Shown here: positions 1-64,000 of the stretch, piece after piece
How the letters are laid out: each line of letters begins with the position of its first letter
How positions within the stretch are numbered: the first letter of the stretch is position 1
Assembly (NCBI RefSeq): GCF_903642285.1
Contig: NZ_CAHJWJ010000008.1
Location: forward strand, 1-64,000
Source: Sphingomonas bacterium
GTDB taxonomy: Bacteria > Pseudomonadota > Alphaproteobacteria > Sphingomonadales > Sphingomonadaceae
Length of the DNA stretch: 64,000 nt
Reading direction: 5' to 3'
Program-made: the position numbers and the translations under genes
Notes under the pieces: model-generated
Told to the model about the DNA's origin: nothing
Seen by the model: the letters and a program-made list of their open reading frames with translations, nothing else
Databases searched by the model: none

Positions 1-506
1 CCGAACCCGCCGCCGCCGCCGCGGTTCCCGCCGGCGGGTGCGTTCGCGCGTCCCCCGCCGCCATAGCCGCCCGCCGACCCGCCGCCCATGTCGTCCCCGC
101 CGCTCGCCCAATCGTCGCCGCCGCCCCGACTTGCGCCACCACCACCGCCGCCGGGCGCGCCGTCGAGCATCGTGAGCATCGAGTTGAAGCCCTGCAGCAC
201 GATCTCGGTCGAATAGCGATCCGCGCCCGACTGGTCCTGCCATTTACGCGTCGTCAGCGCGCCCTCGATATAGACCTTGGACCCTTTGCGCAGATATTTC
301 TCGGCAACCGTGGCCAGACCCTCGTTGAAGACCTTCACCGTGTGCCATTCGGTCTTTTCCTTGCGCTCGCCCGAATTGCGGTCCTTCCACGATTCGGACG
401 TGGCGATCCGCATCTCGACGACCTTGCCGCCGTTCTGGAAGCTGCGGCTTTCGGGATCCTTGCCCAGATTGCCGACGAGAATGACCTTGTTGACGCTGCC
501 TGCCAT
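1..506 (-). CDS. ssb: Single-stranded DNA-binding protein (C-terminus outside window)
   Basis: SSB coats single-stranded DNA during replication, recombination and repair. Reading from ATG at 506 the product begins [19 protein letters not shown], the classic bacterial SSB start. It continues through the OB-fold, with [20 protein letters not shown] and [20 protein letters not shown] visible, to about residue 110. A long glycine-rich linker follows (GGG runs with scattered Asp, Ser, Ala and Arg), which explains the extreme CGG/CCG bias of the first 200 bases. The acidic C-terminal tip lies beyond base 1. The start is 9 bases after the feoB stop on the same strand, so the two may share a transcript. 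Confidence 0.95.
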
Positions 507-515
507 ATTGCCTCG

Positions 516-2381
516 CTAGAGACCGGCGAGAACCGCCAGCCAGTAAGTGATTCCGGCGAACACATACGCCGCCACGAACAGGTACGTTACCATGAACGCG
601 GGCCACTTCCACCCGTTCGTCTCACGCCGGGTCACCGCGATCGTCGAAATGCATTGCGGGGCGAAGACGAACCACATCAGGAAGGCCAGCGCGGTCGGCA
701 GGTGCCAATGGCCGCGCAGATTGCTCGCCATCGCCTCGCCGCCCGACGCGCTTTCGGGATTGTCGATCGCATAGACCGTTCCGATCGCCGCGACCGCGAC
801 CTCGCGCGCGGCCATCGCCGGGATCAGCGCCAGGACGATGTCGCGGTTGAACCCGATCGGCGCGAACGCCGGCGCGATCCCGTTCGCGATCCGCCCGGCG
901 ATCGAATAATCGACCGCGGAAATGCGCGAATGTTCGGGCGGTTTGGGGAAACTGAGCAACGCCCACAGGATGATCGTCGAGGCCAGGATGATCGTGCCGG
1001 CGCGCTGCAGGAAGATCAGCGCGCGGCTCCATAGCCCGATCCCGAGATCGCGCAGCCGCGGCAGCTGGTATTTGGGCATCTCCATCATGAAGCCCGACGA
1101 CGCGCCCTTGGTGACGGTCCGGCGCAGCACCAGCGCGGCGACGAACGCGCCGACGATGCCGAGGACGTACAGCGCCAGCATCACCAGCCCCTGCAGGCCG
1201 ACGAACGGCAGCACGCGGATATTGGGGATGAACGCGCCGATGACCAATGTGTAGACGGGCAGCCGCGCGGAGCAGGTCATCAGCGGCGCGATCAGGATGG
1301 TCGTCAGCCGGTCCTTCTCGTCGTCGATCGTCCGCGTCGCCATGATGCCGGGGATCGCGCAGGCGAAGCTCGACAGCAGCGGGATGAACGCGCGCCCCGA
1401 CAACCCCACGCCCGCCATCAGCCGGTCCATCAGGAACGCCGCACGGACCATGTAGCCGGTCGCCTCCAGCGCCAGGATGAACAGGAACAGGATCAGGATC
1501 TGCGGCAGGAACTTCACCACCGCCCCGACCCCCGCGATCCCGCCGTCGGTGATCAGCGACCGCAGCACCGAATCGGGCAGGACGCCCTTCACCAGCCCGG
1601 CGATCCGGTCGAACCCGGCGGCGATGGCGTCGGCCGGGGCGGCCCCTGCAAAGAACACCGCCTGGAACATGACGAACAGGATCGCCAGCAGCAGGATCGG
1701 CCCGGCGACCGGATGCAGCGCCACCGCATCGAACGCATGCGTCCAGCGGCGGACGGGCGATTCGGAAATCGTCGCCTTCGCGGCGATCGCGCGCGCGCGG
1801 CGTTGGAGCGTGACGATATCGGCCTGTATCGCGCTCGCGTCCGACGTGCGCGGCCGCGTGGCGCTATTCCCGATAACATCGGCCAGCACCGCGCGCAGCC
1901 GGTCGATCCCGCGCCTGCGCACAGCGACGGTCGCGACGACGGGCACCCCAAGCTCGCCTTCCAGAACTACGGGATCGAGCGTCAGCCCGTCGCGCTCGGC
2001 CAGGTCGACCATGTTGAGCGCGACGACGACCGGCAGACCCAGCGCGATCAGCTGCAACGTGAAGCGAAGATGATTGTCGAGATTGGCGGCATCGACCACG
2101 ACGACCAGCGCATCGGGCAATCGCTCGCCGGATTGCGCACCCGTCAGGACATCGCGGGTGACTCGTTCGTCCGGCGACGACGGTTCCAGACTATAGGCAC
2201 CGGGCAAGTCGACCAGTTCGACCGGACGGCCGTCGTCGAGCACCAGTCGCCCCGAATGCCGCTCGACCGTAACCCCGGGATAATTGCCGACCTTCTGCCG
2301 CGCCCCCGTCAGCGCGTTGAACAGCGCGCTCTTGCCGGCATTGGGGTTGCCGACCATCGCGACCAGCGGTGCGGCGTTCAT
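516..2381 (-). CDS. feoB: Ferrous iron transport protein B
   Basis: Inner-membrane Fe(II) transporter with a cytosolic G domain. The 621-residue product starts with the G1 loop GNPNAGKS at residues 11-18. DLPGAYSLEP (G3) and NMVD (G4) follow, then a spacer helical region and a polytopic membrane core from about residue 225 with two Gate-like repeats. Its length fits the compact form of the family, without a long C-terminal extension. feoA lies 13 bases upstream on the same strand, and no feoC is visible. A Fur-like palindrome precedes feoA, so induction under iron limitation is inferred for the pair. Confidence 0.96.
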   Translation of the reverse strand: MNAAPLVAMVGNPNAGKSALFNALTGARQKVGNYPGVTVERHSGRLVLDDGRPVELVDLPGAYSLEPSSPDERVTRDVLTGAQSGERLPDALVVVVDAANLDNHLRFTLQLIALGLPVVVALNMVDLAERDGLTLDPVVLEGELGVPVVATVAVRRRGIDRLRAVLADVIGNSATRPRTSDASAIQADIVTLQRRARAIAAKATISESPVRRWTHAFDAVALHPVAGPILLLAILFVMFQAVFFAGAAPADAIAAGFDRIAGLVKGVLPDSVLRSLITDGGIAGVGAVVKFLPQILILFLFILALEATGYMVRAAFLMDRLMAGVGLSGRAFIPLLSSFACAIPGIMATRTIDDEKDRLTTILIAPLMTCSARLPVYTLVIGAFIPNIRVLPFVGLQGLVMLALYVLGIVGAFVAALVLRRTVTKGASSGFMMEMPKYQLPRLRDLGIGLWSRALIFLQRAGTIILASTIILWALLSFPKPPEHSRISAVDYSIAGRIANGIAPAFAPIGFNRDIVLALIPAMAAREVAVAAIGTVYAIDNPESASGGEAMASNLRGHWHLPTALAFLMWFVFAPQCISTIAVTRRETNGWKWPAFMVTYLFVAAYVFAGITYWLAVLAGL

Positions 2382-2394
2382 CTAGCGTGCGGAC

Positions 2395-2658
2395 CTAGGC
2401 CGGACGGACATGGATCGCGGCGGCGACCGCGCGGCGCAATGCCACGGTCATCCGCCCGATCCGGCACGCGATCGGCCCGCGGCCGAGCGTCGCGCGGTGC
2501 AGCACCTCGACCGCGACGCCTTCGTCGAACCCCAGTTCGCGCAACCGCCGCGCCTCGGGCACCGCTAGCCGCGCCCAGTCGATATCCGCGACCACCGCGC
2601 TTTGGCGGCGGGGCAGGGCTTCGAGGCTCAGGGAATCGAAACGGATCGCGGTCGCCAT
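2395..2658 (-). CDS. feoA: FeoA family protein
   Basis: Small SH3-like accessory protein of the Feo iron uptake system, 87 residues. The product has the usual FeoA pattern: RRLRELGFDEGVAVEVLHRA in the middle (the L-x-x-LGF-x-x-G-x-x-V motif), then GPIACRIGRMTVALRR towards the end, where most FeoA proteins carry a G-D-P-x-x-x-x-V-x-G strand. It is the first gene of a feoA-feoB pair on the minus strand. The start at 2658 lies 20-45 bases downstream of an AT-rich palindrome that resembles an alphaproteobacterial Fur box. Confidence 0.9.
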   Translation of the reverse strand: MATAIRFDSLSLEALPRRQSAVVADIDWARLAVPEARRLRELGFDEGVAVEVLHRATLGRGPIACRIGRMTVALRRAVAAAIHVRPA

Positions 2659-2677
2659 GGGATGGCATGTAGGTCAA

Positions 2678-2700
2678 TTGCGATTGATTATCAATTACCA
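2678..2700 (-). promoter_or_regulatory. Fur-like operator upstream of feoAB
   Basis: An AT-rich 13-bp perfect palindrome, ATTGATTATCAAT (2683-2695), stands out in very GC-rich DNA directly before feoA. With its flanks (TTGCG on the left, TACCATTCGC on the right) it resembles the Fur sites described in Caulobacter and relatives, which combine TGC(A/G)A, a central ATTAT/ATTCG and CAATTGC. Position and context support an iron-responsive operator. No footprint data are available here. Confidence 0.65.
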
Positions 2701-2723
2701 TTCGCGTCATGTTCTCGACGGCA

Positions 2724-3371
2724 TCACGCCACCGGATAGCGCAATCGTCCGATGAAGCGCGACAGGCTCGGCCGGAATTCGGCGCGCTTGACGATGCCGG
2801 CCTTCGCCTTCTCGAACCGCATGATCCCGGCGATCCGGCGCGCCAGGAACGCGCGTGTGTCGGCGAAATCCTCGCTGTCGTCGTCGAGGAACACCGTGAT
2901 CGTCGCGCCGTAGACGCCGAGCAGGATCGCGCGCTTCGTGTAATGGTTGTAATCCGTCGCGATATCACCCGCGGTCCGCCAGATCAGGTCGACCGTCCGC
3001 CATCCCAGCCGCGCCCCGCGCGCAAGGTTCTGCGGCAGCGCGAGGACCGCCAGCGCACGGCGCAGCGCCTCCCGATCGGATGCCATCGCGCTCAACCGCG
3101 CCTCCACCAGCGCGGCGATCCGCTCCCGCACCTTCAGCGCGGCGATATCGGACGATGCGGCGACCATCGTCCGGTCGATATCGGCGAACCATGAATCGAT
3201 CATGTCGACCGCGCCGCGCGGGAAAGCGAGCGCCGCGACCTCGCGGTCGACCCCCGCACTCTGCGCCGCGATGTCGCGCGCGGCATCGCCCCAGCCGTCG
3301 AACGCGGCATTGGCGGCGATCGAGGGCACGAGCAGTTCGCGGATTTCGTCGAGCGTCGGGTCGTCGGTCAT
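2724..3371 (-). CDS. COQ9 family protein
   Basis: COQ9 proteins assist ubiquinone biosynthesis; they have a TetR-like fold that binds lipids and support the hydroxylase Coq7. The 215-residue product shows the helical COQ9 pattern, notably ALAFPRGAVDMIDSWF, ERIAALVEARL, GWRTVDLIWRTAGDIATDYN and YTKRAILLGVYGATITVFLDD, the last two being the signature C-terminal half. Reading upstream in frame runs into arginine-rich non-protein sequence opposite the transporter gene, so ATG 3371 is chosen. It overlaps the stop of the upstream transporter by 4 bases (ATGA), indicating translational coupling. Confidence 0.88.
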   Translation of the reverse strand: MTDDPTLDEIRELLVPSIAANAAFDGWGDAARDIAAQSAGVDREVAALAFPRGAVDMIDSWFADIDRTMVAASSDIAALKVRERIAALVEARLSAMASDREALRRALAVLALPQNLARGARLGWRTVDLIWRTAGDIATDYNHYTKRAILLGVYGATITVFLDDDSEDFADTRAFLARRIAGIMRFEKAKAGIVKRAEFRPSLSRFIGRLRYPVA

Positions 3372-4336
3372 ATATCGTCCTTCGCCGCAAGATGCGCCGC
3401 ACCGACGGCCGGCGCAACCCGTATGGGTCGTCGTACGAGAACCAAGGCCGCCGCGACCATTGCAGCGCCGATCAGGTCGGCGGCACCCGGCCGCTCGGCA
3501 TATATGATCCAGCCGACCGTCCCCGCCACGATCGGCTGGATCAGCAGCGCGATCCCGATCACCAGCGGCGGCAGTTTGCCCAGCGCATAGACCATCGCGC
3601 CCTGCCCGAGCACCTGGCTGGCCAGCGCCAGCGCGACGAGCGGGCCCCAATGCGTCGGCACGATCCGCTCCCCCATCAGCAGCGCTAAGATCAGCAGCGG
3701 GACGATGCTGGCAACGGTCGAGATCGTCAGCACCGGGATCGGTGCCATCGCCGTCCGCGCGCGCGCCACCATCACCAGATACACCGTGTAGAGCGCACCC
3801 GCGAGCACGCACAGCAGGTCGCCCGTCAGATGCCGCGGGTCGAGCGCATAGGATCGCCCCATCAGCAACGCCGCACCCGCAAAGGCCAGCAGCAGCGCCC
3901 AACGCTGCATCCGCGTCGGCAGGCTGCGCGTCGCGACGAAGCCGTAGAGCGGGAACAGCAACGTCGCCGAATTGCCGAACAGCGTGGCGTTGGCGAGCGT
4001 CGTGCGAAGGATGCCGAGATGCCAGCTGGCGAGATCGGCCGCGAACGCGATCCCGCTCGCCGCCAGCAGCAGCCACATGACCGGCGTCAACCGCACCGGT
4101 CGCGCGCCGCTCGCCAGCGCGCCGACGATCAGCAGCGGCGCGGCGAGCGCGATCCGCCAGAACGCCGCCGCGACCGGACCGGTATCCGCCATGCGGACGA
4201 ACCACGGCCCGAAGGCGAGCGCGACGTTGGCGACCACGACGGCGGCGAAAGCGCGCGCCGGAACGCGGGCGGTCGCGGGGATGACAGGATCGCTCGTCGG
4301 GGCAGCAGAAATTCTTTGCGGGCGGGCGGCGTGCAT
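3368..4336 (-). CDS. EamA/DMT-superfamily transporter
   Basis: The 322-residue product is a polytopic membrane protein with about ten hydrophobic helices arranged as two EamA repeats (roughly residues 28-155 and 170-300). Typical repeat ends include FVATRSLPTRMQRWALLLAF in the first and AERPGAADLIGAAMVAAALV in the second. Such proteins export metabolites or amino acids, but the substrate cannot be told from sequence. It shares a 4-base overlap with the COQ9 gene. The first 25 residues are polar, so a start further in is possible. Confidence 0.88.
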   Translation of the reverse strand: MHAARPQRISAAPTSDPVIPATARVPARAFAAVVVANVALAFGPWFVRMADTGPVAAAFWRIALAAPLLIVGALASGARPVRLTPVMWLLLAASGIAFAADLASWHLGILRTTLANATLFGNSATLLFPLYGFVATRSLPTRMQRWALLLAFAGAALLMGRSYALDPRHLTGDLLCVLAGALYTVYLVMVARARTAMAPIPVLTISTVASIVPLLILALLMGERIVPTHWGPLVALALASQVLGQGAMVYALGKLPPLVIGIALLIQPIVAGTVGWIIYAERPGAADLIGAAMVAAALVLVRRPIRVAPAVGAAHLAAKDDI

Positions 4337-4396
4337 GCCGCCCTTTAGCGACCTATGTTCCGCGCGTCAGGCACTGAAACGGGAAGCCCAGCGACG

Positions 4397-5485
4397 ATGC
4401 CCAATCTGTTCGACCCAATCCGGCTCGGTGCGATTGATGCGCCCAGCCGTATCCTCATGGCACCGCTGACCCGCGGCCGTGCGCAGAAATCCGGCGTGCC
4501 CACTGCGATCATGGCGGACTATTATACGCAGCGCGCGACCGCCGGGCTGATCATCAGCGAGGCGACGGGGATGAGCCGCGAAGGGCTCGGTTGGCCGTTC
4601 GCGCCCGGTCTGTGGACCGACGAACAGGTCGAAGGCTGGAAGCCGGTGACGGCTGCGGTGCATGGTGCAGGCGGCCGCATCGTCGCCCAGCTATGGCACA
4701 TGGGCCGGCAGGTGCATTCGTCGGTGATCGGCGGCCAGCCGGTCTCGTCCTCCGCGACTCGCACGCCGGGGCAAGCGCACACGTTCGAAGGCAAGCAGGA
4801 TTTCGAGACCGCGCGACCGCTCGACATCGCGGAAATCCCGCGATTGCTCGACGATTATGCGCTGGCCACGACGAACGCGATCGCCGCCGGGTTCGACGGC
4901 GTGCAGATTCATGCCGCCAATGGCTATCTGATCGACCAGTTCCTGCGCGACAACGCGAATTTCCGCGACGATCGCTACGGGGGCAGCGCGGAGAATCGAA
5001 TCCGTCTTCTCCGCGAAGTGACGGAGCGCGTCGCCTCCGTCGCCGGCGCGGATCGCACCGCGGTGCGCCTGTCGCCCAACGGCGAGTCGCAGGGCGTGGA
5101 CGACAGCAATCCGGAAAGCGTGTTCCTGCCCGCCGCCAAGGCGCTCGACGAGATCGGCATCGCCTTCCTCGAACTGCGCGAGCCCGGGCCCGAGGGGACG
5201 TTCGGCCGTACCGACGTACCGCGGCTCTCGCCGAAAATCCGCCAGGTCTTCGACGGCCCGCTGATCACGAACTCGGATTATTTCACGCGCGAACAGGCGC
5301 AGGCCGCACTCGACACGGGCGATGTCGACGCGATCAGCTTCGGCCGCGCGTTCATCGGGAACCCCGACCTGCCCGAACGCCTGCGCACCGGCGCGGCGCT
5401 GGCGAAGGACGATCCCAGGACGTGGTACAGCCGGGGGGCCGAGGGGTATATCGACTATCCGGCGCTTGAGACGGTAGAGGCGTAA
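4397..5485 (+). CDS. Old Yellow Enzyme family alkene reductase
   Basis: FMN-dependent NAD(P)H oxidoreductase that reduces activated C=C bonds or nitro groups (NemA/OYE class), cytosolic. The 362-residue product starts MPNLFDPIRLGAIDAPSRIL and shows MAPLTRGRA, the substrate-binding IHAANGYLIDQFLRD (His and Asn of the OYE H-x-x-N motif), RDDRYGGSAENRIRLL and the FMN-phosphate region near FGRAFIGNPDLPERL. An ATG 14 codons upstream is in frame, but the family start is at 4397, preceded by an AGCGACG stretch. It stands alone on the plus strand between two minus-strand groups. Confidence 0.92.
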   Translation: MPNLFDPIRLGAIDAPSRILMAPLTRGRAQKSGVPTAIMADYYTQRATAGLIISEATGMSREGLGWPFAPGLWTDEQVEGWKPVTAAVHGAGGRIVAQLWHMGRQVHSSVIGGQPVSSSATRTPGQAHTFEGKQDFETARPLDIAEIPRLLDDYALATTNAIAAGFDGVQIHAANGYLIDQFLRDNANFRDDRYGGSAENRIRLLREVTERVASVAGADRTAVRLSPNGESQGVDDSNPESVFLPAAKALDEIGIAFLELREPGPEGTFGRTDVPRLSPKIRQVFDGPLITNSDYFTREQAQAALDTGDVDAISFGRAFIGNPDLPERLRTGAALAKDDPRTWYSRGAEGYIDYPALETVEA

Positions 5486-5540
5486 GCCGCTTCCATCCTG
5501 GCGATCCGGACTAATCCTAATGTCCGCCGCCGGTAAACTG

Positions 5541-5643
5541 CCACCCCGGCGAAGGCCGGAGCCCAGTTGCAATCCGGTCATGAGGGCGGTTGCGCTTCGT
5601 TACAGATGCTTACCCAACTGGGCCCCGGCCTCCGCCGGGGTGG
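5541..5643. repeat. Long imperfect inverted repeat (REP/hairpin-like)
   Basis: Bases 5541-5569 and 5615-5643 are inverted copies, matching at about 27 of 29 positions. They are built around CCCCGGCGAAGGCCGGAG and its complement, separated by about 45 bases. Transcribed in either direction this gives a very stable stem. Similar CCCCGGCGAAGGCCGGGG units are scattered between genes in sphingomonad genomes. It lies between two convergent genes, so it may also act as a terminator. No transposase is adjacent. Confidence 0.7.
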
Positions 5644-5684
5644 GGCGTAGCGGCCTGCATCTAGAGGAGGATGACCTTACATCG

Positions 5685-5730
5685 AACCGTCGTTGCGAGA
5701 AACGAAGCGACGCGGCAACCCGAGTCTTAT
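5685..5730. repeat. Possible dispersed intergenic repeat unit
   Basis: The stretch CGTTGCGAGAAACGAAGCGA followed by CGCGGCAA resembles another short intergenic repeat often met in alphaproteobacterial genomes (TCGTTGCGAG-like units with GCGAAGC cores). Only one copy is visible in this window, so the call rests on recognition of the motif rather than on repetition seen here. Confidence 0.3.
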
Positions 5731-5773
5731 GCAGCGCGCGGTGGCAATAAGGCCAACGGCGATGCGCATGCGT

Positions 5774-6202
5774 TCAACTTCCGTTCAAGACCCGGGGCCC
5801 GCCCCCCGCCTCTTCGCGCCGACGCAGCGTGATCCACCAACGCTCGCGCTCCGACCTGACCGCCGCGTCACACGTTTCCAATACGGTAACGACGACGCAT
5901 ATCTCGGCGTCATAGGCCTTGCGGAGTTGGTGATGGATGGCGCGGTAATCTTTCGTCGGGTCGCCGTGCCAGAAACGTCCTTCGATCATGCTTCGGACGT
6001 TCTGGGGATAATCGCGCAATCGCTTCCGAAGCACCTTGGCCTTTCCGACATAGAGTCCTTCGCCTTCGATGGACCACTGATAGACGCCGGCTCCATCCAT
6101 ATTGACGGACGCATCGACGATCAGATGAAACCAGTCTCGCCGAAGTTCTGGCCGCGGTGAGGAGGCTTCGGTGAAAAGCACCGGCTCGGCCACCGGCGTC
6201 AC
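5774..6202 (-). CDS. GIY-YIG-like nuclease-domain protein
   Basis: The 142-residue product has [20 protein letters not shown] (about residues 38-57), which matches the GIY...YIG core of the GIY-YIG fold with Val-Tyr and Tyr-Val-Gly in the key places. An Arg-rich helix (LRKRLRDYP) and a C-terminal ERERWWI helix that could supply the metal-binding Glu follow. Function is unknown; small proteins of this kind are usually annotated as GIY-YIG nuclease family. Its start overlaps the ribH stop by four bases (ATGA), so it is translated as the last gene of the riboflavin operon. The functional link to flavin synthesis is unclear. Confidence 0.75.
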
Positions 6203-6621
6203 CGCGCGAACCGGTCCTTCAGCGCCAGCATCGCCAACGCCGCGGTCGCCGCGCCGCCGCCCTTGTCGAGCTGCGTAGGCTCGGCACGGACGATCGCCTG
6301 CGCCTCGTCCTCGGTCGTCAGGATGCCGTTGCCGATCGCGAGCCCGTCCATCGACAATGCCATCAGCCCGCGCGCGCTTTCGCCGGCGACGATCTCAAAA
6401 TGATAGGTCTCCCCGCGGATGACGACGCCGAGTGCGACATAGGCGTCGTAGCGCCCGCTTTCGGACGCCAGTGCGATCGCGCCCGGCACCTCCAGCGCGC
6501 CGGGGACGGTGATCGTTTCGTGACTGTGCCCCGCCGTCTCGATCGCCGCGCGCGCGCCCGCCAGCAGCAGGTCGTTCAAATGGTCGTAGAAGCGCGCCTC
6601 GACGATCAGGACAAGTGCCAT
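6199..6621 (-). CDS. ribH: 6,7-dimethyl-8-ribityllumazine synthase
   Basis: Condenses the ribityl pyrimidine with dihydroxybutanone phosphate to give lumazine, the penultimate riboflavin step. The 140-residue product begins [20 protein letters not shown]. It has [35 protein letters not shown] and [13 protein letters not shown], the standard RibH segments; the GETYHFE His is the catalytic general acid/base. The start ATG overlaps the ribBX stop by one base (TGATG). Reading further upstream in this frame gives only non-protein sequence, so the start is firm. Confidence 0.95.
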
Positions 6622-7772
6622 CAATCTCCCCCCGTGCCGGGAATCGGGCGTTCGCCGACGATCGACAGGCCATAGCCTTCCAGACCGACCAGCGTGTGGT
6701 GCGTGTTGGTCAGCAGGATCATTTCCTCGACCCCCAATTCGGCGAGGATCTGCGCACCGACGCCGTAATCGCGCAGCTCCTCGACCTCGGGCGCGCCAGC
6801 ACCCTTGCCCTCGCCGCGCAGCTTGATGAAGCGCGACAGCGAATCCTTCATCGGCCGGTTGATGACGACGATGACCCCGGTTCCGTCCTCGGCGATCGTC
6901 TCCATCGATCGCGACAACAGCCCCGACCGCTCCGACGCTTCGCCGAACATGTCGACGAAGAAGGATGCGGTATGCATCCGGACCAGCGTCGGCTTCTCCG
7001 GATCGATCCGGCCCTTCACCAGCGTGATCGTCTCGTCGCCCGTCGCCTTGTTGTGGAACGTCATCGCCTTCCACGTGCCGCCCCAGCGCGATTCGAAATT
7101 CATCTCCGCGCGCTTCTCGACCAGATGGTCGTGGCGGCGGCGATAGGCGATCAGGTCGCGGATCGTGCCGATCTTGAGGTTATGCAGTTGCGCGAAAGAG
7201 ACGAGGTCGTCGAGCCGGCTCATCGTGCCGTCGTCGTTCATGATCTCGCAGATCACGCCCGACGGATTGAGTCCGGCGAGCCGCGCGACGTCGACCGCCG
7301 CTTCGGTATGGCCCGCGCGTACCAATACCCCGCCGTCGCGCGCGACCAGCGGGAAGACATGGCCGGGCGTCACGATCTCGTCGCGGCCCTTGCCTGCGTC
7401 GATCGCGACCGCGACCGTGCGCGCGCGGTCGGCGGCGGAGATCCCCGTCGTCACCCCGTCGCGCGCCTCGATCGAAGTGGTGAACGCGGTCTCGTGCCGA
7501 GTGCCGTTATTGCGGCTCATCAGCCCGAGGCCGAGCGCGTCGACGCGTTTCTTCGTCAGCGCGAGGCAGATGAGCCCGCGGCCATGGCGCGCCATGAAGT
7601 TGATCTTCTCCGGCGTCGCCATCTGCGCCGGGATGACCAGATCGCCCTCGTTCTCGCGGTCCTCGTCGTCGACCAGGATGAACATCCGCCCGTTGCGCGC
7701 CTCGTCGACGATCTCCTCGGGGCTGGAGAGATATCCATGGCGCAGGCGTGCGAGTTCAGCCGGCTTTTGCAC
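6621..7772 (-). CDS. ribB: 3,4-dihydroxy-2-butanone-4-phosphate synthase with degenerate GTP cyclohydrolase II domain (RibBX type)
   Basis: Makes dihydroxybutanone phosphate from ribulose 5-phosphate for riboflavin synthesis. From GTG 7772 the product has 383 residues. The RibB half carries the acidic loop [11 protein letters not shown] at residues 35-45, [20 protein letters not shown] and [10 protein letters not shown]. The second half has the RibA outline ([43 protein letters not shown]), but the zinc cysteines and the CDCG motif of true GTP cyclohydrolase II are absent: FFVD and SERSG stand at those places. Hybrid proteins with an inactive RibA-like half are known as RibBX. The GTG start overlaps the ribE end by 17 bases; no nearer ATG fits. 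Confidence 0.92.
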
Positions 7773-8379
7773 GATAATGATCCATCCGCTGGAGGTAACG
7801 GGCGAGTACGTCGATCTCGATATTGACCGCCTGGCCCGGCACGAGCGCACCGAGCGTGGTCATCGCCTGGGTATGGGGAATGACGTTGATGCTGAAGAGC
7901 GACGCGTCTGCCGCATCCTCGACGGTGTTGACGGTCAGCGAGACGCCGTCGACCGTCACCGATCCCTTGGCGGCGATGAAGGGCGCGATATCGGCCGGTA
8001 CGCGGATCGCGATTCGTTTCGAGTCGCCTTCCGGGTCGACGTCGACGATCGTCGCCAAACCATCGACATGCCCGGTGACGATATGCCCGCCCAGTTCGTC
8101 GCCCAATTTCATCGCGCGTTCGAGATTGAGGCGACGGCCCTGCATCCACTGGTCCGCCGCGGTACGCGCGATCGTCTCCCCCGAGACGTCGACCGCGAAC
8201 CAGCCGGGCGCCCCGGCAGGGGATTTGTCGACGACGGTCAGGCACACCCCCGAACAGGCGATCGACGCACCGAGGTCGATCCCTGCGGTGTCGTAGGTGG
8301 TCGAGACCACGACGCGCGTATCGCCCCGCGTCTCGACTCGGTCGATCCTGCCGATATCGGTGATGATGCCCGTAAACAT
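7756..8379 (-). CDS. ribE: Riboflavin synthase, alpha subunit
   Basis: Dismutates two lumazine molecules into riboflavin. The 207-residue product starts MFTGIITDIGRIDRVETRGD and contains the two lumazine-binding repeats of the family, seen in SIACSGVCLTVVD (about residue 40) and GSVTVDGVSLTVN (about residue 140), plus GGHIVTGHVDG between them. ATG 8379 lies one base after the ribD stop, and the downstream ribBX start lies inside the 3' end of this gene, so the four rib genes are tightly coupled. Confidence 0.95.
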   Translation of the reverse strand: MFTGIITDIGRIDRVETRGDTRVVVSTTYDTAGIDLGASIACSGVCLTVVDKSPAGAPGWFAVDVSGETIARTAADQWMQGRRLNLERAMKLGDELGGHIVTGHVDGLATIVDVDPEGDSKRIAIRVPADIAPFIAAKGSVTVDGVSLTVNTVEDAADASLFSINVIPHTQAMTTLGALVPGQAVNIEIDVLARYLQRMDHYRAKAG

Positions 8380-8380
8380 G

Positions 8381-9340
8381 TCAGTTCCGTTCGTAGACCT
8401 CGACCCGGTCGCTGCCAAGCATGCGGGTATCGTGCAACCGCCACCGGCCATGCGCATCGGCCAGATCGGCCAGCCCGATATCGCCGACCGACGCGCGCCC
8501 CCCACCGATCAGGATCGGCGCGCGGTAAAGCAGCAGCCGATCGACCAGATCTTCGTACAGAAACGCCGCCGCGGTCCGCGCGCCGCCTTCGACCAGCACA
8601 TGATCGCCGGTAAGCGTCGCGATGGCCGCCGGCGCGTCGATCACGGTCCAGCCGGGGATCGGACCGCCGCGCGACAGCAGGATCCGCGCCGGCGACCGAT
8701 CCGCCAATCCCGCCAGCCGCACGTCGAGCGACGGCGAATCGGCGTCATATGTCCCGCGTCCGATCAGGATCGCCTCGTGCCGGCTTCGCTCCAGATGCAC
8801 GTGCGCGCGCGCCTCCGGCCCGGTGATCCAGCGGCTGCGCCCGTCCGCCAGCGCGATGCAGCCGTCGAGCGACGTGGCGAGCTTCAGCGTCACCTGTGGG
8901 CGACCGAGCGCGCGGCGTGCGAGGAACCCCGCCATCACCCGCCGCGCCTCGACGGCGAGCACCCCCGTTTCGACCGCGATTCCCGCCGCGCGCAGGCGGG
9001 CGCTGCCCGCCCCGAGGGTGCGCGGATCGGGGTCCTCGATCGCGACGACGACGCGCGCGATACCGGCCGCGACCAGCAGGTCCGAACAGGCCGGCCCGCG
9101 GGGCGATACATGCGCGCACGGTTCCAGCGTGACATAGGCGGTCGCGCCCCGTGCGGCCTCACCCGCCGCCGCCAGCGCCATCGCCTCGGCATGCGGCCGG
9201 CCGCCTACCTGCGTCCAGCCGCGCCCGACCACCACGCCGCGTGCGACGATCACGCAACCGACATTGGGGTTCGGTGCGGTTCGGCCCCGCGGCCGCTCGC
9301 CGATCGCGAGCGCAGCGGCCATCCAGCGCCGGTCCTCCAC
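8381..9340 (-). CDS. ribD: Bifunctional pyrimidine deaminase/reductase
   Basis: Deaminates and reduces the GTP-derived pyrimidine in riboflavin synthesis. The deaminase half has TAPNPNVGCVIV, the zinc ligands in GGRPHAEAMAL (H-A-E) and TLEPCAHVSPRGPACSDLL (PC-x8-10-C). The reductase half begins near LGRPQVTLKLATSLDG and includes GRSRWITGPEARAHVH and DHVLVEGGARTAAAFL. GTG 9340 gives 319 residues and the expected EDRRWMAAAL helix in front of the deaminase motif; ATG 9322 would remove it. The upstream coiled-coil protein ends 14 bases before this start. Confidence 0.93.
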   Translation of the reverse strand: MEDRRWMAAALAIGERPRGRTAPNPNVGCVIVARGVVVGRGWTQVGGRPHAEAMALAAAGEAARGATAYVTLEPCAHVSPRGPACSDLLVAAGIARVVVAIEDPDPRTLGAGSARLRAAGIAVETGVLAVEARRVMAGFLARRALGRPQVTLKLATSLDGCIALADGRSRWITGPEARAHVHLERSRHEAILIGRGTYDADSPSLDVRLAGLADRSPARILLSRGGPIPGWTVIDAPAAIATLTGDHVLVEGGARTAAAFLYEDLVDRLLLYRAPILIGGGRASVGDIGLADLADAHGRWRLHDTRMLGSDRVEVYERN

Positions 9341-9354
9341 GGACGATTGCCGGG

Positions 9355-9705
9355 TCAGATCCCCATCGCCTTCAGACGATCGTCGATCTTCTTGTACTGC
9401 GCCTGCAGTTTCGCCTGTTCCGCCTTTTGTTCGGCGATGCGTTTTTCCTTGTCGAACTGGTCGATCTTCTGCTGCGCGCGGATCTGCGCGTCGGTGCGCG
9501 ACAGCGGCCATTGCTCGACATAAATGATCGTCGGCTGGTATGCTGGCCGGATGTCGTTCGCGTCGCGGAGGAACGCGAACAGCACGACCCCCGTGATCGC
9601 CATCGCGGTGGCGAAGAACATCAGCTCGTATTTCCCGCGCTGCGCGAGGAAGACGCGAAGATCGCGCACCGCGCGCAGCGGCGAGAAGCGGGTGAGAAAG
9701 CTCAT
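9355..9705 (-). CDS. Conserved hypothetical membrane protein with C-terminal coiled coil
   Basis: The 116-residue product has a basic N-terminus, one hydrophobic segment at about residues 29-46 (LMFFATAMAITGVVLFAF) and then a mostly charged, Lys/Gln/Glu-rich tail from about residue 72. That tail is predicted by eye to be a coiled coil (IRAQQKIDQFDKEKRIAEQK). I do not recognise a named family. It is the first gene of the group that continues into ribD and is likely co-transcribed with it, with a 14-base gap. Topology N-in with a periplasmic tail is a guess. Confidence 0.7.
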   Translation of the reverse strand: MSFLTRFSPLRAVRDLRVFLAQRGKYELMFFATAMAITGVVLFAFLRDANDIRPAYQPTIIYVEQWPLSRTDAQIRAQQKIDQFDKEKRIAEQKAEQAKLQAQYKKIDDRLKAMGI

Positions 9706-9759
9706 GAGCCCGAAATAGGCGCGAGGCGGGCGCTAGACCAGCCCTGCGCCGTCCGATCA

Positions 9760-10422
9760 CTATTCCTGCAGGACGAAGCTGATCGCCATCGTCCGCCACG
9801 CCTCCTCGGGCACGCCGCCGCGTGTCGCGGGCGTGAAGCGCCAATGCGACAAGGCCTGGCGCTGGGTCGCGCGCCAGAAGGCATCGCTGGTCGCGCTTGT
9901 CTTCTCGACCTGGCGGACGCGGCCATCCACCCCGACCAACACGCGAACGATCACGCGCCCCTGACGGCTCGCCCGGGTTTCCTCGGGCGGGTAGTCGGGT
10001 TGCAGGTCACGGACATAGCGCGGATCGAACTGCGGGCCGACGAGCGGCGGCATCGGTGTGGGCGTGGGCGTCGCAGTCGCGGTGCCGGTCGCCATGCCGG
10101 TGCCGTCCGACGTCGGCCCGGGCGTGGGCGGGAACGGGGTTGGGGTGAGATCGGCTCTCGGTATCGACGGTACGATCGGGATCGGCGCGGGGACCGGGTG
10201 CGGCGCTTGGCGAGCGCGAGTCACGGGCTTTGGTGGCGGCAGCGGTTCGGGCGGCGGATCGATCGGGACAGGATAGGTCCTCAGCGGCGGATCGCGGCGG
10301 ATAGTGACCATGTCGGGTGCCGCGAAGATCAGCGCGGTGATCGCCGCGCCGTTGACGACGAGCGCGATCCCCGCGCTCCGTGGGTCGAGTCCTTGTCGTG
10401 GCGATCGCCTGTCCGCGTACAT
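9760..10422 (-). CDS. TonB-family energy transducer protein
   Basis: The 220-residue product has the three-part layout of TonB: an N-terminal membrane anchor (about residues 17-35, AGIALVVNGAAITALIFAA), a Pro-rich periplasmic spanning region (about 45-125, many PP and TPTP runs) and a C-terminal domain that starts at YPPEETRASRQGRVIVRVLV and ends HWRFTPATRGG...FVLQE. TonB transmits proton-motive force to outer-membrane receptors, two of which are encoded elsewhere in the window. No exbB or exbD is adjacent, so it may serve another system or use unlinked partners. Confidence 0.85.
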   Translation of the reverse strand: MYADRRSPRQGLDPRSAGIALVVNGAAITALIFAAPDMVTIRRDPPLRTYPVPIDPPPEPLPPPKPVTRARQAPHPVPAPIPIVPSIPRADLTPTPFPPTPGPTSDGTGMATGTATATPTPTPMPPLVGPQFDPRYVRDLQPDYPPEETRASRQGRVIVRVLVGVDGRVRQVEKTSATSDAFWRATQRQALSHWRFTPATRGGVPEEAWRTMAISFVLQE

Positions 10423-10525
10423 CCTTCGGTCTCCTCATTCTCCTCGAGGGGCAGCGACTCTCCGGCCGCCGACGACATGATACATCATTACGTGGTCAAG
10501 CCAATAGCCGTTGCAGTCGATCGTT

Positions 10526-11854
10526 TCAGGTCCGGCGGAGTCGTTCGACCGCGCGATCGCGACCGATCAGCGGCAGCAACGCCGCCATATCGGGGCCGTG
10601 ATCGAGGCCGGTCAGGGCGCGGCGGAGCGGCAGGAACAGCGGCTTGCCCTTGCGCCCGGTCGCGTCCTTCAACGCGGCGGTGAGCGCGTGCCAGGGATCG
10701 CCCGCCCAGTCGATCGTCACGACAATATCCGCAGCGGCGTCGAGATACGCGCGATCCTCGCCGGCGTCGGGCGCGTCGATCGGGCCTTCGATGACCCGCC
10801 ACCAATCGGCGGCATCGGAGAGGGTCGACAGATTGGGCCGCACCGCATCCCATTCGGCGGCGCGCATCCCGACGGGCAGCCGTGCGGCGACGACGTCATA
10901 AGGCAGCTGATGGACGATCCGCGCGTTCAGCTGCGTCAGTTCGGCGTCGTCGAACCGCGCCGGCGCACGGCCGAACCGCGCGAAGTCGAACGAGCCGGTG
11001 AGGATGTCGGTATCCAGAATCGGCTCGACCGGATCGCTGGTTCCGATCCGTGCGAGAAACGCCCGCACCGCGACAGGCTCGATCCCGGCCTCACGGAAAT
11101 GATCGACGCCGAGCGAACCGAGCCGCTTCGACAATTTGCCCTCCGACCCGGTCAGCAGCGCGGCGTGCGCGAAGGCGGGTGCCGCGGCATCCATCGCCGC
11201 GAACATCTGCAATTGGAGCGCGGTGTTCGACACATGATCCTCGCCGCGCACGACATCGGTGATCCCCATGTCGACATCGTCGATCGCGGACGGCAGCATG
11301 TAGAGCCACGATCCGTCCGCGCGGCGGATCACCGGGTCGCTCATCGTGGCGGGATCGAACCGCTGCACCCCTCGCACCCGGTCGTCCCATGCGATCGGCC
11401 GATCGTGATCGAGCTTGAACCGCCAATGCGGCTTCACGCCATCCGCTGCGAACGCCGCGCGTGCCGCGTCCGTCAGGCCGAGCGCGGCGCGGTCGTAGAC
11501 CGGGGGCAGGCCGCGCCCGAGTTGCACCTTGCGCTTCAGATCCAGTTCCTGCGCGGTCTCGTAAGCCGGATAGATCCGTCCCGCCGCGACCAGTTCGGCA
11601 AAGCGCCGTTCGTAGAGCGCGAACCGTTCGGATTGGCGCACCTCGCCATCGGGCGTCAGTTCCAGCCAGCCGAGATCGGCGCGGATCGAATCGACGAAGC
11701 GCTCCTCGCTGCGCGCCGCATCGGTGTCGTCGATCCGAAGCAGGAACCGGCCGCCGGTCTTTTTCGCCCAGAGCCAGTTGTGAAGCGCGCTGCGGATATT
11801 GCCCACGTGCAGCCGACCGGTCGGCGACGGGGCAAAGCGGGTGACGGTCGTCAT
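10526..11854 (-). CDS. gltX: Glutamate--tRNA ligase
   Basis: Class I aminoacyl-tRNA synthetase. The 442-residue product begins [20 protein letters not shown] with the HVGN version of the HIGH motif at residues 16-19. It carries [36 protein letters not shown] and the KMSKS equivalent [12 protein letters not shown]. The C-terminal anticodon-binding domain is helical and ends RAVERLRRT. Length is slightly short for the family. Many alphaproteobacteria carry two GltX copies with different tRNA ranges (Glu and Gln); which one this is cannot be decided here. Confidence 0.94.
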
Positions 11855-11974
11855 GGTGCCGCCCTAGATGCAAAGCGTGGCGGCCTCAAATCGCCAGCAC
11901 CGGATTTCGACGGAATGTTTGCGTCCTTCGGGCACGAGACTATGAAGCGCGGCAGTCGGGACGGGACACGCGCG

Positions 11975-12910
11975 ATGAAATTGATGACCGGCAATTCGAA
12001 CCTGCCGCTGGCACGCGCCATCGCCGGCTACCTGGAAATCCCGTTGACCGACGCGCTGGTCCGCCGCTTCGCGGACGAAGAGATCTTCGTCGAGATCAAC
12101 GAGAATGTCCGCGGCGAGGACGTGTTCGTGCTCCAGTCGACCGGCTATCCCGCCAACGACAATCTGATGGAATTGCTGATCTGCATCGACGCGCTGAAAC
12201 GCGCGTCGGCGAAGCGGATCACTGCGGTCATCCCCTATTTCGGCTATGCGCGGCAGGACCGCAAACCCGGACCGCGCACGCCGATTTCGGCGAAGCTGGT
12301 CGCGAACCTGATCACCGTCGCCGGCGCGGACCGGGTGCTGTCGATCGATCTGCACGCGGGCCAGATCCAGGGCTTCTTCGATATCCCGACCGACAATCTC
12401 TATGCTGCGCCGGTCATGTCCGCGGACATCGTCGCGCGGTTCAAGGGACGCAACATGATGGTCGTCTCGCCCGATGTCGGCGGCGTGGTGCGCGCGCGCC
12501 AACTGGCGAAACGGCTCGACAACGCCCCGCTCGCGATCGTCGACAAACGCCGCGAACGTGCGGGCGAATCCGAGGTGATGAACATCATCGGCGAGGTCGA
12601 AGGGCGGTTCTGCATCCTGATCGACGACATCGTCGATTCTGCGGGTACGCTGTGCAATGCCGCAGCGGCGCTGCGCGAGGCCGGGGCGGAGGATGTCGTC
12701 GCTTATGTGACGCACGGCGTCCTGTCGGGCGGCGCGGTGGCGCGGGTCGAGGGATCGGTGCTGAGCGAACTGGTCATCACCGATTCGATCGGCAATCACG
12801 AGACGATCGGATCGACGAAGAAGATCCGGCATCTGCCGATCGCGCCGCTGCTGGGCGAGGCGATCAAGCGCATCGCGGACGAGACCAGCGTGTCGAGCTT
12901 GTTCGACTGA
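11975..12910 (+). CDS. prs: Ribose-phosphate pyrophosphokinase
   Basis: Makes PRPP from ribose 5-phosphate and ATP for nucleotide, His and Trp synthesis. The 311-residue product begins [20 protein letters not shown] and carries [71 protein letters not shown] and the PRPP loop [20 protein letters not shown] 11975 matches the family start; an in-frame ATG at 11942 adds 11 residues of no family character. It starts about 120 bases from the divergent gltX start. Confidence 0.95.
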
Positions 12911-12936
12911 TCGACGAACGCGCTCGGTGGTGGCGG

Positions 12937-13830
12937 CTAAACCCCCGCCCCCTCCTGCAATGCCCCGATCAGCCAATCGTGGAACAGCCGCACCGGTTTC
13001 TGCCGAAGCGCGCGCGGGCGGCATACGAACCAATAGCTGTACGGGCTTTCGACATCGATATCGAACAGCCGCACCAGCCGTGGATCGGCGGCGTCGGCGA
13101 AATGGCTTTCATGCATGAACGCAACGCCGAGCCCCTGCGCCGCCGCCTCGAGCATCAGCGGCCCCGAATCGAAATGATCGATCGCGAGCGGCTCCATATC
13201 GCCGAGCCCGGCTGCCTGCCGCCAGGCGGTGAAGGTATCCGCCATGTCGCGGTGGACGAGCGCTGTCAGCGTCGCCAATTGTTGCGGGCGCACGACCGGG
13301 TCCGGCCCCTCGGTCAGGCGGCGCGCGCCGATGACATAGATCGAGTTGCGATCAAGCCGGTGCCCGTAAAGCAAGGGATCGATCTCGCGCGCCAGGGCGA
13401 TCACCGCATCCAGCCCCTCGCCGAGCCGCGCGATGCCGTGCCCCGCGGTATCGATATCGAGATGCAGTTCCGGGTGCGCCGCGCGTAATTCGCCGAGCCG
13501 GGGGAACAGCCGCTGCGACGCGAACAGCGGCAGGACACCGAGGCGCAACCGCAACACCTCGGTTCCGCTCGTCATCGCCTCGACCGCGTCGGACAACTGG
13601 TCGAGCACCGGCGCGATCTGCGCGAGCAGCCGTTCGCCATCGGCATTGATCACGATCGTTTGATGGCGGCGATCGAACAGCGACCGGCCGATAAAGCGTT
13701 CCAGGTTCTGGACGCGCCGGCTGAGCGCGGGCGCAGACAGGGCAAGCTCGTTCGCCGCGGCCTTCACCGAGCCAAGCCGGGCAACCTGGACAAAGGCCTC
13801 GATCGCGCCGAGCGGCGGCAGCCTGCGCAT
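12937..13830 (-). CDS. LysR-family transcriptional regulator (GcvA-like)
   Basis: The 297-residue product has an N-terminal winged helix-turn-helix (LPPLGAIEAFVQVARLGSVK, then KAAANELALSAPALSRRVQN) and a C-terminal effector domain with GLGVAFMHESHFADAADPRL near the end, as in GcvA-type LysR proteins. It starts from ATG 13830; upstream reading in frame is not protein-like. Neighbouring divergent DNA holds an RNA candidate and the CDC48 gene, not an obvious metabolic target, so its regulon is unknown. Confidence 0.88.
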   Translation of the reverse strand: MRRLPPLGAIEAFVQVARLGSVKAAANELALSAPALSRRVQNLERFIGRSLFDRRHQTIVINADGERLLAQIAPVLDQLSDAVEAMTSGTEVLRLRLGVLPLFASQRLFPRLGELRAAHPELHLDIDTAGHGIARLGEGLDAVIALAREIDPLLYGHRLDRNSIYVIGARRLTEGPDPVVRPQQLATLTALVHRDMADTFTAWRQAAGLGDMEPLAIDHFDSGPLMLEAAAQGLGVAFMHESHFADAADPRLVRLFDIDVESPYSYWFVCRPRALRQKPVRLFHDWLIGALQEGAGV

Positions 13831-14138
13831 CGCTCTTCTCCTCCCGCCTTGGCCGACGAAATGCCGACAGACCCGATCGACCCCGATTTCATACGCTGAC
13901 GATCGCGGCCACTGAGTGCGTTTTTTGCAATCATGCACACGCCCTTCGCACTTGCAACATATTTTGATGGCGGCCAGAAGGATCGGGCCTTTCAGGCATC
14001 CTCTCCTAAAAACTTTCACGGGTCGATCCTCACGGATCGACCCTTTTTTTGCGCCCTGCCGTGCGCGCTGGGCCATCGGTCGGAACCCGGGCCCCCTGTC
14101 GCCCGCTACTGTCGGCACATGCCGAACCAACGGGGCGA
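13831..14138 (+). other. 308-base gap with an RNA candidate
   Basis: No protein gene is supported here. Between 13979 and 14050 there are two hairpins in tandem: AGGAT...GCC/GGC...ATCCT at 13979-14002 and a strong terminator at 14020-14050. The linker contains CTCCT followed by AAAAAC. This arrangement fits either a free-standing small RNA with a ribosome-site-like target motif, or an attenuator in the leader of the downstream AAA ATPase gene. No clear sigma-70 promoter was identified for it. Confidence 0.45.
14020..14050 (+). terminator. Rho-independent terminator
   Basis: A perfect 10-bp stem GGGTCGATCC / GGATCGACCC with loop TCAC is followed directly by seven T residues on the plus strand. 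The nearest annotated plus-strand gene upstream is prs, more than 1 kb away with a minus-strand gene between, so this terminator must serve something unannotated just upstream, or act as an attenuator ahead of the gene at 14139. Confidence 0.85.
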
Positions 14139-16412
14139 ATGACGATGGCGGATACGGAAGCGGGCGTCCGCAAGGTTCAAGTGGCGAACAGCCGGCCCGA
14201 AGACAGCGGCCGCGGTCTGGCGCATCTACCGCGCGCGATGATGACCGCGCTCGGGGTCGGCGAGGGCGACGTGATCGAGATCCTCGGCAAGCAATCGACC
14301 CCCGCGCGCGCGGTAGGTCCTTATGCGGAGGACGAAGGCCTCGACATCATCCGCATCGACGGGCTTCAGCGGGCCAATGCAGGCGTCGGATCAGGCGATT
14401 TCGTCGAAGTGCGCAAAGCCGAGTCGAAACCCGCGACGCGCGTCGTCTTTGCGCCCGCGCAGCAGAACCTCCGTCTGCAGGGATCGAGCAACGCGCTGAA
14501 ACGCACCTTTCTCGGCCGCCCCTTCTGCCAGGGCGACATCGTCGCGACTGCGGGGCACCAGCGTGTCGCCGACATGCCGCCGCAGGTCCAGCGCTTCATG
14601 AACGCGCCGGCCTATGCATTGCAGGAAGTCCGGCTGCTGGTCGTCGCGGCGAGCCCCAAGGGCATCGTCCATATCGACGAGCATACCGAAATCGAGCTGC
14701 GTCCGGAGTACGAAGAACCCGCCGCCGCCCGACGCGCGGACGTGACGTACGACGATATCGGCGGCATGGCGGCGACGATCGATCAGCTGCGCGAGATGGT
14801 CGAGCTGCCGCTGCGCTATCCCGAGCTGTTCCAGCGGCTCGGCGTCGATCCGCCCAAGGGGCTGCTGCTCTATGGCCCGCCCGGTACCGGCAAGACGCGC
14901 CTCGCGCGTGCGGTCGCGAACGAGAGCGACGCGCAGTTCTTCCTCATCAACGGTCCCGAGATCATGGGGTCGGCGTACGGCGAGTCGGAAGGCCGGCTGC
15001 GCCAGGTGTTCGAGGAAGCGACCAAGGCCGCGCCGTCGATCGTCTTCATCGACGAGATCGATTCGATCGCGCCCAAACGCGGACAAGTGTCGGGCGAGGC
15101 GGAGAAGCGCCTGGTCGCGCAATTGCTGACGTTGATGGACGGGCTGGAGTCCCGGGCGAACCTGGTCGTGATCGCCGCGACCAACCGTCCCGAGGCGATC
15201 GACGAGGCGCTGCGTCGCCCGGGCCGGTTCGACCGCGAGATCGTCGTCGGCGTCCCCGACGAGCGCGGGCGGCGCGAGATCCTGGGCATCCACACGCGCG
15301 GTATGCCGATCGGCGAGCGGGTCGATCTGGACGAATTGGCGCGCACGACCTTCGGCTTCGTCGGCGCGGACCTGGCCGCGCTGACCCGCGAGGCGGCGAT
15401 CGAGGCGGTGCGGCGGATCATGCCGAAGCTGAATCTGGAAGAGCGCACGATCCCGGCCGAGGTGCTGGAAACGCTGTCGGTGACGCGCGAGGATTTCCTC
15501 GGCGCGCTGAAGCGCGTGCAGCCGAGCGCGATGCGCGAGGTGATGGTCGAGGCACCGCGCGTCCGCTGGGAGGATGTCGGCGGGCTCGACGATGCGCAGA
15601 TGCGGCTGAAGGAGGGCGTCGAACTCCCCTTGAAGGACCCGGAGGCGTTTCGCCGCCTCGGCATCCGGCCGGCCAAGGGATTTCTCCTGTACGGCCCGCC
15701 CGGCACCGGGAAGACGCTGCTGGCCAAGGCGGTCGCGCGCGAGGCGCAGGCCAATTTCATCGCGACCAAATCGTCCGACCTGCTGAGCAAATGGTATGGC
15801 GAGAGCGAACAACAGATCGCCCGCCTGTTCGCCCGCGCGCGACAGGTAAGCCCGTGCATCATCTTCCTCGACGAACTCGATTCGCTGGTGCCCGCGCGCG
15901 GTAGTGGCGGCGGTGAGCCGCAGGTGACCGAACGCGTCGTAAACACGATTCTCGCCGAGATGGACGGGCTGGAGGAACTGCAATCGGTCGTCGTGATCGG
16001 CGCGACCAACCGGCCCAACCTCGTCGATCCGGCGCTGCTTCGGCCGGGACGGTTCGACGAGCTGGTCTATGTCGGGGTGCCCGACGAACCCGGGCGGCGG
16101 CGGATCCTGTCGATCCAGACGGAGAAGATGCCGCTGGCGGACGATGTCGACTTGGACGTGGTCGCGCACCGCACCGACCGGTTCACCGGTGCCGATCTGG
16201 GTGACGTGGTCCGCCGCGCCGGGCTGGTCGCGCTGCGCCGTTCGATCGCGACCGACCGCGTGGCAATGGCGGATTTCGAAACCGCTCTCGGCGAATCGCG
16301 TGCGTCGGTGACGCCCGAGATGGAACGCGACTACGAGCAGATGGCGGCACGGTTGAAACAGGACGCCTCGGCGATCCAGCCGCTGGGGTTCGCGTTTCCT
16401 CGACCAACGTAG
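14139..16412 (+). CDS. CDC48/VAT-type double AAA+ ATPase
   Basis: A 757-residue relative of archaeal VAT and eukaryotic CDC48/p97, hexameric ATPases that unfold or extract proteins. The N-domain begins VQVANSRPEDSGRGLAHLPR, the double-psi barrel typical of CDC48. D1 has YGPPGTGKTRLARA near residue 245, FIDEIDSIAPKR and a RRPGRFDREI segment. D2 has the same Walker A near residue 518, FLDELDSLVPARG and LRPGRFDELVYVG. Both domains therefore keep the nucleotide-binding and Arg-finger regions. Start ATG 14139 (or 14145) follows family length. Adaptors and substrates are unknown in bacteria; no proteasome-like protease is beside it. Confidence 0.93.
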   Translation: MTMADTEAGVRKVQVANSRPEDSGRGLAHLPRAMMTALGVGEGDVIEILGKQSTPARAVGPYAEDEGLDIIRIDGLQRANAGVGSGDFVEVRKAESKPATRVVFAPAQQNLRLQGSSNALKRTFLGRPFCQGDIVATAGHQRVADMPPQVQRFMNAPAYALQEVRLLVVAASPKGIVHIDEHTEIELRPEYEEPAAARRADVTYDDIGGMAATIDQLREMVELPLRYPELFQRLGVDPPKGLLLYGPPGTGKTRLARAVANESDAQFFLINGPEIMGSAYGESEGRLRQVFEEATKAAPSIVFIDEIDSIAPKRGQVSGEAEKRLVAQLLTLMDGLESRANLVVIAATNRPEAIDEALRRPGRFDREIVVGVPDERGRREILGIHTRGMPIGERVDLDELARTTFGFVGADLAALTREAAIEAVRRIMPKLNLEERTIPAEVLETLSVTREDFLGALKRVQPSAMREVMVEAPRVRWEDVGGLDDAQMRLKEGVELPLKDPEAFRRLGIRPAKGFLLYGPPGTGKTLLAKAVAREAQANFIATKSSDLLSKWYGESEQQIARLFARARQVSPCIIFLDELDSLVPARGSGGGEPQVTERVVNTILAEMDGLEELQSVVVIGATNRPNLVDPALLRPGRFDELVYVGVPDEPGRRRILSIQTEKMPLADDVDLDVVAHRTDRFTGADLGDVVRRAGLVALRRSIATDRVAMADFETALGESRASVTPEMERDYEQMAARLKQDASAIQPLGFAFPRPT

Positions 16413-16437
16413 ATCCTCCCCGGCACGGGGAGGATTT
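16413..16437. terminator. Bidirectional terminator between convergent genes
   Basis: ATCCTCCCCG and CGGGGAGGAT form a perfect 10-bp stem around a GCA loop, followed by TTTATT on the plus strand. It begins right after the stop of the AAA ATPase gene and touches the stop of the minus-strand MFS gene at 16436, so it can serve both. On the minus strand only a weak T-tract follows. Confidence 0.75.
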
Positions 16438-17719
16438 ATTCGCGCAACGCCGCCCAGGCGTAGACGATCATCACCGCGCAGGCCGCCCCCGCGGCCAGGT
16501 ACGGCAGCGAATGCTGGAGTTCGTACAGGCCCACGCCGATCGACGGGCCGAGCACAAAGCTCGCGCCGTTGACGCTCGTCACCTTGCCCGCGACCGAGCC
16601 CTGCGCGTCCGCCCCGACCGCGAGCGAAGCCCCCGCGGTGAAGCCTGGCCGGGTGAAGCCGAACCCGAGGCTCGCCAACGCATAGGCGGTCGCGATGGTG
16701 TAGAGCGAGGTGCCGAGCCCGGTCAGCGCGGTACCAGCCGCCGCCAGTATCAGCCCGACCAGCACCAGCGCCCGCGGCGCGAGGTTCAGCCGGGGGATCA
16801 CCCCCCATTGTGCCAACAGCGCCGCGCCCGCCCCCATCATCAGCACGATCCCGGTCGGCTCCAGCGCCTTGTCGGGGGCGACGTGCAGCCGGTCGATGAC
16901 CAGGAACCCGATCGCCTGGCTCGTCATCGCCTGCGCGTGCCCCATCACCAGGCCCGCGATCATCCAGGCGCGGATGCGCGGGTCGGTATAGGCCACCTGC
17001 TCGCCGACCGGCGCAGTCGCGGCGGTGACGCTGGCGCCGGTGGGCGCACCGCCGATCGAGGGATAGGCGCTCGTCGCGCCGTACGTCGGGCTGGTCCGGC
17101 TGGCGTGGTCGTCGGGCAGCATCCGCCGGACGGTCACCCATACGCCGACCCCGAACAGCGCGAAGACGAAAGCCGGCCCCGCCAGCCCGACGGTGACGAA
17201 GCCGATCTTGCCGAGCAGCAGATAGGGCGCGAGCGCAGGGCCGAGAATCGTGCCGAGCCCGAAGGCCGAGGCGAGCAGCGTCAGCGCCTTGGTCCGTTCG
17301 TCGCGCGTCGTCTCCCCGGCGACGATCGCCTGCACCGCGGGCGGCGCCGCCGATCCGAACGTGCCGTAGATCAGCCGTCCGCCTATGAAGAGGACGAACG
17401 CCAGCGTTCCGCCGATCCAGTGATTGATCCCCGCTGCCAGGAACAGGCCGCACAAGGTCAGCGACACGGAAAAACCGCCGACCCCGAGCAGGATCATCGC
17501 GCGTTTGCCGTGATGGTCCGACCGATCCGCCCAGAACGGCGCGGCGACGACCCATAACAGCGCCGATACCGAAAACGCGGCTGCGACCGCGCTGTCCTTC
17601 ACGCCAAGCGACCGACCGAGCGCGGGCAGCACCGATTGCAGCGCGGTATTCCCCGCAGCGATCGTCAGCATCACCAGGAACATCAGCGTGAAGCGGCGAT
17701 CGACCGAAGATGCCGTCAT
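16436..17719 (-). CDS. Major facilitator superfamily transporter
   Basis: The 427-residue product has about twelve hydrophobic helices and MFS signatures: FWADRSDHHGKRAMILLGVG after helix 2 (the D-R-x-G-x-R/K loop), and a central hydrophilic loop around residues 195-240 (RRMLPDDHASRTSPTYGA). It is likely a drug or metabolite exporter, with substrate unknown. Its start overlaps the stop of the upstream monooxygenase-like gene by four bases (ATGA), so the two are translated together. Confidence 0.88.
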   Translation of the reverse strand: MTASSVDRRFTLMFLVMLTIAAGNTALQSVLPALGRSLGVKDSAVAAAFSVSALLWVVAAPFWADRSDHHGKRAMILLGVGGFSVSLTLCGLFLAAGINHWIGGTLAFVLFIGGRLIYGTFGSAAPPAVQAIVAGETTRDERTKALTLLASAFGLGTILGPALAPYLLLGKIGFVTVGLAGPAFVFALFGVGVWVTVRRMLPDDHASRTSPTYGATSAYPSIGGAPTGASVTAATAPVGEQVAYTDPRIRAWMIAGLVMGHAQAMTSQAIGFLVIDRLHVAPDKALEPTGIVLMMGAGAALLAQWGVIPRLNLAPRALVLVGLILAAAGTALTGLGTSLYTIATAYALASLGFGFTRPGFTAGASLAVGADAQGSVAGKVTSVNGASFVLGPSIGVGLYELQHSLPYLAAGAACAVMIVYAWAALRE

Positions 17720-18039
17720 TCGCCGGACCAGTCATAATCGCGTTCGACGCGTGCGACGGTGACCGAATAATCCGAATACCAGCGCGCACGACCTTCGTCG
17801 CGCGTCGCGCGATGACAGGGATGGTCGCGCCACGCGATCGCGGCGGCATCGTCGATCCAATAGCTGACCGTGATCCCGCGTCCGTCCGGGTCGCGAACGC
17901 TGTCGATGCCGCAGTAGCCGGGTTGCGCGGCGGCCAGCACATCCATCGCTTCGGCTGCCGCGGCATAGCCGGCGTCGTCGGTCCGGTTGCGGGTCGAGGC
18001 AAAGATGACGGCGATCCGGCCGGTGCGATGGTGGCGCAT
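17716..18039 (-). CDS. Antibiotic biosynthesis monooxygenase (ABM) domain protein
   Basis: The 107-residue product fits the dimeric alpha-beta barrel ABM fold: IAVIFASTRNRTDDAGYAAA at the start, then EAMDVLAAAQPGYCGIDSVR, GITVSYWIDDAAAIAWRDHP and a terminal YSVTVARVERDYDW strand. Such small proteins often handle quinones, haem or reactive metabolites, but many are uncharacterised. It starts at ATG 18039 and overlaps the MFS start (ATGA), so a role linked to what the transporter exports is possible. Confidence 0.8.
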   Translation of the reverse strand: MRHHRTGRIAVIFASTRNRTDDAGYAAAAEAMDVLAAAQPGYCGIDSVRDPDGRGITVSYWIDDAAAIAWRDHPCHRATRDEGRARWYSDYSVTVARVERDYDWSGE

Positions 18040-18193
18040 CCGCAACCGGTTAGGCGCTTGCGCTCGACACGCCAAGTCGCACGAAAACCATGGGCAGCAA
18101 CCCGAACCCTTGAACATCGTTCTGGAAACGTGCGACGGAACGGGGCTATCGTTTCGGCCACGCTTATTCTCCGTCATGATCGTCAGGAATTCG

Positions 18194-18808
18194 ATGCCAA
18201 GCTCGACCACCGCCGCCAGGCGATCGCGTTCACGCCCGGCGGGGGTGTCGTCCCCCTGGCAGATGTTCCTGAAGGGGTTCGTCAAGCATCCGGTAATGGT
18301 GGGGTCGATCGTTCCGTCGTCGGATCGGCTGATCCGCAAGATGCTGGCACCGGTCGACTGGGAAAACTGCAAGCTGTTCGTCGAATATGGCCCTGGTGTC
18401 GGTACCTTTTGCCGCCCGATCCTGGAGCGGATGGCCCCCGACGCCATGCTGGTCGCGATCGACACCAATCCCGATTTCATCCGCTATCTGCGCCACACCA
18501 TCACCGATCCGCGCTTTGCCGCGGTGTCCGGATCGGCGGCGGACGTGGCCGCGATCGTCGCGGATCACGGGTTCGCGGCGGCGGACTATGTGCTCTCGGG
18601 CCTGCCTTTCTCGACGCTCCCCCCCGGCGTCGGCCCCGCGATCGCCGCCGCGACGCACGAAGTGCTGCGGCCCGGTGGCGCGTTCCTGGTCTATCAATTC
18701 TCGCCCAAGGTGAAGGATTTCCTGACCCCGCATTTCACGTCGATCGATCATGATATGGAATGGTGGAACGTACCTCCGGCACAGCTTTACTGGGGGTGGA
18801 GGGACTGA
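18194..18808 (+). CDS. Class I SAM-dependent methyltransferase, phospholipid N-methyltransferase-like
   Basis: The 204-residue product has the SAM-binding motif VEYGPGVGTFCRPIL (E-x-G-x-G-x-G type) about residue 60, an acidic loop end VAIDTNPDFIRYL, and YVLSGLPFSTLPPG, which matches the catalytic S/N-G-L-P-F/L segment of PmtA and rRNA dimethylase relatives. FLKGFVKHPVMVGSIVPSS near the start is also typical of bacterial PmtA-like proteins. ATG 18194 has AGGAA just upstream; ATG 18176 is an alternative. Phosphatidylethanolamine methylation is a plausible but unproven role. Confidence 0.82.
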   Translation: MPSSTTAARRSRSRPAGVSSPWQMFLKGFVKHPVMVGSIVPSSDRLIRKMLAPVDWENCKLFVEYGPGVGTFCRPILERMAPDAMLVAIDTNPDFIRYLRHTITDPRFAAVSGSAADVAAIVADHGFAAADYVLSGLPFSTLPPGVGPAIAAATHEVLRPGGAFLVYQFSPKVKDFLTPHFTSIDHDMEWWNVPPAQLYWGWRD

Positions 18809-18891
18809 GCGCAGGTACGTCGGCGTCCGGCTAGACGGCGCGCGATCGGCGCGCCGACACCTCGTAGAGCGGCAGGCGCGGCCGGCCTTTC

Positions 18892-18920
18892 TTGACTCAC
18901 GCGACCCGCTCGCATAGGCG
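18892..18920 (+). promoter_or_regulatory. Possible rpoZ promoter
   Basis: TTGACT (18892-18897) and TAGGCG (18915-18920) are spaced by 17 bases, about 40 bases ahead of the rpoZ start. The -35 match is good; the -10 match is weak, as is usual in GC-rich alphaproteobacteria. Confidence 0.35.
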
Positions 18921-18964
18921 AGATCGCTTATCCGCATAAAGCTGATCCCTGAGGAAGCGTACAT

Positions 18965-19309
18965 ATGGCACGCGTGACCGTCGAAGATTGCGTCGACAAG
19001 ATCCCCAACCGTTTCGACCTGGTCTTGCTGGCCGCTCAGCGTGCGCGCCAGATTTCGGGTGGTGCCGATCTCACGATCGACCGTGATCGCGACAAGAACC
19101 CCGTCGTCGCGCTGCGCGAGATCGCCGAGCAGACGGTGCGACCCGATCACCTCGAGGAATCGGTCGTATCCGGTCTGCAGCGCGTGCAGATCGACGACGA
19201 GGACGAGGCCGATGCGATCGGCAGTCTGGCCGCCTCCGCCGAGGCGCTCCGTCTCACCGCCGCCGCGCCGCCGCGCAACCAGAATCTGGGCGGCGATTAC
19301 GACGGCTGA
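18965..19309 (+). CDS. rpoZ: RNA polymerase omega subunit
   Basis: Small RNA polymerase subunit that helps assembly of beta-prime and, in many bacteria, ppGpp binding. The 114-residue product begins [20 protein letters not shown], the canonical omega start, and continues [20 protein letters not shown], then [14 protein letters not shown]. The C-terminal 40 residues are acidic and low in complexity. A GAGGAAGC ribosome site sits 8 bases before ATG 18965. No spoT or rel gene follows; the next gene is convergent. Confidence 0.95.
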
Positions 19310-19337
19310 TCGGTTCGCTTCGAGCGAAGCATAGCAA

Positions 19338-22300
19338 TCAGTGAAAATCGCGCGATTTCGGTAATAGCCGTACGTCGCGCGGGTGGTGCGGCCGCGGATC
19401 GCGGCTGCGGGTATGGACGGGGCGCACCACCTCGTCGGGCGGCATCGGCGCGGGGTCGACCCTATGGTCGCTCGACAACCGCGCGAGATCGGCGGTGCGG
19501 TCCTGGACGCGCACCGTCATCAGATGCGTCACCCCTTCCTCGCTGCGCTGGATCGTGCCCTCCAGCACCATCAGCCGCGACGCCATCACCGCACGCCGGT
19601 TCGCCTCGAAATCGCGTGCCCATAACAGACCGTTGGTAATCCCGGTCTCGTCCTCGATCGTCACGAAGATCGCATTGCCCTTGCCCGGGCGCTGACGGAC
19701 CAGGACGATGCCGGCGACCTTCGCACGGCGACCGTCCTTCGTCTTCGCCGCCTGCGCCGAGGACAGCACGCCTTCGGCGGCGAAGATCGGCCGAAGGAAG
19801 GTCATCGGATGCTCCTTCAGCGACAGCCGCGTCATCTGGTAATCCGCCGCGACCTGTTCGCTCAGCGGCATGTCGGGCAGGCGGGCATCGGGTTCGACGC
19901 CGAGTTCGGGCACAGCGGCGGCGGCGAACAGCGGTAGCTGGACAGGCGGGGTCCGCCGCACGTCCCAGGCCGCGGCGCGGCGGTCCTGCCCGATCGATCC
20001 GAACGCGTCAGCATCCGCAAGCAAGGTCAGCGCACGCTGGGGGAGGCCGGCGCGACGGGCGAGGTCTTCGATCGAGACGAAGATCCCGGCGGTGCGGGCG
20101 ATCGCGAGAGTATCGGCCCAGTCCTTGCGGAACCCGTCGATCTGGCGAAAGCCCAGGCGCACCGCCGATCCACCGGCCTCCAACCCATTGTCCCATGCGC
20201 TCTCATTCACATCGATCGGTAGCATATCTACATCATGGGCACGCGCATCCGCGACGATCTGCGCCGGCGCGTAGAACCCCATCGGCTGCGCGTTCAACAA
20301 TGCTGCGCAAAAAGGCGCGGGATGCGCGCATTTGAGCCACGACGAGACATAGACCAACCGCGCGAACGACAGCGCATGGCTTTCGGGGAAACCATAGCTG
20401 CCGAACCCTTCGATCTGCTTGAAACACCGTTCGGCGAATTCGCGTTCGTAGCCGCGGCCGATCATGCCCTCGACCATCTTGACCTGGAAATTCTCCATCT
20501 TGCCGACGTTGCGGAACGTCGCCATCGCGCGCCGCAGTCGGTTGGCATCGTCGGGTGTAAAACCCGCCGCCACGATCGCGAGCTTCATCGCCTGTTCCTG
20601 AAACAGCGGCACACCGAGCGTCTTTTTAAGCACGCCGCGCAGTTCGTCCGGATCGTGCGGCGCGGCCGGGGACGGATAGTCGGGTATCTCCTTCTCTGCG
20701 CGCCGCCGCAGATAGGGATGCACCATATCGCCTTCGATCGGCCCCGGCCGGACGATCGCGACCTGGATGACGAGATCGTAGAGTTCGATCGGCCTGAGGC
20801 GTGGCAGCATGTTGATCTGCGCGCGGCTTTCGACCTGGAACACGCCGATACTGTCGCCTCGGCAGAGCATCTCGTAGACTTTCGGGTCCTCGTGCGGAAT
20901 GCGATCCAGATCGTGATCGCCCAGGCCGTGCAGCCGTAACAGGTCGAAGCTTTTACGGATGCACGTCAGCATGCCGAGTGCCAGGATATCGACCTTCATC
21001 AGGCCGAGCGCGTCGATATCGTCCTTGTCCCATTCGATGAAGGTGCGCTCGTCCATCGCGCCGTTGTGAATCGGCACCGTCTCGTCGAGCCGCCCCTCGG
21101 TCAGCACGAATCCGCCGACATGCTGCGACAGATGACGCGGAAATTCGAGCAAACGGTCGACCATCATGCGCAGCCGCGCGATATCGGAATTTTCGGGGTC
21201 GAACCCGGTCTCGCGGAATCGTTTCTCCTCGAACCGGTTGGCGAAGCTGCCCCAGACCGTGCTGGTCAGCGCGCTCGTCACATCCTCGGTCAGTCCCAGT
21301 GCCTTGCCGACCTCGCGCACCGTCGATCTGGGGCGGTAGTGGATGACCGTCGCCGCGATCGCCGCACGGTCGCGGCCATAACGACGATAGATATACTGCA
21401 TCACCTCCTCGCGCCGTTCATGCTCGAAATCGACATCGATATCGGGCGGCTCGTCGCGTTCGGCGGATACGAAGCGGGAAAATAGCAGATCGTGCTTCAT
21501 CGGATCGACCGAGGTGATGCCGAGCAGCCAGCATACCGCCGAATTCGCCGCCGATCCGCGCCCCTGGCACAGGATCGGCGGGACTTGTTCGCGCGCGAAT
21601 TTCACGATGTCGTGCACGGTAAGGAAATAATAGGCATAGTTACGTGCGCGGATCAGCGGCAGCTCCTCGTCCAGCAGCCCCTGCAATTTGGCGGGAATAC
21701 CGCTTGGAAAGCGCGTCCGCGCCGCTTCCATCGCCAGATGCTCCAGCCAGTCCTGCGGGTCCCAACCCTCAGGCACCGGCTCGTGCGGATATTCATAGGA
21801 CAGATCGTCGAGGGTGAAGGCGATGCGAGCGAGCAACGCCAGGCTTTCCGCCACCGCCTGCGGCCGGTCGCGGAACAGCCGCGCCATCTCGACCGCGTCC
21901 TTCAAGTGCCGCTCGCCATTCGCCGCGAGCCGGAGCCCCGCCTGCTGGATGGGAACCCCGTGACGAATGCAGCTAACGATATCGTGGAGCGGCCCGTCGC
22001 CCGCCTCGGCGTAAAGCGCGTCGCAGGTCGCGAGCACGGGAACCCCAGCGGCATCGGCAATCTGTCCGAGCGTAGCCAACCGCCGGCGGTCGCGCCCGCC
22101 GCGCGGCATCGTCACTCCTAGCCACACACGGCGCGGCGCGGCGCGGGCCAGCAATGCCAATGTTTCCGCCAGCAGCGCTTCCCCGATGCGCGGCGGCGGA
22201 TCGGCATCGCCGGTGCCGCCACGTACGACCGGCAGGGGGTCGGCCGCATCCTCCATGCTGGTGTCGGGCAGGACGATCAGCAACAGGTCCTCGGCATGCG

Positions 22301-22685
22301 TCAGCAGATCGTCGATCCCGAGGATGCACCCACCCTTCACCGCGCGCCGGTTGCCGATCGTCAGCAGCCGCGTCAGCCGCCCCCAGCCGAACCGGGTCGT
22401 GGGATAGGCGACGATATCGGGGGTCCCGTCGCCGAGGACCAGCCGCGCGCCGACCACCAGCCGAAAATCGATCGGCGGCAACCCCGCGCTTCGCGCCTGT
22501 GCCACCGCATCGCGAAGCGCGACATGCGCGCGCACGACGCCTGCCACGCTGTTGCGATCCACGATGCCGATCGCTTTCAGCCCCAGCGCCAGTGCCTGGC
22601 CGACCATGTCCGACGGATGCGACGCGCCGCGCAGGAAGGAATAGTTCGTCGCCGCGACCAGTTCGGCGAAAGCCGGATCGGTCAT
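19338..22685 (-). CDS. dnaE2: Error-prone DNA polymerase DnaE2 (ImuC)
   Basis: Catalytic polymerase of the SOS-induced ImuA-ImuB-DnaE2 mutasome that bypasses DNA lesions. The 1115-residue product starts AFAELVAATNYSFLRGASHP (PHP domain). It has the C-family palm motif PPDIDVDFEHERREEVMQYI, GRGSAANSAVCWLLGI, GYGFPESHALSFARLVYVSS-type helix-hairpin-helix sequence (here GSYGFPESHALSF) and a C-terminal OB domain (AKVAGIVLVRQRPGKGNAIF). ATG 22685 matches the family start and lies 50 bases downstream of the imuB stop. It has no beta-clamp-associated C-terminal tail as in replicative DnaE. Confidence 0.94.
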   Translation of the reverse strand: MTDPAFAELVAATNYSFLRGASHPSDMVGQALALGLKAIGIVDRNSVAGVVRAHVALRDAVAQARSAGLPPIDFRLVVGARLVLGDGTPDIVAYPTTRFGWGRLTRLLTIGNRRAVKGGCILGIDDLLTHAEDLLLIVLPDTSMEDAADPLPVVRGGTGDADPPPRIGEALLAETLALLARAAPRRVWLGVTMPRGGRDRRRLATLGQIADAAGVPVLATCDALYAEAGDGPLHDIVSCIRHGVPIQQAGLRLAANGERHLKDAVEMARLFRDRPQAVAESLALLARIAFTLDDLSYEYPHEPVPEGWDPQDWLEHLAMEAARTRFPSGIPAKLQGLLDEELPLIRARNYAYYFLTVHDIVKFAREQVPPILCQGRGSAANSAVCWLLGITSVDPMKHDLLFSRFVSAERDEPPDIDVDFEHERREEVMQYIYRRYGRDRAAIAATVIHYRPRSTVREVGKALGLTEDVTSALTSTVWGSFANRFEEKRFRETGFDPENSDIARLRMMVDRLLEFPRHLSQHVGGFVLTEGRLDETVPIHNGAMDERTFIEWDKDDIDALGLMKVDILALGMLTCIRKSFDLLRLHGLGDHDLDRIPHEDPKVYEMLCRGDSIGVFQVESRAQINMLPRLRPIELYDLVIQVAIVRPGPIEGDMVHPYLRRRAEKEIPDYPSPAAPHDPDELRGVLKKTLGVPLFQEQAMKLAIVAAGFTPDDANRLRRAMATFRNVGKMENFQVKMVEGMIGRGYEREFAERCFKQIEGFGSYGFPESHALSFARLVYVSSWLKCAHPAPFCAALLNAQPMGFYAPAQIVADARAHDVDMLPIDVNESAWDNGLEAGGSAVRLGFRQIDGFRKDWADTLAIARTAGIFVSIEDLARRAGLPQRALTLLADADAFGSIGQDRRAAAWDVRRTPPVQLPLFAAAAVPELGVEPDARLPDMPLSEQVAADYQMTRLSLKEHPMTFLRPIFAAEGVLSSAQAAKTKDGRRAKVAGIVLVRQRPGKGNAIFVTIEDETGITNGLLWARDFEANRRAVMASRLMVLEGTIQRSEEGVTHLMTVRVQDRTADLARLSSDHRVDPAPMPPDEVVRPVHTRSRDPRPHHPRDVRLLPKSRDFH

Positions 22686-22734
22686 TCGACCACAGGGCGA
22701 AAGCGCGTCGACGCCTTCGGCGAGCGAAAGCGCG

Positions 22735-24300
22735 TCATGCAAACAACCCGTGCACATACCAGCGCGGCGTCTCCGTCTCGCTGTACAGGCCATGACGGAA
22801 GATCCAGAAGCGCCGCCCGCGCCGGTCTTCGACTCGGTAATAATCGCGCGTCGGCACCGCCTTATCGTGCCGTCGCCACCATTCGCCCGCGATCCGTTCG
22901 GGACCTTCGGCGCGTGACACTTCGTGCAGATTGCGCCGCCAGCGGAATCGCTTTGGCGGGCCGTCGGGCACTTCGCCCATCAGCAGGTCGATCGGCTGGG
23001 GCGGGTCGAACAGGTAGATCGGGCGAAGCGGCGGTTCGCCGGGTTCGAGCGCGGGCCAGTCGGTGGCAGCGGCGGGCGCGTCGGTCGCGGGCAGCAGCAG
23101 CTCGGCCTGTTCGGGGATATGGCTCTCGCGCGGCGCGAAGCGCCGGATCGCGCCGCGGCCCAACCGCGTGGACAACCGGTCGATCAATGCTGCGACCGCA
23201 TCCTCGCCGGTCGCCTGATGATGGCCGCCCTCCAGCTTCAACTGGCTGGCATCCAGCCCTTCGGCCAGCGCGACGTCGAGCCGGATCAGGTCGTAGCCGA
23301 ACCCCGGGTCGAGCGGGTCCGCCAGCCCGTCGATCCGTTCGCGGAACAACCGCATCAGCAGCGCCACGTCGCGCGTCGGTCGCCCCGTCTCGATCCGCAG
23401 CCGTCGTACCTGCCCGTCGGCGCGGAACAGCCGCGCCTCCCACCGGCGACCGCCCTGATGACGCTGCTCCAGCGCTTCCCCGGCCTCCGCGATCAGCGCA
23501 GCGATCGTCGCCAGCACCATATCGGTCCGCGCGATCGGTTCGGCGAAGCGACGTTCCGCGGCGATCGGTACGATGGTTCGCCTGGCCATGACGGGTGTGC
23601 GCGCCTCGCCCGACAGCCGCCGGATCGCGGTCGCCGCCTCTTCGCCGAACCGTGCGGCGATGGTCGCCAGCGGCCGCGTCATCACGTCGCCCACCGTCTT
23701 CAGCCCGGCCCGCGACAGCGCGGTCGTCGAATCCTCGTCGAGCCCGAGCGCCGCCACGGGCAGGCGGCGCACCGCGCGCTTCTCGTCGGGGGCGGGGGCA
23801 CCGGCGAAGCGCGCCAGCGCCTGCGCCGCCTCGGGCGTATCGCCGAACGCATGCCGGACCAGCACCCCGCGCCTTGCGAGCCGCGTCTCGACATCCGCCG
23901 CCAGCCAGCGTTCGTTGCCGTCGAACGCGTGCACGCACCCGGCGATGTCGAGCAGCAGCGCATCGGGCGGCACCACCGCGACGATCGGCGTGTAACGCTG
24001 GCACCCGTCGGCCAGCCGTTCGATCCAGTCGAGATCGGCATGCGCGTCATGTTCGAACACTTCCAGCGTCGGCACGCGGGCGCGCGCATCCGCCAGCGTC
24101 AGTCCGGGGCCAAGCCCCGCCTGCGTCGCCACAAGGTCGACCGCGACCAGCCGCACCGCATTGCCGCGCGTTTCGACGAACGCGACCGGCACTTCATCCC
24201 GTCCGGCGAACAAATGCGGGCGAGTCGAGCGCAGACGTTCGATCGGCAACCAGGGGAAGATCAGCGCCAGGTAACGGCGCGTTTCGGAAACATGTCGCAT
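22735..24300 (-). CDS. imuB: ImuB, Y-family-like mutasome protein
   Basis: Non-catalytic Y-family homologue that links ImuA, DnaE2 and the sliding clamp. The 521-residue product starts YLALIFPWLPIERLRSTRPH, where catalytic Y-family polymerases have a D-x-D/FF motif; the acidic residues are missing, as known for ImuB. It continues with CQRYTPIVAVVPPDALLLDI and RRLPVAALGLDEDSTTALSR (thumb-like helix-hairpin-helix region). The C-terminal RFWIFRHGLYSETETPRWYV is characteristic. ATG 24300 is used; the gene overlaps the 3' part of imuA by about 107 bases in a different frame, longer than usual for the operon. Confidence 0.9.
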   Translation of the reverse strand: MRHVSETRRYLALIFPWLPIERLRSTRPHLFAGRDEVPVAFVETRGNAVRLVAVDLVATQAGLGPGLTLADARARVPTLEVFEHDAHADLDWIERLADGCQRYTPIVAVVPPDALLLDIAGCVHAFDGNERWLAADVETRLARRGVLVRHAFGDTPEAAQALARFAGAPAPDEKRAVRRLPVAALGLDEDSTTALSRAGLKTVGDVMTRPLATIAARFGEEAATAIRRLSGEARTPVMARRTIVPIAAERRFAEPIARTDMVLATIAALIAEAGEALEQRHQGGRRWEARLFRADGQVRRLRIETGRPTRDVALLMRLFRERIDGLADPLDPGFGYDLIRLDVALAEGLDASQLKLEGGHHQATGEDAVAALIDRLSTRLGRGAIRRFAPRESHIPEQAELLLPATDAPAAATDWPALEPGEPPLRPIYLFDPPQPIDLLMGEVPDGPPKRFRWRRNLHEVSRAEGPERIAGEWWRRHDKAVPTRDYYRVEDRRGRRFWIFRHGLYSETETPRWYVHGLFA

Positions 24301-24970
24301 CTCGGTCCCATTCCACACGCCATTGTCGCCCCGCCGGTCCCCCGCGACGGCGCAGGCATTCGACCGCGAAGGCGGGGACGCCGGGTGCATCGGCATCAAG
24401 CGCGGTCGACGGTGCCGCCGCCACCGACCAGCGCGTCGCCGTCGCGCTCGGTCGCGGTTCGGCACCGATACGGACCATCAGCACGGTCGCGCCCGACGCC
24501 TCCGCCGCGAGCATCAGACGCCTGGTCGCGGTAAGATCGATACCGGGCGCAGGGCCCCAGGCCTCGACGATCAGCGTGCCGAGCCCCGGACAGCGCGCCG
24601 CATCCGCCGCCGCACGGAGCAGCGCCGCCTCGTCCGCGACGACGCCGAGCACCACCGCGCGCGAGTCCAGTCCGAGCTCACCAAGTCCCCCCGCCCGCAA
24701 CCGGCCGCCGCGGCGTTCGGCGGTCATCGTACGCAACCACAGCACCGGCAGCGCCTTGCCAGCGATCGCCACTGCGACCGCGAATCCTGCGGCCGCTGCA
24801 GCTTCATCGGCATCGATCGCGAACAGTTCGTGCAATTGTGCGCGGCCCAACCCGTCCGTCAGCCATGCGGCCTCGTCGACGATCATCGCCGTCGAAAGCC
24901 TGGCTGACGAAAGCGTGGCCGTGACGGCTAGGCTCCGCAATCGGGCGATCGGGGTTGGCGACTCGGACAT
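24194..24970 (-). CDS. imuA: ImuA, RecA-like SOS mutagenesis protein
   Basis: First gene of the SOS mutasome operon. The 258-residue product has the weak RecA-like outline of ImuA: LTDGLGRAQLHELFAIDADE near residue 37, then LPVLWLRTMTAERRGGRLRA, LIVEAWGPAPGIDLTATRRL and a terminal region rich in FAVECLRRRGGPAGRQWRVE. It lacks a clear Walker A loop. ATG 24970 lies only four bases from the LexA box, so translation may be leaderless, or may begin at ATG 24886 (MIVDEAAWL). Confidence 0.82.
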   Translation of the reverse strand: MSESPTPIARLRSLAVTATLSSARLSTAMIVDEAAWLTDGLGRAQLHELFAIDADEAAAAAGFAVAVAIAGKALPVLWLRTMTAERRGGRLRAGGLGELGLDSRAVVLGVVADEAALLRAAADAARCPGLGTLIVEAWGPAPGIDLTATRRLMLAAEASGATVLMVRIGAEPRPSATATRWSVAAAPSTALDADAPGVPAFAVECLRRRGGPAGRQWRVEWDRDATCFRNAPLPGADLPLVADRTSALDSPAFVRRTG

Positions 24971-24974
24971 CTAT

Positions 24975-24989
24975 GTTCTTGTAATGTTC
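24975..24989. promoter_or_regulatory. LexA (SOS) box before imuA-imuB-dnaE2
   Basis: The sequence GTTC-TTGTAAT-GTTC is a perfect match to the alphaproteobacterial LexA direct-repeat consensus GTTC-N7-GTTC. It lies directly upstream of the imuA start, where LexA control of this operon is known in Caulobacter and others. Confidence 0.9.
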
Positions 24990-25118
24990 TAAGTCCGAGG
25001 CCGCTACCATGAATCGTTCGTGTCGATCGGTCGATCCCGACGGGGCTTGCGAACCCCCCGAGCCGCTGCTAGTGGCCGCGGCTCACCCGCCCGGACCCGT
25101 CCGGGCCACGGCGCCAGA

Positions 25119-25193
25119 GCGGGCGTAGCTCAGGGGTAGAGCACAACCTTGCCAAGGTTGGGGTCGAGGGTTCGAATCCCTTCGCCCGCTCCA
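25119..25193 (+). tRNA. tRNA-Gly (anticodon GCC)
   Basis: A complete cloverleaf can be drawn: acceptor GCGGGCG/CGCCCGC, D-arm from TAGCTCAGGGGTAGAGC, anticodon stem CAACC/GGTTG around loop TTGCCAA (anticodon GCC), T-arm GAGGG-TTCGAAT-CCCTT, and an encoded CCA end. The DNA downstream is accessory in character, but no second copy of the tRNA 3' end was found in the window, so use of this gene as the attachment site of the following segment is not shown. Confidence 0.97.
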
Positions 25194-25683
25194 GTTTTCA
25201 ATTTCAAATCCGATATTTACCACGCGTTCGAAAGGACGCTCTCCTCACAAGTTGTGGCTGGACACCCTAGCCACCACGAAACGCAAATGAGTGCCCTCCT
25301 TTCCACGCCTGATTGGAGCGACTTGCGGGCAAGCTATGGTGCTGCCGGTAGGCTGAGGGATCGTCCGCCAGGGAATTGCGTACGTCAGTAAGCCACGGGT
25401 CACCTCGGGAGAAATCAGATGCGTGCGATCGTGGGGCCTGCAATAAGTTAGAGAAAGATCGAACAGATTAAACGATTTCCGCTACCTGTACGCATAGTGT
25501 CGGGCGAACGGATATCAGCGGTGCCACATCACATGACGACGAGCACCTCCCCACCAGCGATAACCCGCTCAGTGGGTGAGCGCTAAACCGCGATCTCCGG
25601 TGGAACGGGTGGGCCCGCTCAATGTGCTCAGGCCAAGGCTCGTCTTACATCCCTTGGCGGGCCGGCGGGACCAGCCAAAAACG
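25194..25683. other. 490-base gap after tRNA-Gly, no gene recognised
   Basis: The stretch has lower GC than the DNA before the tRNA and no open frame with protein-like composition or family resemblance. A short frame from 25287 (MSALLSTPDWSDLRASYGAA) could be a relic of a longer gene but ends after about 34 codons. It probably marks the edge between core genome and accessory DNA. Confidence 0.4.
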
Positions 25684-26139
25684 TCATGTGTCGCTTGCTG
25701 AATAGGCTTTCAGCAGATCGCAGGTTTGCTCAAACGTGTGCCGGAAAGGGGGTAGCGCATGGGGCACGGTCTGCCAGTCACGATTGGAGCAGTCTTTAGA
25801 AGCACAACGTATCCGAATGGAGTCGACAACAATCGCGTGCCTATCCTCGGCATCTTTGCCCCGTGCCAATCTCACGAGCGCCACCTCGTGGCAGGTTTTG
25901 TTGCGCAAACATATGCGATTGTTTTTCGTGCGGGCTTTCACCTCGATTGTCCGTGATCCCATTTGAAGATCAAAAAGGTCTTCGGTTTGGCTGACTATCG
26001 GCACTCCGAGGACGCTAGAGGCTATAAGCTCCCCGAGTGCCCCGATCGCCGGTGTGGGAGTGTCGTTGACCTTCCCGTCACGCCAATCCTCAAGCTTCGC
26101 GAAGCCAGCCGCAAGCAGCGTATGAGGAGTCTGAGACAT
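25684..26139 (-). CDS. Hypothetical protein with PD-(D/E)XK-like nuclease core
   Basis: A 151-residue product starting MSQTPHTLLAAGFAKLEDWR from ATG 26139, with AAGGA five bases upstream. The centre shows AIGALGELIASSVLGVPIV, then TEDLFDLQMGSRTIEVKART. A Glu in a helix, an Asp after a loop and an E-x-K strand end are the order of a PD-(D/E)XK active site. The C-terminus has two Cys (CASKDC) and RHTFEQTCDLLKAY. I do not recognise a named family. Small nuclease-like proteins of this kind occur on mobile islands. No partner methylase is next to it, so it is not a plain restriction pair. Confidence 0.55.
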   Translation of the reverse strand: MSQTPHTLLAAGFAKLEDWRDGKVNDTPTPAIGALGELIASSVLGVPIVSQTEDLFDLQMGSRTIEVKARTKNNRICLRNKTCHEVALVRLARGKDAEDRHAIVVDSIRIRCASKDCSNRDWQTVPHALPPFRHTFEQTCDLLKAYSASDT

Positions 26140-26758
26140 CGCATCCTTCCCCAAAAGGAAATTGACTGCTGATACTAGCTTCGTGGATCTGATCGAAACG
26201 TTAATAAATTAGAGCCCCCGCTCGGCAACGTGTCCGGACGAATCGGAGTGCCTGCTCCACCTGGCCGGCCGTGAAGAATTGCAACTACGCAAAAAAACGT
26301 TGCGATACCCTTACGACTGATCGGCCTCGCCAGCAGGTAGCCGCCGTGACGAGATGAACAAGCAACCCGAGTTAGGGAACGAAAAGGGCGACCCGAACGG
26401 CCTGAAAAGATCCTTGGTAAGGCTGAGGTCAAGGGTTCGATCCCCTTCGGCAGCACCATTCGCACCAGCGGAAATCTGCGAAAAAGATCCCCTTCGGGGG
26501 CGCCACAGCTGGATACGAATGAACATGCAGCATCTCTCGTCTCCAATTCGTATCCACCTGAAAGCGTAGTGTCGGTTAGTTTCGGCCAATGTGGAGGGAG
26601 TCTTGTCGGGCCTACATCTCGTCGATGATGGCGCGGTGGGGCTTATGAACGGTGGGTGGGCGCGCCGGGAGCGGAGCGTCCATTGTGCGGAAGAGCGCTT
26701 TCTTCTGGCTACATGATCATCTGCTCCAGTAAGCACGCCGTAGGAGAACGGATCGATT
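26140..26758. other. 619-base gap holding a tRNA-Thr 3' fragment
   Basis: No convincing protein gene. Open frames here on the minus strand translate to strings such as GIEPLTSALP and EGDRTLDLSL, which are familiar artefacts of reading tRNA genes backwards. The only recognisable feature is the partial tRNA at 26410-26459. A small hairpin (CCCCTTCGGGGG) lies at about 26489-26500. Confidence 0.5.
26410..26459 (+). repeat. 3' fragment of a tRNA-Thr(GGT) gene, probable attachment-site remnant
   Basis: The 50 bases read as the anticodon loop TTGGTAA (anticodon GGT), variable loop, a sound T-arm (AAGGG-TTCGATC-CCCTT), the 3' acceptor strand CGGCAGC and ACCA. The matching 5' half (acceptor GCTGCCG and D-arm) is absent: upstream bases do not pair. 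Such half-tRNAs that begin at the anticodon loop are what tyrosine-recombinase attachment sites leave behind. A mutated, non-functional tRNA gene would look the same. Confidence 0.6.
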
Positions 26759-28735
26759 GTGACTGCGGAAACCGACACCCTCGTAAAACCTGACATGAAG
26801 GCTGTGCTGGAGCGCACCCATGTCAGCAAGGATCTCCAAGGCTTCCTGCTTCCGACGCTTGAGGCGGTGTCGAACGCCATGCACGGGATCGAGACACGCT
26901 TCGGCGAGGAAGCTCGAAAGCACGGGACGATCGAGATCGCCATATCGGGTATCAACGATCCAAGGCACCTCATGATCTCCATCACCGACAACGGCATCGG
27001 CCTCGATGATAGCAATTACACGTCTTTCAAGACGCCGTTCTCGGGTCACAAGCTTCGCCAGAACGGCCGTGGCTTTGGCCGCTTCATCGCCTTCAAAGTC
27101 TTCAATCGCATCCTCTACTCAAGCCGCTTTGAAGCGCTGCCGGCGCCGGATAAGCGCACCTTCCGGTTCGATATTCACCAGAAAAACGAGCTGATCTACC
27201 ATGATGGCGAACCGGACTTCGCCCATCTCGGCCTCCGCGTCGACTACGACGAGCCCCGCCCGGAATGGCAAGAACTGATCGCGACCCTCGACCAGAGCGA
27301 CATTGCTGATCACATCGGCAGCCACTTCCTGCCGCACTTCCTTTACCGCTGGCTCCCTGAGATCACCATCCGGTTCGATGATGCCGAGCCGAGCAGCATC
27401 ACAGCGCATTTCAAGAACGTGTTCGTGCAGTCAGACGCTGGATCGTTCGACGTCCAGATCGACGGCAAGGTGGAGCGCATCGATTATTCGCTGACCAAGG
27501 TGCCCCGAACCCGGTCGTTCAAGAATCACAGCCTGCTGTTCGCCGCTGGCGATCGTATCGTCGGCAACCCGCGCGACCTCACGAACCTGCTCGGCCAGCC
27601 GGCTTTCTATGACGACAACGACCAGGCCTACATCGTGATCGCGGTCGTTCGATCGAGCGCTTTCGAGACCCGGCTCAATGACGCACGGACCGGCATCAAC
27701 ATTACCCCTACGGCGGTTGAGGAGATCGTTGGCGCGATCGGCGATATCATTCAGAAGACCGAGAACACCCAAATTGCTAAGATCAAGGCGACGCAATCGC
27801 GCGATCTGGAAGGCGCGCTTCAGGAGAATCCGATCTTACGCATCGGCCTCAAGGGCCAGTCCATCTCGTCCTACGTGGCAGGGAAGCCTAACAACTGGAA
27901 GGCCCAGGACTTCGTCTCAAACCTCGCTATCGAGCGCTATCGGGTCTCGCGCGACCTATCCAAGGCGATCACGAGCGCGGCCAACAATCCTGATGATTAT
28001 ATGGCCAATATCAAGGACATCGTCGACAAGATCGATGCATCCAATAAAGAAGCGCTCGCAGAATATGTCGTGCATCGCAAAAAGGTGATCGAACTGATCG
28101 AAGCCGCTCGCAAATATGGCACCACCGGTGCGCACGCGCCCGAGGACACGATCCACGACCTCGTCTTCCATCGGTTCTCTGACAGCGTTGATACCGACTA
28201 TTTCGAGCACAACCTTTGGCTGATCGACGATGCCCTTGCGTTCCTCCCATACATCTCGAGCGACCGGGCGATGCACGGCAAGGGTCGCAAGAAGGGAGAC
28301 AAGATCGCTGATCTCGCCTTCTTCGACGATAGCCTTGTCCTCGGAGACAACGACGGAACCACGATCACGATCGTCGAGTTCAAGCGGCCGAGCCGCGACG
28401 ATTATCGGTTTGGCGACGTGAAGCACGATCCGGTCATGCAGGTTATTGAGACCCTTAAAGGCGCCACCGCGGCGGGTGGCATCGCAAAGACGGATGGTTC
28501 GCACTTCGCCTTTCGGGGCGTCGTTCGTCGCTTTGGCTACATCGTCGCAGACCTAAAGCCATCGCTTGAGACCGTTCTGCGGAACCACGATTTCAAGAAC
28601 GATTGGAATCCAGACATCTACGTCCGTTACCGCGACAACGAACAGATCTTCATCCAGGCAATGGGGTACGACACGCTTATCGCGCACGCTAAAAAGCGCA
28701 ATCAGGCGTTTTTCAGCGTCCTATTTGGCGAGTAG
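26759..28735 (+). CDS. GHKL ATPase fused to a PD-(D/E)XK-like nuclease domain (candidate defence protein)
   Basis: A 658-residue protein, GTG start with GGAG upstream. Residues 33-110 hold a Bergerat (Hsp90/MutL-type) ATP site: N-box E35-AVSN-A40, then ITDNGIGL with D77 and G79/G81, then GRGFGRF at 103-109. The middle (about 150-330) looks like an S5-type transducer region. The C-terminus has D518 (KIADLAFF), then ITIVEFKRP with E540-x-K542 and Q561, the order of a PD-(D/E)XK site; the VEFKRP strand recalls Shedu-type nucleases. ATP-gated DNA cleavage is inferred. Related MutL/MORC-like ATPases with nuclease domains are known from restriction-like systems. It is single-gene in appearance and sits in accessory DNA beside conjugation relics. 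Confidence 0.7.
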   Translation: MTAETDTLVKPDMKAVLERTHVSKDLQGFLLPTLEAVSNAMHGIETRFGEEARKHGTIEIAISGINDPRHLMISITDNGIGLDDSNYTSFKTPFSGHKLRQNGRGFGRFIAFKVFNRILYSSRFEALPAPDKRTFRFDIHQKNELIYHDGEPDFAHLGLRVDYDEPRPEWQELIATLDQSDIADHIGSHFLPHFLYRWLPEITIRFDDAEPSSITAHFKNVFVQSDAGSFDVQIDGKVERIDYSLTKVPRTRSFKNHSLLFAAGDRIVGNPRDLTNLLGQPAFYDDNDQAYIVIAVVRSSAFETRLNDARTGINITPTAVEEIVGAIGDIIQKTENTQIAKIKATQSRDLEGALQENPILRIGLKGQSISSYVAGKPNNWKAQDFVSNLAIERYRVSRDLSKAITSAANNPDDYMANIKDIVDKIDASNKEALAEYVVHRKKVIELIEAARKYGTTGAHAPEDTIHDLVFHRFSDSVDTDYFEHNLWLIDDALAFLPYISSDRAMHGKGRKKGDKIADLAFFDDSLVLGDNDGTTITIVEFKRPSRDDYRFGDVKHDPVMQVIETLKGATAAGGIAKTDGSHFAFRGVVRRFGYIVADLKPSLETVLRNHDFKNDWNPDIYVRYRDNEQIFIQAMGYDTLIAHAKKRNQAFFSVLFGE

Positions 28736-28897
28736 CGCGCTTTGGAACGTAGTCGCTCTCAACCGCGGCAGGCATGTTCTCGTCGCACCCCATCACAGGA
28801 GCCAGCGGTCGATCTGGTTGTCGAGCCGACCCCGCTCGCCTAGGTTGACACCGCAAACAGGCGCGGACGGACCATCTCTCCCTGCCTTGCGGGAAAG

Positions 28898-29668
28898 TTG
28901 GGATTTTTGAAGAAACGCGTACTCGTCACCGACGTCGACAACACCCTGCTGGATTGGCAGGAGCTCTGGTATCAGACCTTTTCGGCAATGATCGGCAAGG
29001 TTCTCGAGATTTCTGGCGTTGATCCCGAGGAGTTCTACGTCCAGTGCAGCGTGATCCACCAAAAATACGGCACGAGCGAATATTCGCGCCTTCTCGAGGA
29101 ACTGCCGTGTCTTCGCGCGCTCTATGGTGATGATACCGTCGCCATCATGGCGCCGGCAATCGACGCATTCCGCGAGGCCCGCCGCAGCGCCTTGCGGCTC
29201 TACCCGACTGTGGAGCAGACGTTGAAGTCGCTTAAAGCGGCCGGCGTTCTTATCGCCGCTTTTACCGAGTCCAAGGCATTTTACACCAACTACCGATTTC
29301 GCAAGCTCGGCCTCGACGGCCTGATCGACTACCTTTACTCACCCGAAGATCACAGCATGCCCGACGAGACGCCGGGCACCCGGTTCTATGCTCCCGAAAC
29401 CTACAGCTTCAAACATACGGTCCATCATTACACCCCCGAAGGTGAGATGAAACCCAACCCCGACATCCTCATCCAGATCATCGCGGATCTCGGCGCCTCA
29501 ATTCCGGAGGTGGTCTATGTCGGCGACAATATCCTCAAGGACGTCTTCATGGCCCAGCAGGCCGGTGTTACCGATGTCCACGCGCTATATGGCGCCAGTC
29601 AGCACAAACCCGAATATGAGCTGCTGCGGAACGGTTGCAGGCGCAAGACGAGCTCGGTCGCGACGTGA
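28898..29668 (+). CDS. HAD-family hydrolase, C-terminus replaced by foreign sequence
   Basis: The product has HAD motif I VLVTDVDNTLLDW at the N-terminus, motif II Thr in IAAFTESKAFY, motif III Lys in EMKPNPDILI and motif IV VVYVGDNILKDVFMAQQAGV, so the phosphatase core is complete. Substrate unknown. The start is TTG 28898 or TTG 28907, the latter giving KKRVLVTDVDN. After about residue 246 (PEYELLRN) the frame enters DNA that encodes a relaxase in another frame, so the last ten residues (CRRKTSSVAT) are not native. The gene was cut by recombination near 29630. Confidence 0.75.
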   Translation: MGFLKKRVLVTDVDNTLLDWQELWYQTFSAMIGKVLEISGVDPEEFYVQCSVIHQKYGTSEYSRLLEELPCLRALYGDDTVAIMAPAIDAFREARRSALRLYPTVEQTLKSLKAAGVLIAAFTESKAFYTNYRFRKLGLDGLIDYLYSPEDHSMPDETPGTRFYAPETYSFKHTVHHYTPEGEMKPNPDILIQIIADLGASIPEVVYVGDNILKDVFMAQQAGVTDVHALYGASQHKPEYELLRNGCRRKTSSVAT

Positions 29669-30402
29669 CTGTGCAGACCGAGCGCGGTGAGCGACAGTTC
29701 GCCGAGAACGACCGAATCCTGTTCCTCAGGAATGAGCGTGAGCTCGGCGTGAAGAACGGCTCGCTCGGCACCGTCGAGAAAGCGAGCCGCGACACGCTCG
29801 CTGTCCGCCTCGATGACGGTCGCAGGGTCGAGGTCGATCTCAAGAGCTACTCAGCTGTCGATCATGGCTATGCCGCCACCGTCCACAAGACGCAGGGCAT
29901 GACCGTCGACCGCACCCATGTCCTCGCCACGCCCGGGATGGACGCGCACTCCAGCTATGTCGCGCTGTCGCGGCACCGGACGGGCACTGCGCTACACTAC
30001 GGCCGCGACGACTTCGCCGACGAGCAGCAGCTGCGTCGCGTGCTCGCCCGCGAGCGGCCTAAGGACATGGCGCTCGACTATGACCGCGAACCGGGAGCGC
30101 AGTCACGCGGCGACCGCGCGCCGACCAGGAGCGCGCGTGATGCCCCGGACGCGACCGCCTTGCGACAACCGGCCCAAGCAGCTGGCGCTGCCGCGACGCG
30201 CGGCGCCGCCGGGAAGGAAAGGGAAGCCGCTGCGGGTGCAGTCACTCCCGCCCCGGATCGCGCAAAGCGCCTGCGCGAGACCTTCGCGGCGCTGGCCGAT
30301 GCGCCGCAGCGCTCGCCGGAGCAGACGCGGGCGGCGTTCGCGGCCGCTGCCAAGGCGTTGCCGACGCCGAGCCGCGATCGCGATTATGGCGCCGAGCTGT
30401 GA
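29635..30402 (+). pseudogene. traA: TraA conjugal relaxase/helicase, C-terminal fragment
   Basis: The 255 codons match the end of Ti-type TraA (MobF-like relaxase plus RecD-type helicase). ERQFAENDRILFLRNERELG is the SH3-like insert region, YAATVHKTQGMTVDRTHVLA the UvrD-C-terminal motif, and SSYVALSRHRTGTALHYGRD the final helicase motif. A disordered Ala/Arg-rich tail follows. The relaxase and helicase N-terminal two thirds are missing, so it cannot function. Its 5' border coincides with the broken end of the HAD gene. The stop overlaps the next gene start by four bases (GTGA), as in an intact transfer operon. Confidence 0.85.
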
Positions 30403-30938
30403 GCGGCGGTGCCACCAGCGGCGGCGGTCAGGGATCCGGTTCGGGTCCGATCGTCCATCAGATCAGCTTCCTGCTGTCGCTGGTGGCGATCGCTCTTGGC
30501 TGGCAGTTCGTGGCGCGCCTGATCCCCGCCGATGCGCGCTTCGCCTGGCGCGACCTCGTGCTAGAGCATTGGCGGCACCGAGCGGCGCTCCAGCCTTATC
30601 TCGACCAGCGCTGGCTCTGGCTCGCACTCCATCGCTACCATGTCTGGTTTGCGCTTGCCGCGCTCCCCGGCACCCTTGCGATCGGCACGGTCCAGGCGGT
30701 CGATCGCCGTACACCTTGGGCGTTGCTCGCGGCGCCGCTCGGCTGGGGCGGCGGGTGCCTGGTCGGTCTGTGGCTCTACACGAGCTTCCTGGCCGGCAGC
30801 CCGATGCTCGCCGTGCTGCTGCCGGCGATCTTCGGCTATCTGGGCGGTGCGGTCGCCCCGCGGCTCGGCGCCTGGCCGCCCAGATACACCTCTGCGCGGC
30901 ACGCGGATGCGCGGAACCGCGAACCTGCTTCGCGGTAG
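30399..30938 (+). pseudogene. N-terminal membrane part of a TraD-like coupling protein (frameshifted)
   Basis: From GTG 30399 the frame encodes a Gly-rich start, hydrophobic helices (about residues 22-40, 86-103, 109-133 and 137-151) and then VAPRLGAWPPRYT, after which it degenerates to SARHADARNREPASR and stops. The next base register continues LRGTRMRGTANLLRGRLITG, the usual run into the coupling protein ATPase core. A net one-base shift near 30885-30895 therefore appears to have split a single gene of about 590 codons. It could be a true mutation or a base-call error. Confidence 0.65.
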
Positions 30939-32175
30939 GCTGATCACTGGCCTTACCGGGCGCGTCGCGCTTGCCGGTGTGCCGCTGACGCCCGAGGATG
31001 AAACGATGCACGTCGCCGCGATCGGCGCGACCGGCTCGGGTAAGTCGACCGCCCTCCGCGCGCTGATCGCCGACGCATCCCGCCGCGGGGACCGGCAGGT
31101 GGTCGCCGATCCCGACGGCTCGGCGCTTAGCGTCTTCCATCAGCCCGGCGACATCATCCTCAACCCCTATGACGCGCGCTGCGCGCGCTGGGATCTGCTG
31201 AGCGAGATCGAGCAGGTCGGCGACTTCGCGATGGTGGCGCAGTCGCTGCTGCCGCATCTGGGCCATGGCGATCACGACCAGTGGATCAGCTACGGCCAGC
31301 AGTTCCTCGCCAGCGCCATGGAAAGCTGGGTCGTCAATGCCATGGGCAGCTCGGCCGAGTTCGTGATGGCGCTCGGCTCGGCCAACAAGGCGCAGCTGAA
31401 GGCGCTTTGCCAGGGCACGCCGGCGGCGCGCTATTTCGAGGAGGGCGGCGAGCGCATGCTCGCCAGCATCCTCGGGACGGTCACACCCGCCGTCGCCAGC
31501 CTGCGCAGCTTCGCCGTGCAGACGGGACCGGCCTTCTCCGTCCGGCGCTGGGTGCGTAATGGTAGCGGCTCGCTGTGGATGCCCTATGCCGCGAACCAGA
31601 TCGCGGCGCTGCGCGGGCTCATCTCCTGCTGGATGAATCTAGCGATCATGGAAACGCTGTCGCTAGCGCCCTCGACCGAACGCCGCATTTGGTTCCATGT
31701 CGACGAACTCGACGCGCTGGGGCGCATCGAGGGGCTCAAGGACGCACAGGCTCGACTGCGCAAGTTCGGCGGACGCGTCGCAATCGGGTTTCAGAGCTTC
31801 GCCCAGGTCAAGCAGATCTATGGCGAGGGTGCGCATACTATCATTGAGAATTGCGGAAATCTTCTGCTGCTCCGCTGCGGTCTTAGCGAAGGGGGCGGTA
31901 CTGCCGAACTCGCCTCCGACCTAATCGGCAGTCGTGAAGTCGATCGTGATGACGTAAGTCAGTCACGCACGCGCGGGCGGTTCATCTCACGGTCGATGTC
32001 GATGCAAAGCAAGCGAAGCATTGAGGATGTCGCGCTCGCCAGCGAGATAATGCAGCTTCACAATCGAGAGGGCTTCGTAAAAAGAGCGACCGAGTCGGAC
32101 TGGTGGCGTGTCCGCTTCCCTTACGTGAACTATCCATTACGTGTCCAAGGCTTCGAGCTCGGTCATGATAGTTGA
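30907..32175 (+). CDS. traD: Type IV coupling protein ATPase domain (TraD/TrwB-like)
   Basis: The 422-residue frame from ATG 30907 has Walker A AAIGATGSGKSTALRALIAD (about residues 36-55), a Walker B-like WFHVDELDALGRIEGL and GFQSFAQVKQIYGEGAHTII typical of TrwB/TraD AAA domains. The C-terminus is VRFPYVNYPLRVQGFELG. Coupling proteins hand relaxase-bound DNA to a type IV channel. The membrane anchor is in the preceding out-of-frame segment, so the protein made from this start would be soluble and probably not functional in transfer. Confidence 0.82.
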   Translation: MRGTANLLRGRLITGLTGRVALAGVPLTPEDETMHVAAIGATGSGKSTALRALIADASRRGDRQVVADPDGSALSVFHQPGDIILNPYDARCARWDLLSEIEQVGDFAMVAQSLLPHLGHGDHDQWISYGQQFLASAMESWVVNAMGSSAEFVMALGSANKAQLKALCQGTPAARYFEEGGERMLASILGTVTPAVASLRSFAVQTGPAFSVRRWVRNGSGSLWMPYAANQIAALRGLISCWMNLAIMETLSLAPSTERRIWFHVDELDALGRIEGLKDAQARLRKFGGRVAIGFQSFAQVKQIYGEGAHTIIENCGNLLLLRCGLSEGGGTAELASDLIGSREVDRDDVSQSRTRGRFISRSMSMQSKRSIEDVALASEIMQLHNREGFVKRATESDWWRVRFPYVNYPLRVQGFELGHDS

Positions 32176-32635
32176 GTTCGGTGACTGGGTCATCTCGTTC
32201 CAGGTCATTCTGCAAAAGTGTTTCTTTGATCGTTTCAACGATCCTGCCAGGGCGCCCTTACTGAGTTCGGACACGTAAGCGAGTCGCCGGATAGAGCGGG
32301 TTACGAAATGTAGCTGATCCCTGAGCACTTCGCGAGCGTCTATTTGTCGGAGAAGCGGTCTTTGACCGGGTCGGCGCGCAGTACGCGCTGCGAGCACTTC
32401 GATGTCGCAGTCAAGCTACACAACATGGCCACGTTCCAGGACGAGTGAGGTGGTGCTGGCAATCTGGACAAGAGGCGAGCTATCCCAGACGTGGGGCATG
32501 AACGGGAGTGAAGACGGCCCGGAAACGGTACAAAAACGGACCCGGCGTCAAACTGTACCAGCGGTTCACACGAAAGACTTGGCCGGTACGCGTAGGACCG
32601 CGCTTTCACGACGAAGAGCAGTGTGTTGTGCGTCA
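32176..32635. other. 460-base gap, nothing recognised
   Basis: No coding frame with family resemblance, no tRNA and no clear repeat. It joins the end of the conjugation-gene relics to the catabolic island and may hold the boundary between them. Confidence 0.4.
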
Positions 32636-34888
32636 CTACTTGAACCGAAACGTCACCTCCCCACCGAAAGTCCTAGGAAGTTGATACTGAGCCTGATGCG
32701 TCTGTGTAAGGTCGCTGGTAAACACTCCCGCAAGGATCGTCTTGTCGGCGATGTTCCGAACGAAAGCGCGCAGCTGAACTCCACTCCCCGCCAGTTCGTA
32801 GGTCAGGAACGCGTTGCCGGTCATGTATCCATCTTGCCGATCGAGCCCTTCATTGAAGGGACGGAAAAAATAGTCGGAAGTGTAAGTCAGCTCGCCGCGC
32901 GCAGTCAGGTGATTTCTACCGATAGCCGTGCCATATTGCAGTCCCAGCGTCCCGCTGAACCGCGGTGCACGGTTGAGCCGCTTTCCACTTAGGTCCTGCT
33001 CGCCAGCGGCAAGGTTGATGGGGTCGAAATTGAAATAGCGGCCATAACGAGCATTTAGGTAGGTACCGTGACCATCGATCTGCAGGCCGGATGCGGGGCG
33101 GGCGGTCAGCTCGATTTCAGCGCCATCGACCTTAGCGGTTGCGGCGTTCGTGATCGAATAGCTGACGCCGACGATCTGCGCGGTCTGCAGATCATTATAG
33201 TCGTAGTGAAACGCCGACAGCGCGGTGTCCATCAGGCCGTCGAACAGTCTCGCTTTGTAGCCGACCTCATACGCGTTGATGTGCTCGGGCCGGAAGGTCG
33301 ATCCGCACGAGCCCGTATTGAAGCCGCCGGCCTTGAAGCCCTGCTGCCACTGACCATAGAACTGGCTAGTCGTATTCGGGTGAAACTGAATGCCGGCCTT
33401 TCCTGAGACGTTGGAATAGCTGACCTGATCTGGTTGCGCCGTGCAGCCGAGCAGGATGGCATCATTGAAGGTTAGGCCAAGGCCGCTGGTAAGGACGATC
33501 GTGCGGGAATCGTGCGTGTAGCGGGCGCCGCCGTAAAGGCTAACCCAAGGCGCCAGTTTAAGCTCGCCATCGCCGAACACCGCGACAGAGTCGGTCCGTT
33601 GGCGGCTGATCTGCTCGATCTGGGCGCCGTTCGGAACCGGTGAGCCGTCGATAACTACGAAGCCCTGCGTCGGGTTATTAAATGGAAAGGTCTGCCTTCC
33701 CGTGAGCCGGTCGTGATCATAGAAGCCGCCGAGAACGCCGCTCAACGGCCCCGCCTTAATGCCGAGATCGAGTTCCTGCTGAAAGGATCGAGAGCGATCA
33801 GCGCGGCTAGAGTTGCAGGTCGGTGTTGCGGTGCCGTCACAATCGGCGTGACGACGCTGATAATCCAGATCCGTGTAAGACGTAAGCGAAGTCAGGCTCA
33901 CCGAACGCGACAAATCCCATTTTGCGGAAAGGCTCCCGCCCTGATCGGTTTGGACGTCCTCTGGCGAGAAATCGAACGTCGGTCGTCGCGGGTCGAGAGA
34001 CGCCGGGTGATTCGCGAAATCTGGGTTGTTCGCTGTCTGAAACGCAGACACCGACTCGCGGTTCGTCCAGAAATCGGTTGTGTTGCGCCCTGCGAAGTAG
34101 AATCCATCCAGTCGCAAATCGACATTGCCGGCAGGAAAAGCCTCAAGCGTCCCGCGCACGCCGTCTTCGTAATTGGTGCCCAGCTTATCGCCAGTCAAGT
34201 CATTTACCGCGTAGCCGTCCCGACGCTGGCTGGACAGTCCAGCAACACGGATCAATAACTTGTCAGCAATGATCGGACCGGAGAGCGCCGCCTCCTCGCG
34301 GAACGAACCGAGGTTGCCGGCGCTGAGCGTGATGAAGCCGGAGAGTTCCTGTGTTGGGCGAGCGGGCGTGATGTTGATTGCGCCACCGGTTGCGTTGCGG
34401 CCATACAGCGTTCCCTGTGGCCCGCGGAGCACTTCCACCCTGCCCACGTCCATCAATAGAAAATCAAGTGGCGTGGCCTGAGACAGATATACACCGTCGC
34501 GGTAGAGCGCGATCGAGCTCTCAATGCCGCCGATCAGCGCGTCGAGGCTGATACCGCGGATCGTCACAAGCGACACACCGCCCGCCTCCCCTATTTGCAG
34601 ACCGGGTACCGTGGTGCTCAAATCCGTAAGCGACGTGACGTGCTGTTCGCGAAGTGCATCACCGCCGATCGACGTGATCGCGGCGGGTGTGTCCCGGAGC
34701 GTCGTGTCGCGTCGCAAAGCCGTGACGACGATGTCGCGATTATCGATGGCACGATTGTCAGCAACTGGCGCGGACGTTCCAGAGGTTTGGGTTGGAGCCG
34801 CCTGCGCTAGCGCTTCTGCAGGCAAACAGGAGGCAGTGGCCATCGCCACTGACAGCAGTACCGTTTGCGAACGCGGACGAGCCTTCAT
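32636..34888 (-). CDS. TonB-dependent outer-membrane receptor
   Basis: A 750-residue outer-membrane active transporter. It has a signal peptide (about residues 1-28, ending LPAEALAQA) and a TonB-box-like region with DIVVTALRRDTTLRDTPAAI. The plug motifs are LTDLSTTVPGLQI, VTIRGIS and VEVLRGPQGTLYGRNATGGA, and the beta-barrel ends in RTFGGEVTFRFK with a terminal aromatic-containing strand. It diverges from the tandem TetR gene, so that regulator probably controls it. Context suggests import of the substrate of the catabolic operon at 36338-47203. Confidence 0.93.
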   Translation of the reverse strand: MKARPRSQTVLLSVAMATASCLPAEALAQAAPTQTSGTSAPVADNRAIDNRDIVVTALRRDTTLRDTPAAITSIGGDALREQHVTSLTDLSTTVPGLQIGEAGGVSLVTIRGISLDALIGGIESSIALYRDGVYLSQATPLDFLLMDVGRVEVLRGPQGTLYGRNATGGAINITPARPTQELSGFITLSAGNLGSFREEAALSGPIIADKLLIRVAGLSSQRRDGYAVNDLTGDKLGTNYEDGVRGTLEAFPAGNVDLRLDGFYFAGRNTTDFWTNRESVSAFQTANNPDFANHPASLDPRRPTFDFSPEDVQTDQGGSLSAKWDLSRSVSLTSLTSYTDLDYQRRHADCDGTATPTCNSSRADRSRSFQQELDLGIKAGPLSGVLGGFYDHDRLTGRQTFPFNNPTQGFVVIDGSPVPNGAQIEQISRQRTDSVAVFGDGELKLAPWVSLYGGARYTHDSRTIVLTSGLGLTFNDAILLGCTAQPDQVSYSNVSGKAGIQFHPNTTSQFYGQWQQGFKAGGFNTGSCGSTFRPEHINAYEVGYKARLFDGLMDTALSAFHYDYNDLQTAQIVGVSYSITNAATAKVDGAEIELTARPASGLQIDGHGTYLNARYGRYFNFDPINLAAGEQDLSGKRLNRAPRFSGTLGLQYGTAIGRNHLTARGELTYTSDYFFRPFNEGLDRQDGYMTGNAFLTYELAGSGVQLRAFVRNIADKTILAGVFTSDLTQTHQAQYQLPRTFGGEVTFRFK

Positions 34889-34933
34889 ATCTTGCCTCTC
34901 CTGGCGTGGCTTCGTGCGAGCCTTATTAACTTG

Positions 34934-34961
34934 AAACTACATGGAGGGACTGCGGTGTCAA
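34934..34961 (-). promoter_or_regulatory. Probable promoter of the receptor gene
   Basis: On the minus strand TTGACA (34961-34956) is followed after 16 bases by TAGTTT (34939-34934), about 45 bases before the receptor start. The region is shared with the divergent TetR gene at 35020 and is where a repressor would be expected to bind. Confidence 0.45.
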
Positions 34962-35019
34962 GGCGAAAAGCGGATTCTATTTGCCGGATGGCGCTCCCAG
35001 TGTTCTGGGTTGTGCTCGC

Positions 35020-36264
35020 ATGAGCAACCCAGCCAAGACCCCTAGCCGCCTAACGGAGCTGCTGAACAATGCTGTTGTCGTTCTCAATGAACGCGGGATT
35101 TCCCAGACCTCACTTGCAGATATCGCTGACGATCTCGGCATCTCGCGCGCAGCGCTATATTATTATATCGAGGATCTGCCCGACCTTGTTTTCCAGTGTT
35201 ATCGCCTCTCGTGCGAACGCATGTCGGCCTCGTTGGCGCATGAGGTTCGCAGCGGCGGGACAGAGTTGTCGATCATCGCGCAGTTCATCGCCGTTGTGCT
35301 GGCGCCCGATGCCGATAAATTCGCCAGCCTGAGTGAAATCGGATATTTGAGGGAGCCGCAACGCGAAGTTATCCTGGGCCTTTATGATGGCATGCTTGCG
35401 CAGCTAGCGGGGCTCATCTCCAAGGGTGTTTCGTCGGGAAGGCTGCGGTCCTGCGATCCCTGGATCGCAGCTAACACGATCGTCAGCCTGCTATTCTGGA
35501 CCCCCCTGACGTTGCCCTGGTCTGCCGGTAAACGGTTTTCGGACGTAACGCTGCCGACTGCACTGAGCGACTTTGTCCTCCATGGCGTGCTTACCGGGCC
35601 ACGGATTGCAGACGAACTGGTGCCGGTCCCTTTTGACGAGCTGATGCCGTCATCTAAAGGTCTGTTTGACAAAGAATATCTCACAAACGCACGACGTGAA
35701 GCACTGCTAAGGGCCGCCTCCCGACTGTTCAACGGTAAGGGTATCGACGCGACCTCGCTGGATGAAATCGCGGAAAGCGTCGGGGCGACGAAGCGGGCCA
35801 TTCTGCACTACTTTGGCGACAAGCAGGGTTTGGTCGAGCAGGCGTATAAGCGCTCTTTCGCGATTGCTTCACTCATCCCGGTTAGCCTCGTTAATAAGTC
35901 CGTCCCGCCAGCCACACGGTTGGCCAGCGCCTGCGCAGCAGACGCCGAAGCCTATCTGGATGTGCTTGTGTCGCCCCTCACGGCACGTGCTGGTTTCCGT
36001 TCGCTGAGACAAGCGGTGCAAAGTGATTTGGAGGCGCTTTCGCTCGACCTGCGTGAACAATATCGAGCGCTGGTCTCGCAAGCCCAGGATGCGGGCGTGC
36101 TACGCGCGATTGATGGTGAGGCCTTTTTGCTGCTCCTCCCCGGCGCTTTTGCTTGGCTCAGTCGCGGCACGCTCGACGTGGATCGCTCCGACCGGCACCG
36201 CATCGCTCGAGAGATCAGTGACCTTCTGATGCACGGTATAGGCCGATCCGATTTAGGAACGTAA
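35020..36264 (+). CDS. Tandem double TetR-family regulator
   Basis: The 414-residue product contains two complete TetR/AcrR units in one chain. The first DNA-binding helix-turn-helix is SLADIADDLGISRAALYYYI (residues 31-50), the second SLDEIAESVGATKRAILHYF (about 246-265). Each is followed by a helical ligand-domain region. TetR proteins are normally about 200 residues and dimeric, so this chain may act as a covalent dimer or bind two different half-sites. ATG 35020 starts SNPAKTPSRL; an upstream TTG is less likely. It diverges from the receptor gene and precedes the catabolic operon. Confidence 0.88.
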   Translation: MSNPAKTPSRLTELLNNAVVVLNERGISQTSLADIADDLGISRAALYYYIEDLPDLVFQCYRLSCERMSASLAHEVRSGGTELSIIAQFIAVVLAPDADKFASLSEIGYLREPQREVILGLYDGMLAQLAGLISKGVSSGRLRSCDPWIAANTIVSLLFWTPLTLPWSAGKRFSDVTLPTALSDFVLHGVLTGPRIADELVPVPFDELMPSSKGLFDKEYLTNARREALLRAASRLFNGKGIDATSLDEIAESVGATKRAILHYFGDKQGLVEQAYKRSFAIASLIPVSLVNKSVPPATRLASACAADAEAYLDVLVSPLTARAGFRSLRQAVQSDLEALSLDLREQYRALVSQAQDAGVLRAIDGEAFLLLLPGAFAWLSRGTLDVDRSDRHRIAREISDLLMHGIGRSDLGT

Positions 36265-36337
36265 AAAGTAGAATGTTGACACCGGAGTCCTTTGGGGTAA
36301 TTAGATGTAGGAACAAGCGGTGTAGGAGAAGACGATC

Positions 36338-37324
36338 GTGCGCGATCAAAATGGCAAAGGGGTGGTCACGATTGCTCCACCCTCGCCGCGCAGAACGGCT
36401 TCTGGTGAGGAGCAGTTATCCAGGAAGGGCAAGGTAAAGCAGCATCTCTGGGACCTCGCGTCTAGGAACGGAAATGCTGCCGACCCGATCGGCATGATCC
36501 GTGCCTTCATGGCCGACTACAGTGAGACCGGCGTATCTCGGCCGTCTCTAAACTGCCAAGTTCGGCCATGGGCCCTAGGCTCGCTAGGTGGCGAATGGTT
36601 CATCCCCGCCGATGCTGATAATTCGAAGCGGATACTCTATGTTCACGGCGGCGCATGGATCGCCGGCTCGATCGACACGCATCGTCATCTCATCGATGCG
36701 ATTGCACAGGCGGCCGGGCGGCCGACACTTGCAATTGATTACCGCCTTGCACCGGAGGATTCATTCCCGGCTGGGCTCGAGGACTGCGCGGCAGCGTTGG
36801 CTTGGGTGATTGCGCACGACCCTTACGGTCGCGCTTCGAATGGTGAGGTCGCGCTCATCGGCGACTCCGCGGGCGGGAACCTCGCCGCGGCGGCCACCCT
36901 CGATGCCCTGGAACGGAACGCGCCGGTGCCATCGTCGGTCGTGCTGCTTTCGCCGGTACTTGATGCGCGGCCGTCCAGTAGTCCGGCGCTGGGAATCGAC
37001 GACCCGGTCGGGCGCGAGGGCGGGAGCAACAGCCTGCTGCCGCTGTACCGTCCTGATGGCGGCGGCGCAGATGATTTCCGAATATCCCCGATCACCGCAC
37101 CGGACGAACTGCTAGCTCGGTTCCCCCGAACCCTCATCCAGGCAAGCTCCGACGAATACCTTCGCGACGAAGCGGTCGCGTTTGCGCGAGCGCTCTGGGA
37201 TCAAGGCCGGCCAGTCGGGCTGCATATTATCGCCAACATGCCGCACGTCTTCCAGCTGTTCACCGACGAGCTTCCCGAGGCTCGGATGGCAATCCACGAA
37301 ATCGCGAGCTTTCTGGCCGACTGA
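36338..37324 (+). CDS. Alpha/beta hydrolase, hormone-sensitive-lipase type esterase
   Basis: A 328-residue carboxylesterase. The oxyanion motif HGGAW appears in RILYVHGGAWIAGSIDTHRH, the nucleophile elbow is ALIGDSAGGNLAAAA, and DEYLRDEAVAFARAL and MPHVFQLF supply the acid and His of the triad. The GTG start at 36338 has AGGAG upstream. No signal peptide, so it is cytosolic. As first gene of the catabolic run it may hydrolyse an ester after uptake; a 37-base gap separates it from the oxidoreductase. Confidence 0.88.
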   Translation: MRDQNGKGVVTIAPPSPRRTASGEEQLSRKGKVKQHLWDLASRNGNAADPIGMIRAFMADYSETGVSRPSLNCQVRPWALGSLGGEWFIPADADNSKRILYVHGGAWIAGSIDTHRHLIDAIAQAAGRPTLAIDYRLAPEDSFPAGLEDCAAALAWVIAHDPYGRASNGEVALIGDSAGGNLAAAATLDALERNAPVPSSVVLLSPVLDARPSSSPALGIDDPVGREGGSNSLLPLYRPDGGGADDFRISPITAPDELLARFPRTLIQASSDEYLRDEAVAFARALWDQGRPVGLHIIANMPHVFQLFTDELPEARMAIHEIASFLAD

Positions 37325-37361
37325 GCGAACTCCACCTTTCTGCTGTCAATCGAAAGACACC

Positions 37362-38672
37362 ATGGTCACCACCGCTCCCGTCCTGTTCGCTCCCCTGACC
37401 CTACCGAATGGTCAGGTAATCCCAAACCGCATCGCGAAAGCCGCGATGGAGGAGAGTCTGGCGGACCGCAACCAGTTGCCGGGCGAAGCCCTGCGCCGGC
37501 TTTATGCACGGTGGGCCGAGGGCGGTGCGGGGCTGATCATCTCTGGCAACGTCATGGTCGACCCGACCGCCTTGACCGGTCCTGGCGGCGTGGTTCTGGA
37601 CGAACATCAGCCGCTCGCCCCGTTCGTCGCCTGGGCGCAGGCAGCACATAGCGGGGTCGGCCAGGCTTGGCTTCAGATCAACCATCCGGGCCGCCAAGTG
37701 CCGTCTGATTTGGGTCAGCCGACCGTCGCGCCCTCCGCCGTAGCGCTGGAGATGGGGGGCTTTTCGAAGATGTTCGCGACCCCCCGCGCGCTCGGGCCGG
37801 AGGAGATCGAGACGATCATTGCACGCTTTACGACCACGGCCGCCCTTGCGGAAAAGGCAGGATTCGATGGAGTCGAGGTGCATGCAGCGCACGGGTACCT
37901 GCTTAGCCAATTTCTGTCACCGCTCACCAACTTCCGAACAGATCAGTGGGGCGGTTCGCTCGAGAACCGGGCGCGGCTTTTGCTCGAGGTGGTGCGCGCG
38001 ATCCGGGCGCGCGTGAAGCCATCCTTCTGCATCGGCGTAAAGCTGAACTCGGCGGATTTCCAGAAGGGTGGGTTCGAGCCTGCCGACGCGGCCGCCGTCG
38101 TCTCGTGGCTTGGCGATCTCGGGGTCGATCTCGTGGAGCTCTCCGGCGGCAGCTACGAACGCCCGGCGATGCAAGGATCGGAAAAGCCGGCCAGCACCAA
38201 ACGGCGGGAGGCTTATTTCATAGACTTCGCGCGCGAGATCGGCGCGGTTGCGCCGATGCCGATCATGGTCACGGGAGGAATTTCCGACCTGGAGACGGCC
38301 TGCCGGGCACTGGCGTCGGAGAACGGCCGCGCTGGCGTGGCGATGGTCGGCATCGCGACGGCGATGGCCTATGTCCCGGATCTGCCGTTGCACTGGCGGG
38401 AGGGGCGATCGTCTGCGGTCGCGCTGCCTGCGCTCGCATGGAAAAACCGTCTTCTGGCGAGCTTTGCCGGCATGGCGATGACTGGCGGCCAACTCGCGCG
38501 ATTGGCGAGCGGTCGCAAGCCGCGACGGCGGCCATCCGCCGTGCTCGCCCTGCTGTGCGGCACGATCAAATCCAAACCGCAAACCAGGCGATACCGCGCC
38601 TGGATCACCGCTCGCGGCGTGCCAGAGAGCCAATTTACGGACGCACAACAGGATCTTAGGAGTCCTCGATGA
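37362..38672 (+). CDS. NADH:flavin oxidoreductase (OYE-like)
   Basis: A 436-residue protein with the FMN-binding TIM barrel of Old Yellow Enzyme relatives: [20 protein letters not shown] at the start, INHPGRQVP, the catalytic-region [37 protein letters not shown], and [16 protein letters not shown] near the FMN phosphate. It lacks the C-terminal FAD/NADPH domains of 2,4-dienoyl-CoA reductase. It probably reduces a conjugated C=C in the pathway. ATG 37362 is the first start with family sequence. Its stop overlaps the next start (ATGA). Confidence 0.88.
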
Positions 38673-39910
38673 CGCTCGCCCCCTCTTCGCACGCCGCCGA
38701 CCTTCACCAGCGCGTGCAGGCGTTTCTAAACGAACGCGTGTTCCCGAGCGATGCTCAACACAACGAACAACTCGCTGCGAATGCCGCAGCCGGGCGTCCT
38801 TATGCGACTTTGCCTATCGTCGACGAACTGAAGGCTGAGGCGCGGTCTCAGGGCCTTTGGAACCTATTCCTGCCGGGCGACCATGGCGCGGGGCTCAGCA
38901 ACTACGACTATGCGCCGATCGCCGAAACGCTTGGTCGGCTATATTGGGCCTCGGAGGTCTTCAACTGCTCGGCACCCGACACCGGCAACATGGAGGTGCT
39001 GGCGAACTACAGCTCTCTCGAGCAGCAGGCGGAATGGCTGGAGCCGCTGCTGAACGGTGAAATCCGGTCGGCGTTTGCCATGACCGAGCCCGGCGTGGCC
39101 TCATCCGATGCGACCAACATCGAGACCAGCATCCGCTCCGAAGGCGACGACTACGTCATCAACGGTCGTAAATGGTGGATCACGGGCGCGATGGCGGAGC
39201 GCTGCCGGGTCTTAATCGTAATGGGCAAGACTGACCCGGACGGAGCCGACCGTCACCGTCGCCAATCGATGGTTCTCGTGCCGATCGATACGCCGGGCGT
39301 CTCCCGGGTCCGTGATATGCAGTTCTTCGGGAATCTCGATCCGCCGGCCGGCCATCCCGAGATCCTGTTCGACAACGTGCGCGTGCCCAAGGCCAACATC
39401 ATCCTTGGCGAGGGCCGCGGGTTCGAGATCGCGCAAGGCCGGCTCGGGCCGGGGCGGATCCACCACTGCATGCGCGCGATCGGCATGGCGGAGGCGGCGC
39501 TCGAGCTGATGTGTCGCCGCTTGAACGATCGCGTTGCGTTCCACCGGACCTTGGCCGAGCAGGGCGTCTGGCGCGAGCGCGTCGCGGAAAGCCGCATGCT
39601 GATCGACCAGGCCCGGCTGATGGTCCTCCACGCCGCCCACCGCATGGACACTGTCGGCAACAAGGTAGCGGCAAAGGAGATCGCGATGATCAAAGTGATC
39701 GCGCCCAACAACTGCCTGCGCGTCATCGACTGGGCGATGCAGGCGTTCGGTGCCGCCGGATTCGGCCAGGATACGCCGTTGCCGGGCTACTTCGCCTACG
39801 CGCGCCACCTTCGCGTCGCCGACGGTCCAGACGAGGTGCACCGCAACGCGATCGCCAAGCTGGAACTCGCGCGCTGGGGGAGGACGGATGAAGCTGGCCA
39901 TGCCGTCTGA
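38669..39910 (+). CDS. Acyl-CoA dehydrogenase
   Basis: The 413-residue FAD enzyme introduces the alpha-beta double bond in an acyl-CoA. Motifs are [72 protein letters not shown] and [20 protein letters not shown], in family order. It most resembles the ACAD10/11-like group that often sits beside an APH-type kinase. Overlaps exist at both ends: ATGA with the oxidoreductase and 23 bases with the kinase gene. Confidence 0.92.
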
Positions 39911-40937
39911 CCTTGACGAGGACGCCGTGCGCCGCTGGATCGCACGAGCTGTTCCAGACGTTGGTGAGCCGGCCGTGTTCGCCAGGTTTGCAGGGGGTCA
40001 GTCCAACCCGACTTATCGTGTCGCCACGCCCGACGGCGACTATGTGCTGCGCCGCAAACCGTTCGGCGCCCTGCTTGCCTCCGCCCACGCGGTAGATCGC
40101 GAGTATCGGCTGCTGAGCGCTCTGTATCCCACAGGGTTCGCGGTGCCTCGCCCGGTCGCGCTGTGCACGGACGACGGCGTCATCGGCACCATGTTCTACC
40201 TGATGGAGATGGTCGACGGACGCGTGTTCTGGGACGGCGGCCTGCCGGACCTAGCGCCCGCCGAGCGTGGCATCGCCTATCGGTCGATGGTCGACACGCT
40301 GGCGGCGCTGCATGCGATCGACCCGGTCGCGGTCGGACTTGCCGATTTCGGCCGATCGGGCAATCCGTTCGCCCGCCAGATCGATCGCTGGACTAGGCAA
40401 TACCGCGCGTCCCAAACCGAGCATTCGCCCGAGATGGAGGCGCTGATCGCTTGGCTGCCTAGCTCCATTCCTGCTTCGACGCGGACGACCATCGTCCACG
40501 GCGATTACCGGCTCGACAATTTGGTGTACGCGAATAGTTCACCGACGGTCGCGGCGGTGCTCGATTGGGAGCTGGCGACGACCGGTGACCCGCTAGCGGA
40601 TTTTGCTTATCTGGCGCTCAACTGGGTGCTGCCGCATACGCCCGGGCGCTCGGGTCTGGGGGGGCTGGAGCTCGACGCGCTCGCAATTCCGACGCTGGAG
40701 CAGGTCACCGCGCAATACTGCGGGGCAGCAGGCCTCGCCTCCATACCGCCGCTGCAGTGGTACTTCGCGTTCAATCTCTTTCGGGGTGCCGGGATTCTAC
40801 AGGGGATCGCCAAACGCATGGCGGACGGCAACGCTGCGGGGGTGGACGCTGCGGCGGCGGTGGACACGCTGCCCGGACTCATCCGGGCCGCCTGGTCATT
40901 TGCGCGTCAGGCGGGCGCCCCAGACCTCCTCCACTAA
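39888..40937 (+). CDS. APH-family phosphotransferase (ACAD10/11- or LvaA-like)
   Basis: A 349-residue kinase-like protein. [20 protein letters not shown] is the Gly-rich region, [20 protein letters not shown] the ATP-binding Lys and helix, [14 protein letters not shown] the catalytic Brenner loop (H-G-D-x5-N) and [20 protein letters not shown] the metal-binding D-W-E. In mammalian ACAD10/11 and in bacterial levulinate catabolism such kinases phosphorylate the 4-hydroxyl of acyl-CoAs. That role is inferred from the adjoining dehydrogenase. ATG 39888 has GGAGGACGG directly upstream. Confidence 0.88.
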
Positions 40938-40947
40938 GGGATTAGCC

Positions 40948-41724
40948 ATGACGCAATTCGACATGTCCGGCAGGGTCGCTCTTATTACCGGCTCCTCGCG
41001 CGGCATCGGCAAGGCAATAGCCGAGGAAATGGCGGCCAACGGCGCCAAGGTTGTGATCTCTAGCCGCAAGCTCGACGCGTGTCGATCGGTCGCTGACGCA
41101 ATCAACGAGCGTCACGGCGAAGGGACCGCCATCGCCGTCGCGGCCTCGCTGTCCGACAAAGCGGCTCTCCAGGCACTGGTCGACGAGACCCGCCGGGCGT
41201 TCCGACATATCGACGCCCTGGTCTGCAACGCGGCTACCAATCCCTACTACGGGCCGATGTCCGGCATCTCCGACGAGCAGTTCGCTAAGGTGCTGACCAA
41301 CAACATCGTGGCGAACAACTGGTTGATCCAGATGGTCGCGCCGGAAATGGCCGAGCGGCGCGACGGTGCGATCATCGTCGTTTCGTCGATCGGCGGCCTT
41401 ATCGGGTCGAGCGTGATCGGCGCCTATAACATCTCAAAAGCTGCCGACCTCCAGCTGGTCCGCAACCTTGCCGTCGAGTTCGGTCAGTCCGGCGTCCGGG
41501 TCAACGCGATCGCGCCCGGCGTAATCCGGACTGACTTTGCCAAGGCGATCTGGAGCGACCCTGCCGCCGAGGACGCTATCAGGCAGGCGACGCCCCTGTG
41601 TCGCATCGGCGAGCCGGACGAGATCGCGGGTGCGGCGGTCTTCCTCGCGTCACAGGCCAGCAGGTACATGACCGGCCAAACGTTGGTCGTCGACGGAGGC
41701 GTGACGATTGGCGGCCGGGCGTGA
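40948..41724 (+). CDS. SDR-family oxidoreductase
   Basis: The 258-residue classical short-chain dehydrogenase has ALITGSSRGIGKAIAEEMAA (cofactor loop), VCNAATNPYYGP, the catalytic Ser in VVSSIGGLIGSSVIGAYNIS with Y-N-I-S-K for Tyr and Lys, and VRVNAIAPGVIRTDFAK. The basic SSRKLDA after the second strand suggests NADPH. It starts 10 bases after the kinase stop and ends in a TGATG junction with the ligase, so it lies in the same transcript. Confidence 0.92.
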   Translation: MTQFDMSGRVALITGSSRGIGKAIAEEMAANGAKVVISSRKLDACRSVADAINERHGEGTAIAVAASLSDKAALQALVDETRRAFRHIDALVCNAATNPYYGPMSGISDEQFAKVLTNNIVANNWLIQMVAPEMAERRDGAIIVVSSIGGLIGSSVIGAYNISKAADLQLVRNLAVEFGQSGVRVNAIAPGVIRTDFAKAIWSDPAAEDAIRQATPLCRIGEPDEIAGAAVFLASQASRYMTGQTLVVDGGVTIGGRA

Positions 41725-43427
41725 TGACCGCGCCTGATGCATCTCCCGCCTCGGACAGCAGGCTTGGCCAGGCCTGGGCGGAGCTGACCGCGCCGGGTGC
41801 CGCCTTCGAGGTCGGGACCATCTCGGTGCAGGGCCGCCCGACACGCTGTTTTATACATGCGCCTGCGACGCTGGGCGATGTCTGGGCGACGACGCGGGAT
41901 CTGGGCGAACGCGATTATCTCGTATTCGGCACAGAGCGCGTCACCTATCGCCAGGCACACGCGATCACCAACGCCGTCGGCGCGTGGCTGACGGCGCGGG
42001 GCGTGTCGTCTGGCGACCGGGTTGCGATCGCGATGCGCAACTATCCCGAATGGATGCTGATCTATTGGGCCTGCATGTCGATCGGTGCCGTCGTGGTCGG
42101 ACTGAACGCCTGGTGGGTGTCGGGCGAGCTCGCCGGAGCGCTCGACGACGCCGGCCCTAAGGCGATATTCTGCGATGCCGAGCGCCTTGCCCGCATCGCC
42201 GACTGGCGCACCGCGCATCGGGATTGCATCGTCGTCGTGCGCGCCGATGCGCCGCCCGACACGACCCCTTGGAGCCACGTCATCGCGACGAATGACATGC
42301 CGGTCCCGGTCGCTATCGATGGTGATGCGGACGCCTGCATTTTCTATACGTCGGGCACGACTGGCCAGTCGAAGGGCGCGCGGCTGTCGCACCGTGGCTG
42401 CACCAACAACCTGATGGGAATCGGCTTTGGCGTCGAGGTGCATCGGCTGGCGGCCGGCCGCGGGCTCCAGGCCAGTGCGGAGACGCTGCCGGTTGCACTG
42501 GTCACCACGCCGCTGTTTCACGTCACGGCCAACAACTGCCTCGCTCATCCCGTCACCGCGGCTGGCGGTACGCTGGTCCTCATGTACAAGTGGGATGCCG
42601 GCGAGGCGCTTCGCCTGATCGAGGCCGAACGGGTGACCACCATGAGCGGGGTGCCGATCATGGTGCGCGAGCTGATCGGGCATCCCGACGCTCGAGCCCG
42701 CGACCTGTCGAGCCTGGCGTCGCTGGCCGGTGGCGGCGCGCCGATTCCGCCCGACCTCGTCGCTAAGGTGGATGATTGGGACCGGGCTGTCGGGCTCGGC
42801 ACCGGCTTTGGGATGACCGAGGCGAGCGGCAGCATCACCTTGATCGCCGGCAATGTGTTCGCGGCGCGGCCCGAGAGCTGCGGGCGGCCGCTGCCGACCT
42901 TCGACGTCAAGATCATCAATGACGCAGGTCAGAAACTTGCGTCCGGACGGACCGGCGAACTGTGTGTCAGGGGTGCGGGGGTGATTGCCGGCTACCTCAA
43001 CAGACCCGTTGAGACTGCTGCGGCAATCGTCGATGGTTGGCTGCGCACCGGCGACATCGCGCGCCTCGACGAGCAGGGCTTCGTGTTCATTGTCGACCGC
43101 AAGAAGGACATGATCCTGCGGGGTGGCGAGAACGTCTATTGCGCCGAGGTGGAGGCGGCGCTTTTCCGTCATCCCGATGTTATCGAAGTCTGCGCCTTTT
43201 CAGTTCCCGACACACGGCTCGGGGAGGAAGTCGGCGTCGCTGTCGTGCTGCGGCCCGGATCGTTGACAACCGCCGACGCGCTGCGTGCGCATGCAGTCGA
43301 GTTCCTCGCTCGCTACAAGACGCCGCGGTATCTCTGGCGTATGGACGGACCGTTGCCGCGAAACGCCGGCGGCAAGCTGTTGCGGCCGGCGTTGCGAGCA
43401 TCCCTGCGCCTCGCGGACGCATCGTGA
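41724..43427 (+). CDS. Acyl-CoA ligase, AMP-forming
   Basis: A 567-residue adenylate-forming enzyme that activates a carboxylic acid with ATP and CoA. The P-loop motif ACIFYTSGTTGQSKGARLSH is followed by TTPLFHVTANNCLA, GFGMTEASGSITLIAGNVF and DGWLRTGDIARLDEQGFVFI. RKKDMILRGGENVYCAEVEA and PRNAGGKLLRPALR close the protein, with the C-terminal catalytic Lys. The acid substrate is unknown. Starts by TGATG overlap with the SDR gene; the GTG of the next gene overlaps its stop. Confidence 0.92.
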   Translation: MTAPDASPASDSRLGQAWAELTAPGAAFEVGTISVQGRPTRCFIHAPATLGDVWATTRDLGERDYLVFGTERVTYRQAHAITNAVGAWLTARGVSSGDRVAIAMRNYPEWMLIYWACMSIGAVVVGLNAWWVSGELAGALDDAGPKAIFCDAERLARIADWRTAHRDCIVVVRADAPPDTTPWSHVIATNDMPVPVAIDGDADACIFYTSGTTGQSKGARLSHRGCTNNLMGIGFGVEVHRLAAGRGLQASAETLPVALVTTPLFHVTANNCLAHPVTAAGGTLVLMYKWDAGEALRLIEAERVTTMSGVPIMVRELIGHPDARARDLSSLASLAGGGAPIPPDLVAKVDDWDRAVGLGTGFGMTEASGSITLIAGNVFAARPESCGRPLPTFDVKIINDAGQKLASGRTGELCVRGAGVIAGYLNRPVETAAAIVDGWLRTGDIARLDEQGFVFIVDRKKDMILRGGENVYCAEVEAALFRHPDVIEVCAFSVPDTRLGEEVGVAVVLRPGSLTTADALRAHAVEFLARYKTPRYLWRMDGPLPRNAGGKLLRPALRASLRLADAS

Positions 43428-44230
43428 GCACAGACACCTTTGTCCTCCTTCGGGGCGTGCCCAACTTCAGGGATGCGGGCGGATGTCCGACATCGGACGG
43501 TCGTCGGGTTCGTGCCGGACGGCTGTACCGCGCCAACGCGCTCTCCGGGGCCACACCAGAAGACGCTAGGGTACTGTCCGCACTCGGAATTGCACGGGTT
43601 TTCGATCTTCGTTCTTCGTCCGAGCGCGCGGCTGATCCGACCCTTTGGGCGCATTCCACTCTCGTTACGCGAGTTTTTGCACCCCGCAATCGCGAACGGC
43701 GGCTAGCCGAACGGGCGCTCGACTATTCGCCGGATGTTGCGGGTGCGCGGGCGCTGATGATCGACGCCTATACCGCTCTGCCGAGAGCGCTCGCGCCGGC
43801 GCTGGAGCTTATTTTTCATGAGATCGCCGAGGGCGCACTACCGTGCATCGTTCATTGCGCCATCGGCAAGGACCGTACCGGCGTCGCCATTGCCTTAATC
43901 CTGGCTGCACTTGGGGCGAAGCGTGAAGCGATCCGTGCTGACTACGAACTGACCAACCGGTTCTTTATCTCGCCGGTCAACATGGCGCGCGCGATGGCGA
44001 CGGGGCCCACGATCAGCGTACAGGAGCGGTTTCCGCCGGAGGCAACCTCCCTCATGCTCGCCGCCGACCCGGCGTACCTTGATGCCGCCTTCGCCGCCGT
44101 CGCCGAGGAGCACGGCGGCATTCGCGGATACGTGCGCGACATGCTGCGCGTGACCGACGCTACCCTCACGCGGATGAAGGAGCGCCTGCTCGAACCACTT
44201 CCTCTTTCCACCGAACCAAAGGAACCATGA
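43424..44230 (+). CDS. Tyrosine-phosphatase-like protein (MptpB type)
   Basis: The 268-residue product has GVPNFRDAGGCPTSDGRRVR near the start and the phosphatase loop CIVHCAIGKDRTGVAIALIL (C-x5-R with the extra K-D typical of MptpB-like lipid/phosphoprotein phosphatases). ELTNRFFISPVNMAR follows. It starts at GTG 43424, overlapping the ligase stop, and ends overlapping the hydratase start (ATGA). In a catabolic operon it may remove phosphate from a metabolite, possibly the product of the kinase four genes upstream, rather than act on proteins. This is inference. Confidence 0.85.
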   Translation: MSTDTFVLLRGVPNFRDAGGCPTSDGRRVRAGRLYRANALSGATPEDARVLSALGIARVFDLRSSSERAADPTLWAHSTLVTRVFAPRNRERRLAERALDYSPDVAGARALMIDAYTALPRALAPALELIFHEIAEGALPCIVHCAIGKDRTGVAIALILAALGAKREAIRADYELTNRFFISPVNMARAMATGPTISVQERFPPEATSLMLAADPAYLDAAFAAVAEEHGGIRGYVRDMLRVTDATLTRMKERLLEPLPLSTEPKEP

Positions 44231-45057
44231 TGCCCATCGAGCTGATCGAGACCGGAAGCCCTGAACTGCAGGCATCGCGCGAGGACGGCATTCTGACGCT
44301 TACGCTGAACCGCCCCGAGGCGCGTAATGCCATGACGGCGGCGATGATCGTGGCGCTAAGCCAGGCCCTGGCGGCCGCCGAAATCGACACTGAGGTCCGG
44401 TGCGTCATCCTAACCGGTGCCGGCGCCGGGTTCTGCGCGGGCGGAGACGTCAAAGGCATGGCCGAGCACGGCGACGGGTCCGGCGCGTCAAATACCGTCG
44501 ACGCGATCATCCATCGTCAGCGTTTGGCGCAGCATGCCACCGCAGGCCGCTTGTTCAAGATGCCCAAGCCGACGATCGCCGCGATAAACGGGGCAGCCGC
44601 GGGCGCTGGCTTGGCGCTGGCGATGGCGTGTGACATCCGGCTGATGTCGAGCGCGGCCGTGCTGACCACCGCTTTTGCCAAGATCGGCCTTTCGGGCGAT
44701 TTCGGCGGTGCCTATTTCCTGACGCGACTGGTTGGCACGGCAAAAGCGCGGGAGTTGCTCTTCCTCTCTGACCGGATCGATGCGGCCGAGGCTGTCGGAA
44801 TCGGTTTGGTCAACCGGGCCGTTGCACCCGAAGATCTCGCGACGGAAACCGCGCGCTGGGCCGTCCGGCTGGCTGCGGGTCCGAGCGTCGCGTTCCGCTA
44901 CATGAAGGAAAACCTCAATCGCGCGCTCGGCGGCGAGATCGATGATTGCCTTGATGTCGAAGTCACGCACCACATCCATTGTTTCGCGACCAGCGATCAC
45001 CGCGAAGCGGCGCGGGCCTTTGTCGAGCGGCGCGACCCGGTGTTCGTCGGCGCCTGA
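44227..45057 (+). CDS. Enoyl-CoA hydratase/isomerase family protein
   Basis: A 276-residue crotonase-fold protein: LTLTLNRPEARNAMTAAMIV, then CVILTGAGAGFCAGGDVKGM (oxyanion-hole Gly), KPTIAAINGAAAGAGLALAM and KIGLSGDFGGAYFLTRLVG where the Asp/Gly positions decide the reaction. Classical hydratases carry Glu at one catalytic site; here GDFGG is seen, so isomerase or other crotonase activity is possible. It probably acts after the dehydrogenase in side-chain shortening. Confidence 0.9.
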   Translation: MMPIELIETGSPELQASREDGILTLTLNRPEARNAMTAAMIVALSQALAAAEIDTEVRCVILTGAGAGFCAGGDVKGMAEHGDGSGASNTVDAIIHRQRLAQHATAGRLFKMPKPTIAAINGAAAGAGLALAMACDIRLMSSAAVLTTAFAKIGLSGDFGGAYFLTRLVGTAKARELLFLSDRIDAAEAVGIGLVNRAVAPEDLATETARWAVRLAAGPSVAFRYMKENLNRALGGEIDDCLDVEVTHHIHCFATSDHREAARAFVERRDPVFVGA

Positions 45058-45105
45058 GGCGACGCGCGCAGCTCGCATCAACGAACATAGATGATGGAGA
45101 ACTAA

Positions 45106-45984
45106 GTGAAGCTCGAAGGAAAGGTCGCGATCGTCACGGGCGCAGGCACAGGCCTTGGCCGGGCCCACGCCCTGTTGCTCGCGCGGAGCGGGGCGAAGGT
45201 AGTCGTCAACGACGTCGGCGAGGGTGCCGCCGCGGTCGCCGCCGAAATCGGCGCCGCAGGCGGGGACGCGATGGCGGTCAGGTGCTCGGTGACCGATGAG
45301 GCGGCCGTCGCGGCAATGGTGGAAGAGGCGCGTCGGCGGTTCGGCGCAGTCCACATTCTAGTCAACAACGCCGGCATCCTGCGGGACGTGACGTTCGCGA
45401 AAATGAGCCTCGACGACTTTCGCCTAGTGGTCGAGGTGCACCTCATGGGCTCGGTCGTCTGCACCCAGGCGGTCTGGGGCATCATGCGCGAGCAGAACCA
45501 CGGCCGCATCGTCATGACCACGTCCTCGACCGGCCTCTACGGCAACTTCGGCCAGTCGAACTACGGCGCGGCCAAGATGGCGCTGGTCGGCCTCATGCAA
45601 ACGCTCGCGCTTGAGGGCGCCAGGAACGGGATCAAGGTCAACTGCCTGGCGCCCACCGCAGCGACCGCGATGACCGAGAACCTCATCCCGCCGACCATGA
45701 AGGCGCTGCTTGTGCCCGAGCTCGTCAGCCCCGGCCTGCTAGCGCTCGTCTGCGACGAGGCGCCGACGCGCGCGATCCTCTGCGCGGGAGCCGGTCACTT
45801 CGAGCGCGCCTACGTCACGCTGACCGCTGGCGCGTACGCGGGTGACGACCCTGACGCCGGGGAGCGGGTGATCGCGGCCTGGGAAGCCATTGGCGACCCG
45901 GCGGGTCAGACTGTCCCCGAGAGCGGCGGCGCGCAGATCCAGCAGGAGTTGGCGAGCGCCGCCCGCGCCAGGAATATCGCTTGA
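45106..45984 (+). CDS. SDR-family oxidoreductase, peroxisomal MFE-2-like
   Basis: The 292-residue product starts KLEGKVAIVTGAGTGLGRAH, with NDVG after the second strand and VNNAGILRDVTFAKMSLDDF, which is close to the (3R)-hydroxyacyl-CoA dehydrogenase domain of multifunctional enzyme type 2. The catalytic part is TTSSTGLYGNFGQSNYGAAK (Ser, Tyr, Lys). It would oxidise the hydroxyacyl-CoA formed by the hydratase. The GTG start follows GGAGAACTAA. Confidence 0.9.
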   Translation: MKLEGKVAIVTGAGTGLGRAHALLLARSGAKVVVNDVGEGAAAVAAEIGAAGGDAMAVRCSVTDEAAVAAMVEEARRRFGAVHILVNNAGILRDVTFAKMSLDDFRLVVEVHLMGSVVCTQAVWGIMREQNHGRIVMTTSSTGLYGNFGQSNYGAAKMALVGLMQTLALEGARNGIKVNCLAPTAATAMTENLIPPTMKALLVPELVSPGLLALVCDEAPTRAILCAGAGHFERAYVTLTAGAYAGDDPDAGERVIAAWEAIGDPAGQTVPESGGAQIQQELASAARARNIA

Positions 45985-45999
45985 AGGGGGGCCCGGACC

Positions 46000-46677
46000 A
46001 TGCGTGAAGCCATGATCGTCTCGTCCGCCCGCACCCCGGATTGGGCGGGCCTACAAGGGCACCTTCAACGTCAACCCCGCTCCGACGCTGGCGGGGCATG
46101 CCGTGCGGCACGCAGTGGATCTCGCGCCGCTCTCGAGAGCGGCGAGGTGCTGGACGTGCTGATCGGCGCGTCACTGCAGCAAGGCATGCAGGCGCCCGAC
46201 ATCGGCCGTCTCGGCGCCCTGCGCGCCAGCCTCCTGACCAGCATCGCGGGCATGTCGTTCGACCGCCAGTGCGGCTCGGGCCTGATGACGATCGCCACCG
46301 CAGCCAAGCAGATCATAGTGGACGGCACGGCGATCACGGGCGGCGTCGATCCCGACGAGATGGGGATCGGCCCGGTCGCGCTCGTGCTACGGCCGCTCGA
46401 ATGGACTGGCAAGCGCGTCGAAGATGTCGGCCTGTGGGAGCTGAACAAGGTTTTCGCCCGTCAGGTGATCTACTGCTGCGACAAGCTCGGCGTCCCAGAA
46501 AAACAGCTGAACGTGGACGGCGGCGCGATCGCGATCGGCCATTCTGAGGCGCGTCCGGCGCGCGCATGACGGCGCACGCCCTCCGTCGAAGGCAGGCGTC
46601 GCGGCGCGAAGCACGTCGTCGTGACGATGTGCATCGGCGGCGGGATGGGCGCGGCCGCCCTGTTCGGGGTCCCCTGA
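46000..46677 (+). pseudogene. Thiolase (acetyl-CoA acetyltransferase family), decayed
   Basis: Pieces of one thiolase gene lie in three frames. REAMIVSSARTP is in frame 1, AYKGTFNVNPAPTLAGHAVR is shifted near 46045, and ESGEVLDVLIGAS and MSFDRQCGSGLMTIATAAKQ (nucleophile Cys) are back in frame 1 after a second shift near 46130. About 150 codons are then missing near 46320 before GLWELNKVFARQVIYC and NVDGGAIAIGH. After another shift near 46545 comes [20 protein letters not shown], the C-terminal active-site motif. Thiolytic cleavage for this pathway must come from another gene, or the pathway is no longer complete. Confidence 0.88.
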
Positions 46678-46726
46678 ACATTGCCTACTGTCGAGACTGG
46701 AACAGCGAATCATGCCGGAGAGTGGA

Positions 46727-47203
46727 ATGATCAAGAAGACGATAGCTGCGGAAAAGTACCGGCAATTGGTCGGTCAGCAAGTCGGCGTGTCCGACTGGTT
46801 CCTCATCGACCAGGAACGGATCGACATCTTCGCAAAGGTGACTGAGGACGAACAGTTCATCCATGTGGACCCGGAAGCGGCGGCAAGGACGCCATTCGGC
46901 GGCACCATCGCCCACGGCTTCCTCACGCTTTCGCTGCTAAGCGCAATGGCGGAGTCCGCGACCCCGAGGCTCGCCGACGCAGTGATGGGCATGAACTACG
47001 GATTCAACAAGGTCCGTTTCCTGGCCCCGGTCAGGTCCGGCAAGCGTGTCCGGGTGGTGGTCAAGCTGGAGAGCATGGAGGAGCGCGCTCCTCAACAGTG
47101 GCAGATCATCACCGCTAACACAATCGAGATCGAGGGCGAGGACAAGCCGGCACTGATCGCGGAGTGGCTCACGCTTGCCTTTACGTCGGCGCCATCAAAC
47201 TAA
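46727..47203 (+). CDS. MaoC-family (R)-enoyl-CoA hydratase
   Basis: The 158-residue hot-dog fold protein has KVTEDEQFIHVDPEAAARTP, the hydratase motif with catalytic Asp and His, then FGGTIAHGFLTLSLLSAMA and YGFNKVRFLAPVRSGKRVRV. It hydrates trans-2-enoyl-CoA to the (3R)-hydroxy product, matching the MFE-2-like dehydrogenase upstream. ATG 46727 has GGAGAG close by; ATG 46712 is an alternative. Confidence 0.9.
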   Translation: MIKKTIAAEKYRQLVGQQVGVSDWFLIDQERIDIFAKVTEDEQFIHVDPEAAARTPFGGTIAHGFLTLSLLSAMAESATPRLADAVMGMNYGFNKVRFLAPVRSGKRVRVVVKLESMEERAPQQWQIITANTIEIEGEDKPALIAEWLTLAFTSAPSN

Positions 47204-47333
47204 GGCCTGTGGACATTAGGAGATGCCCTTTTTCGCGCAAATCGGATTCAAGACTGGCGAAGAGGGCGTGATCTTGGATGGAAGCTACCGCGCCATGATT
47301 AACGTGTCTGCCCTCGTTATAGCGAGGCGCTGA

Positions 47334-48287
47334 ATGTCCATAGGCGCAAAAGGGAAGAATCGTCTCCAGCGGACGCGCCCCGACTTTGCGCACCTAGAGG
47401 CCTTTTTGAAAGTCGCTGAGACACGCAGCTTCGCTGAGGCAGCGCGCCAACTCGGCGTCAGCCAGCCGGCGGTGAGCCAGACAATCGCGAAGCTCGAAGA
47501 GAGCTACGGCGGCGACCTGTTCGAGCGACGCCGCGGGGCACCCGTCGCGCTGACCTTGATGGGCCGCGCGATCCTTCCAAAAGCCAAGCTGCTCCTTTTC
47601 ATGGTCGATACGCAGATCGACCGCGCCGTCATGATCGCGCAGAGCATGGCCGGCTCGCTCACGATCGGCTTTACTTCCGGGCTGGCCTCCGGGCCGCTGC
47701 GTGCGGGCATTGCCGAGTTTCACGGGTCGCGTCCCGACGTCGAGCTTCGCTTCGTCGAAGGATCTCCGAACGAGCTGTACCGGCAGCTGAACGAGCGGAC
47801 CCTCGATATCATGTTTTCCGGACTTCTTCCCAGTCTTGGCGGCGGCCCAAACGTACAAGAGCGACTCTGGGACGATCGCCTCTTTGTGGCTCTCAGGGAA
47901 GATCACCCCCTTGCCGCCAATGACAGCCTGCGCTGGGCCGATGTATCGACCCTACCGATCATCCTGCCCGCGCATCATGGCGACCTGTCCTACTACCGGA
48001 CGATAGCCGCCCGCATGGGCGATTTGCCCTTCGAGTGTGTCTCACACGACGTGTCTGCCGGGGCGATTATGGACCTGGTCAATCTTGGCCTCGGCGCCAC
48101 GATCGTCTGCACGTCGGCTACTGTCCCTCATGCCGGCATCGGCTATCGCCCCATCGTCGACAGCAATGCGCTGATCGCCGCCGAGGCGATCTGGCCAAAG
48201 GACGACCGCAATCCGCTTCGCCACCGCTTCCTCGTCTGCATCCGCAAGCACGCCAGCAGCGAGTGGACGACGCGCAGTCCGAGCTAG
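47334..48287 (+). CDS. LysR-family transcriptional regulator
   Basis: The 317-residue product has FAHLEAFLKVAETRSFAEAA, then RQLGVSQPAVSQTIAKLEES as DNA-binding domain, and an effector domain with LTIGFTSGLASGPLRAGIAE and VDLNLG-like MDLVNLGLGATIVCTSATV. It closes the catabolic run on the same strand and is a candidate regulator of it. The 130-base gap before it could carry its own promoter. Its stop overlaps by a few bases the end of the minus-strand XRE gene. Confidence 0.9.
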   Translation: MSIGAKGKNRLQRTRPDFAHLEAFLKVAETRSFAEAARQLGVSQPAVSQTIAKLEESYGGDLFERRRGAPVALTLMGRAILPKAKLLLFMVDTQIDRAVMIAQSMAGSLTIGFTSGLASGPLRAGIAEFHGSRPDVELRFVEGSPNELYRQLNERTLDIMFSGLLPSLGGGPNVQERLWDDRLFVALREDHPLAANDSLRWADVSTLPIILPAHHGDLSYYRTIAARMGDLPFECVSHDVSAGAIMDLVNLGLGATIVCTSATVPHAGIGYRPIVDSNALIAAEAIWPKDDRNPLRHRFLVCIRKHASSEWTTRSPS

Positions 48288-50416
48288 CGCGACTCCCCAA
48301 GCGGAGTGATAAGGTCGCAAGGACTGACGTCGAGCGCCGTCGCGAACGCGCCAAGCAGCGTCACGCTCGGCGACACTTTGCCGCGCTCGATCGAGCCCAG
48401 ATAGCGAAGACTGATACCCAGCACGTGCGCCATCTCTTCCTGGGTGCGCCCGCTATCGTTCCGTATCCGGCGGAGATTCGGTAGAGTCGAGGACGGGCGC
48501 GGTCGCTGTGCGCCGTTTCCCGTCCCCGCTCATCAAACCGGACGTGCCGATTTCCGGCATCCGGCTTTCCGACTGGCTTCACCGCCCAGCTTTCGGTGGT
48601 GGCCCGATGTGAGCATTCCGAAGCCGCATTACGCCGCCATCCCCGTAGACATAGTCATAGGAGAAGCGGCGGTTGCCGCGCCCCGGCACATGGTGCCGCC
48701 GCACAAGGAAATGCCGAACGCTTTCATAGACGTGGTGATCGACCGCCCGATACGCCTGCAAGCGGGTGCCGTAGCTGAAGTAGGCCGACCAGCCGCGCAG
48801 AAGGCGGTTGAGCCGGTTCCTCACATCAGGCCAGGTGCCCATATCGCCGGGCACCAGAAGATCGCCCACCTTGTCCTTGAGACGCTGGACACTTTTCCGA
48901 GATGGGCTTGCGCCCAGATACCAGTGACCGTCCTTGCGAAAATACTCGGGGCCAAAGGTATATCCAAGGAAGTCGAAATGCTCCTGACGGGCGTTCCTCA
49001 CCGAGGTATTGGCCTCGTTGAGGGTGAGCCCGAGCTTGGTCATCACCGCTTTCGTCCACGCCAGCGCCTCCTCCGCGCAACCGCGGCTGAGGATGACGAA
49101 GTCGTCGGCATAGGCGACAACATGGGCACGGAACGCTTCGCTCCGATCGGTCTGACGCCAGTGTTTCAGGAACCGGTTCATGTAGATGTTGGCCAGCAAT
49201 GGGCTCGCGACGCCGTCTTGCGGCGTACCCCGCGTTGCTTTGCGACCACCATGCATACGCCGCTTCCCGTTGCCATCCCTCTCCTCGATAGGCGACTTGA
49301 GCCACATCTTGATGAGATGCAGCACATGCCTGTCGACGACCCTGCGGGCCACGGACCTCAGAAGGTCCGAGTGCGGAATGCTGTCGAAATAGCCCGACAG
49401 ATCGGCGTCTACCACGTCGGTGTAGCCCCGGCAGATAAGCCGGTGCACTTCCTTGATCGCCTGACCACCGCCCCGATTGGGTCGATAGCCATAGGCGCTG
49501 TCCTCGAAATCCGCCTCGAAGATCGGTTCAAGCACCAGCTTGGCAGCGGTCTGGACAACACGGTCCCGAATGGTCGGAATACCGAGCGGTCGTTCACCAC
49601 CTCCAGGCTTGGGAAGCATGACCCGACGCACCGGCTGTGGCCGATACGTTTCCGCGACGAGTTCCTCGCGCACGCCCTCCAACCACTCCTGCGCGCCCGC
49701 CGCCTCAATCCGTTCGAACGTCACCCCGTCCACACCCGGCGAACCTGCATTGGCGCGGGCGAGCCGGTAGGCATGGTGCAGAATGTCGTCGCGACAGATC
49801 TTGTCGTAGAGGACGTAGAAGCGGAAGGCAGGCTCCGCCTTCGCTTTACAATACAGCTTTCTCTGAAGAGTCCGGATCTTATCAGGCGTTTGCAGGCTCA
49901 TCGCCAATCACCTCCACCTCATCATCGTCAAAAGCACACCAGAAGTCAGGGTCCTTCCCTCCACCGGCATTACCCGGCCTCAGCAGTACTATGACCCTGT
50001 CCGACCCCCGCTCCGAACCGACGCGCCAAGCACGCCGTTGAGGCCGCTACCCCCGCCCGGGACGGGTCTCCCCCGATTACCCGCATCACCATTCCAGCGT
50101 GCCGTGCCCACTACCCCGGCGGATCGAGCGGGTGCGCTCGTCGATTTCTTCCCCGCTCGTTCTGCCTTCCCCGTTATTCAGGCGGGTCGGCATCCGCATC
50201 ATCACTTTCGAGGCCTGCTCAGGCTTCACACGTTACGGCCCGCTGGATTGCTCAACCGCCCAAAGCGGCCTTTGTCACGAGGCTTCGGCCCGACCGGTCA
50301 CCCGGCAAAGCCGCTCGTCAGCTACCAGACCTATCGACAACTATCTGGGTGGAACCTCCCTCCACTGGTGTTACGCGCCGTCGGGGCGCACTGGATAGAA
50401 CGAGCTTGAGATCCAT
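48284..50416 (-). CDS. XRE-family HTH regulator interrupted by a group II intron
   Basis: Two exons on the minus strand, 50416-50392 (25 bases) and 48480-48284 (197 bases), join precisely into a 73-codon frame. The joint is MDLKLVLS|TNLRRIRNDSG and the helix-turn-helix is TQEEMAHVLGISLRYLGSIE, followed by RGKVSPSVTLLGAFATALDV. Without splicing, translation would stop inside the intron. Small XRE proteins of this type often control transfer genes of conjugative elements, which fits the TrbI remnant upstream. A 31-bp palindrome lies 21 bases before the start. Confidence 0.82.
48481..50391 (-). mobile_element. Group II intron, complete, 1911 bases
   Basis: The minus-strand 5' end reads GTGCGCCCCGACGG, matching the GUGYG start of group II introns. 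The 3' end reads CTCGACTCTAC. Domain V is recognisable at about 48533-48567 as AGCCGGA-T-GCCG-GAAA-TCGGC-ACG-TCCGGTT, followed by a domain VI stem. The maturase frame ends a few bases before domain V. Exact removal of 48481-50391 restores an open reading frame across the insertion point, which supports both ends. Confidence 0.88.
48579..49901 (-). CDS. ltrA: Group II intron reverse transcriptase/maturase
   Basis: The 440-residue protein encodes the RT domain: GSPGVDGVTFERIEAAGAQE, then KPGGGERPLGIPTIRDRVVQ, DADLSGYFDSIPHSDLL, GTPQDGVASPLLANIYMN and the catalytic VVAYADDFVILSRGCAEE (YADD). The maturase (X) domain follows with LNRLLRGWSAYFSYGTRLQA. No HNH endonuclease domain is visible at the C-terminus, so the intron probably targets single-stranded DNA at replication forks. 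ATG 49901 has GGAGGTG eight bases upstream. Confidence 0.93.
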   Translation of the reverse strand: MSLQTPDKIRTLQRKLYCKAKAEPAFRFYVLYDKICRDDILHHAYRLARANAGSPGVDGVTFERIEAAGAQEWLEGVREELVAETYRPQPVRRVMLPKPGGGERPLGIPTIRDRVVQTAAKLVLEPIFEADFEDSAYGYRPNRGGGQAIKEVHRLICRGYTDVVDADLSGYFDSIPHSDLLRSVARRVVDRHVLHLIKMWLKSPIEERDGNGKRRMHGGRKATRGTPQDGVASPLLANIYMNRFLKHWRQTDRSEAFRAHVVAYADDFVILSRGCAEEALAWTKAVMTKLGLTLNEANTSVRNARQEHFDFLGYTFGPEYFRKDGHWYLGASPSRKSVQRLKDKVGDLLVPGDMGTWPDVRNRLNRLLRGWSAYFSYGTRLQAYRAVDHHVYESVRHFLVRRHHVPGRGNRRFSYDYVYGDGGVMRLRNAHIGPPPKAGR

Positions 50417-50436
50417 CCACCACGTGATCACAGCGC

Positions 50437-50467
50437 CGGCACGATCGTTCTAGGAACGATCGTGCCG
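50437..50467. promoter_or_regulatory. 31-bp perfect palindrome before the XRE gene
   Basis: Two 14-base arms, CGGCACGATCGTTC and GAACGATCGTGCCG, flank the central TAG without a mismatch. It lies 21 bases upstream of the XRE start codon, where an autoregulatory operator is expected for this family. No T-tract follows on either strand, so a terminator is less likely. Confidence 0.6.
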
Positions 50468-50509
50468 ATTCGTTATGGACGGCCAAGCGCGCTATCTGGT
50501 GGAAAGAAC

Positions 50510-50682
50510 ATGGCGGAGCGGTCAAGAATGGGTGATCAACGTCGCGAAGAGGCGGAGCGTCTGATCATGCTTGCGAGGGGATTGCTCAACCGACCCCAAA
50601 GGAGCTCGCAGTCATCCATCTCGATCAAGCTGTCGAAGTCCTCCACCTCGTGATCGAAGAAGAGCGCGCGCAGTCGCGCTAG
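50510..50682 (+). pseudogene. Possible small frameshifted gene
   Basis: From ATG 50510 the frame reads MGDQRREEAERLIMLARGLL and then loses protein character at CGACCCCAAAGG. From 50596 another frame continues PKELAVIHLDQAVEVLHLVI and ends EEERAQSR at 50682. Joined with a one-base correction in the C/A run, this would be an alpha-helical protein of about 57 residues. Function unknown; it diverges from the XRE gene. Confidence 0.3.
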
Positions 50683-51608
50683 CGCGATTGATTTGTGCGA
50701 GTCTCCGACCAGGGCGCGAGCACCAGGTCACGGCTCACCAGCACACGTACCCGCGCGCCAGGCCGCACCGTGATCGTCGGTTGCACATCGAGCTGACGCG
50801 ACACGATCTTGTCACCGGCAGTCTCGACGGAACGGCCTGCGCTTTCGCGGATTGCAAAAGCTATGTCGGCGTTGTTGCCGCCCGCCGTGGCCGCGTTCGC
50901 GCCCACACCGAAGAGCGTCGAGAGCAGTCCCGCGGTCAGCAGCTTGCCGGTATGGTTGTTGACGCGATCCGCGAACCCCGACTGGCCAGCGCCATCGGTC
51001 CCAATCATCCGATCGAGATCGATCGAGCGTCCGTCGGGCAGGATCATGCGCGTCCACACGACCAGAGCGCGCGATTGGCCGTAGCTCACCCGCGCATCAT
51101 ATTCGCCCATCAGGCGCGTCCCCTGCGGGATGAGACGCGCCTTGCCGGTCGCGCTATCGAACACGTCTTCCGTCACTTGAGCGACCACCTGGCCGGGCAG
51201 GTCGGAGGCCAAGCCCCTCATCAGCGCCGCCGCGATCGTGGAGCCCGCCAGCACGACGTACCGGCCAGCAGGTTCCTCCAGCCGACCGCCGTTAACGGCC
51301 GGCGCCACTCGCCCGCTCCCGGCCAGAAACGCAGCCTTCCGATCCTGAACATCGGCGGCGCTTGTCGAACCAGCGTTTCCGTTTGCGACTGCCGTCGGCG
51401 TCGCGGCAGCATCCGCCGTTTCCGGTGACTGACGAACACCATCGCTGGCGAACAGCTTGCTCCCTCGGGCACTCTCCTGCCGCTGACGCCTTTGCTGAAG
51501 CGTAGCCTTCCGCTCGCCATCGGCTGGTGTATCCGCCTGCGGCTCGGACGCGGACGATGATGGGAGCGTTGCCGATCCAGGCATTTCGGTGCCGGGCGGC
51601 GGCATCTT
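50679..51608 (-). pseudogene. trbI: TrbI (VirB10-like) C-terminal part, fused to IS110 fragment
   Basis: This is the C-terminal 309 codons of the 487-codon frame that begins at 52142. They match TrbI, the outer-core channel protein of Ti-type conjugation: DRKAAFLAGSGRV, RYVVLAGSTIAAALMRGLAS, DLPGQVVAQVTEDVFDSATG, KARLIPQGTRLMGEYDARVS and the terminal VRVLVSRDLVLAPW. The cytoplasmic and membrane N-terminus of TrbI is missing and replaced in frame by transposase sequence, so a channel role is unlikely. No other trb gene is present nearby. Confidence 0.85.
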
Positions 51609-52142
51609 GCTCGCCGCTGCGCGTTCAGGAATGGCTTCATCCGCCGCTATGCGATCGAGGAGTGGTATGACGCGACATGCGCCCGTTGCTGCTGTAATGC
51701 CGAACTCGGCGCCATGTCCCCGTATGGCATTGACGAGCTGGGTGCGTTTCTGGATGAGCCTTTCGCGCACACTCATCAACATAAGAGCGGCTTGTTGGTC
51801 AGCAGTCTTGGCAGGGACGAAGCGCATCGTAGGGCGGCTCATAGCTTCGCAAAGGGCTTCTGCATCCGCCGCGTCGTTCTTACCGCGCTTGACGTAGGGC
51901 TTCGCCAATTGCGGGGCGATCAGCTTGACCTCGTGCCCGAGCGAAGCGAGAAGGCGCGCCCAATGGTGCGAACTGCCGCATGCTTCGATAGCGACGACGG
52001 TGGGTGGCAGCTTCTCGAAAAAGCGCACCATTTCCCGACGCGTCAATTTCTTGCGAAGCACCGGCTTCTCCGATGCATCTACGCCATGCAGCTGAAAAAC
52101 GTTCTTTGACGTGTCCATGCCTATGCGGGTAATTTGCTCCAC
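51609..52142 (-). mobile_element. IS110-family transposase N-terminal fragment, fused in frame to TrbI
   Basis: From GTG 52142 the first about 178 codons are the RuvC-like domain of an IS110 recombinase: RIGMDTSKNVFQLHGVDASE (D10), VVAIEACGSSHHWARLLASL (E53) and KNDAADAEALCEA (D90, D93), so the DEDD set is intact. The C-terminal domain with the catalytic Ser and the right end are lost at the junction near 51608, where the frame runs on into TrbI. The upstream DNA has an 11-bp inverted repeat with one mismatch at 52143-52153 and about 52203-52213. Confidence 0.85.
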
Positions 52143-52204
52143 GGGCGGCTCCCTCGATTGAGTCTTGCAACGACCTCACTCTGGCACATTGCGATGCCGT
52201 TGGG

Positions 52205-53030
52205 AGCCGTCCACCCCAACACGGCAGGAGCTCGTCGAGCCGGGTCGCGGGGTGGTCGGCGATGCGATTGAGCAGGTCGGTGATGTAGGCCTGGGGATCG
52301 AGGCCATTCATCTTGGCGCTTTCGATCAGCGTCATGGCGCGCGCAAGGGTTTCGGCGCCGGTCTCGGAGCCGGCGAATAACCAGTTCTTCTTGCCCAGGC
52401 ATATGGGCCTAACAGCGCGCTCGGCGGCGTTGTTATCGATGGCGACGCGCCCATCATCGAGAAACAGGCTGAACGCGTGCCAGCGACCCAGGGCGTAGCG
52501 AAAGGCCTTCGCCAGGTCTCCCTTGGTCGAGATACGAGTGAGTTGCTTCTCGGCCCAGCTATGCAAAGCCTCGAGCTTCGGTTTGCTCAGTTCCTGGCGC
52601 ACGGCGCGGCGGACGTCGGCAGGCTTGCCCGCGATCTCGCGTTCGATGTCGTAGAGTTGCCCGATACGCTCAAGCGCCTCGTGTGCGATCTCGGACTTTT
52701 GCGACGTCCAGATGTCATGAAAATCGCGTCGCCAATGCGCAAAGCAGGCCGCTTCCCGGAAGCGCGGGTTCCCATCCGCGCCGGGTTCATAGAGCTTCGC
52801 GTAGCCTTTGTAGGCGTCGGCCTGAAGAATGCCGCTCGCGTTGCCCAGATGGGCCAATACATGCTCGGCTTTCCAGTTGGGAGCATAGCGGTAGACGACC
52901 CCGGGCGGCGCGGTGCCGGCCCAGGGGCGCTGATCACAGACATAACCCCAGATCCGGCCTTGCATCACACCCTTGCCGATACCTTTGGCGCGCCGTTCCG
53001 GAGCGAGTACGCGGAAACCCTCGCAGCGCC
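52205..53030 (-). pseudogene. IS66-family transposase (TnpC) remnant
   Basis: About 275 codons of the DDE transposase: VLAPERRAKGIGKGVMQGRI, then GVVYRYAPNWKAEHVLAHLG, ASGILQADAYKGYAKLYEPG (catalytic Asp), EAACFAHWRRDFHDIW, DDGRVAIDNNAAERAVRPIC (catalytic Glu region) and GLDPQAYITDLLNRIADHPA. The N-terminal half (zinc finger and first Asp) is missing at the 53030 end, and the C-terminus runs on into DNA opposite the IS110 gene. The helper genes tnpA and tnpB are absent. It is a dead fragment. Confidence 0.88.
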
Positions 53031-53117
53031 CGCGAACGTCCGCGCTTCGACGACCTGCAAGAATGCTTCTAACTGGTAAAATTCCGGGCGTACCGCGACC
53101 CTCGACGGACCGATCAT
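53031..53117 (-). pseudogene. LysR-family regulator, first 29 codons only
   Basis: From ATG 53117 the frame begins MIGPSRVAVRPEFYQLEAFL and continues QVVEARTFAGAAR, the start of a LysR DNA-binding domain, then breaks off where the IS66 sequence begins. It is related to, but not a copy of, the LysR gene at 47334 (EFYQLEAFLQVVEARTF against DFAHLEAFLKVAETRSF). Insertion or deletion tied to IS66 removed the rest. It may once have regulated the minus-strand ligase group. Confidence 0.7.
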
Positions 53118-53301
53118 AGTCGACTCCAGATTTTCACTGTCGGACGTCGTCCAACCAGCACGGTCCAAGCGAACGAAAAGGACCGTTACTATCTGTCATG
53201 TGCTGAAAAGGCCCAGGCCGTGCCGGTCCGTTTGCCAAGTCACACCGATGAGCCAAAAATTGTCGCGGATATCCTAATGGAGCACCGAGCGGTGGCCGGC
53301 T

Positions 53302-54876
53302 TCAAAGCTCGACTTTCGAGCGGTTGCCGGCTGCGAGGACCGCCAGCTCTTCTCGAAGCCGTTTCTTATCGACCTTGCCGATGGAGGTAAGTGGAAGAGA
53401 ATCGAGGAAAAAGAGATGCTTCGGCGTGTGAATCGCACCTTTGGACGCACGAACGTGCGCGGCGAGCTCGCGAGGGCTCGCGTGAAAGCCAGGTCGCCTC
53501 ACAACAGCAGCCGTGACAGCCTCACCCCAGACTTCATCCGGCAAGCCAACGACAGCTGTGCTCCCGACACTCGGGTGCGTCGCAAGCGCATCTTCGACTT
53601 CCCGGGTGAACACGTTGAAGCCGCCGGTGATTACCATGTCTTTCAATCTGTCGACGACAAAGAAAAAGCCTTGCTCGTCAACCCTGGCTAGATCGCCCGT
53701 ATGCAGCCAGTCATCTGCAAGCGTTTCCTCTGTCAACTCCGGCCGGTTAAGGTAGCCATCCATGATGGATGATCCGCGCGCGCAGATCTCACCAACTCTA
53801 CCCGGCGCAACCTCCCTCCCTTCGTCGTCGCGTAAACTGATCTCGCAGTTGGCGACAGGCATGCCGCACGAGGCGAGACGGGTGAGATCAGTCGGATCGT
53901 GATCGCCTTTCCGCATTACCATGAGCGGGTATCCTTCGCTCTGGCCGTATAGTTGCGAAAAGACTGGACCGACCCGGTTGATCGCTTCGGCCAATCGACC
54001 AGGTAAGATCGTTGAAGCTCCATACATAACAAGCTGAAGCGAACTCAAGTCATGCCTTGCCAGCGATGGGTCATCCAGCATGCGATAGATCATCGTAGGG
54101 ACTAAGAGAGTGCTCGTAATCGCCTCGCGAGCTATCACTTTCATCAAGTTCTCCGTATCAGCAGAGTTATCCATGAAGACTGTTCCGCCGAGCAATAGTA
54201 CGGGGAGTATCTTGAAGCCGCTGACGTGGGAAACAGGGGTGATCGCTAAGTGTCGAGGACGCGCCGGGAATTCGAAAGACGCGAGGTTCGACACTGTCGT
54301 AGCCGCCAGCGTGGCATGGGAGCGTATTACTCCCTTCGACTTACCGGTTGTTCCTCCGGTGTACATGACCGACGCGATGTCGCTGGATATCGCGAGATCG
54401 CGCGCGGTGTCGGTGCCGACCTGTTCGACCGCTGCCGCGATGTCGATTCCGAGTCCAGGCCGCCCCCGCGAGAAAAGCTTCATCTCGGGATAGATACCGG
54501 CAAGGGCCTCGCCGCGTTCATGGTGCCGCAACCCATCGATGACGATCGCGTCGGCTGACGAGTCATCAAGCTGATGACAGTGATCACTTAAGGAGCCTGC
54601 CGGATGCAACCATGTTGTCGCGATCCCACTCGCCTGTGCGGCGGCCCCCAGGCACCAGATTAGCGGATCATTGCCACTCAAGATTGCGAGGCGCCGGCCA
54701 GAGATCAAGCCACTTGAGGCGAGCAGGCGCTGGAACCGGCCTACCAAGTCGAGCGTGGCGCGAAAACTAATCTCCTCCCGATCCGCACTGAATGCTATGC
54801 GGCTCGGCCAGCGGCGTAGCGCCCCCAGCAACTGGCTACTGACCGTGACAGCTTGAAGAATTGGCCGCTCAACCAT
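53302..54876 (-). CDS. AMP-forming acyl/aryl-CoA ligase
   Basis: A 524-residue adenylate-forming enzyme: ASVMYTGGTTGKSKGVIRSH (P-loop), ITPVSHVSGFKILPVLLLG, QLYGQSEGYPLMVM, DDWLHTGDLARVDEQGFFFV, RLKDMVITGGFNVFTREVED and SIGKVDKKRLREEL with the C-terminal catalytic Lys. Substrate unknown; an aromatic acid released by the neighbouring esterase is one option. ATG 54876 overlaps the previous stop by eight bases; the upstream in-frame ATG at 54972 lies inside that gene. Confidence 0.9.
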   Translation of the reverse strand: MVERPILQAVTVSSQLLGALRRWPSRIAFSADREEISFRATLDLVGRFQRLLASSGLISGRRLAILSGNDPLIWCLGAAAQASGIATTWLHPAGSLSDHCHQLDDSSADAIVIDGLRHHERGEALAGIYPEMKLFSRGRPGLGIDIAAAVEQVGTDTARDLAISSDIASVMYTGGTTGKSKGVIRSHATLAATTVSNLASFEFPARPRHLAITPVSHVSGFKILPVLLLGGTVFMDNSADTENLMKVIAREAITSTLLVPTMIYRMLDDPSLARHDLSSLQLVMYGASTILPGRLAEAINRVGPVFSQLYGQSEGYPLMVMRKGDHDPTDLTRLASCGMPVANCEISLRDDEGREVAPGRVGEICARGSSIMDGYLNRPELTEETLADDWLHTGDLARVDEQGFFFVVDRLKDMVITGGFNVFTREVEDALATHPSVGSTAVVGLPDEVWGEAVTAAVVRRPGFHASPRELAAHVRASKGAIHTPKHLFFLDSLPLTSIGKVDKKRLREELAVLAAGNRSKVEL

Positions 54877-55858
54877 TCTGGCGTCCGAGCATCGAGGACG
54901 TCGCAGCTCGCGCTGCACGATATTCGCCGAGGGTTTGCTCAATGAGTTCCGCCGCCGGCTGAATTCGGTCAACGCCGGACACGGAGTGGCCGGCGCTCCA
55001 GATATCGCGCCATCGCTTAATCAGTGACGGGCCCGCCTCCTGTCCCCACCGCCCGTCCGCGTCCGCCATGCTCACCTTCTCGTCCAAATTCGCCGGATCG
55101 AGACCGGCGGCGACGATCGAGGAGCGCAGCATGTTAGTTGGTAAGCCCGTGAAGGCGGACGTGAGCTGGACGTCGTCCATCGACGCTGCTAGGAGCATGT
55201 CTCGATATTCGGAAGCAGCACGGCTCTCGGCAGTAGCGATGAATTTGGTACCCATGTAGGCCAAGTCGCATCCTAATACTTGGGCCGCCCAGAGCGCAGC
55301 TCCATCGGCAATGCCGCCCGCGAGGATCAGCGGACCCGAGAAGAAGCTGCGGATCGATCGCGCGAAAGCAAGCGGGTTCATCCAACCGGTTTGGCCGCCC
55401 GCACCAGCAGATAGCAGGACCAAGCCATCCGCCCCCGCTTCGATCGCCCGCTCGGCGTGATGAAGCGTCGCAACGTCCGCAAGCACGAGACATCCGACAT
55501 CGTGCAGCGGAGCAATAGCGGGGGATGGTGACCCCACGCTCGTGATGACGAGCTCGACCCGATGCCTCACCAGCGTTCCGAGGTCCTGATTAAGCCGCCC
55601 TTCCCGCATAATGAGATTCGGGCAGATCGGGGCTGTTGCTCGGCCCGTACGATCTTCGGCCGCAGCCGCCTGATCGTGCAGCCGCGCCAGCCAACCATCA
55701 AGTTCGTCCTCACTGCGGGCGTTGGCGGTGGGGAAGGCGCCGATGATGCCGCTTTCGCAGGCCACCCCTACCAGTTCCGGTCCTGAAATCCGGAGCATCG
55801 GTGCCGCAATGAGCGGAAGCCGCAACCGTGATGCGATCCGATGAGGTAGACCTTGCAT
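54869..55858 (-). CDS. Nitronate monooxygenase / enoyl-reductase-like flavoprotein
   Basis: A 329-residue FMN TIM-barrel protein of the NMO family. It starts LRLPLIAAPMLRISGPELVG, has GIIGAFPTANARSEDELDGW, VLADVATLHHAERAIEAGAD, GLVLLSAGAGGQTGW and the FMN-phosphate region LILAGGIADGAALWAAQVLG, then CDLAYMGTKF. The family oxidises nitronates but many members are misnamed and act on other substrates. ATG 55858 is the family start. Confidence 0.85.
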   Translation of the reverse strand: MQGLPHRIASRLRLPLIAAPMLRISGPELVGVACESGIIGAFPTANARSEDELDGWLARLHDQAAAAEDRTGRATAPICPNLIMREGRLNQDLGTLVRHRVELVITSVGSPSPAIAPLHDVGCLVLADVATLHHAERAIEAGADGLVLLSAGAGGQTGWMNPLAFARSIRSFFSGPLILAGGIADGAALWAAQVLGCDLAYMGTKFIATAESRAASEYRDMLLAASMDDVQLTSAFTGLPTNMLRSSIVAAGLDPANLDEKVSMADADGRWGQEAGPSLIKRWRDIWSAGHSVSGVDRIQPAAELIEQTLGEYRAARAATSSMLGRQNG

Positions 55859-55955
55859 CGCGATAGGTCCTGGCTGAGACTTGGCAAAATCGGCATCCAC
55901 GGCCCAATCATTCGCACGGGGTTTCTGCCCGATTTGCGAGCTGCCTCCGGGAAGA

Positions 55956-57560
55956 TCAGGCACAATGAAAGTTCGCAGCGTCGTTGAGATCGCCCTGGCC
56001 GGAGTAGGTCGCCTTTTTTGGATAAGCGCAGATCGGGCGCGACCGTATGATAGTCGATCCGCTCCGCTGTTCAGCACGGATCGCGTCCGGGGCGTGACCA
56101 CTCTCGACCCACTTATCGAGCGCGCCGAGTGCATCGAAATGAGTAAAGCCATGCCCGAAATAGTCTCCGAACGGGCCGCAGTGCTGCACGCCGGGCATAA
56201 GAAAGAACCGAAATGAACCGTCAGTAGAGCGGTCCCACACCGTACCGTGCGTTTCCTGGGTTATACGTTGCGCTAAATCGACCGACATCTGCCACGGAAT
56301 GATCGGGTCGGAGAGTCCCGCCCAGAGCAGAAGTTTGCCACCGCCTCGAAAAAAACGGCTGAGGTCGGTCTGATCGGCGTCAATCAACTCGCCGTAGCTT
56401 TGCTTCCAGCGCACGCCATCGCTGTCCGCACGAAAACTTGCCGGATCAACGGGTAAACCATCACGATCGAAATAGCGGTAGAACTGATAGCCGAGTACGA
56501 ATCCGTGCGCGGCTCCCGGCCATGATGCCTTGTCCTCCTCGGGACCGACCGCCTGCCAGCGGCCGCCTGGGGCGGTACCGAAGATGTAGGCCGGCCAACC
56601 CAGCCCGTAGTCATCGCGGTCGCCGCCCGATAGTCGCGTCGCGTAGAGGCCCCGGCTGGCGTTAGCGAACGCTGGGTTCTGAAGCTCCTCAAGCGCCTCA
56701 ATCTGGTGCGAGTTCAAGCAAGGCTTAGACTTTTTGGCGCCGCGGCATGAAAGCTCAGCAAGTCGCGGGTGGCAGCGCAGCGGATCACCGACAAGGCCAT
56801 CCTGAATCCCGTCTAGCGTATCACACTGCCGAACCACCAGATCGTCAACAGCACGAAACTCCTCGTTCGATATCCAGGAGTCGGCGTGTCGTCGCACGAT
56901 CCTGGTGTTCTCCAGCATCTGTGAGAACAGAGCGCTCCAATTCCAGGCTGGTGACTCCGAAATGATGCCATCGAACGTCGAGGGAAAGCGCTCAGCTTCG
57001 ACCATTCCTTGGCGACCGCCGCCGGAGCAGCCCTGAAAATAGGCAAATTTTACAGCCCGCTCGTAGAGCATGGACGTGAGAAGCTTGAGGCGGCTCGCCG
57101 CCTCATGCATTGCAAGTTCGAAGAAGTCGATCTTCCGCGCGGGATCGTTGGCCGCCCAAGTGCCGTTGTTTGACCAAGGCGACGAGTGCCCAGTATCAGC
57201 AGAGGCAGTCGCATACCCGCGAGCGACGCCATATTCGAGGTCAGCCGGCTCGCCTGCGAATCCACCCACACCGAGAAATAGAAACTTCCCGTTCCAACGG
57301 GAAGGAAGGGCAAGCCGGAAGCCAACTTCTCCCCTGCCGGTGAAAGTCCCGGCCACCTCACAATAGCCCGATCCGCCTGTTTTTGGCTCAACCTGCTTGG
57401 TGCTAAGCCGCCCGATGTCAGGTCCGAGCGCCTTAAGAACTGTATCACGGTCGCACGAAATTGCGGGCGTCGTCGTCTGTGCCAAGGACGGACCGCTCGC
57501 CGTAGCGAGTGCGAGCGGGAGGCACACATACAACGCCAATATTTGCAGCTTAGCAGACAT
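55956..57560 (-). CDS. Tannase/feruloyl esterase family protein, secreted
   Basis: The 534-residue product starts SAKLQILALYVCLPLALATA with a signal peptide cut probably after GPSLAQ. The nucleophile motif is YFQGCSGGGRQGMVEAERFP; LLLWAGLSDPIIPW supplies the Asp and MPGVQHCGPFGDYFG the His. Paired cysteines flanking the triad are typical of the family. It would cleave ester-linked phenolic acids (gallate, ferulate or similar) in the periplasm. ATG 57560 follows AGGACCG; the receptor gene ends just 16 bases upstream. Confidence 0.9.
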   Translation of the reverse strand: MSAKLQILALYVCLPLALATASGPSLAQTTTPAISCDRDTVLKALGPDIGRLSTKQVEPKTGGSGYCEVAGTFTGRGEVGFRLALPSRWNGKFLFLGVGGFAGEPADLEYGVARGYATASADTGHSSPWSNNGTWAANDPARKIDFFELAMHEAASRLKLLTSMLYERAVKFAYFQGCSGGGRQGMVEAERFPSTFDGIISESPAWNWSALFSQMLENTRIVRRHADSWISNEEFRAVDDLVVRQCDTLDGIQDGLVGDPLRCHPRLAELSCRGAKKSKPCLNSHQIEALEELQNPAFANASRGLYATRLSGGDRDDYGLGWPAYIFGTAPGGRWQAVGPEEDKASWPGAAHGFVLGYQFYRYFDRDGLPVDPASFRADSDGVRWKQSYGELIDADQTDLSRFFRGGGKLLLWAGLSDPIIPWQMSVDLAQRITQETHGTVWDRSTDGSFRFFLMPGVQHCGPFGDYFGHGFTHFDALGALDKWVESGHAPDAIRAEQRSGSTIIRSRPICAYPKKATYSGQGDLNDAANFHCA

Positions 57561-57576
57561 TGATCGGTCCTGTATT

Positions 57577-59826
57577 TCAATATTTAATTGAGAGGCGAAC
57601 ACCGTAAAGGCGCGGAGGTTGATAATCACTGTACAAGTGATTGGTCACGTTAATCATGCCGTTACGGACGATTTTATCTTCAAGGTTGTAGACAAAGCCC
57701 TGAACCGTCCATTTCGAAGATGGACTTGCGTATGTGAGCAAAAGGTCGGTACGAGTATAACCATTCACTCTATCTACCGGCAGGTTGAACTCGCGCAAAA
57801 AGACGAACGACTGGGCGTAGATCGCGGCCGATGGGGAAAGCGTGCCGCCATTGCCGAAGTGGAAGTCGTGGGTATATTGCACGCGACCGGAGAACCGGGG
57901 TGAGTTGATGAGCCGGTTGCCCGCCAAGCTCGGGAAGACGGCACCGGTCTGCTGGTCAACGGCGTTAGGGTAGCTCTCGAACGTAGCGTGTAGGTAGCTG
58001 AAGAAGCCCGATAGGCGGTCGGCAGAGGTCAGCCGCCAATCGGCTTCGGCCTCTACACCGTATATCTTGGCCTTCGCGGCGTTATCGATAATCTGCTGTA
58101 CGCCTTTGATCTGCGTGACCTGCAGGTCCTTGTAGGGTGTATAAAAGCCAGCAAGATTGAGCCGGAGGTTGTTGTCCAGCAAGCGAGTCTTCAGCCCGAT
58201 TTCGTAGTTTGTGTTCTTTTCAGGCCGGTAAGTGCGATTTCCTACGCCGACGATCTCGTTGACACCGCCGGCCTTGAAGCCCGACGTGGCGGTAGCATAT
58301 GCAGTTGTTGTCGCGCTAAAATCATACTGCAGTCCAGCGCGATAGGTGACATCCGAGAAGCGGCCGGTCGCCGGATCGGACGGGGCGATCGCGCAGCCCA
58401 TCGGCACGGGCTGCAGCAGAACCGGCAGCGGCGTTCCGCCCGGACAGAAAGCTTGGCGGGTGCCGTTAAGTGGTAGCTGTCGGCGTTCACTGCTGTACCG
58501 CAGTCCCGCAATCACCTGTAGCTTACTTGTGGCCGAGAAGGTCGCTTGGTCAAACACTCCCCACGCGGACCCATGCAGAAATGGTCCGGTGGGATTACCG
58601 CTCGCGAAGCCAAGATTCAGGTCGAAGATGTCATAGGCTTCGTTAGCGAACTCGGTCTGATGAAAATAGGTCGCACCGGCAACGTTTTGTAGACGACTGT
58701 CTTTATAGCTCAGATTCACTTCATGATAGGTGCTGTCGCTCGATCCGTGGCGATCTCCGTCTAGCGCCGGGGTCAATGAGCCCGCATTCGTGAAGTCGAA
58801 CTTTACATCTAGATGCTGGTAACCAGCGACGTAGGATAGCGTGAACGGATCGAACGAGAAGCTCATCGTCGAGCGAAGGAGCAAGTTCGACAAGTGTTGG
58901 TCGGGGCTGATCGTCTCGGTAATCACCGGATGGTAGTATGGGTTGCGGTGATCAATCGGCTGGCCGTCGGGGCCGGTGTCGAAGAGAGCGCCGGGCGTGC
59001 CGTTCTGCTCTGAGCCGTCGACGGCCACGCGCCAGGAAAAGCGGCTGCTAGGGGTCCAAAGCGCGACTATTCGACCGTTGCGATCATCGGCTCGGCCGTA
59101 ACGGTCTGAAACCGACGAACTGTTATTGAACAACCCATCGTTGCGATGGAATGCGCCGGCAAACCGCACCGCGAGAGAGTCGGTGACTGGAACGTTAAGT
59201 ACAACCTCGGTGCGGAGGTCATTGAACCGACCATAGGAAACCTCGGCTGACCCGCCAAACTCGTGTACCGGGTCGTTGGTGATCACATTCACGTTGCCGC
59301 CGGTAGCGTTGCGACCGTAAAGCGTACCTTGCGGGCCGCGCAACACTTCCACACGGGAGACATCGAGAAGATCGCCGCTCAGTCCCTGGGTTCGGGCGAT
59401 GTACATCCCGTCGATGTAGGTGGCGATTGCCGGGTTGCCGCTCGAGTTGAAATCGGTGTTGGTGATCCCGCGGATGGTGACCTGGACCGATCCGACGAAT
59501 GATGCAGTCTTGATTTGGAGCCCGGGAGTGGTCGAGGTCAGGTCACGGAGCCCGACCACGCCCTCAGTTTTCAGCGTAGCGCCTGTGAGTGCCGTCACTG
59601 CGATAGGAGTACGGCTCACAGACTCCGACCGCTTATTTGCGGTGACCACGATGTCGCCTTGTGCCGGATCAGCCGTTGGCGCGACCACGGGTGCGGCAGA
59701 CGCTTGCCCCTCCGGAAGAGCTCGAGACGGCGATGAAGGGGATGACGCGGCTGATAACGTTTGTGCGGCAACGGGTCCAGCGGAAATGCTACTCGCCGCC
59801 AACAGAGCAAACGCCGATCGCTTCAT
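57577..59826 (-). CDS. TonB-dependent outer-membrane receptor
   Basis: The 749-residue product has a signal peptide (about 1-21, AGPVAAQ), DIVVTANKRSESVSRTPIAV, the plug motifs LRDLTSTTPGLQIKTAS and VTIRGITNTDFNSSGNPAIA, then VEVLRGPQGTLYGRNATGGN, and a barrel ending LYGVRLSIKY. It should import the substrate, or a larger ester, for the secreted esterase encoded next. It has its own promoter with an operator-like repeat. Confidence 0.93.
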   Translation of the reverse strand: MKRSAFALLAASSISAGPVAAQTLSAASSPSSPSRALPEGQASAAPVVAPTADPAQGDIVVTANKRSESVSRTPIAVTALTGATLKTEGVVGLRDLTSTTPGLQIKTASFVGSVQVTIRGITNTDFNSSGNPAIATYIDGMYIARTQGLSGDLLDVSRVEVLRGPQGTLYGRNATGGNVNVITNDPVHEFGGSAEVSYGRFNDLRTEVVLNVPVTDSLAVRFAGAFHRNDGLFNNSSSVSDRYGRADDRNGRIVALWTPSSRFSWRVAVDGSEQNGTPGALFDTGPDGQPIDHRNPYYHPVITETISPDQHLSNLLLRSTMSFSFDPFTLSYVAGYQHLDVKFDFTNAGSLTPALDGDRHGSSDSTYHEVNLSYKDSRLQNVAGATYFHQTEFANEAYDIFDLNLGFASGNPTGPFLHGSAWGVFDQATFSATSKLQVIAGLRYSSERRQLPLNGTRQAFCPGGTPLPVLLQPVPMGCAIAPSDPATGRFSDVTYRAGLQYDFSATTTAYATATSGFKAGGVNEIVGVGNRTYRPEKNTNYEIGLKTRLLDNNLRLNLAGFYTPYKDLQVTQIKGVQQIIDNAAKAKIYGVEAEADWRLTSADRLSGFFSYLHATFESYPNAVDQQTGAVFPSLAGNRLINSPRFSGRVQYTHDFHFGNGGTLSPSAAIYAQSFVFLREFNLPVDRVNGYTRTDLLLTYASPSSKWTVQGFVYNLEDKIVRNGMINVTNHLYSDYQPPRLYGVRLSIKY

Positions 59827-59891
59827 AACCCCTCCTCCTCATGGCCGCTATGCTGCGGCTCGCTGTTGAGGCTCCCGAACGGGAACCGGTG

Positions 59892-59922
59892 TCAATGTAA
59901 CGCAACATTCACATTGAGTCAA
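59892..59922 (-). promoter_or_regulatory. Promoter with overlapping inverted repeat, receptor gene
   Basis: On the minus strand TTGACT (59922-59917), 17 bases, TACATT (59899-59894). Inside and around it TCAATGT (59892-59898) and ACATTGA (59911-59917) form an inverted repeat, with a second inner ACATT copy (59905-59909). The arrangement is that of a repressor site covering a strong sigma-70 promoter. No regulator gene lies beside it in the window. Confidence 0.6.
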
Positions 59923-59947
59923 TAGGGGCTTTTCTATCCCTGCCGTC

Positions 59948-61420
59948 CTAGGCACAATCTTCAGATGCCACCTCGCGCAAGACTTCGCGAACTCCGTACG
60001 TGTTCAACCGTTTGAACCACTGGTTTGTCGCTCCTACCAAGCGTACGTTCCGGCCGACGTCGCCAAAGGCTGGATAGAAGCCCAAAACAGCATCAAGGTT
60101 GTCATGCGCTGCCGCGGCGCGGCGCATCAGCTCAACGGAGCCGGCAATGTCCTTTTTCTCTGCGGCGAGCCGAGCGTCCAGCCGGACCCGGCTGCACCAG
60201 GCCGCAAGGGCAAGTGCCAGCAGCTCAATCGGAGCGCCAAGGGTTAGCCGGTCGCGCAGCGGATCCAGGAGCAGGTTGAGTGGCGCATCGCGATTGATCC
60301 GCTCGAGTGTGTCGCGAACGGCCGGGTTCCCGAACCGAGCAACCAGCGTTCGCTTGTATACGGTAAGATCGATCCCCGGCACCGGTGGGACGGTTGGCCC
60401 GGTTTCCTCATCCATAAGGCGCATCATGTAGCTACGGATCGATTTGTCCCCGATGGCGTCAAGCACAGTGACATGCCCGTCTAGCGCTCCAAGGCTGGCG
60501 ATCGCCAAGTGGCTGGCATTCAGCAATCGAAGCTTCATGGTCTCATAGGGCGTCACATCGGAGACGATCTGCACGCCGACCCGCTCCCACGCGGGCTGCT
60601 CGGCGACGCTCGCGTCCTCCAGCACCCACTGACGGAAACGCTCCGCCACCAGCGCCGCCTCGTCCGCGATACCGGTTGCCATGTTGACTGCTTGGATGTC
60701 GGCCGGCGTCGGAACGGGTGTAATGCGGTCCACCATAGCGTTTGGGAAAGCGCCGTAAGTTTCGATCCACGCCCCCAGCCGCGCGTCGGTCGCAGCTGCT
60801 AGCGTCATTACGGCCTCTCGCAGTACGCGGCCATTATGCTGAATATTGTCGCAACACAGTGCCGTGAAAGGAGAGAGCCCCGCTGCGCGTCGCCGTCGCA
60901 GCGCCTCCGCGAGCAAGCCGGGCACTGATCGAGGCGCTTGTGGGGTTTCTAAGTCCTGCCTGATTTCCGGGAGGTCAGCATCTATTTTCTTTGTTGCCGG
61001 ATTAAGACCGTAGCCGCGTTCCGAAACGGTGACACTGACGATCTTGGTGGCTCGGGCGGTCAAGGCATCGAGCAGTTTGGAGGCGGAGGTCGATGCATCG
61101 ATCACGCCACAAAGCGAGCCGATGATAGTGCTCGCCTCGCCGGCAGCATCGCGCTCGATCAAAGTATATAGGTGATCTTGCGCGGCCAAGCGCTCGAGCA
61201 ATCGGCTGTCGCTCTGCCGTAAGCCGCTGCCGACAATCCCCCAGCGGGTCGCGTCGGGATCGACTGTCATCAGGTCATGGACGTAGCGGGCCATATGCGC
61301 GCGGTGGAACCCGCCCAAACCAATATGAACGATGCCGGCCGAAACAGCACGCGGATCATAGGCCGGTTGGCAGATCGAGTTTGGAATCTCAGTCAAGCTT
61401 GACCGATTCAGCCGGATCAT
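59948..61420 (-). CDS. Mannitol-dehydrogenase-family oxidoreductase
   Basis: A 490-residue long-chain polyol or uronate dehydrogenase (mannitol 2-dehydrogenase, fructuronate reductase group). IVHIGLGGFHRAHMARYVHD is the NAD-binding Gly motif, FTALCCDNIQHNGRVLREAV and VDRITPVPT are typical, and KLRLLNASHLAIASLGALDG carries the K-x5-N-x2-H catalytic signature. It follows the ABC ATPase gene by 37 bases and matches the sorbitol/mannitol transport operons of Rhodobacter type (smo), so a sugar alcohol is the likely substrate. Confidence 0.92.
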   Translation of the reverse strand: MIRLNRSSLTEIPNSICQPAYDPRAVSAGIVHIGLGGFHRAHMARYVHDLMTVDPDATRWGIVGSGLRQSDSRLLERLAAQDHLYTLIERDAAGEASTIIGSLCGVIDASTSASKLLDALTARATKIVSVTVSERGYGLNPATKKIDADLPEIRQDLETPQAPRSVPGLLAEALRRRRAAGLSPFTALCCDNIQHNGRVLREAVMTLAAATDARLGAWIETYGAFPNAMVDRITPVPTPADIQAVNMATGIADEAALVAERFRQWVLEDASVAEQPAWERVGVQIVSDVTPYETMKLRLLNASHLAIASLGALDGHVTVLDAIGDKSIRSYMMRLMDEETGPTVPPVPGIDLTVYKRTLVARFGNPAVRDTLERINRDAPLNLLLDPLRDRLTLGAPIELLALALAAWCSRVRLDARLAAEKKDIAGSVELMRRAAAAHDNLDAVLGFYPAFGDVGRNVRLVGATNQWFKRLNTYGVREVLREVASEDCA

Positions 61421-61457
61421 AGTTCTAAGCTTCTGAAAGCGTTGCTATTGCTGATCG

Positions 61458-62462
61458 TCAGGACGTGCAAAGCGACTGGCCCTGCTGGTCGAACCGATGC
61501 ACTTGGCCCGCGTTGGAGGCCAGATTGACAGCGTTGCCGGCGGCCGGAGCGATACCGTCCAGCAACCGGACGCACACCGTTCCGCCTTGGCGGAGCTCCA
61601 CATGGACAAGGATTTCGTGGCCGAGGTCTTCGACCGATATCACGGTTCCGGGCCAGCCCTTGCCTTCTACAATTCTGAGATGCTCGGGACGCACCCCGAT
61701 CGACGCCGCTCCATGGTCGGCCGCCACTGCCCCTCGGATCAGGTTCATCTTAGGCGAGCCGAGAAAGGTTGCCACGAACTGATTGACCGGTCGCTCATAG
61801 AGCGCACGCGGGGGCCCTGACTGCACCACTACACCTTCGTGAAGCAGCACGATGCGATCAGCCATGGTCATAGCCTCGACTTGATCGTGAGTCACATAGA
61901 CGGCTGTAGATCCAAGAGCGGTCTGGAGGCGGCGGATCTCGATCCGCATGCTCGCGCGCATTGCCGCGTCAAGGTTTGACAATGGCTCGTCGAACAAACA
62001 AGCTCGAGGATTTCGCGCGAGAGCGCGCCCGATGCCGACACGCTGACGCTGTCCGCCGGACAAGGCTGCTGGTTTACGCGCGAGCAGATCGGACAGGCCG
62101 AGCAGTTCTGCCATATCGGCCACCCGCCGTTGGATCTCCGCGCGCGCCACGCCGGCCATCATAAGCGGAAAGCCTATGTTCGCCGCCACCGTCATGTGCG
62201 GATAGAGAGCGTAAGATTGGAACACCATTGCCAGACCGCGATCGGCGGGAGAGATATGAGTGACATCGGCGCCATCGATTAGAACGCGGCCCTGATCGAC
62301 ATGCTCTAGCCCAGCTATGAGGCGCAGCAGCGTTGATTTGCCGGAACCGGACGACCCCAGGAGGACGACAAATTCCCCTTCATGCACAACAAGATCAATC
62401 GACTTTATGACAGGCAGGTCGGTAAACGCCTTGCTGACATTGGCGAGTTCTATGCTGCTCAT
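61458..62462 (-). CDS. ABC transporter ATP-binding protein, MalK/SmoK type
   Basis: The 334-residue product has Walker A LLGSSGSGKSTLLRLIAGLE, Q-loop FQSYALYPHMTVAANIGFP, signature ALSGGQRQRVGIGRALARNP, Walker B ACLFDEPLSNLDAAMRASM and a C-terminal TOBE domain beginning FLGSPKMNLIRG, as in carbohydrate importers. ATG 62462 overlaps the permease stop (ATGA); an upstream in-frame ATG at 62507 lies inside the permease gene. It energises import through the two permeases encoded just before. Confidence 0.93.
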   Translation of the reverse strand: MSSIELANVSKAFTDLPVIKSIDLVVHEGEFVVLLGSSGSGKSTLLRLIAGLEHVDQGRVLIDGADVTHISPADRGLAMVFQSYALYPHMTVAANIGFPLMMAGVARAEIQRRVADMAELLGLSDLLARKPAALSGGQRQRVGIGRALARNPRACLFDEPLSNLDAAMRASMRIEIRRLQTALGSTAVYVTHDQVEAMTMADRIVLLHEGVVVQSGPPRALYERPVNQFVATFLGSPKMNLIRGAVAADHGAASIGVRPEHLRIVEGKGWPGTVISVEDLGHEILVHVELRQGGTVCVRLLDGIAPAAGNAVNLASNAGQVHRFDQQGQSLCTS

Positions 62463-63286
62463 TTTACGGCTCCAAAGGTAAGGCCTCTTACGAGCTGGCG
62501 CTGGCACAGCCAGCCGACGACCACGACTGGCGCGATAGTGAGAACAGATGCTGCGGAGAGCTTGGCCCAGAACAGCCCATGCGGAGCGGAGAAGGAGGCG
62601 ATGAAAGCGCTGAGCGGCGCAGCATCAACGCTGGTGATATTCAGCGACCAGAAACTCTCGTTCCAACCGAGAACGAAATTGAGCAGGAACGTCGAGGCGA
62701 TGCCCGGGACGGTCATTGGAATTAGCACGAAGAACAGCTCGGCCATCGGGCTCGCGCCGTCGAGCCGGGCTGCCTCCAGTACTTCGCCCGGTACGTCTTG
62801 AAAAAAGCTGAAAAGCATACAGACTACCAGTGGCAACGCTGCAGTGCACAGCATCACCGTCAAGCCAAGGCGAGTATCGAGCAGGTGTGCATCGCGCAGC
62901 AGGAAATAAATTGGCGCCAGCACGCCCGCCGGCGGCAACATCCTGGTGCTCAGCATCCAAAGCAATGTGCTCCGCGTTCGCCGTCCCGGCAGAAACGTCA
63001 TGGCATATGCGGCGGGCAATCCGATTATGATCGCAATGATTGAGGAGGCTGTCGCAGTGATCAGCGAATTGATCGCCGCTGGGCCGTAATCGCCTCCGGC
63101 CAGAATGGATCGGTAGTTTTCGAGCGTGAGATGAAAGCCGAACAGCCGGGGTGGCGTATGAAACGCCTCTATCTCCGTCTTGAAACTTGTTAACAACATC
63201 CAGAGGATCGGGAAAGAAATAGCGAAGGCGCACAGCCACGCTACCGCGGTGATCAAGATCTCTCGCCGAGTGGATTTGCGGATCAT
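62459..63286 (-). CDS. Carbohydrate ABC transporter permease, MalG/SmoG type
   Basis: The 275-residue membrane protein has about six helices and the EAA loop EVLEAARLDGASPMAELFFV, followed by LIPMTVPGIAST. The N-terminus has ILITAVAWLCAFAISFPILW and SFKTEIEAFHTPP, typical of MalG-like subunits. It overlaps the preceding permease stop by four bases and the ATPase start by four bases, so the three are translated together. Confidence 0.93.
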   Translation of the reverse strand: MIRKSTRREILITAVAWLCAFAISFPILWMLLTSFKTEIEAFHTPPRLFGFHLTLENYRSILAGGDYGPAAINSLITATASSIIAIIIGLPAAYAMTFLPGRRTRSTLLWMLSTRMLPPAGVLAPIYFLLRDAHLLDTRLGLTVMLCTAALPLVVCMLFSFFQDVPGEVLEAARLDGASPMAELFFVLIPMTVPGIASTFLLNFVLGWNESFWSLNITSVDAAPLSAFIASFSAPHGLFWAKLSAASVLTIAPVVVVGWLCQRQLVRGLTFGAVK

Positions 63287-64000
63287 TGTCGTTGCTCCAG
63301 CCTTCGCCCAGCCAGCCGGGCGAAGGCTGCGAACAACAGGTTGGCAAACAAAACTACTACGATGCCGGCCGCGGCCGCTGCGCCGATGTCGAATCGAAGC
63401 AGCGCCTCAGCGAACACTAAGAACGACAACGTCGTAGTGGCGTTCCCGGGACCACCGGCGGTGGTCACGAAGATCTCGGCGAATACCGCGATCAGCGCGA
63501 TTGTCTCGATCAGGACTACGAACGCGATCGGTCGAAAGAGGTAGGGAAGCAGGACATGCCGGAAACGCGCCAGCGCTCCAGCGCGATCAAGCGTCGCCGC
63601 TTCGAACTGATCCTGACCAATCGATTGCAAGGTCGTCAGGAAGACAAGCGTACCGAGCGGCAGCCACGACCAAGACAGCATGATTACAATTGTGCCCAAG
63701 GGTAAGCGGCCGACAAAGTCTATCGGTGGCAGGCCTACGCCGTGCAGCAGTGCGGCGACGACGCCCGAAACGGGATTCAGAAGCAAGTTCTTCCATAGCA
63801 GCGCGGTGACCGTAGGCATCACGAAGAAAGGCGAGATTACGAGTAACCGGAGGACGCTCACTCCGCGGATATCGCTGGCGAGCAGCAGGGCAAGCGCGAT
63901 GCCGAGCACAATGTCGATCGCGAGCACTCCCACGATGAGCATGACCGTATTGACGATTGCCCGAACGAAGTCCGGGTCCTGTAGAAAGGTCACGTAATTG
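63283..64000 (-). CDS. Carbohydrate ABC transporter permease, MalF/SmoF type (N-terminus outside window)
   Basis: The visible 239 codons encode membrane helices and the EAA loop DQFEAATLDRAGALARFRHV, followed by LLPYLFRPIAFV. They start in NYVTFLQDPDFVRAIVNTVM, which is internal to the family (the FxNY-x-x-x-x-D-P region), so the true start and the substrate-binding protein gene are beyond base 64000. ATGA overlap with the next permease. Confidence 0.92.
   Translation of the reverse strand, partial: NYVTFLQDPDFVRAIVNTVMLIVGVLAIDIVLGIALALLLASDIRGVSVLRLLVISPFFVMPTVTALLWKNLLLNPVSGVVAALLHGVGLPPIDFVGRLPLGTIVIMLSWSWLPLGTLVFLTTLQSIGQDQFEAATLDRAGALARFRHVLLPYLFRPIAFVVLIETIALIAVFAEIFVTTAGGPGNATTTLSFLVFAEALLRFDIGAAAAAGIVVVLFANLLFAAFARLAGRRLEQRQ

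Follow-up and report, generated by a model that had tools for sequence, protein, structure and literature searches.

We find that the gene at 26759..28735 (+) of a 64,000-nucleotide stretch of DNA from a Sphingomonas bacterium (contig NZ_CAHJWJ010000008.1; the whole stretch is called the window below) encodes a 658-residue protein in which a GHKL ATPase domain and an S5/transducer-like domain are joined to a predicted Shedu-like PD-(D/E)XK nuclease domain, an architecture known as paraMORC3. The protein is probably a single-protein anti-phage/anti-plasmid nuclease, whose GHKL and S5 domains would license the nuclease domain to cut invading DNA.

Results

The open reading frame is unbroken over 658 codons, from a GTG at 26759 to a stop at 28733-28735, and a candidate ribosome-binding site, AGGAGA (26742..26747, +), lies 11 nt 5' of the GTG. 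The homologue in locus L001 (91% identity) has the same first 12 residues, GTG start included. Comparison with L001 gave a dN/dS of 0.053 overall and 0.024 for residues 455-658, showing that the gene is under purifying selection. The 3.05-Mb genome contains a single copy.

The GHKL domain spans approximately residues 12-206 (26792..27376, +) and was delimited from Pfam, the structural model, PDB matches and conservation. HATPase_c (2.3e-6, residues 35-115) was the sole Pfam match at E<=1. The ATP-binding motifs (E35, N39, D77xGxG81, G103RGFGR108) are intact: in a 19-row alignment (A1), 11 rows of which are only 21-29% identical to the protein, E35, N39, D77, G79, G81, G105, G107 and R108 are invariant. 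An S5/transducer-like domain, with invariant R266 and R310, follows C-terminally in the predicted structure, at approximately residues 214-340 (27398..27778, +; boundaries approximate, from the model and fold matches). The predicted structure of residues 1-377 matched the GHKL and S5 modules of Hsp90, MORC2/3/4 and SMCHD1. To our knowledge, MORC2, MORC3, SMCHD1 and Hsp90 have no PD-(D/E)XK domain. Searches against PADLOC, NCBIfam, PHROGs and PDB sequences returned nothing convincing; for the ATPase part, the PDB sequences gave just weak matches to histidine kinases, TRAP1 and PMS2, and otherwise unrelated chains. A PADLOC bGSDM match (0.0045) was short and found no support in homologues, and we rejected it as spurious. 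A helical linker (residues ~341-454; 27779..28120, +) comes next in the secondary structure of the model.

Conservation, fold matches and profile matches place the Shedu-like nuclease domain at approximately residues 455-658 (28121..28732, +). D518, E540 and K542 are present in all 19 rows of A1 and Q561 in 18, and E462 and H466, additional to the residues picked out by an earlier sequence-only reading, are likewise invariant. We tentatively assign E462, from the alignment, as the first glutamate of an E-D-ExK array. In a larger alignment (A2; 119 rows, including 14 of gammaproteobacterial type), position 518 is D in 105 rows and S in 14; we take the S as an alignment slip because A1 aligns D in the gammaproteobacterial-type rows. 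In a fold search with residues 430-658, Shedu nucleases made up the four best PDB entries, although the nickase Nt.BspD6I scored level with three of the four (6.9); McrC and EndoMS were further matches. The model of this domain has a mean pLDDT of 66.7, falling below 50 at residues 470-489 and 491-523, D518 included. A profile comparison (hhalign) of the domain with nine Shedu sequences, L064 being left out, gave a probability of 96.6%, against 0.2% for the reversed control.

The Pfam SduA_C model (PF14082, formerly DUF4263) found nothing in the protein at E<=1. None of 12 homologues exceeded its cut-off, the only match at E<=1 being L017 (0.15), and all PADLOC 2.0.0 models left the protein unrecognised. 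The PF14082 search of the whole genome gave 0 matches, as did its control. By profile and predicted fold, the nuclease domain thus appears homologous to SduA_C, though below the Pfam cut-off, and we do not file the protein as a Pfam-defined Shedu. The sequence-only reading had joined a GHKL ATP site to a C-terminal D518/E540xK542/Q561 array in one chain; every residue it named is present, and the structural check it proposed bore it out, with GHKL and S5 at residues 1-377 and PD-(D/E)XK folds, Shedu best, at 430-658.

Of 7997 candidates scored with phmmer, 354 proteins passed E<=1e-3, and a repeat with A1 again gave 354. The best 120 are nearly all full length; among the matches listed, the query itself aside, identity is 60-98% and all organisms named are alphaproteobacterial. 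A search seeded with the Vibrio fluvialis homologue returned 2532 proteins, and tblastn matched 56 of 72,556 plasmid records, 45 of them with at least 80% of the protein in one place. These plasmid matches, mostly at 24-29% identity (one at 59%), span alpha- and gammaproteobacteria, Bacteroidota, Actinomycetota, Nitrospirota and others, and 30 of the 56 records are typed conjugative. Two-domain length is conserved among homologues. A scan of viral_contigs gave 5 pattern matches and 0 relatives of the protein, and one of 50,697 phage records carries a homologue (phage vB_RanS_PJN03, L021:2485-4509), beside an integrase near the phage genome end. That gene is annotated as an N-acetylmuramoyl-L-alanine amidase, which looks wrong.

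Within the order, 12 of 196 genomes carry a match, and within the class 4 of 289, the source genome counted in both; the 13 other genomes sampled from the same genus carry none. This sporadic distribution led us to reject a housekeeping gene. The homologue and neighbourhood survey suggested by the earlier reading came out in its favour, with nuclease residues kept and contexts mostly non-housekeeping. In Sphingomonas guangdongensis (L010:10001-10180), the match to a 97%-identical copy is confined to its final 60 residues; the fragment, likely a remnant after deletion, adjoins a 246-aa gene, the one located after the full copy in L001 as well.

We then compared the gene neighbours of 13 annotated homologue loci (12 plasmid, 1 phage), picked by us among the listed matches for taxonomic spread, with control stretches from the opposite side of the same plasmid for 10 of them (all but the Ti plasmid, the V. 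fluvialis plasmid and the phage). RM, CBASS, Abi, RnlAB, SIR2 and similar annotations were counted as defence, and VapBC-type modules were excluded on both sides. Defence genes were near the homologue in 8 of 10 plasmid loci (L012, L015, L016, L017, L018, L019, L022, L023) versus 1 of 10 controls (Fisher p 0.0055), the annotations being judged by hand with control identity known. By annotation, no defence gene was seen in L013, L014 or the phage locus; the one positive control, L047, has two DNA cytosine methyltransferases. The Ti plasmid carries a TIR-domain gene 3 kb from the homologue. In the V. fluvialis plasmid (L024:4619-8013), a canonical Shedu gene overlaps the start of the GHKL-nuclease gene by 4 nt, and these two adjoining Shedu-type nucleases follow a type I RM operon.

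We scanned 56 neighbour ORFs from nine close-clade loci with PADLOC. Among the 25 of 48 families listed, SoFic was found in 2 members and AbiEi, AbiEii, AbiD, Dsr1, PDC-S68 and TmtA in 1 each. Ten neighbours were mapped: AbiEii and AbiEi lie in L004, SoFic in L007 and PDC-S68 in L001, and the other six had no PADLOC defence match. We looked for a conserved partner gene by running blastp between the ORFs of the window and those of the close-clade loci, and none recurs across the 8 close-clade loci. One 218-aa protein is shared by L003 and L007, and one protein by L001 and the remnant locus L010; neither matches the window's own neighbours.

The gene lies near the left end of a 59.9-kb island, 25195-85081, inserted in a tRNA-Gly(GCC) gene (25119..25193, +). 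The 46 nt at 25149-25194, the tRNA-Gly 3' part, have a perfect second copy at G000:C8:85036-85081. Relatives G746 and G764 have, directly after the tRNA-Gly, the sequence that follows 85081 in the source genome, and their match to its upstream side takes in the tRNA plus the preceding 57-77 nt; in relative G148, the upstream genes are collinear from 19338 up to the tRNA and the downstream side differs. Inside the island, 26410..26458 (+) is the 3' half of a tRNA-Thr, a candidate att site of a nested element. Against the 3'-terminal 49 nt of the tRNA-Thr(GGT) in this genome it is identical at 43 positions, and the 6 differences fall in the T-arm region. A second tRNA-Thr 3' half lies 42.7 kb away, within the island (G000:C8:69159-69208), about 1 kb from an integrase gene match (C8:67810-68229, -), an arrangement that suggests a nested element within the island. 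Downstream of the gene are a TraA/RecD-like helicase fragment (29635-30402, weak matches) and a TrwB/TraD coupling protein (30640-32175, 1e-91). The half-tRNA site and conjugation relics of the sequence-only reading are thus both real, and the accessory, defence-linked setting it drew from them agrees with the island and with the 8 versus 1 neighbourhood count.

Within the window, we found no intact second defence system beside the gene. The adjacent HAD hydrolase gene (28898-29668, +) gave a near full-length PADLOC "Hydrolase" match (4.5e-79, model 1-242 of 288), and its reading frame ends inside the TraA-like relic. Behind a Rhodobacter plasmid gene 76% identical to it lies a gene for a protein predicted to have two membrane helices, and the window has no homologue of that protein; the HAD gene is perhaps an orphan of the HAD-plus-transmembrane anti-T7 kind (PMC9122126), if the two can be equated. 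We rejected it as a partner and treat it as separate because blastp found no HAD-like match among the ORFs of the close-clade loci. A 156-aa ORF at 25684-26154 (-) contains an IEVKAR strand and sub-threshold matches to Pfam DUF6998 (0.0047) and PADLOC RmrA (0.0048); judging from its sequence, it is possibly another small PD-(D/E)XK-like protein.

Discussion

The sequence-only reading had suggested that the two-domain form was undescribed. This part of it falls, since the form is already on record in two papers; its join of a GHKL ATPase to a Shedu-type nuclease, the mobile island and the defence neighbours stand. ParaMORC3 was defined as GHKL, S5 and a C-terminal restriction-endonuclease-fold domain with E-D-ExK, encoded by sporadic and laterally mobile genes, some of them standalone, that occur in proteobacteria and bacteroidetes (Iyer, Abhiman and Aravind 2008, PMC2292703). 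The Sphingomonas protein shares all three domains, including the C-terminal array (E462, D518, E540xK542), and its family is similarly sporadic and mobile, on the island and on plasmids; we found no difference in architecture, the likeness being to the 2008 description rather than to member sequences.

VcSduA of Vibrio cholerae (Shedu type I-D) is a single-gene GHKL plus DUF4263 nuclease that defends E. coli against Drexlerviridae and V. cholerae against X29. In E. coli, protection is lost with the E27A and K557A substitutions; cultures survived whatever MOI was tested, and the authors hypothesise that the ATPase controls the nuclease (Adams et al. 2025, PMC12137116). Our protein likewise combines a GHKL N-terminus and a Shedu-type nuclease in one chain, although VcSduA is reported with DUF4263 and our protein falls below the Pfam SduA_C model. 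The comparison with VcSduA is by its published description and through Vibrio-type homologues, which are ~26-27% identical to our protein. Six sampled Vibrio-type homologues and a Salinivibrio one have E27 and K556, one residue off the VcSduA numbering and thus close to it in layout; the catalytic E and K are at matching places, E35 and K542, in our protein. Canonical Shedu (SduA, PF14082; PDB 8ti8, 8ti9, 8ps4, 8ps5) has a nuclease domain alike in fold and profile, with the D / ExK / Q order and an IExxxFDxLL-like tail in common. The difference is N-terminal: a GHKL+S5 ATPase module here, another clamp in E. coli SduA, which is reported to sense DNA ends through it and to nick at a fixed distance (review PMC12904381). 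We therefore file the protein as paraMORC3 in architecture and likely VcSduA-like in action.

In the mechanism we propose, ATP bound by the N-terminal module would drive closure of the GHKL dimer and the S5 domains would clamp the DNA; the closed clamp would license the C-terminal domain to cut invading DNA. The clamp might read a DNA end, as E. coli Shedu does, or another feature of incoming DNA. Both folds are predictions; ATP binding and hydrolysis, dimerisation, DNA clamping, DNA cleavage and direct restriction rather than cell suicide are what VcSduA, Shedu and GHKL proteins lead us to infer. The case for defence rests on the intact gene, the invariant ATP and nuclease residues, two-domain length, purifying selection, sporadic distribution, the island and the defence-gene neighbours. 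Against it we count the SduA_C and PADLOC misses, the low C-terminal pLDDT, the Nt.BspD6I tie, the loci and neighbours that showed no defence match and the hand-judged counts.

Other MORC and paraMORC proteins make it conceivable, if unlikely, that ours is a subunit working only with an RM or helicase partner encoded elsewhere in the genome. Most such genes lie in RM operons, unlinked partners are allowed for standalone paraMORC3 (PMC2292703), and several homologues follow RM genes (L015, L018, L024); however, no neighbour family recurs over the close-clade loci save the 218-aa protein, and VcSduA protects E. coli alone (PMC12137116). The homologues in 56 plasmid records (30 conjugative) and in one phage, together with the island, would also fit a protein that mainly excludes plasmids or competing elements on behalf of its carrier rather than phages. 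We find this quite unlikely, as VcSduA, the sole tested protein of the same design found, restricts phages (PMC12137116), and plasmid and phage targeting are compatible. A MutL-like protein recruited for mismatch or end repair would have a similar plan, GHKL and S5 plus nuclease, and repair was raised for non-RM versions (PMC2292703), but the protein's absence from every one of the 13 other genomes sampled in the genus and from 184 of the order's 196, the mobile context and the Shedu-like nuclease make repair very improbable.

Taken together, these results favour an ATP-licensed defence nuclease. A bolder version of it, possible but doubtful, is that the alphaproteobacterial clade forms a distinct ATP-clamp branch, in which a MORC-like engine would entrap or loop DNA in an ATP-closed dimer and hand it to the Shedu-type nuclease, with the topology or length of the DNA as the recognised feature instead of its sequence or a free end. 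If true, bacteria would have a direct equivalent of the DNA entrapment by eukaryotic MORC proteins, here linked to cleavage.

This domain plan dates from a 2008 proposal (PMC2292703), and one Vibrio protein built on it was shown to defend in 2025 (PMC12137116). Among the papers listed, our literature search found none on the alphaproteobacterial clade, which may yet figure in supplementary tables such as the one with the 543 hits of VcSduA. What we add is this clade (listed members 60-98% identical), which Pfam SduA_C and PADLOC 2.0.0 miss, so surveys of defence genes probably find too few of its members. The fusion of a nuclease to a MORC-like ATP clamp offers a tractable system for learning what MORC-type ATPases recognise on DNA.
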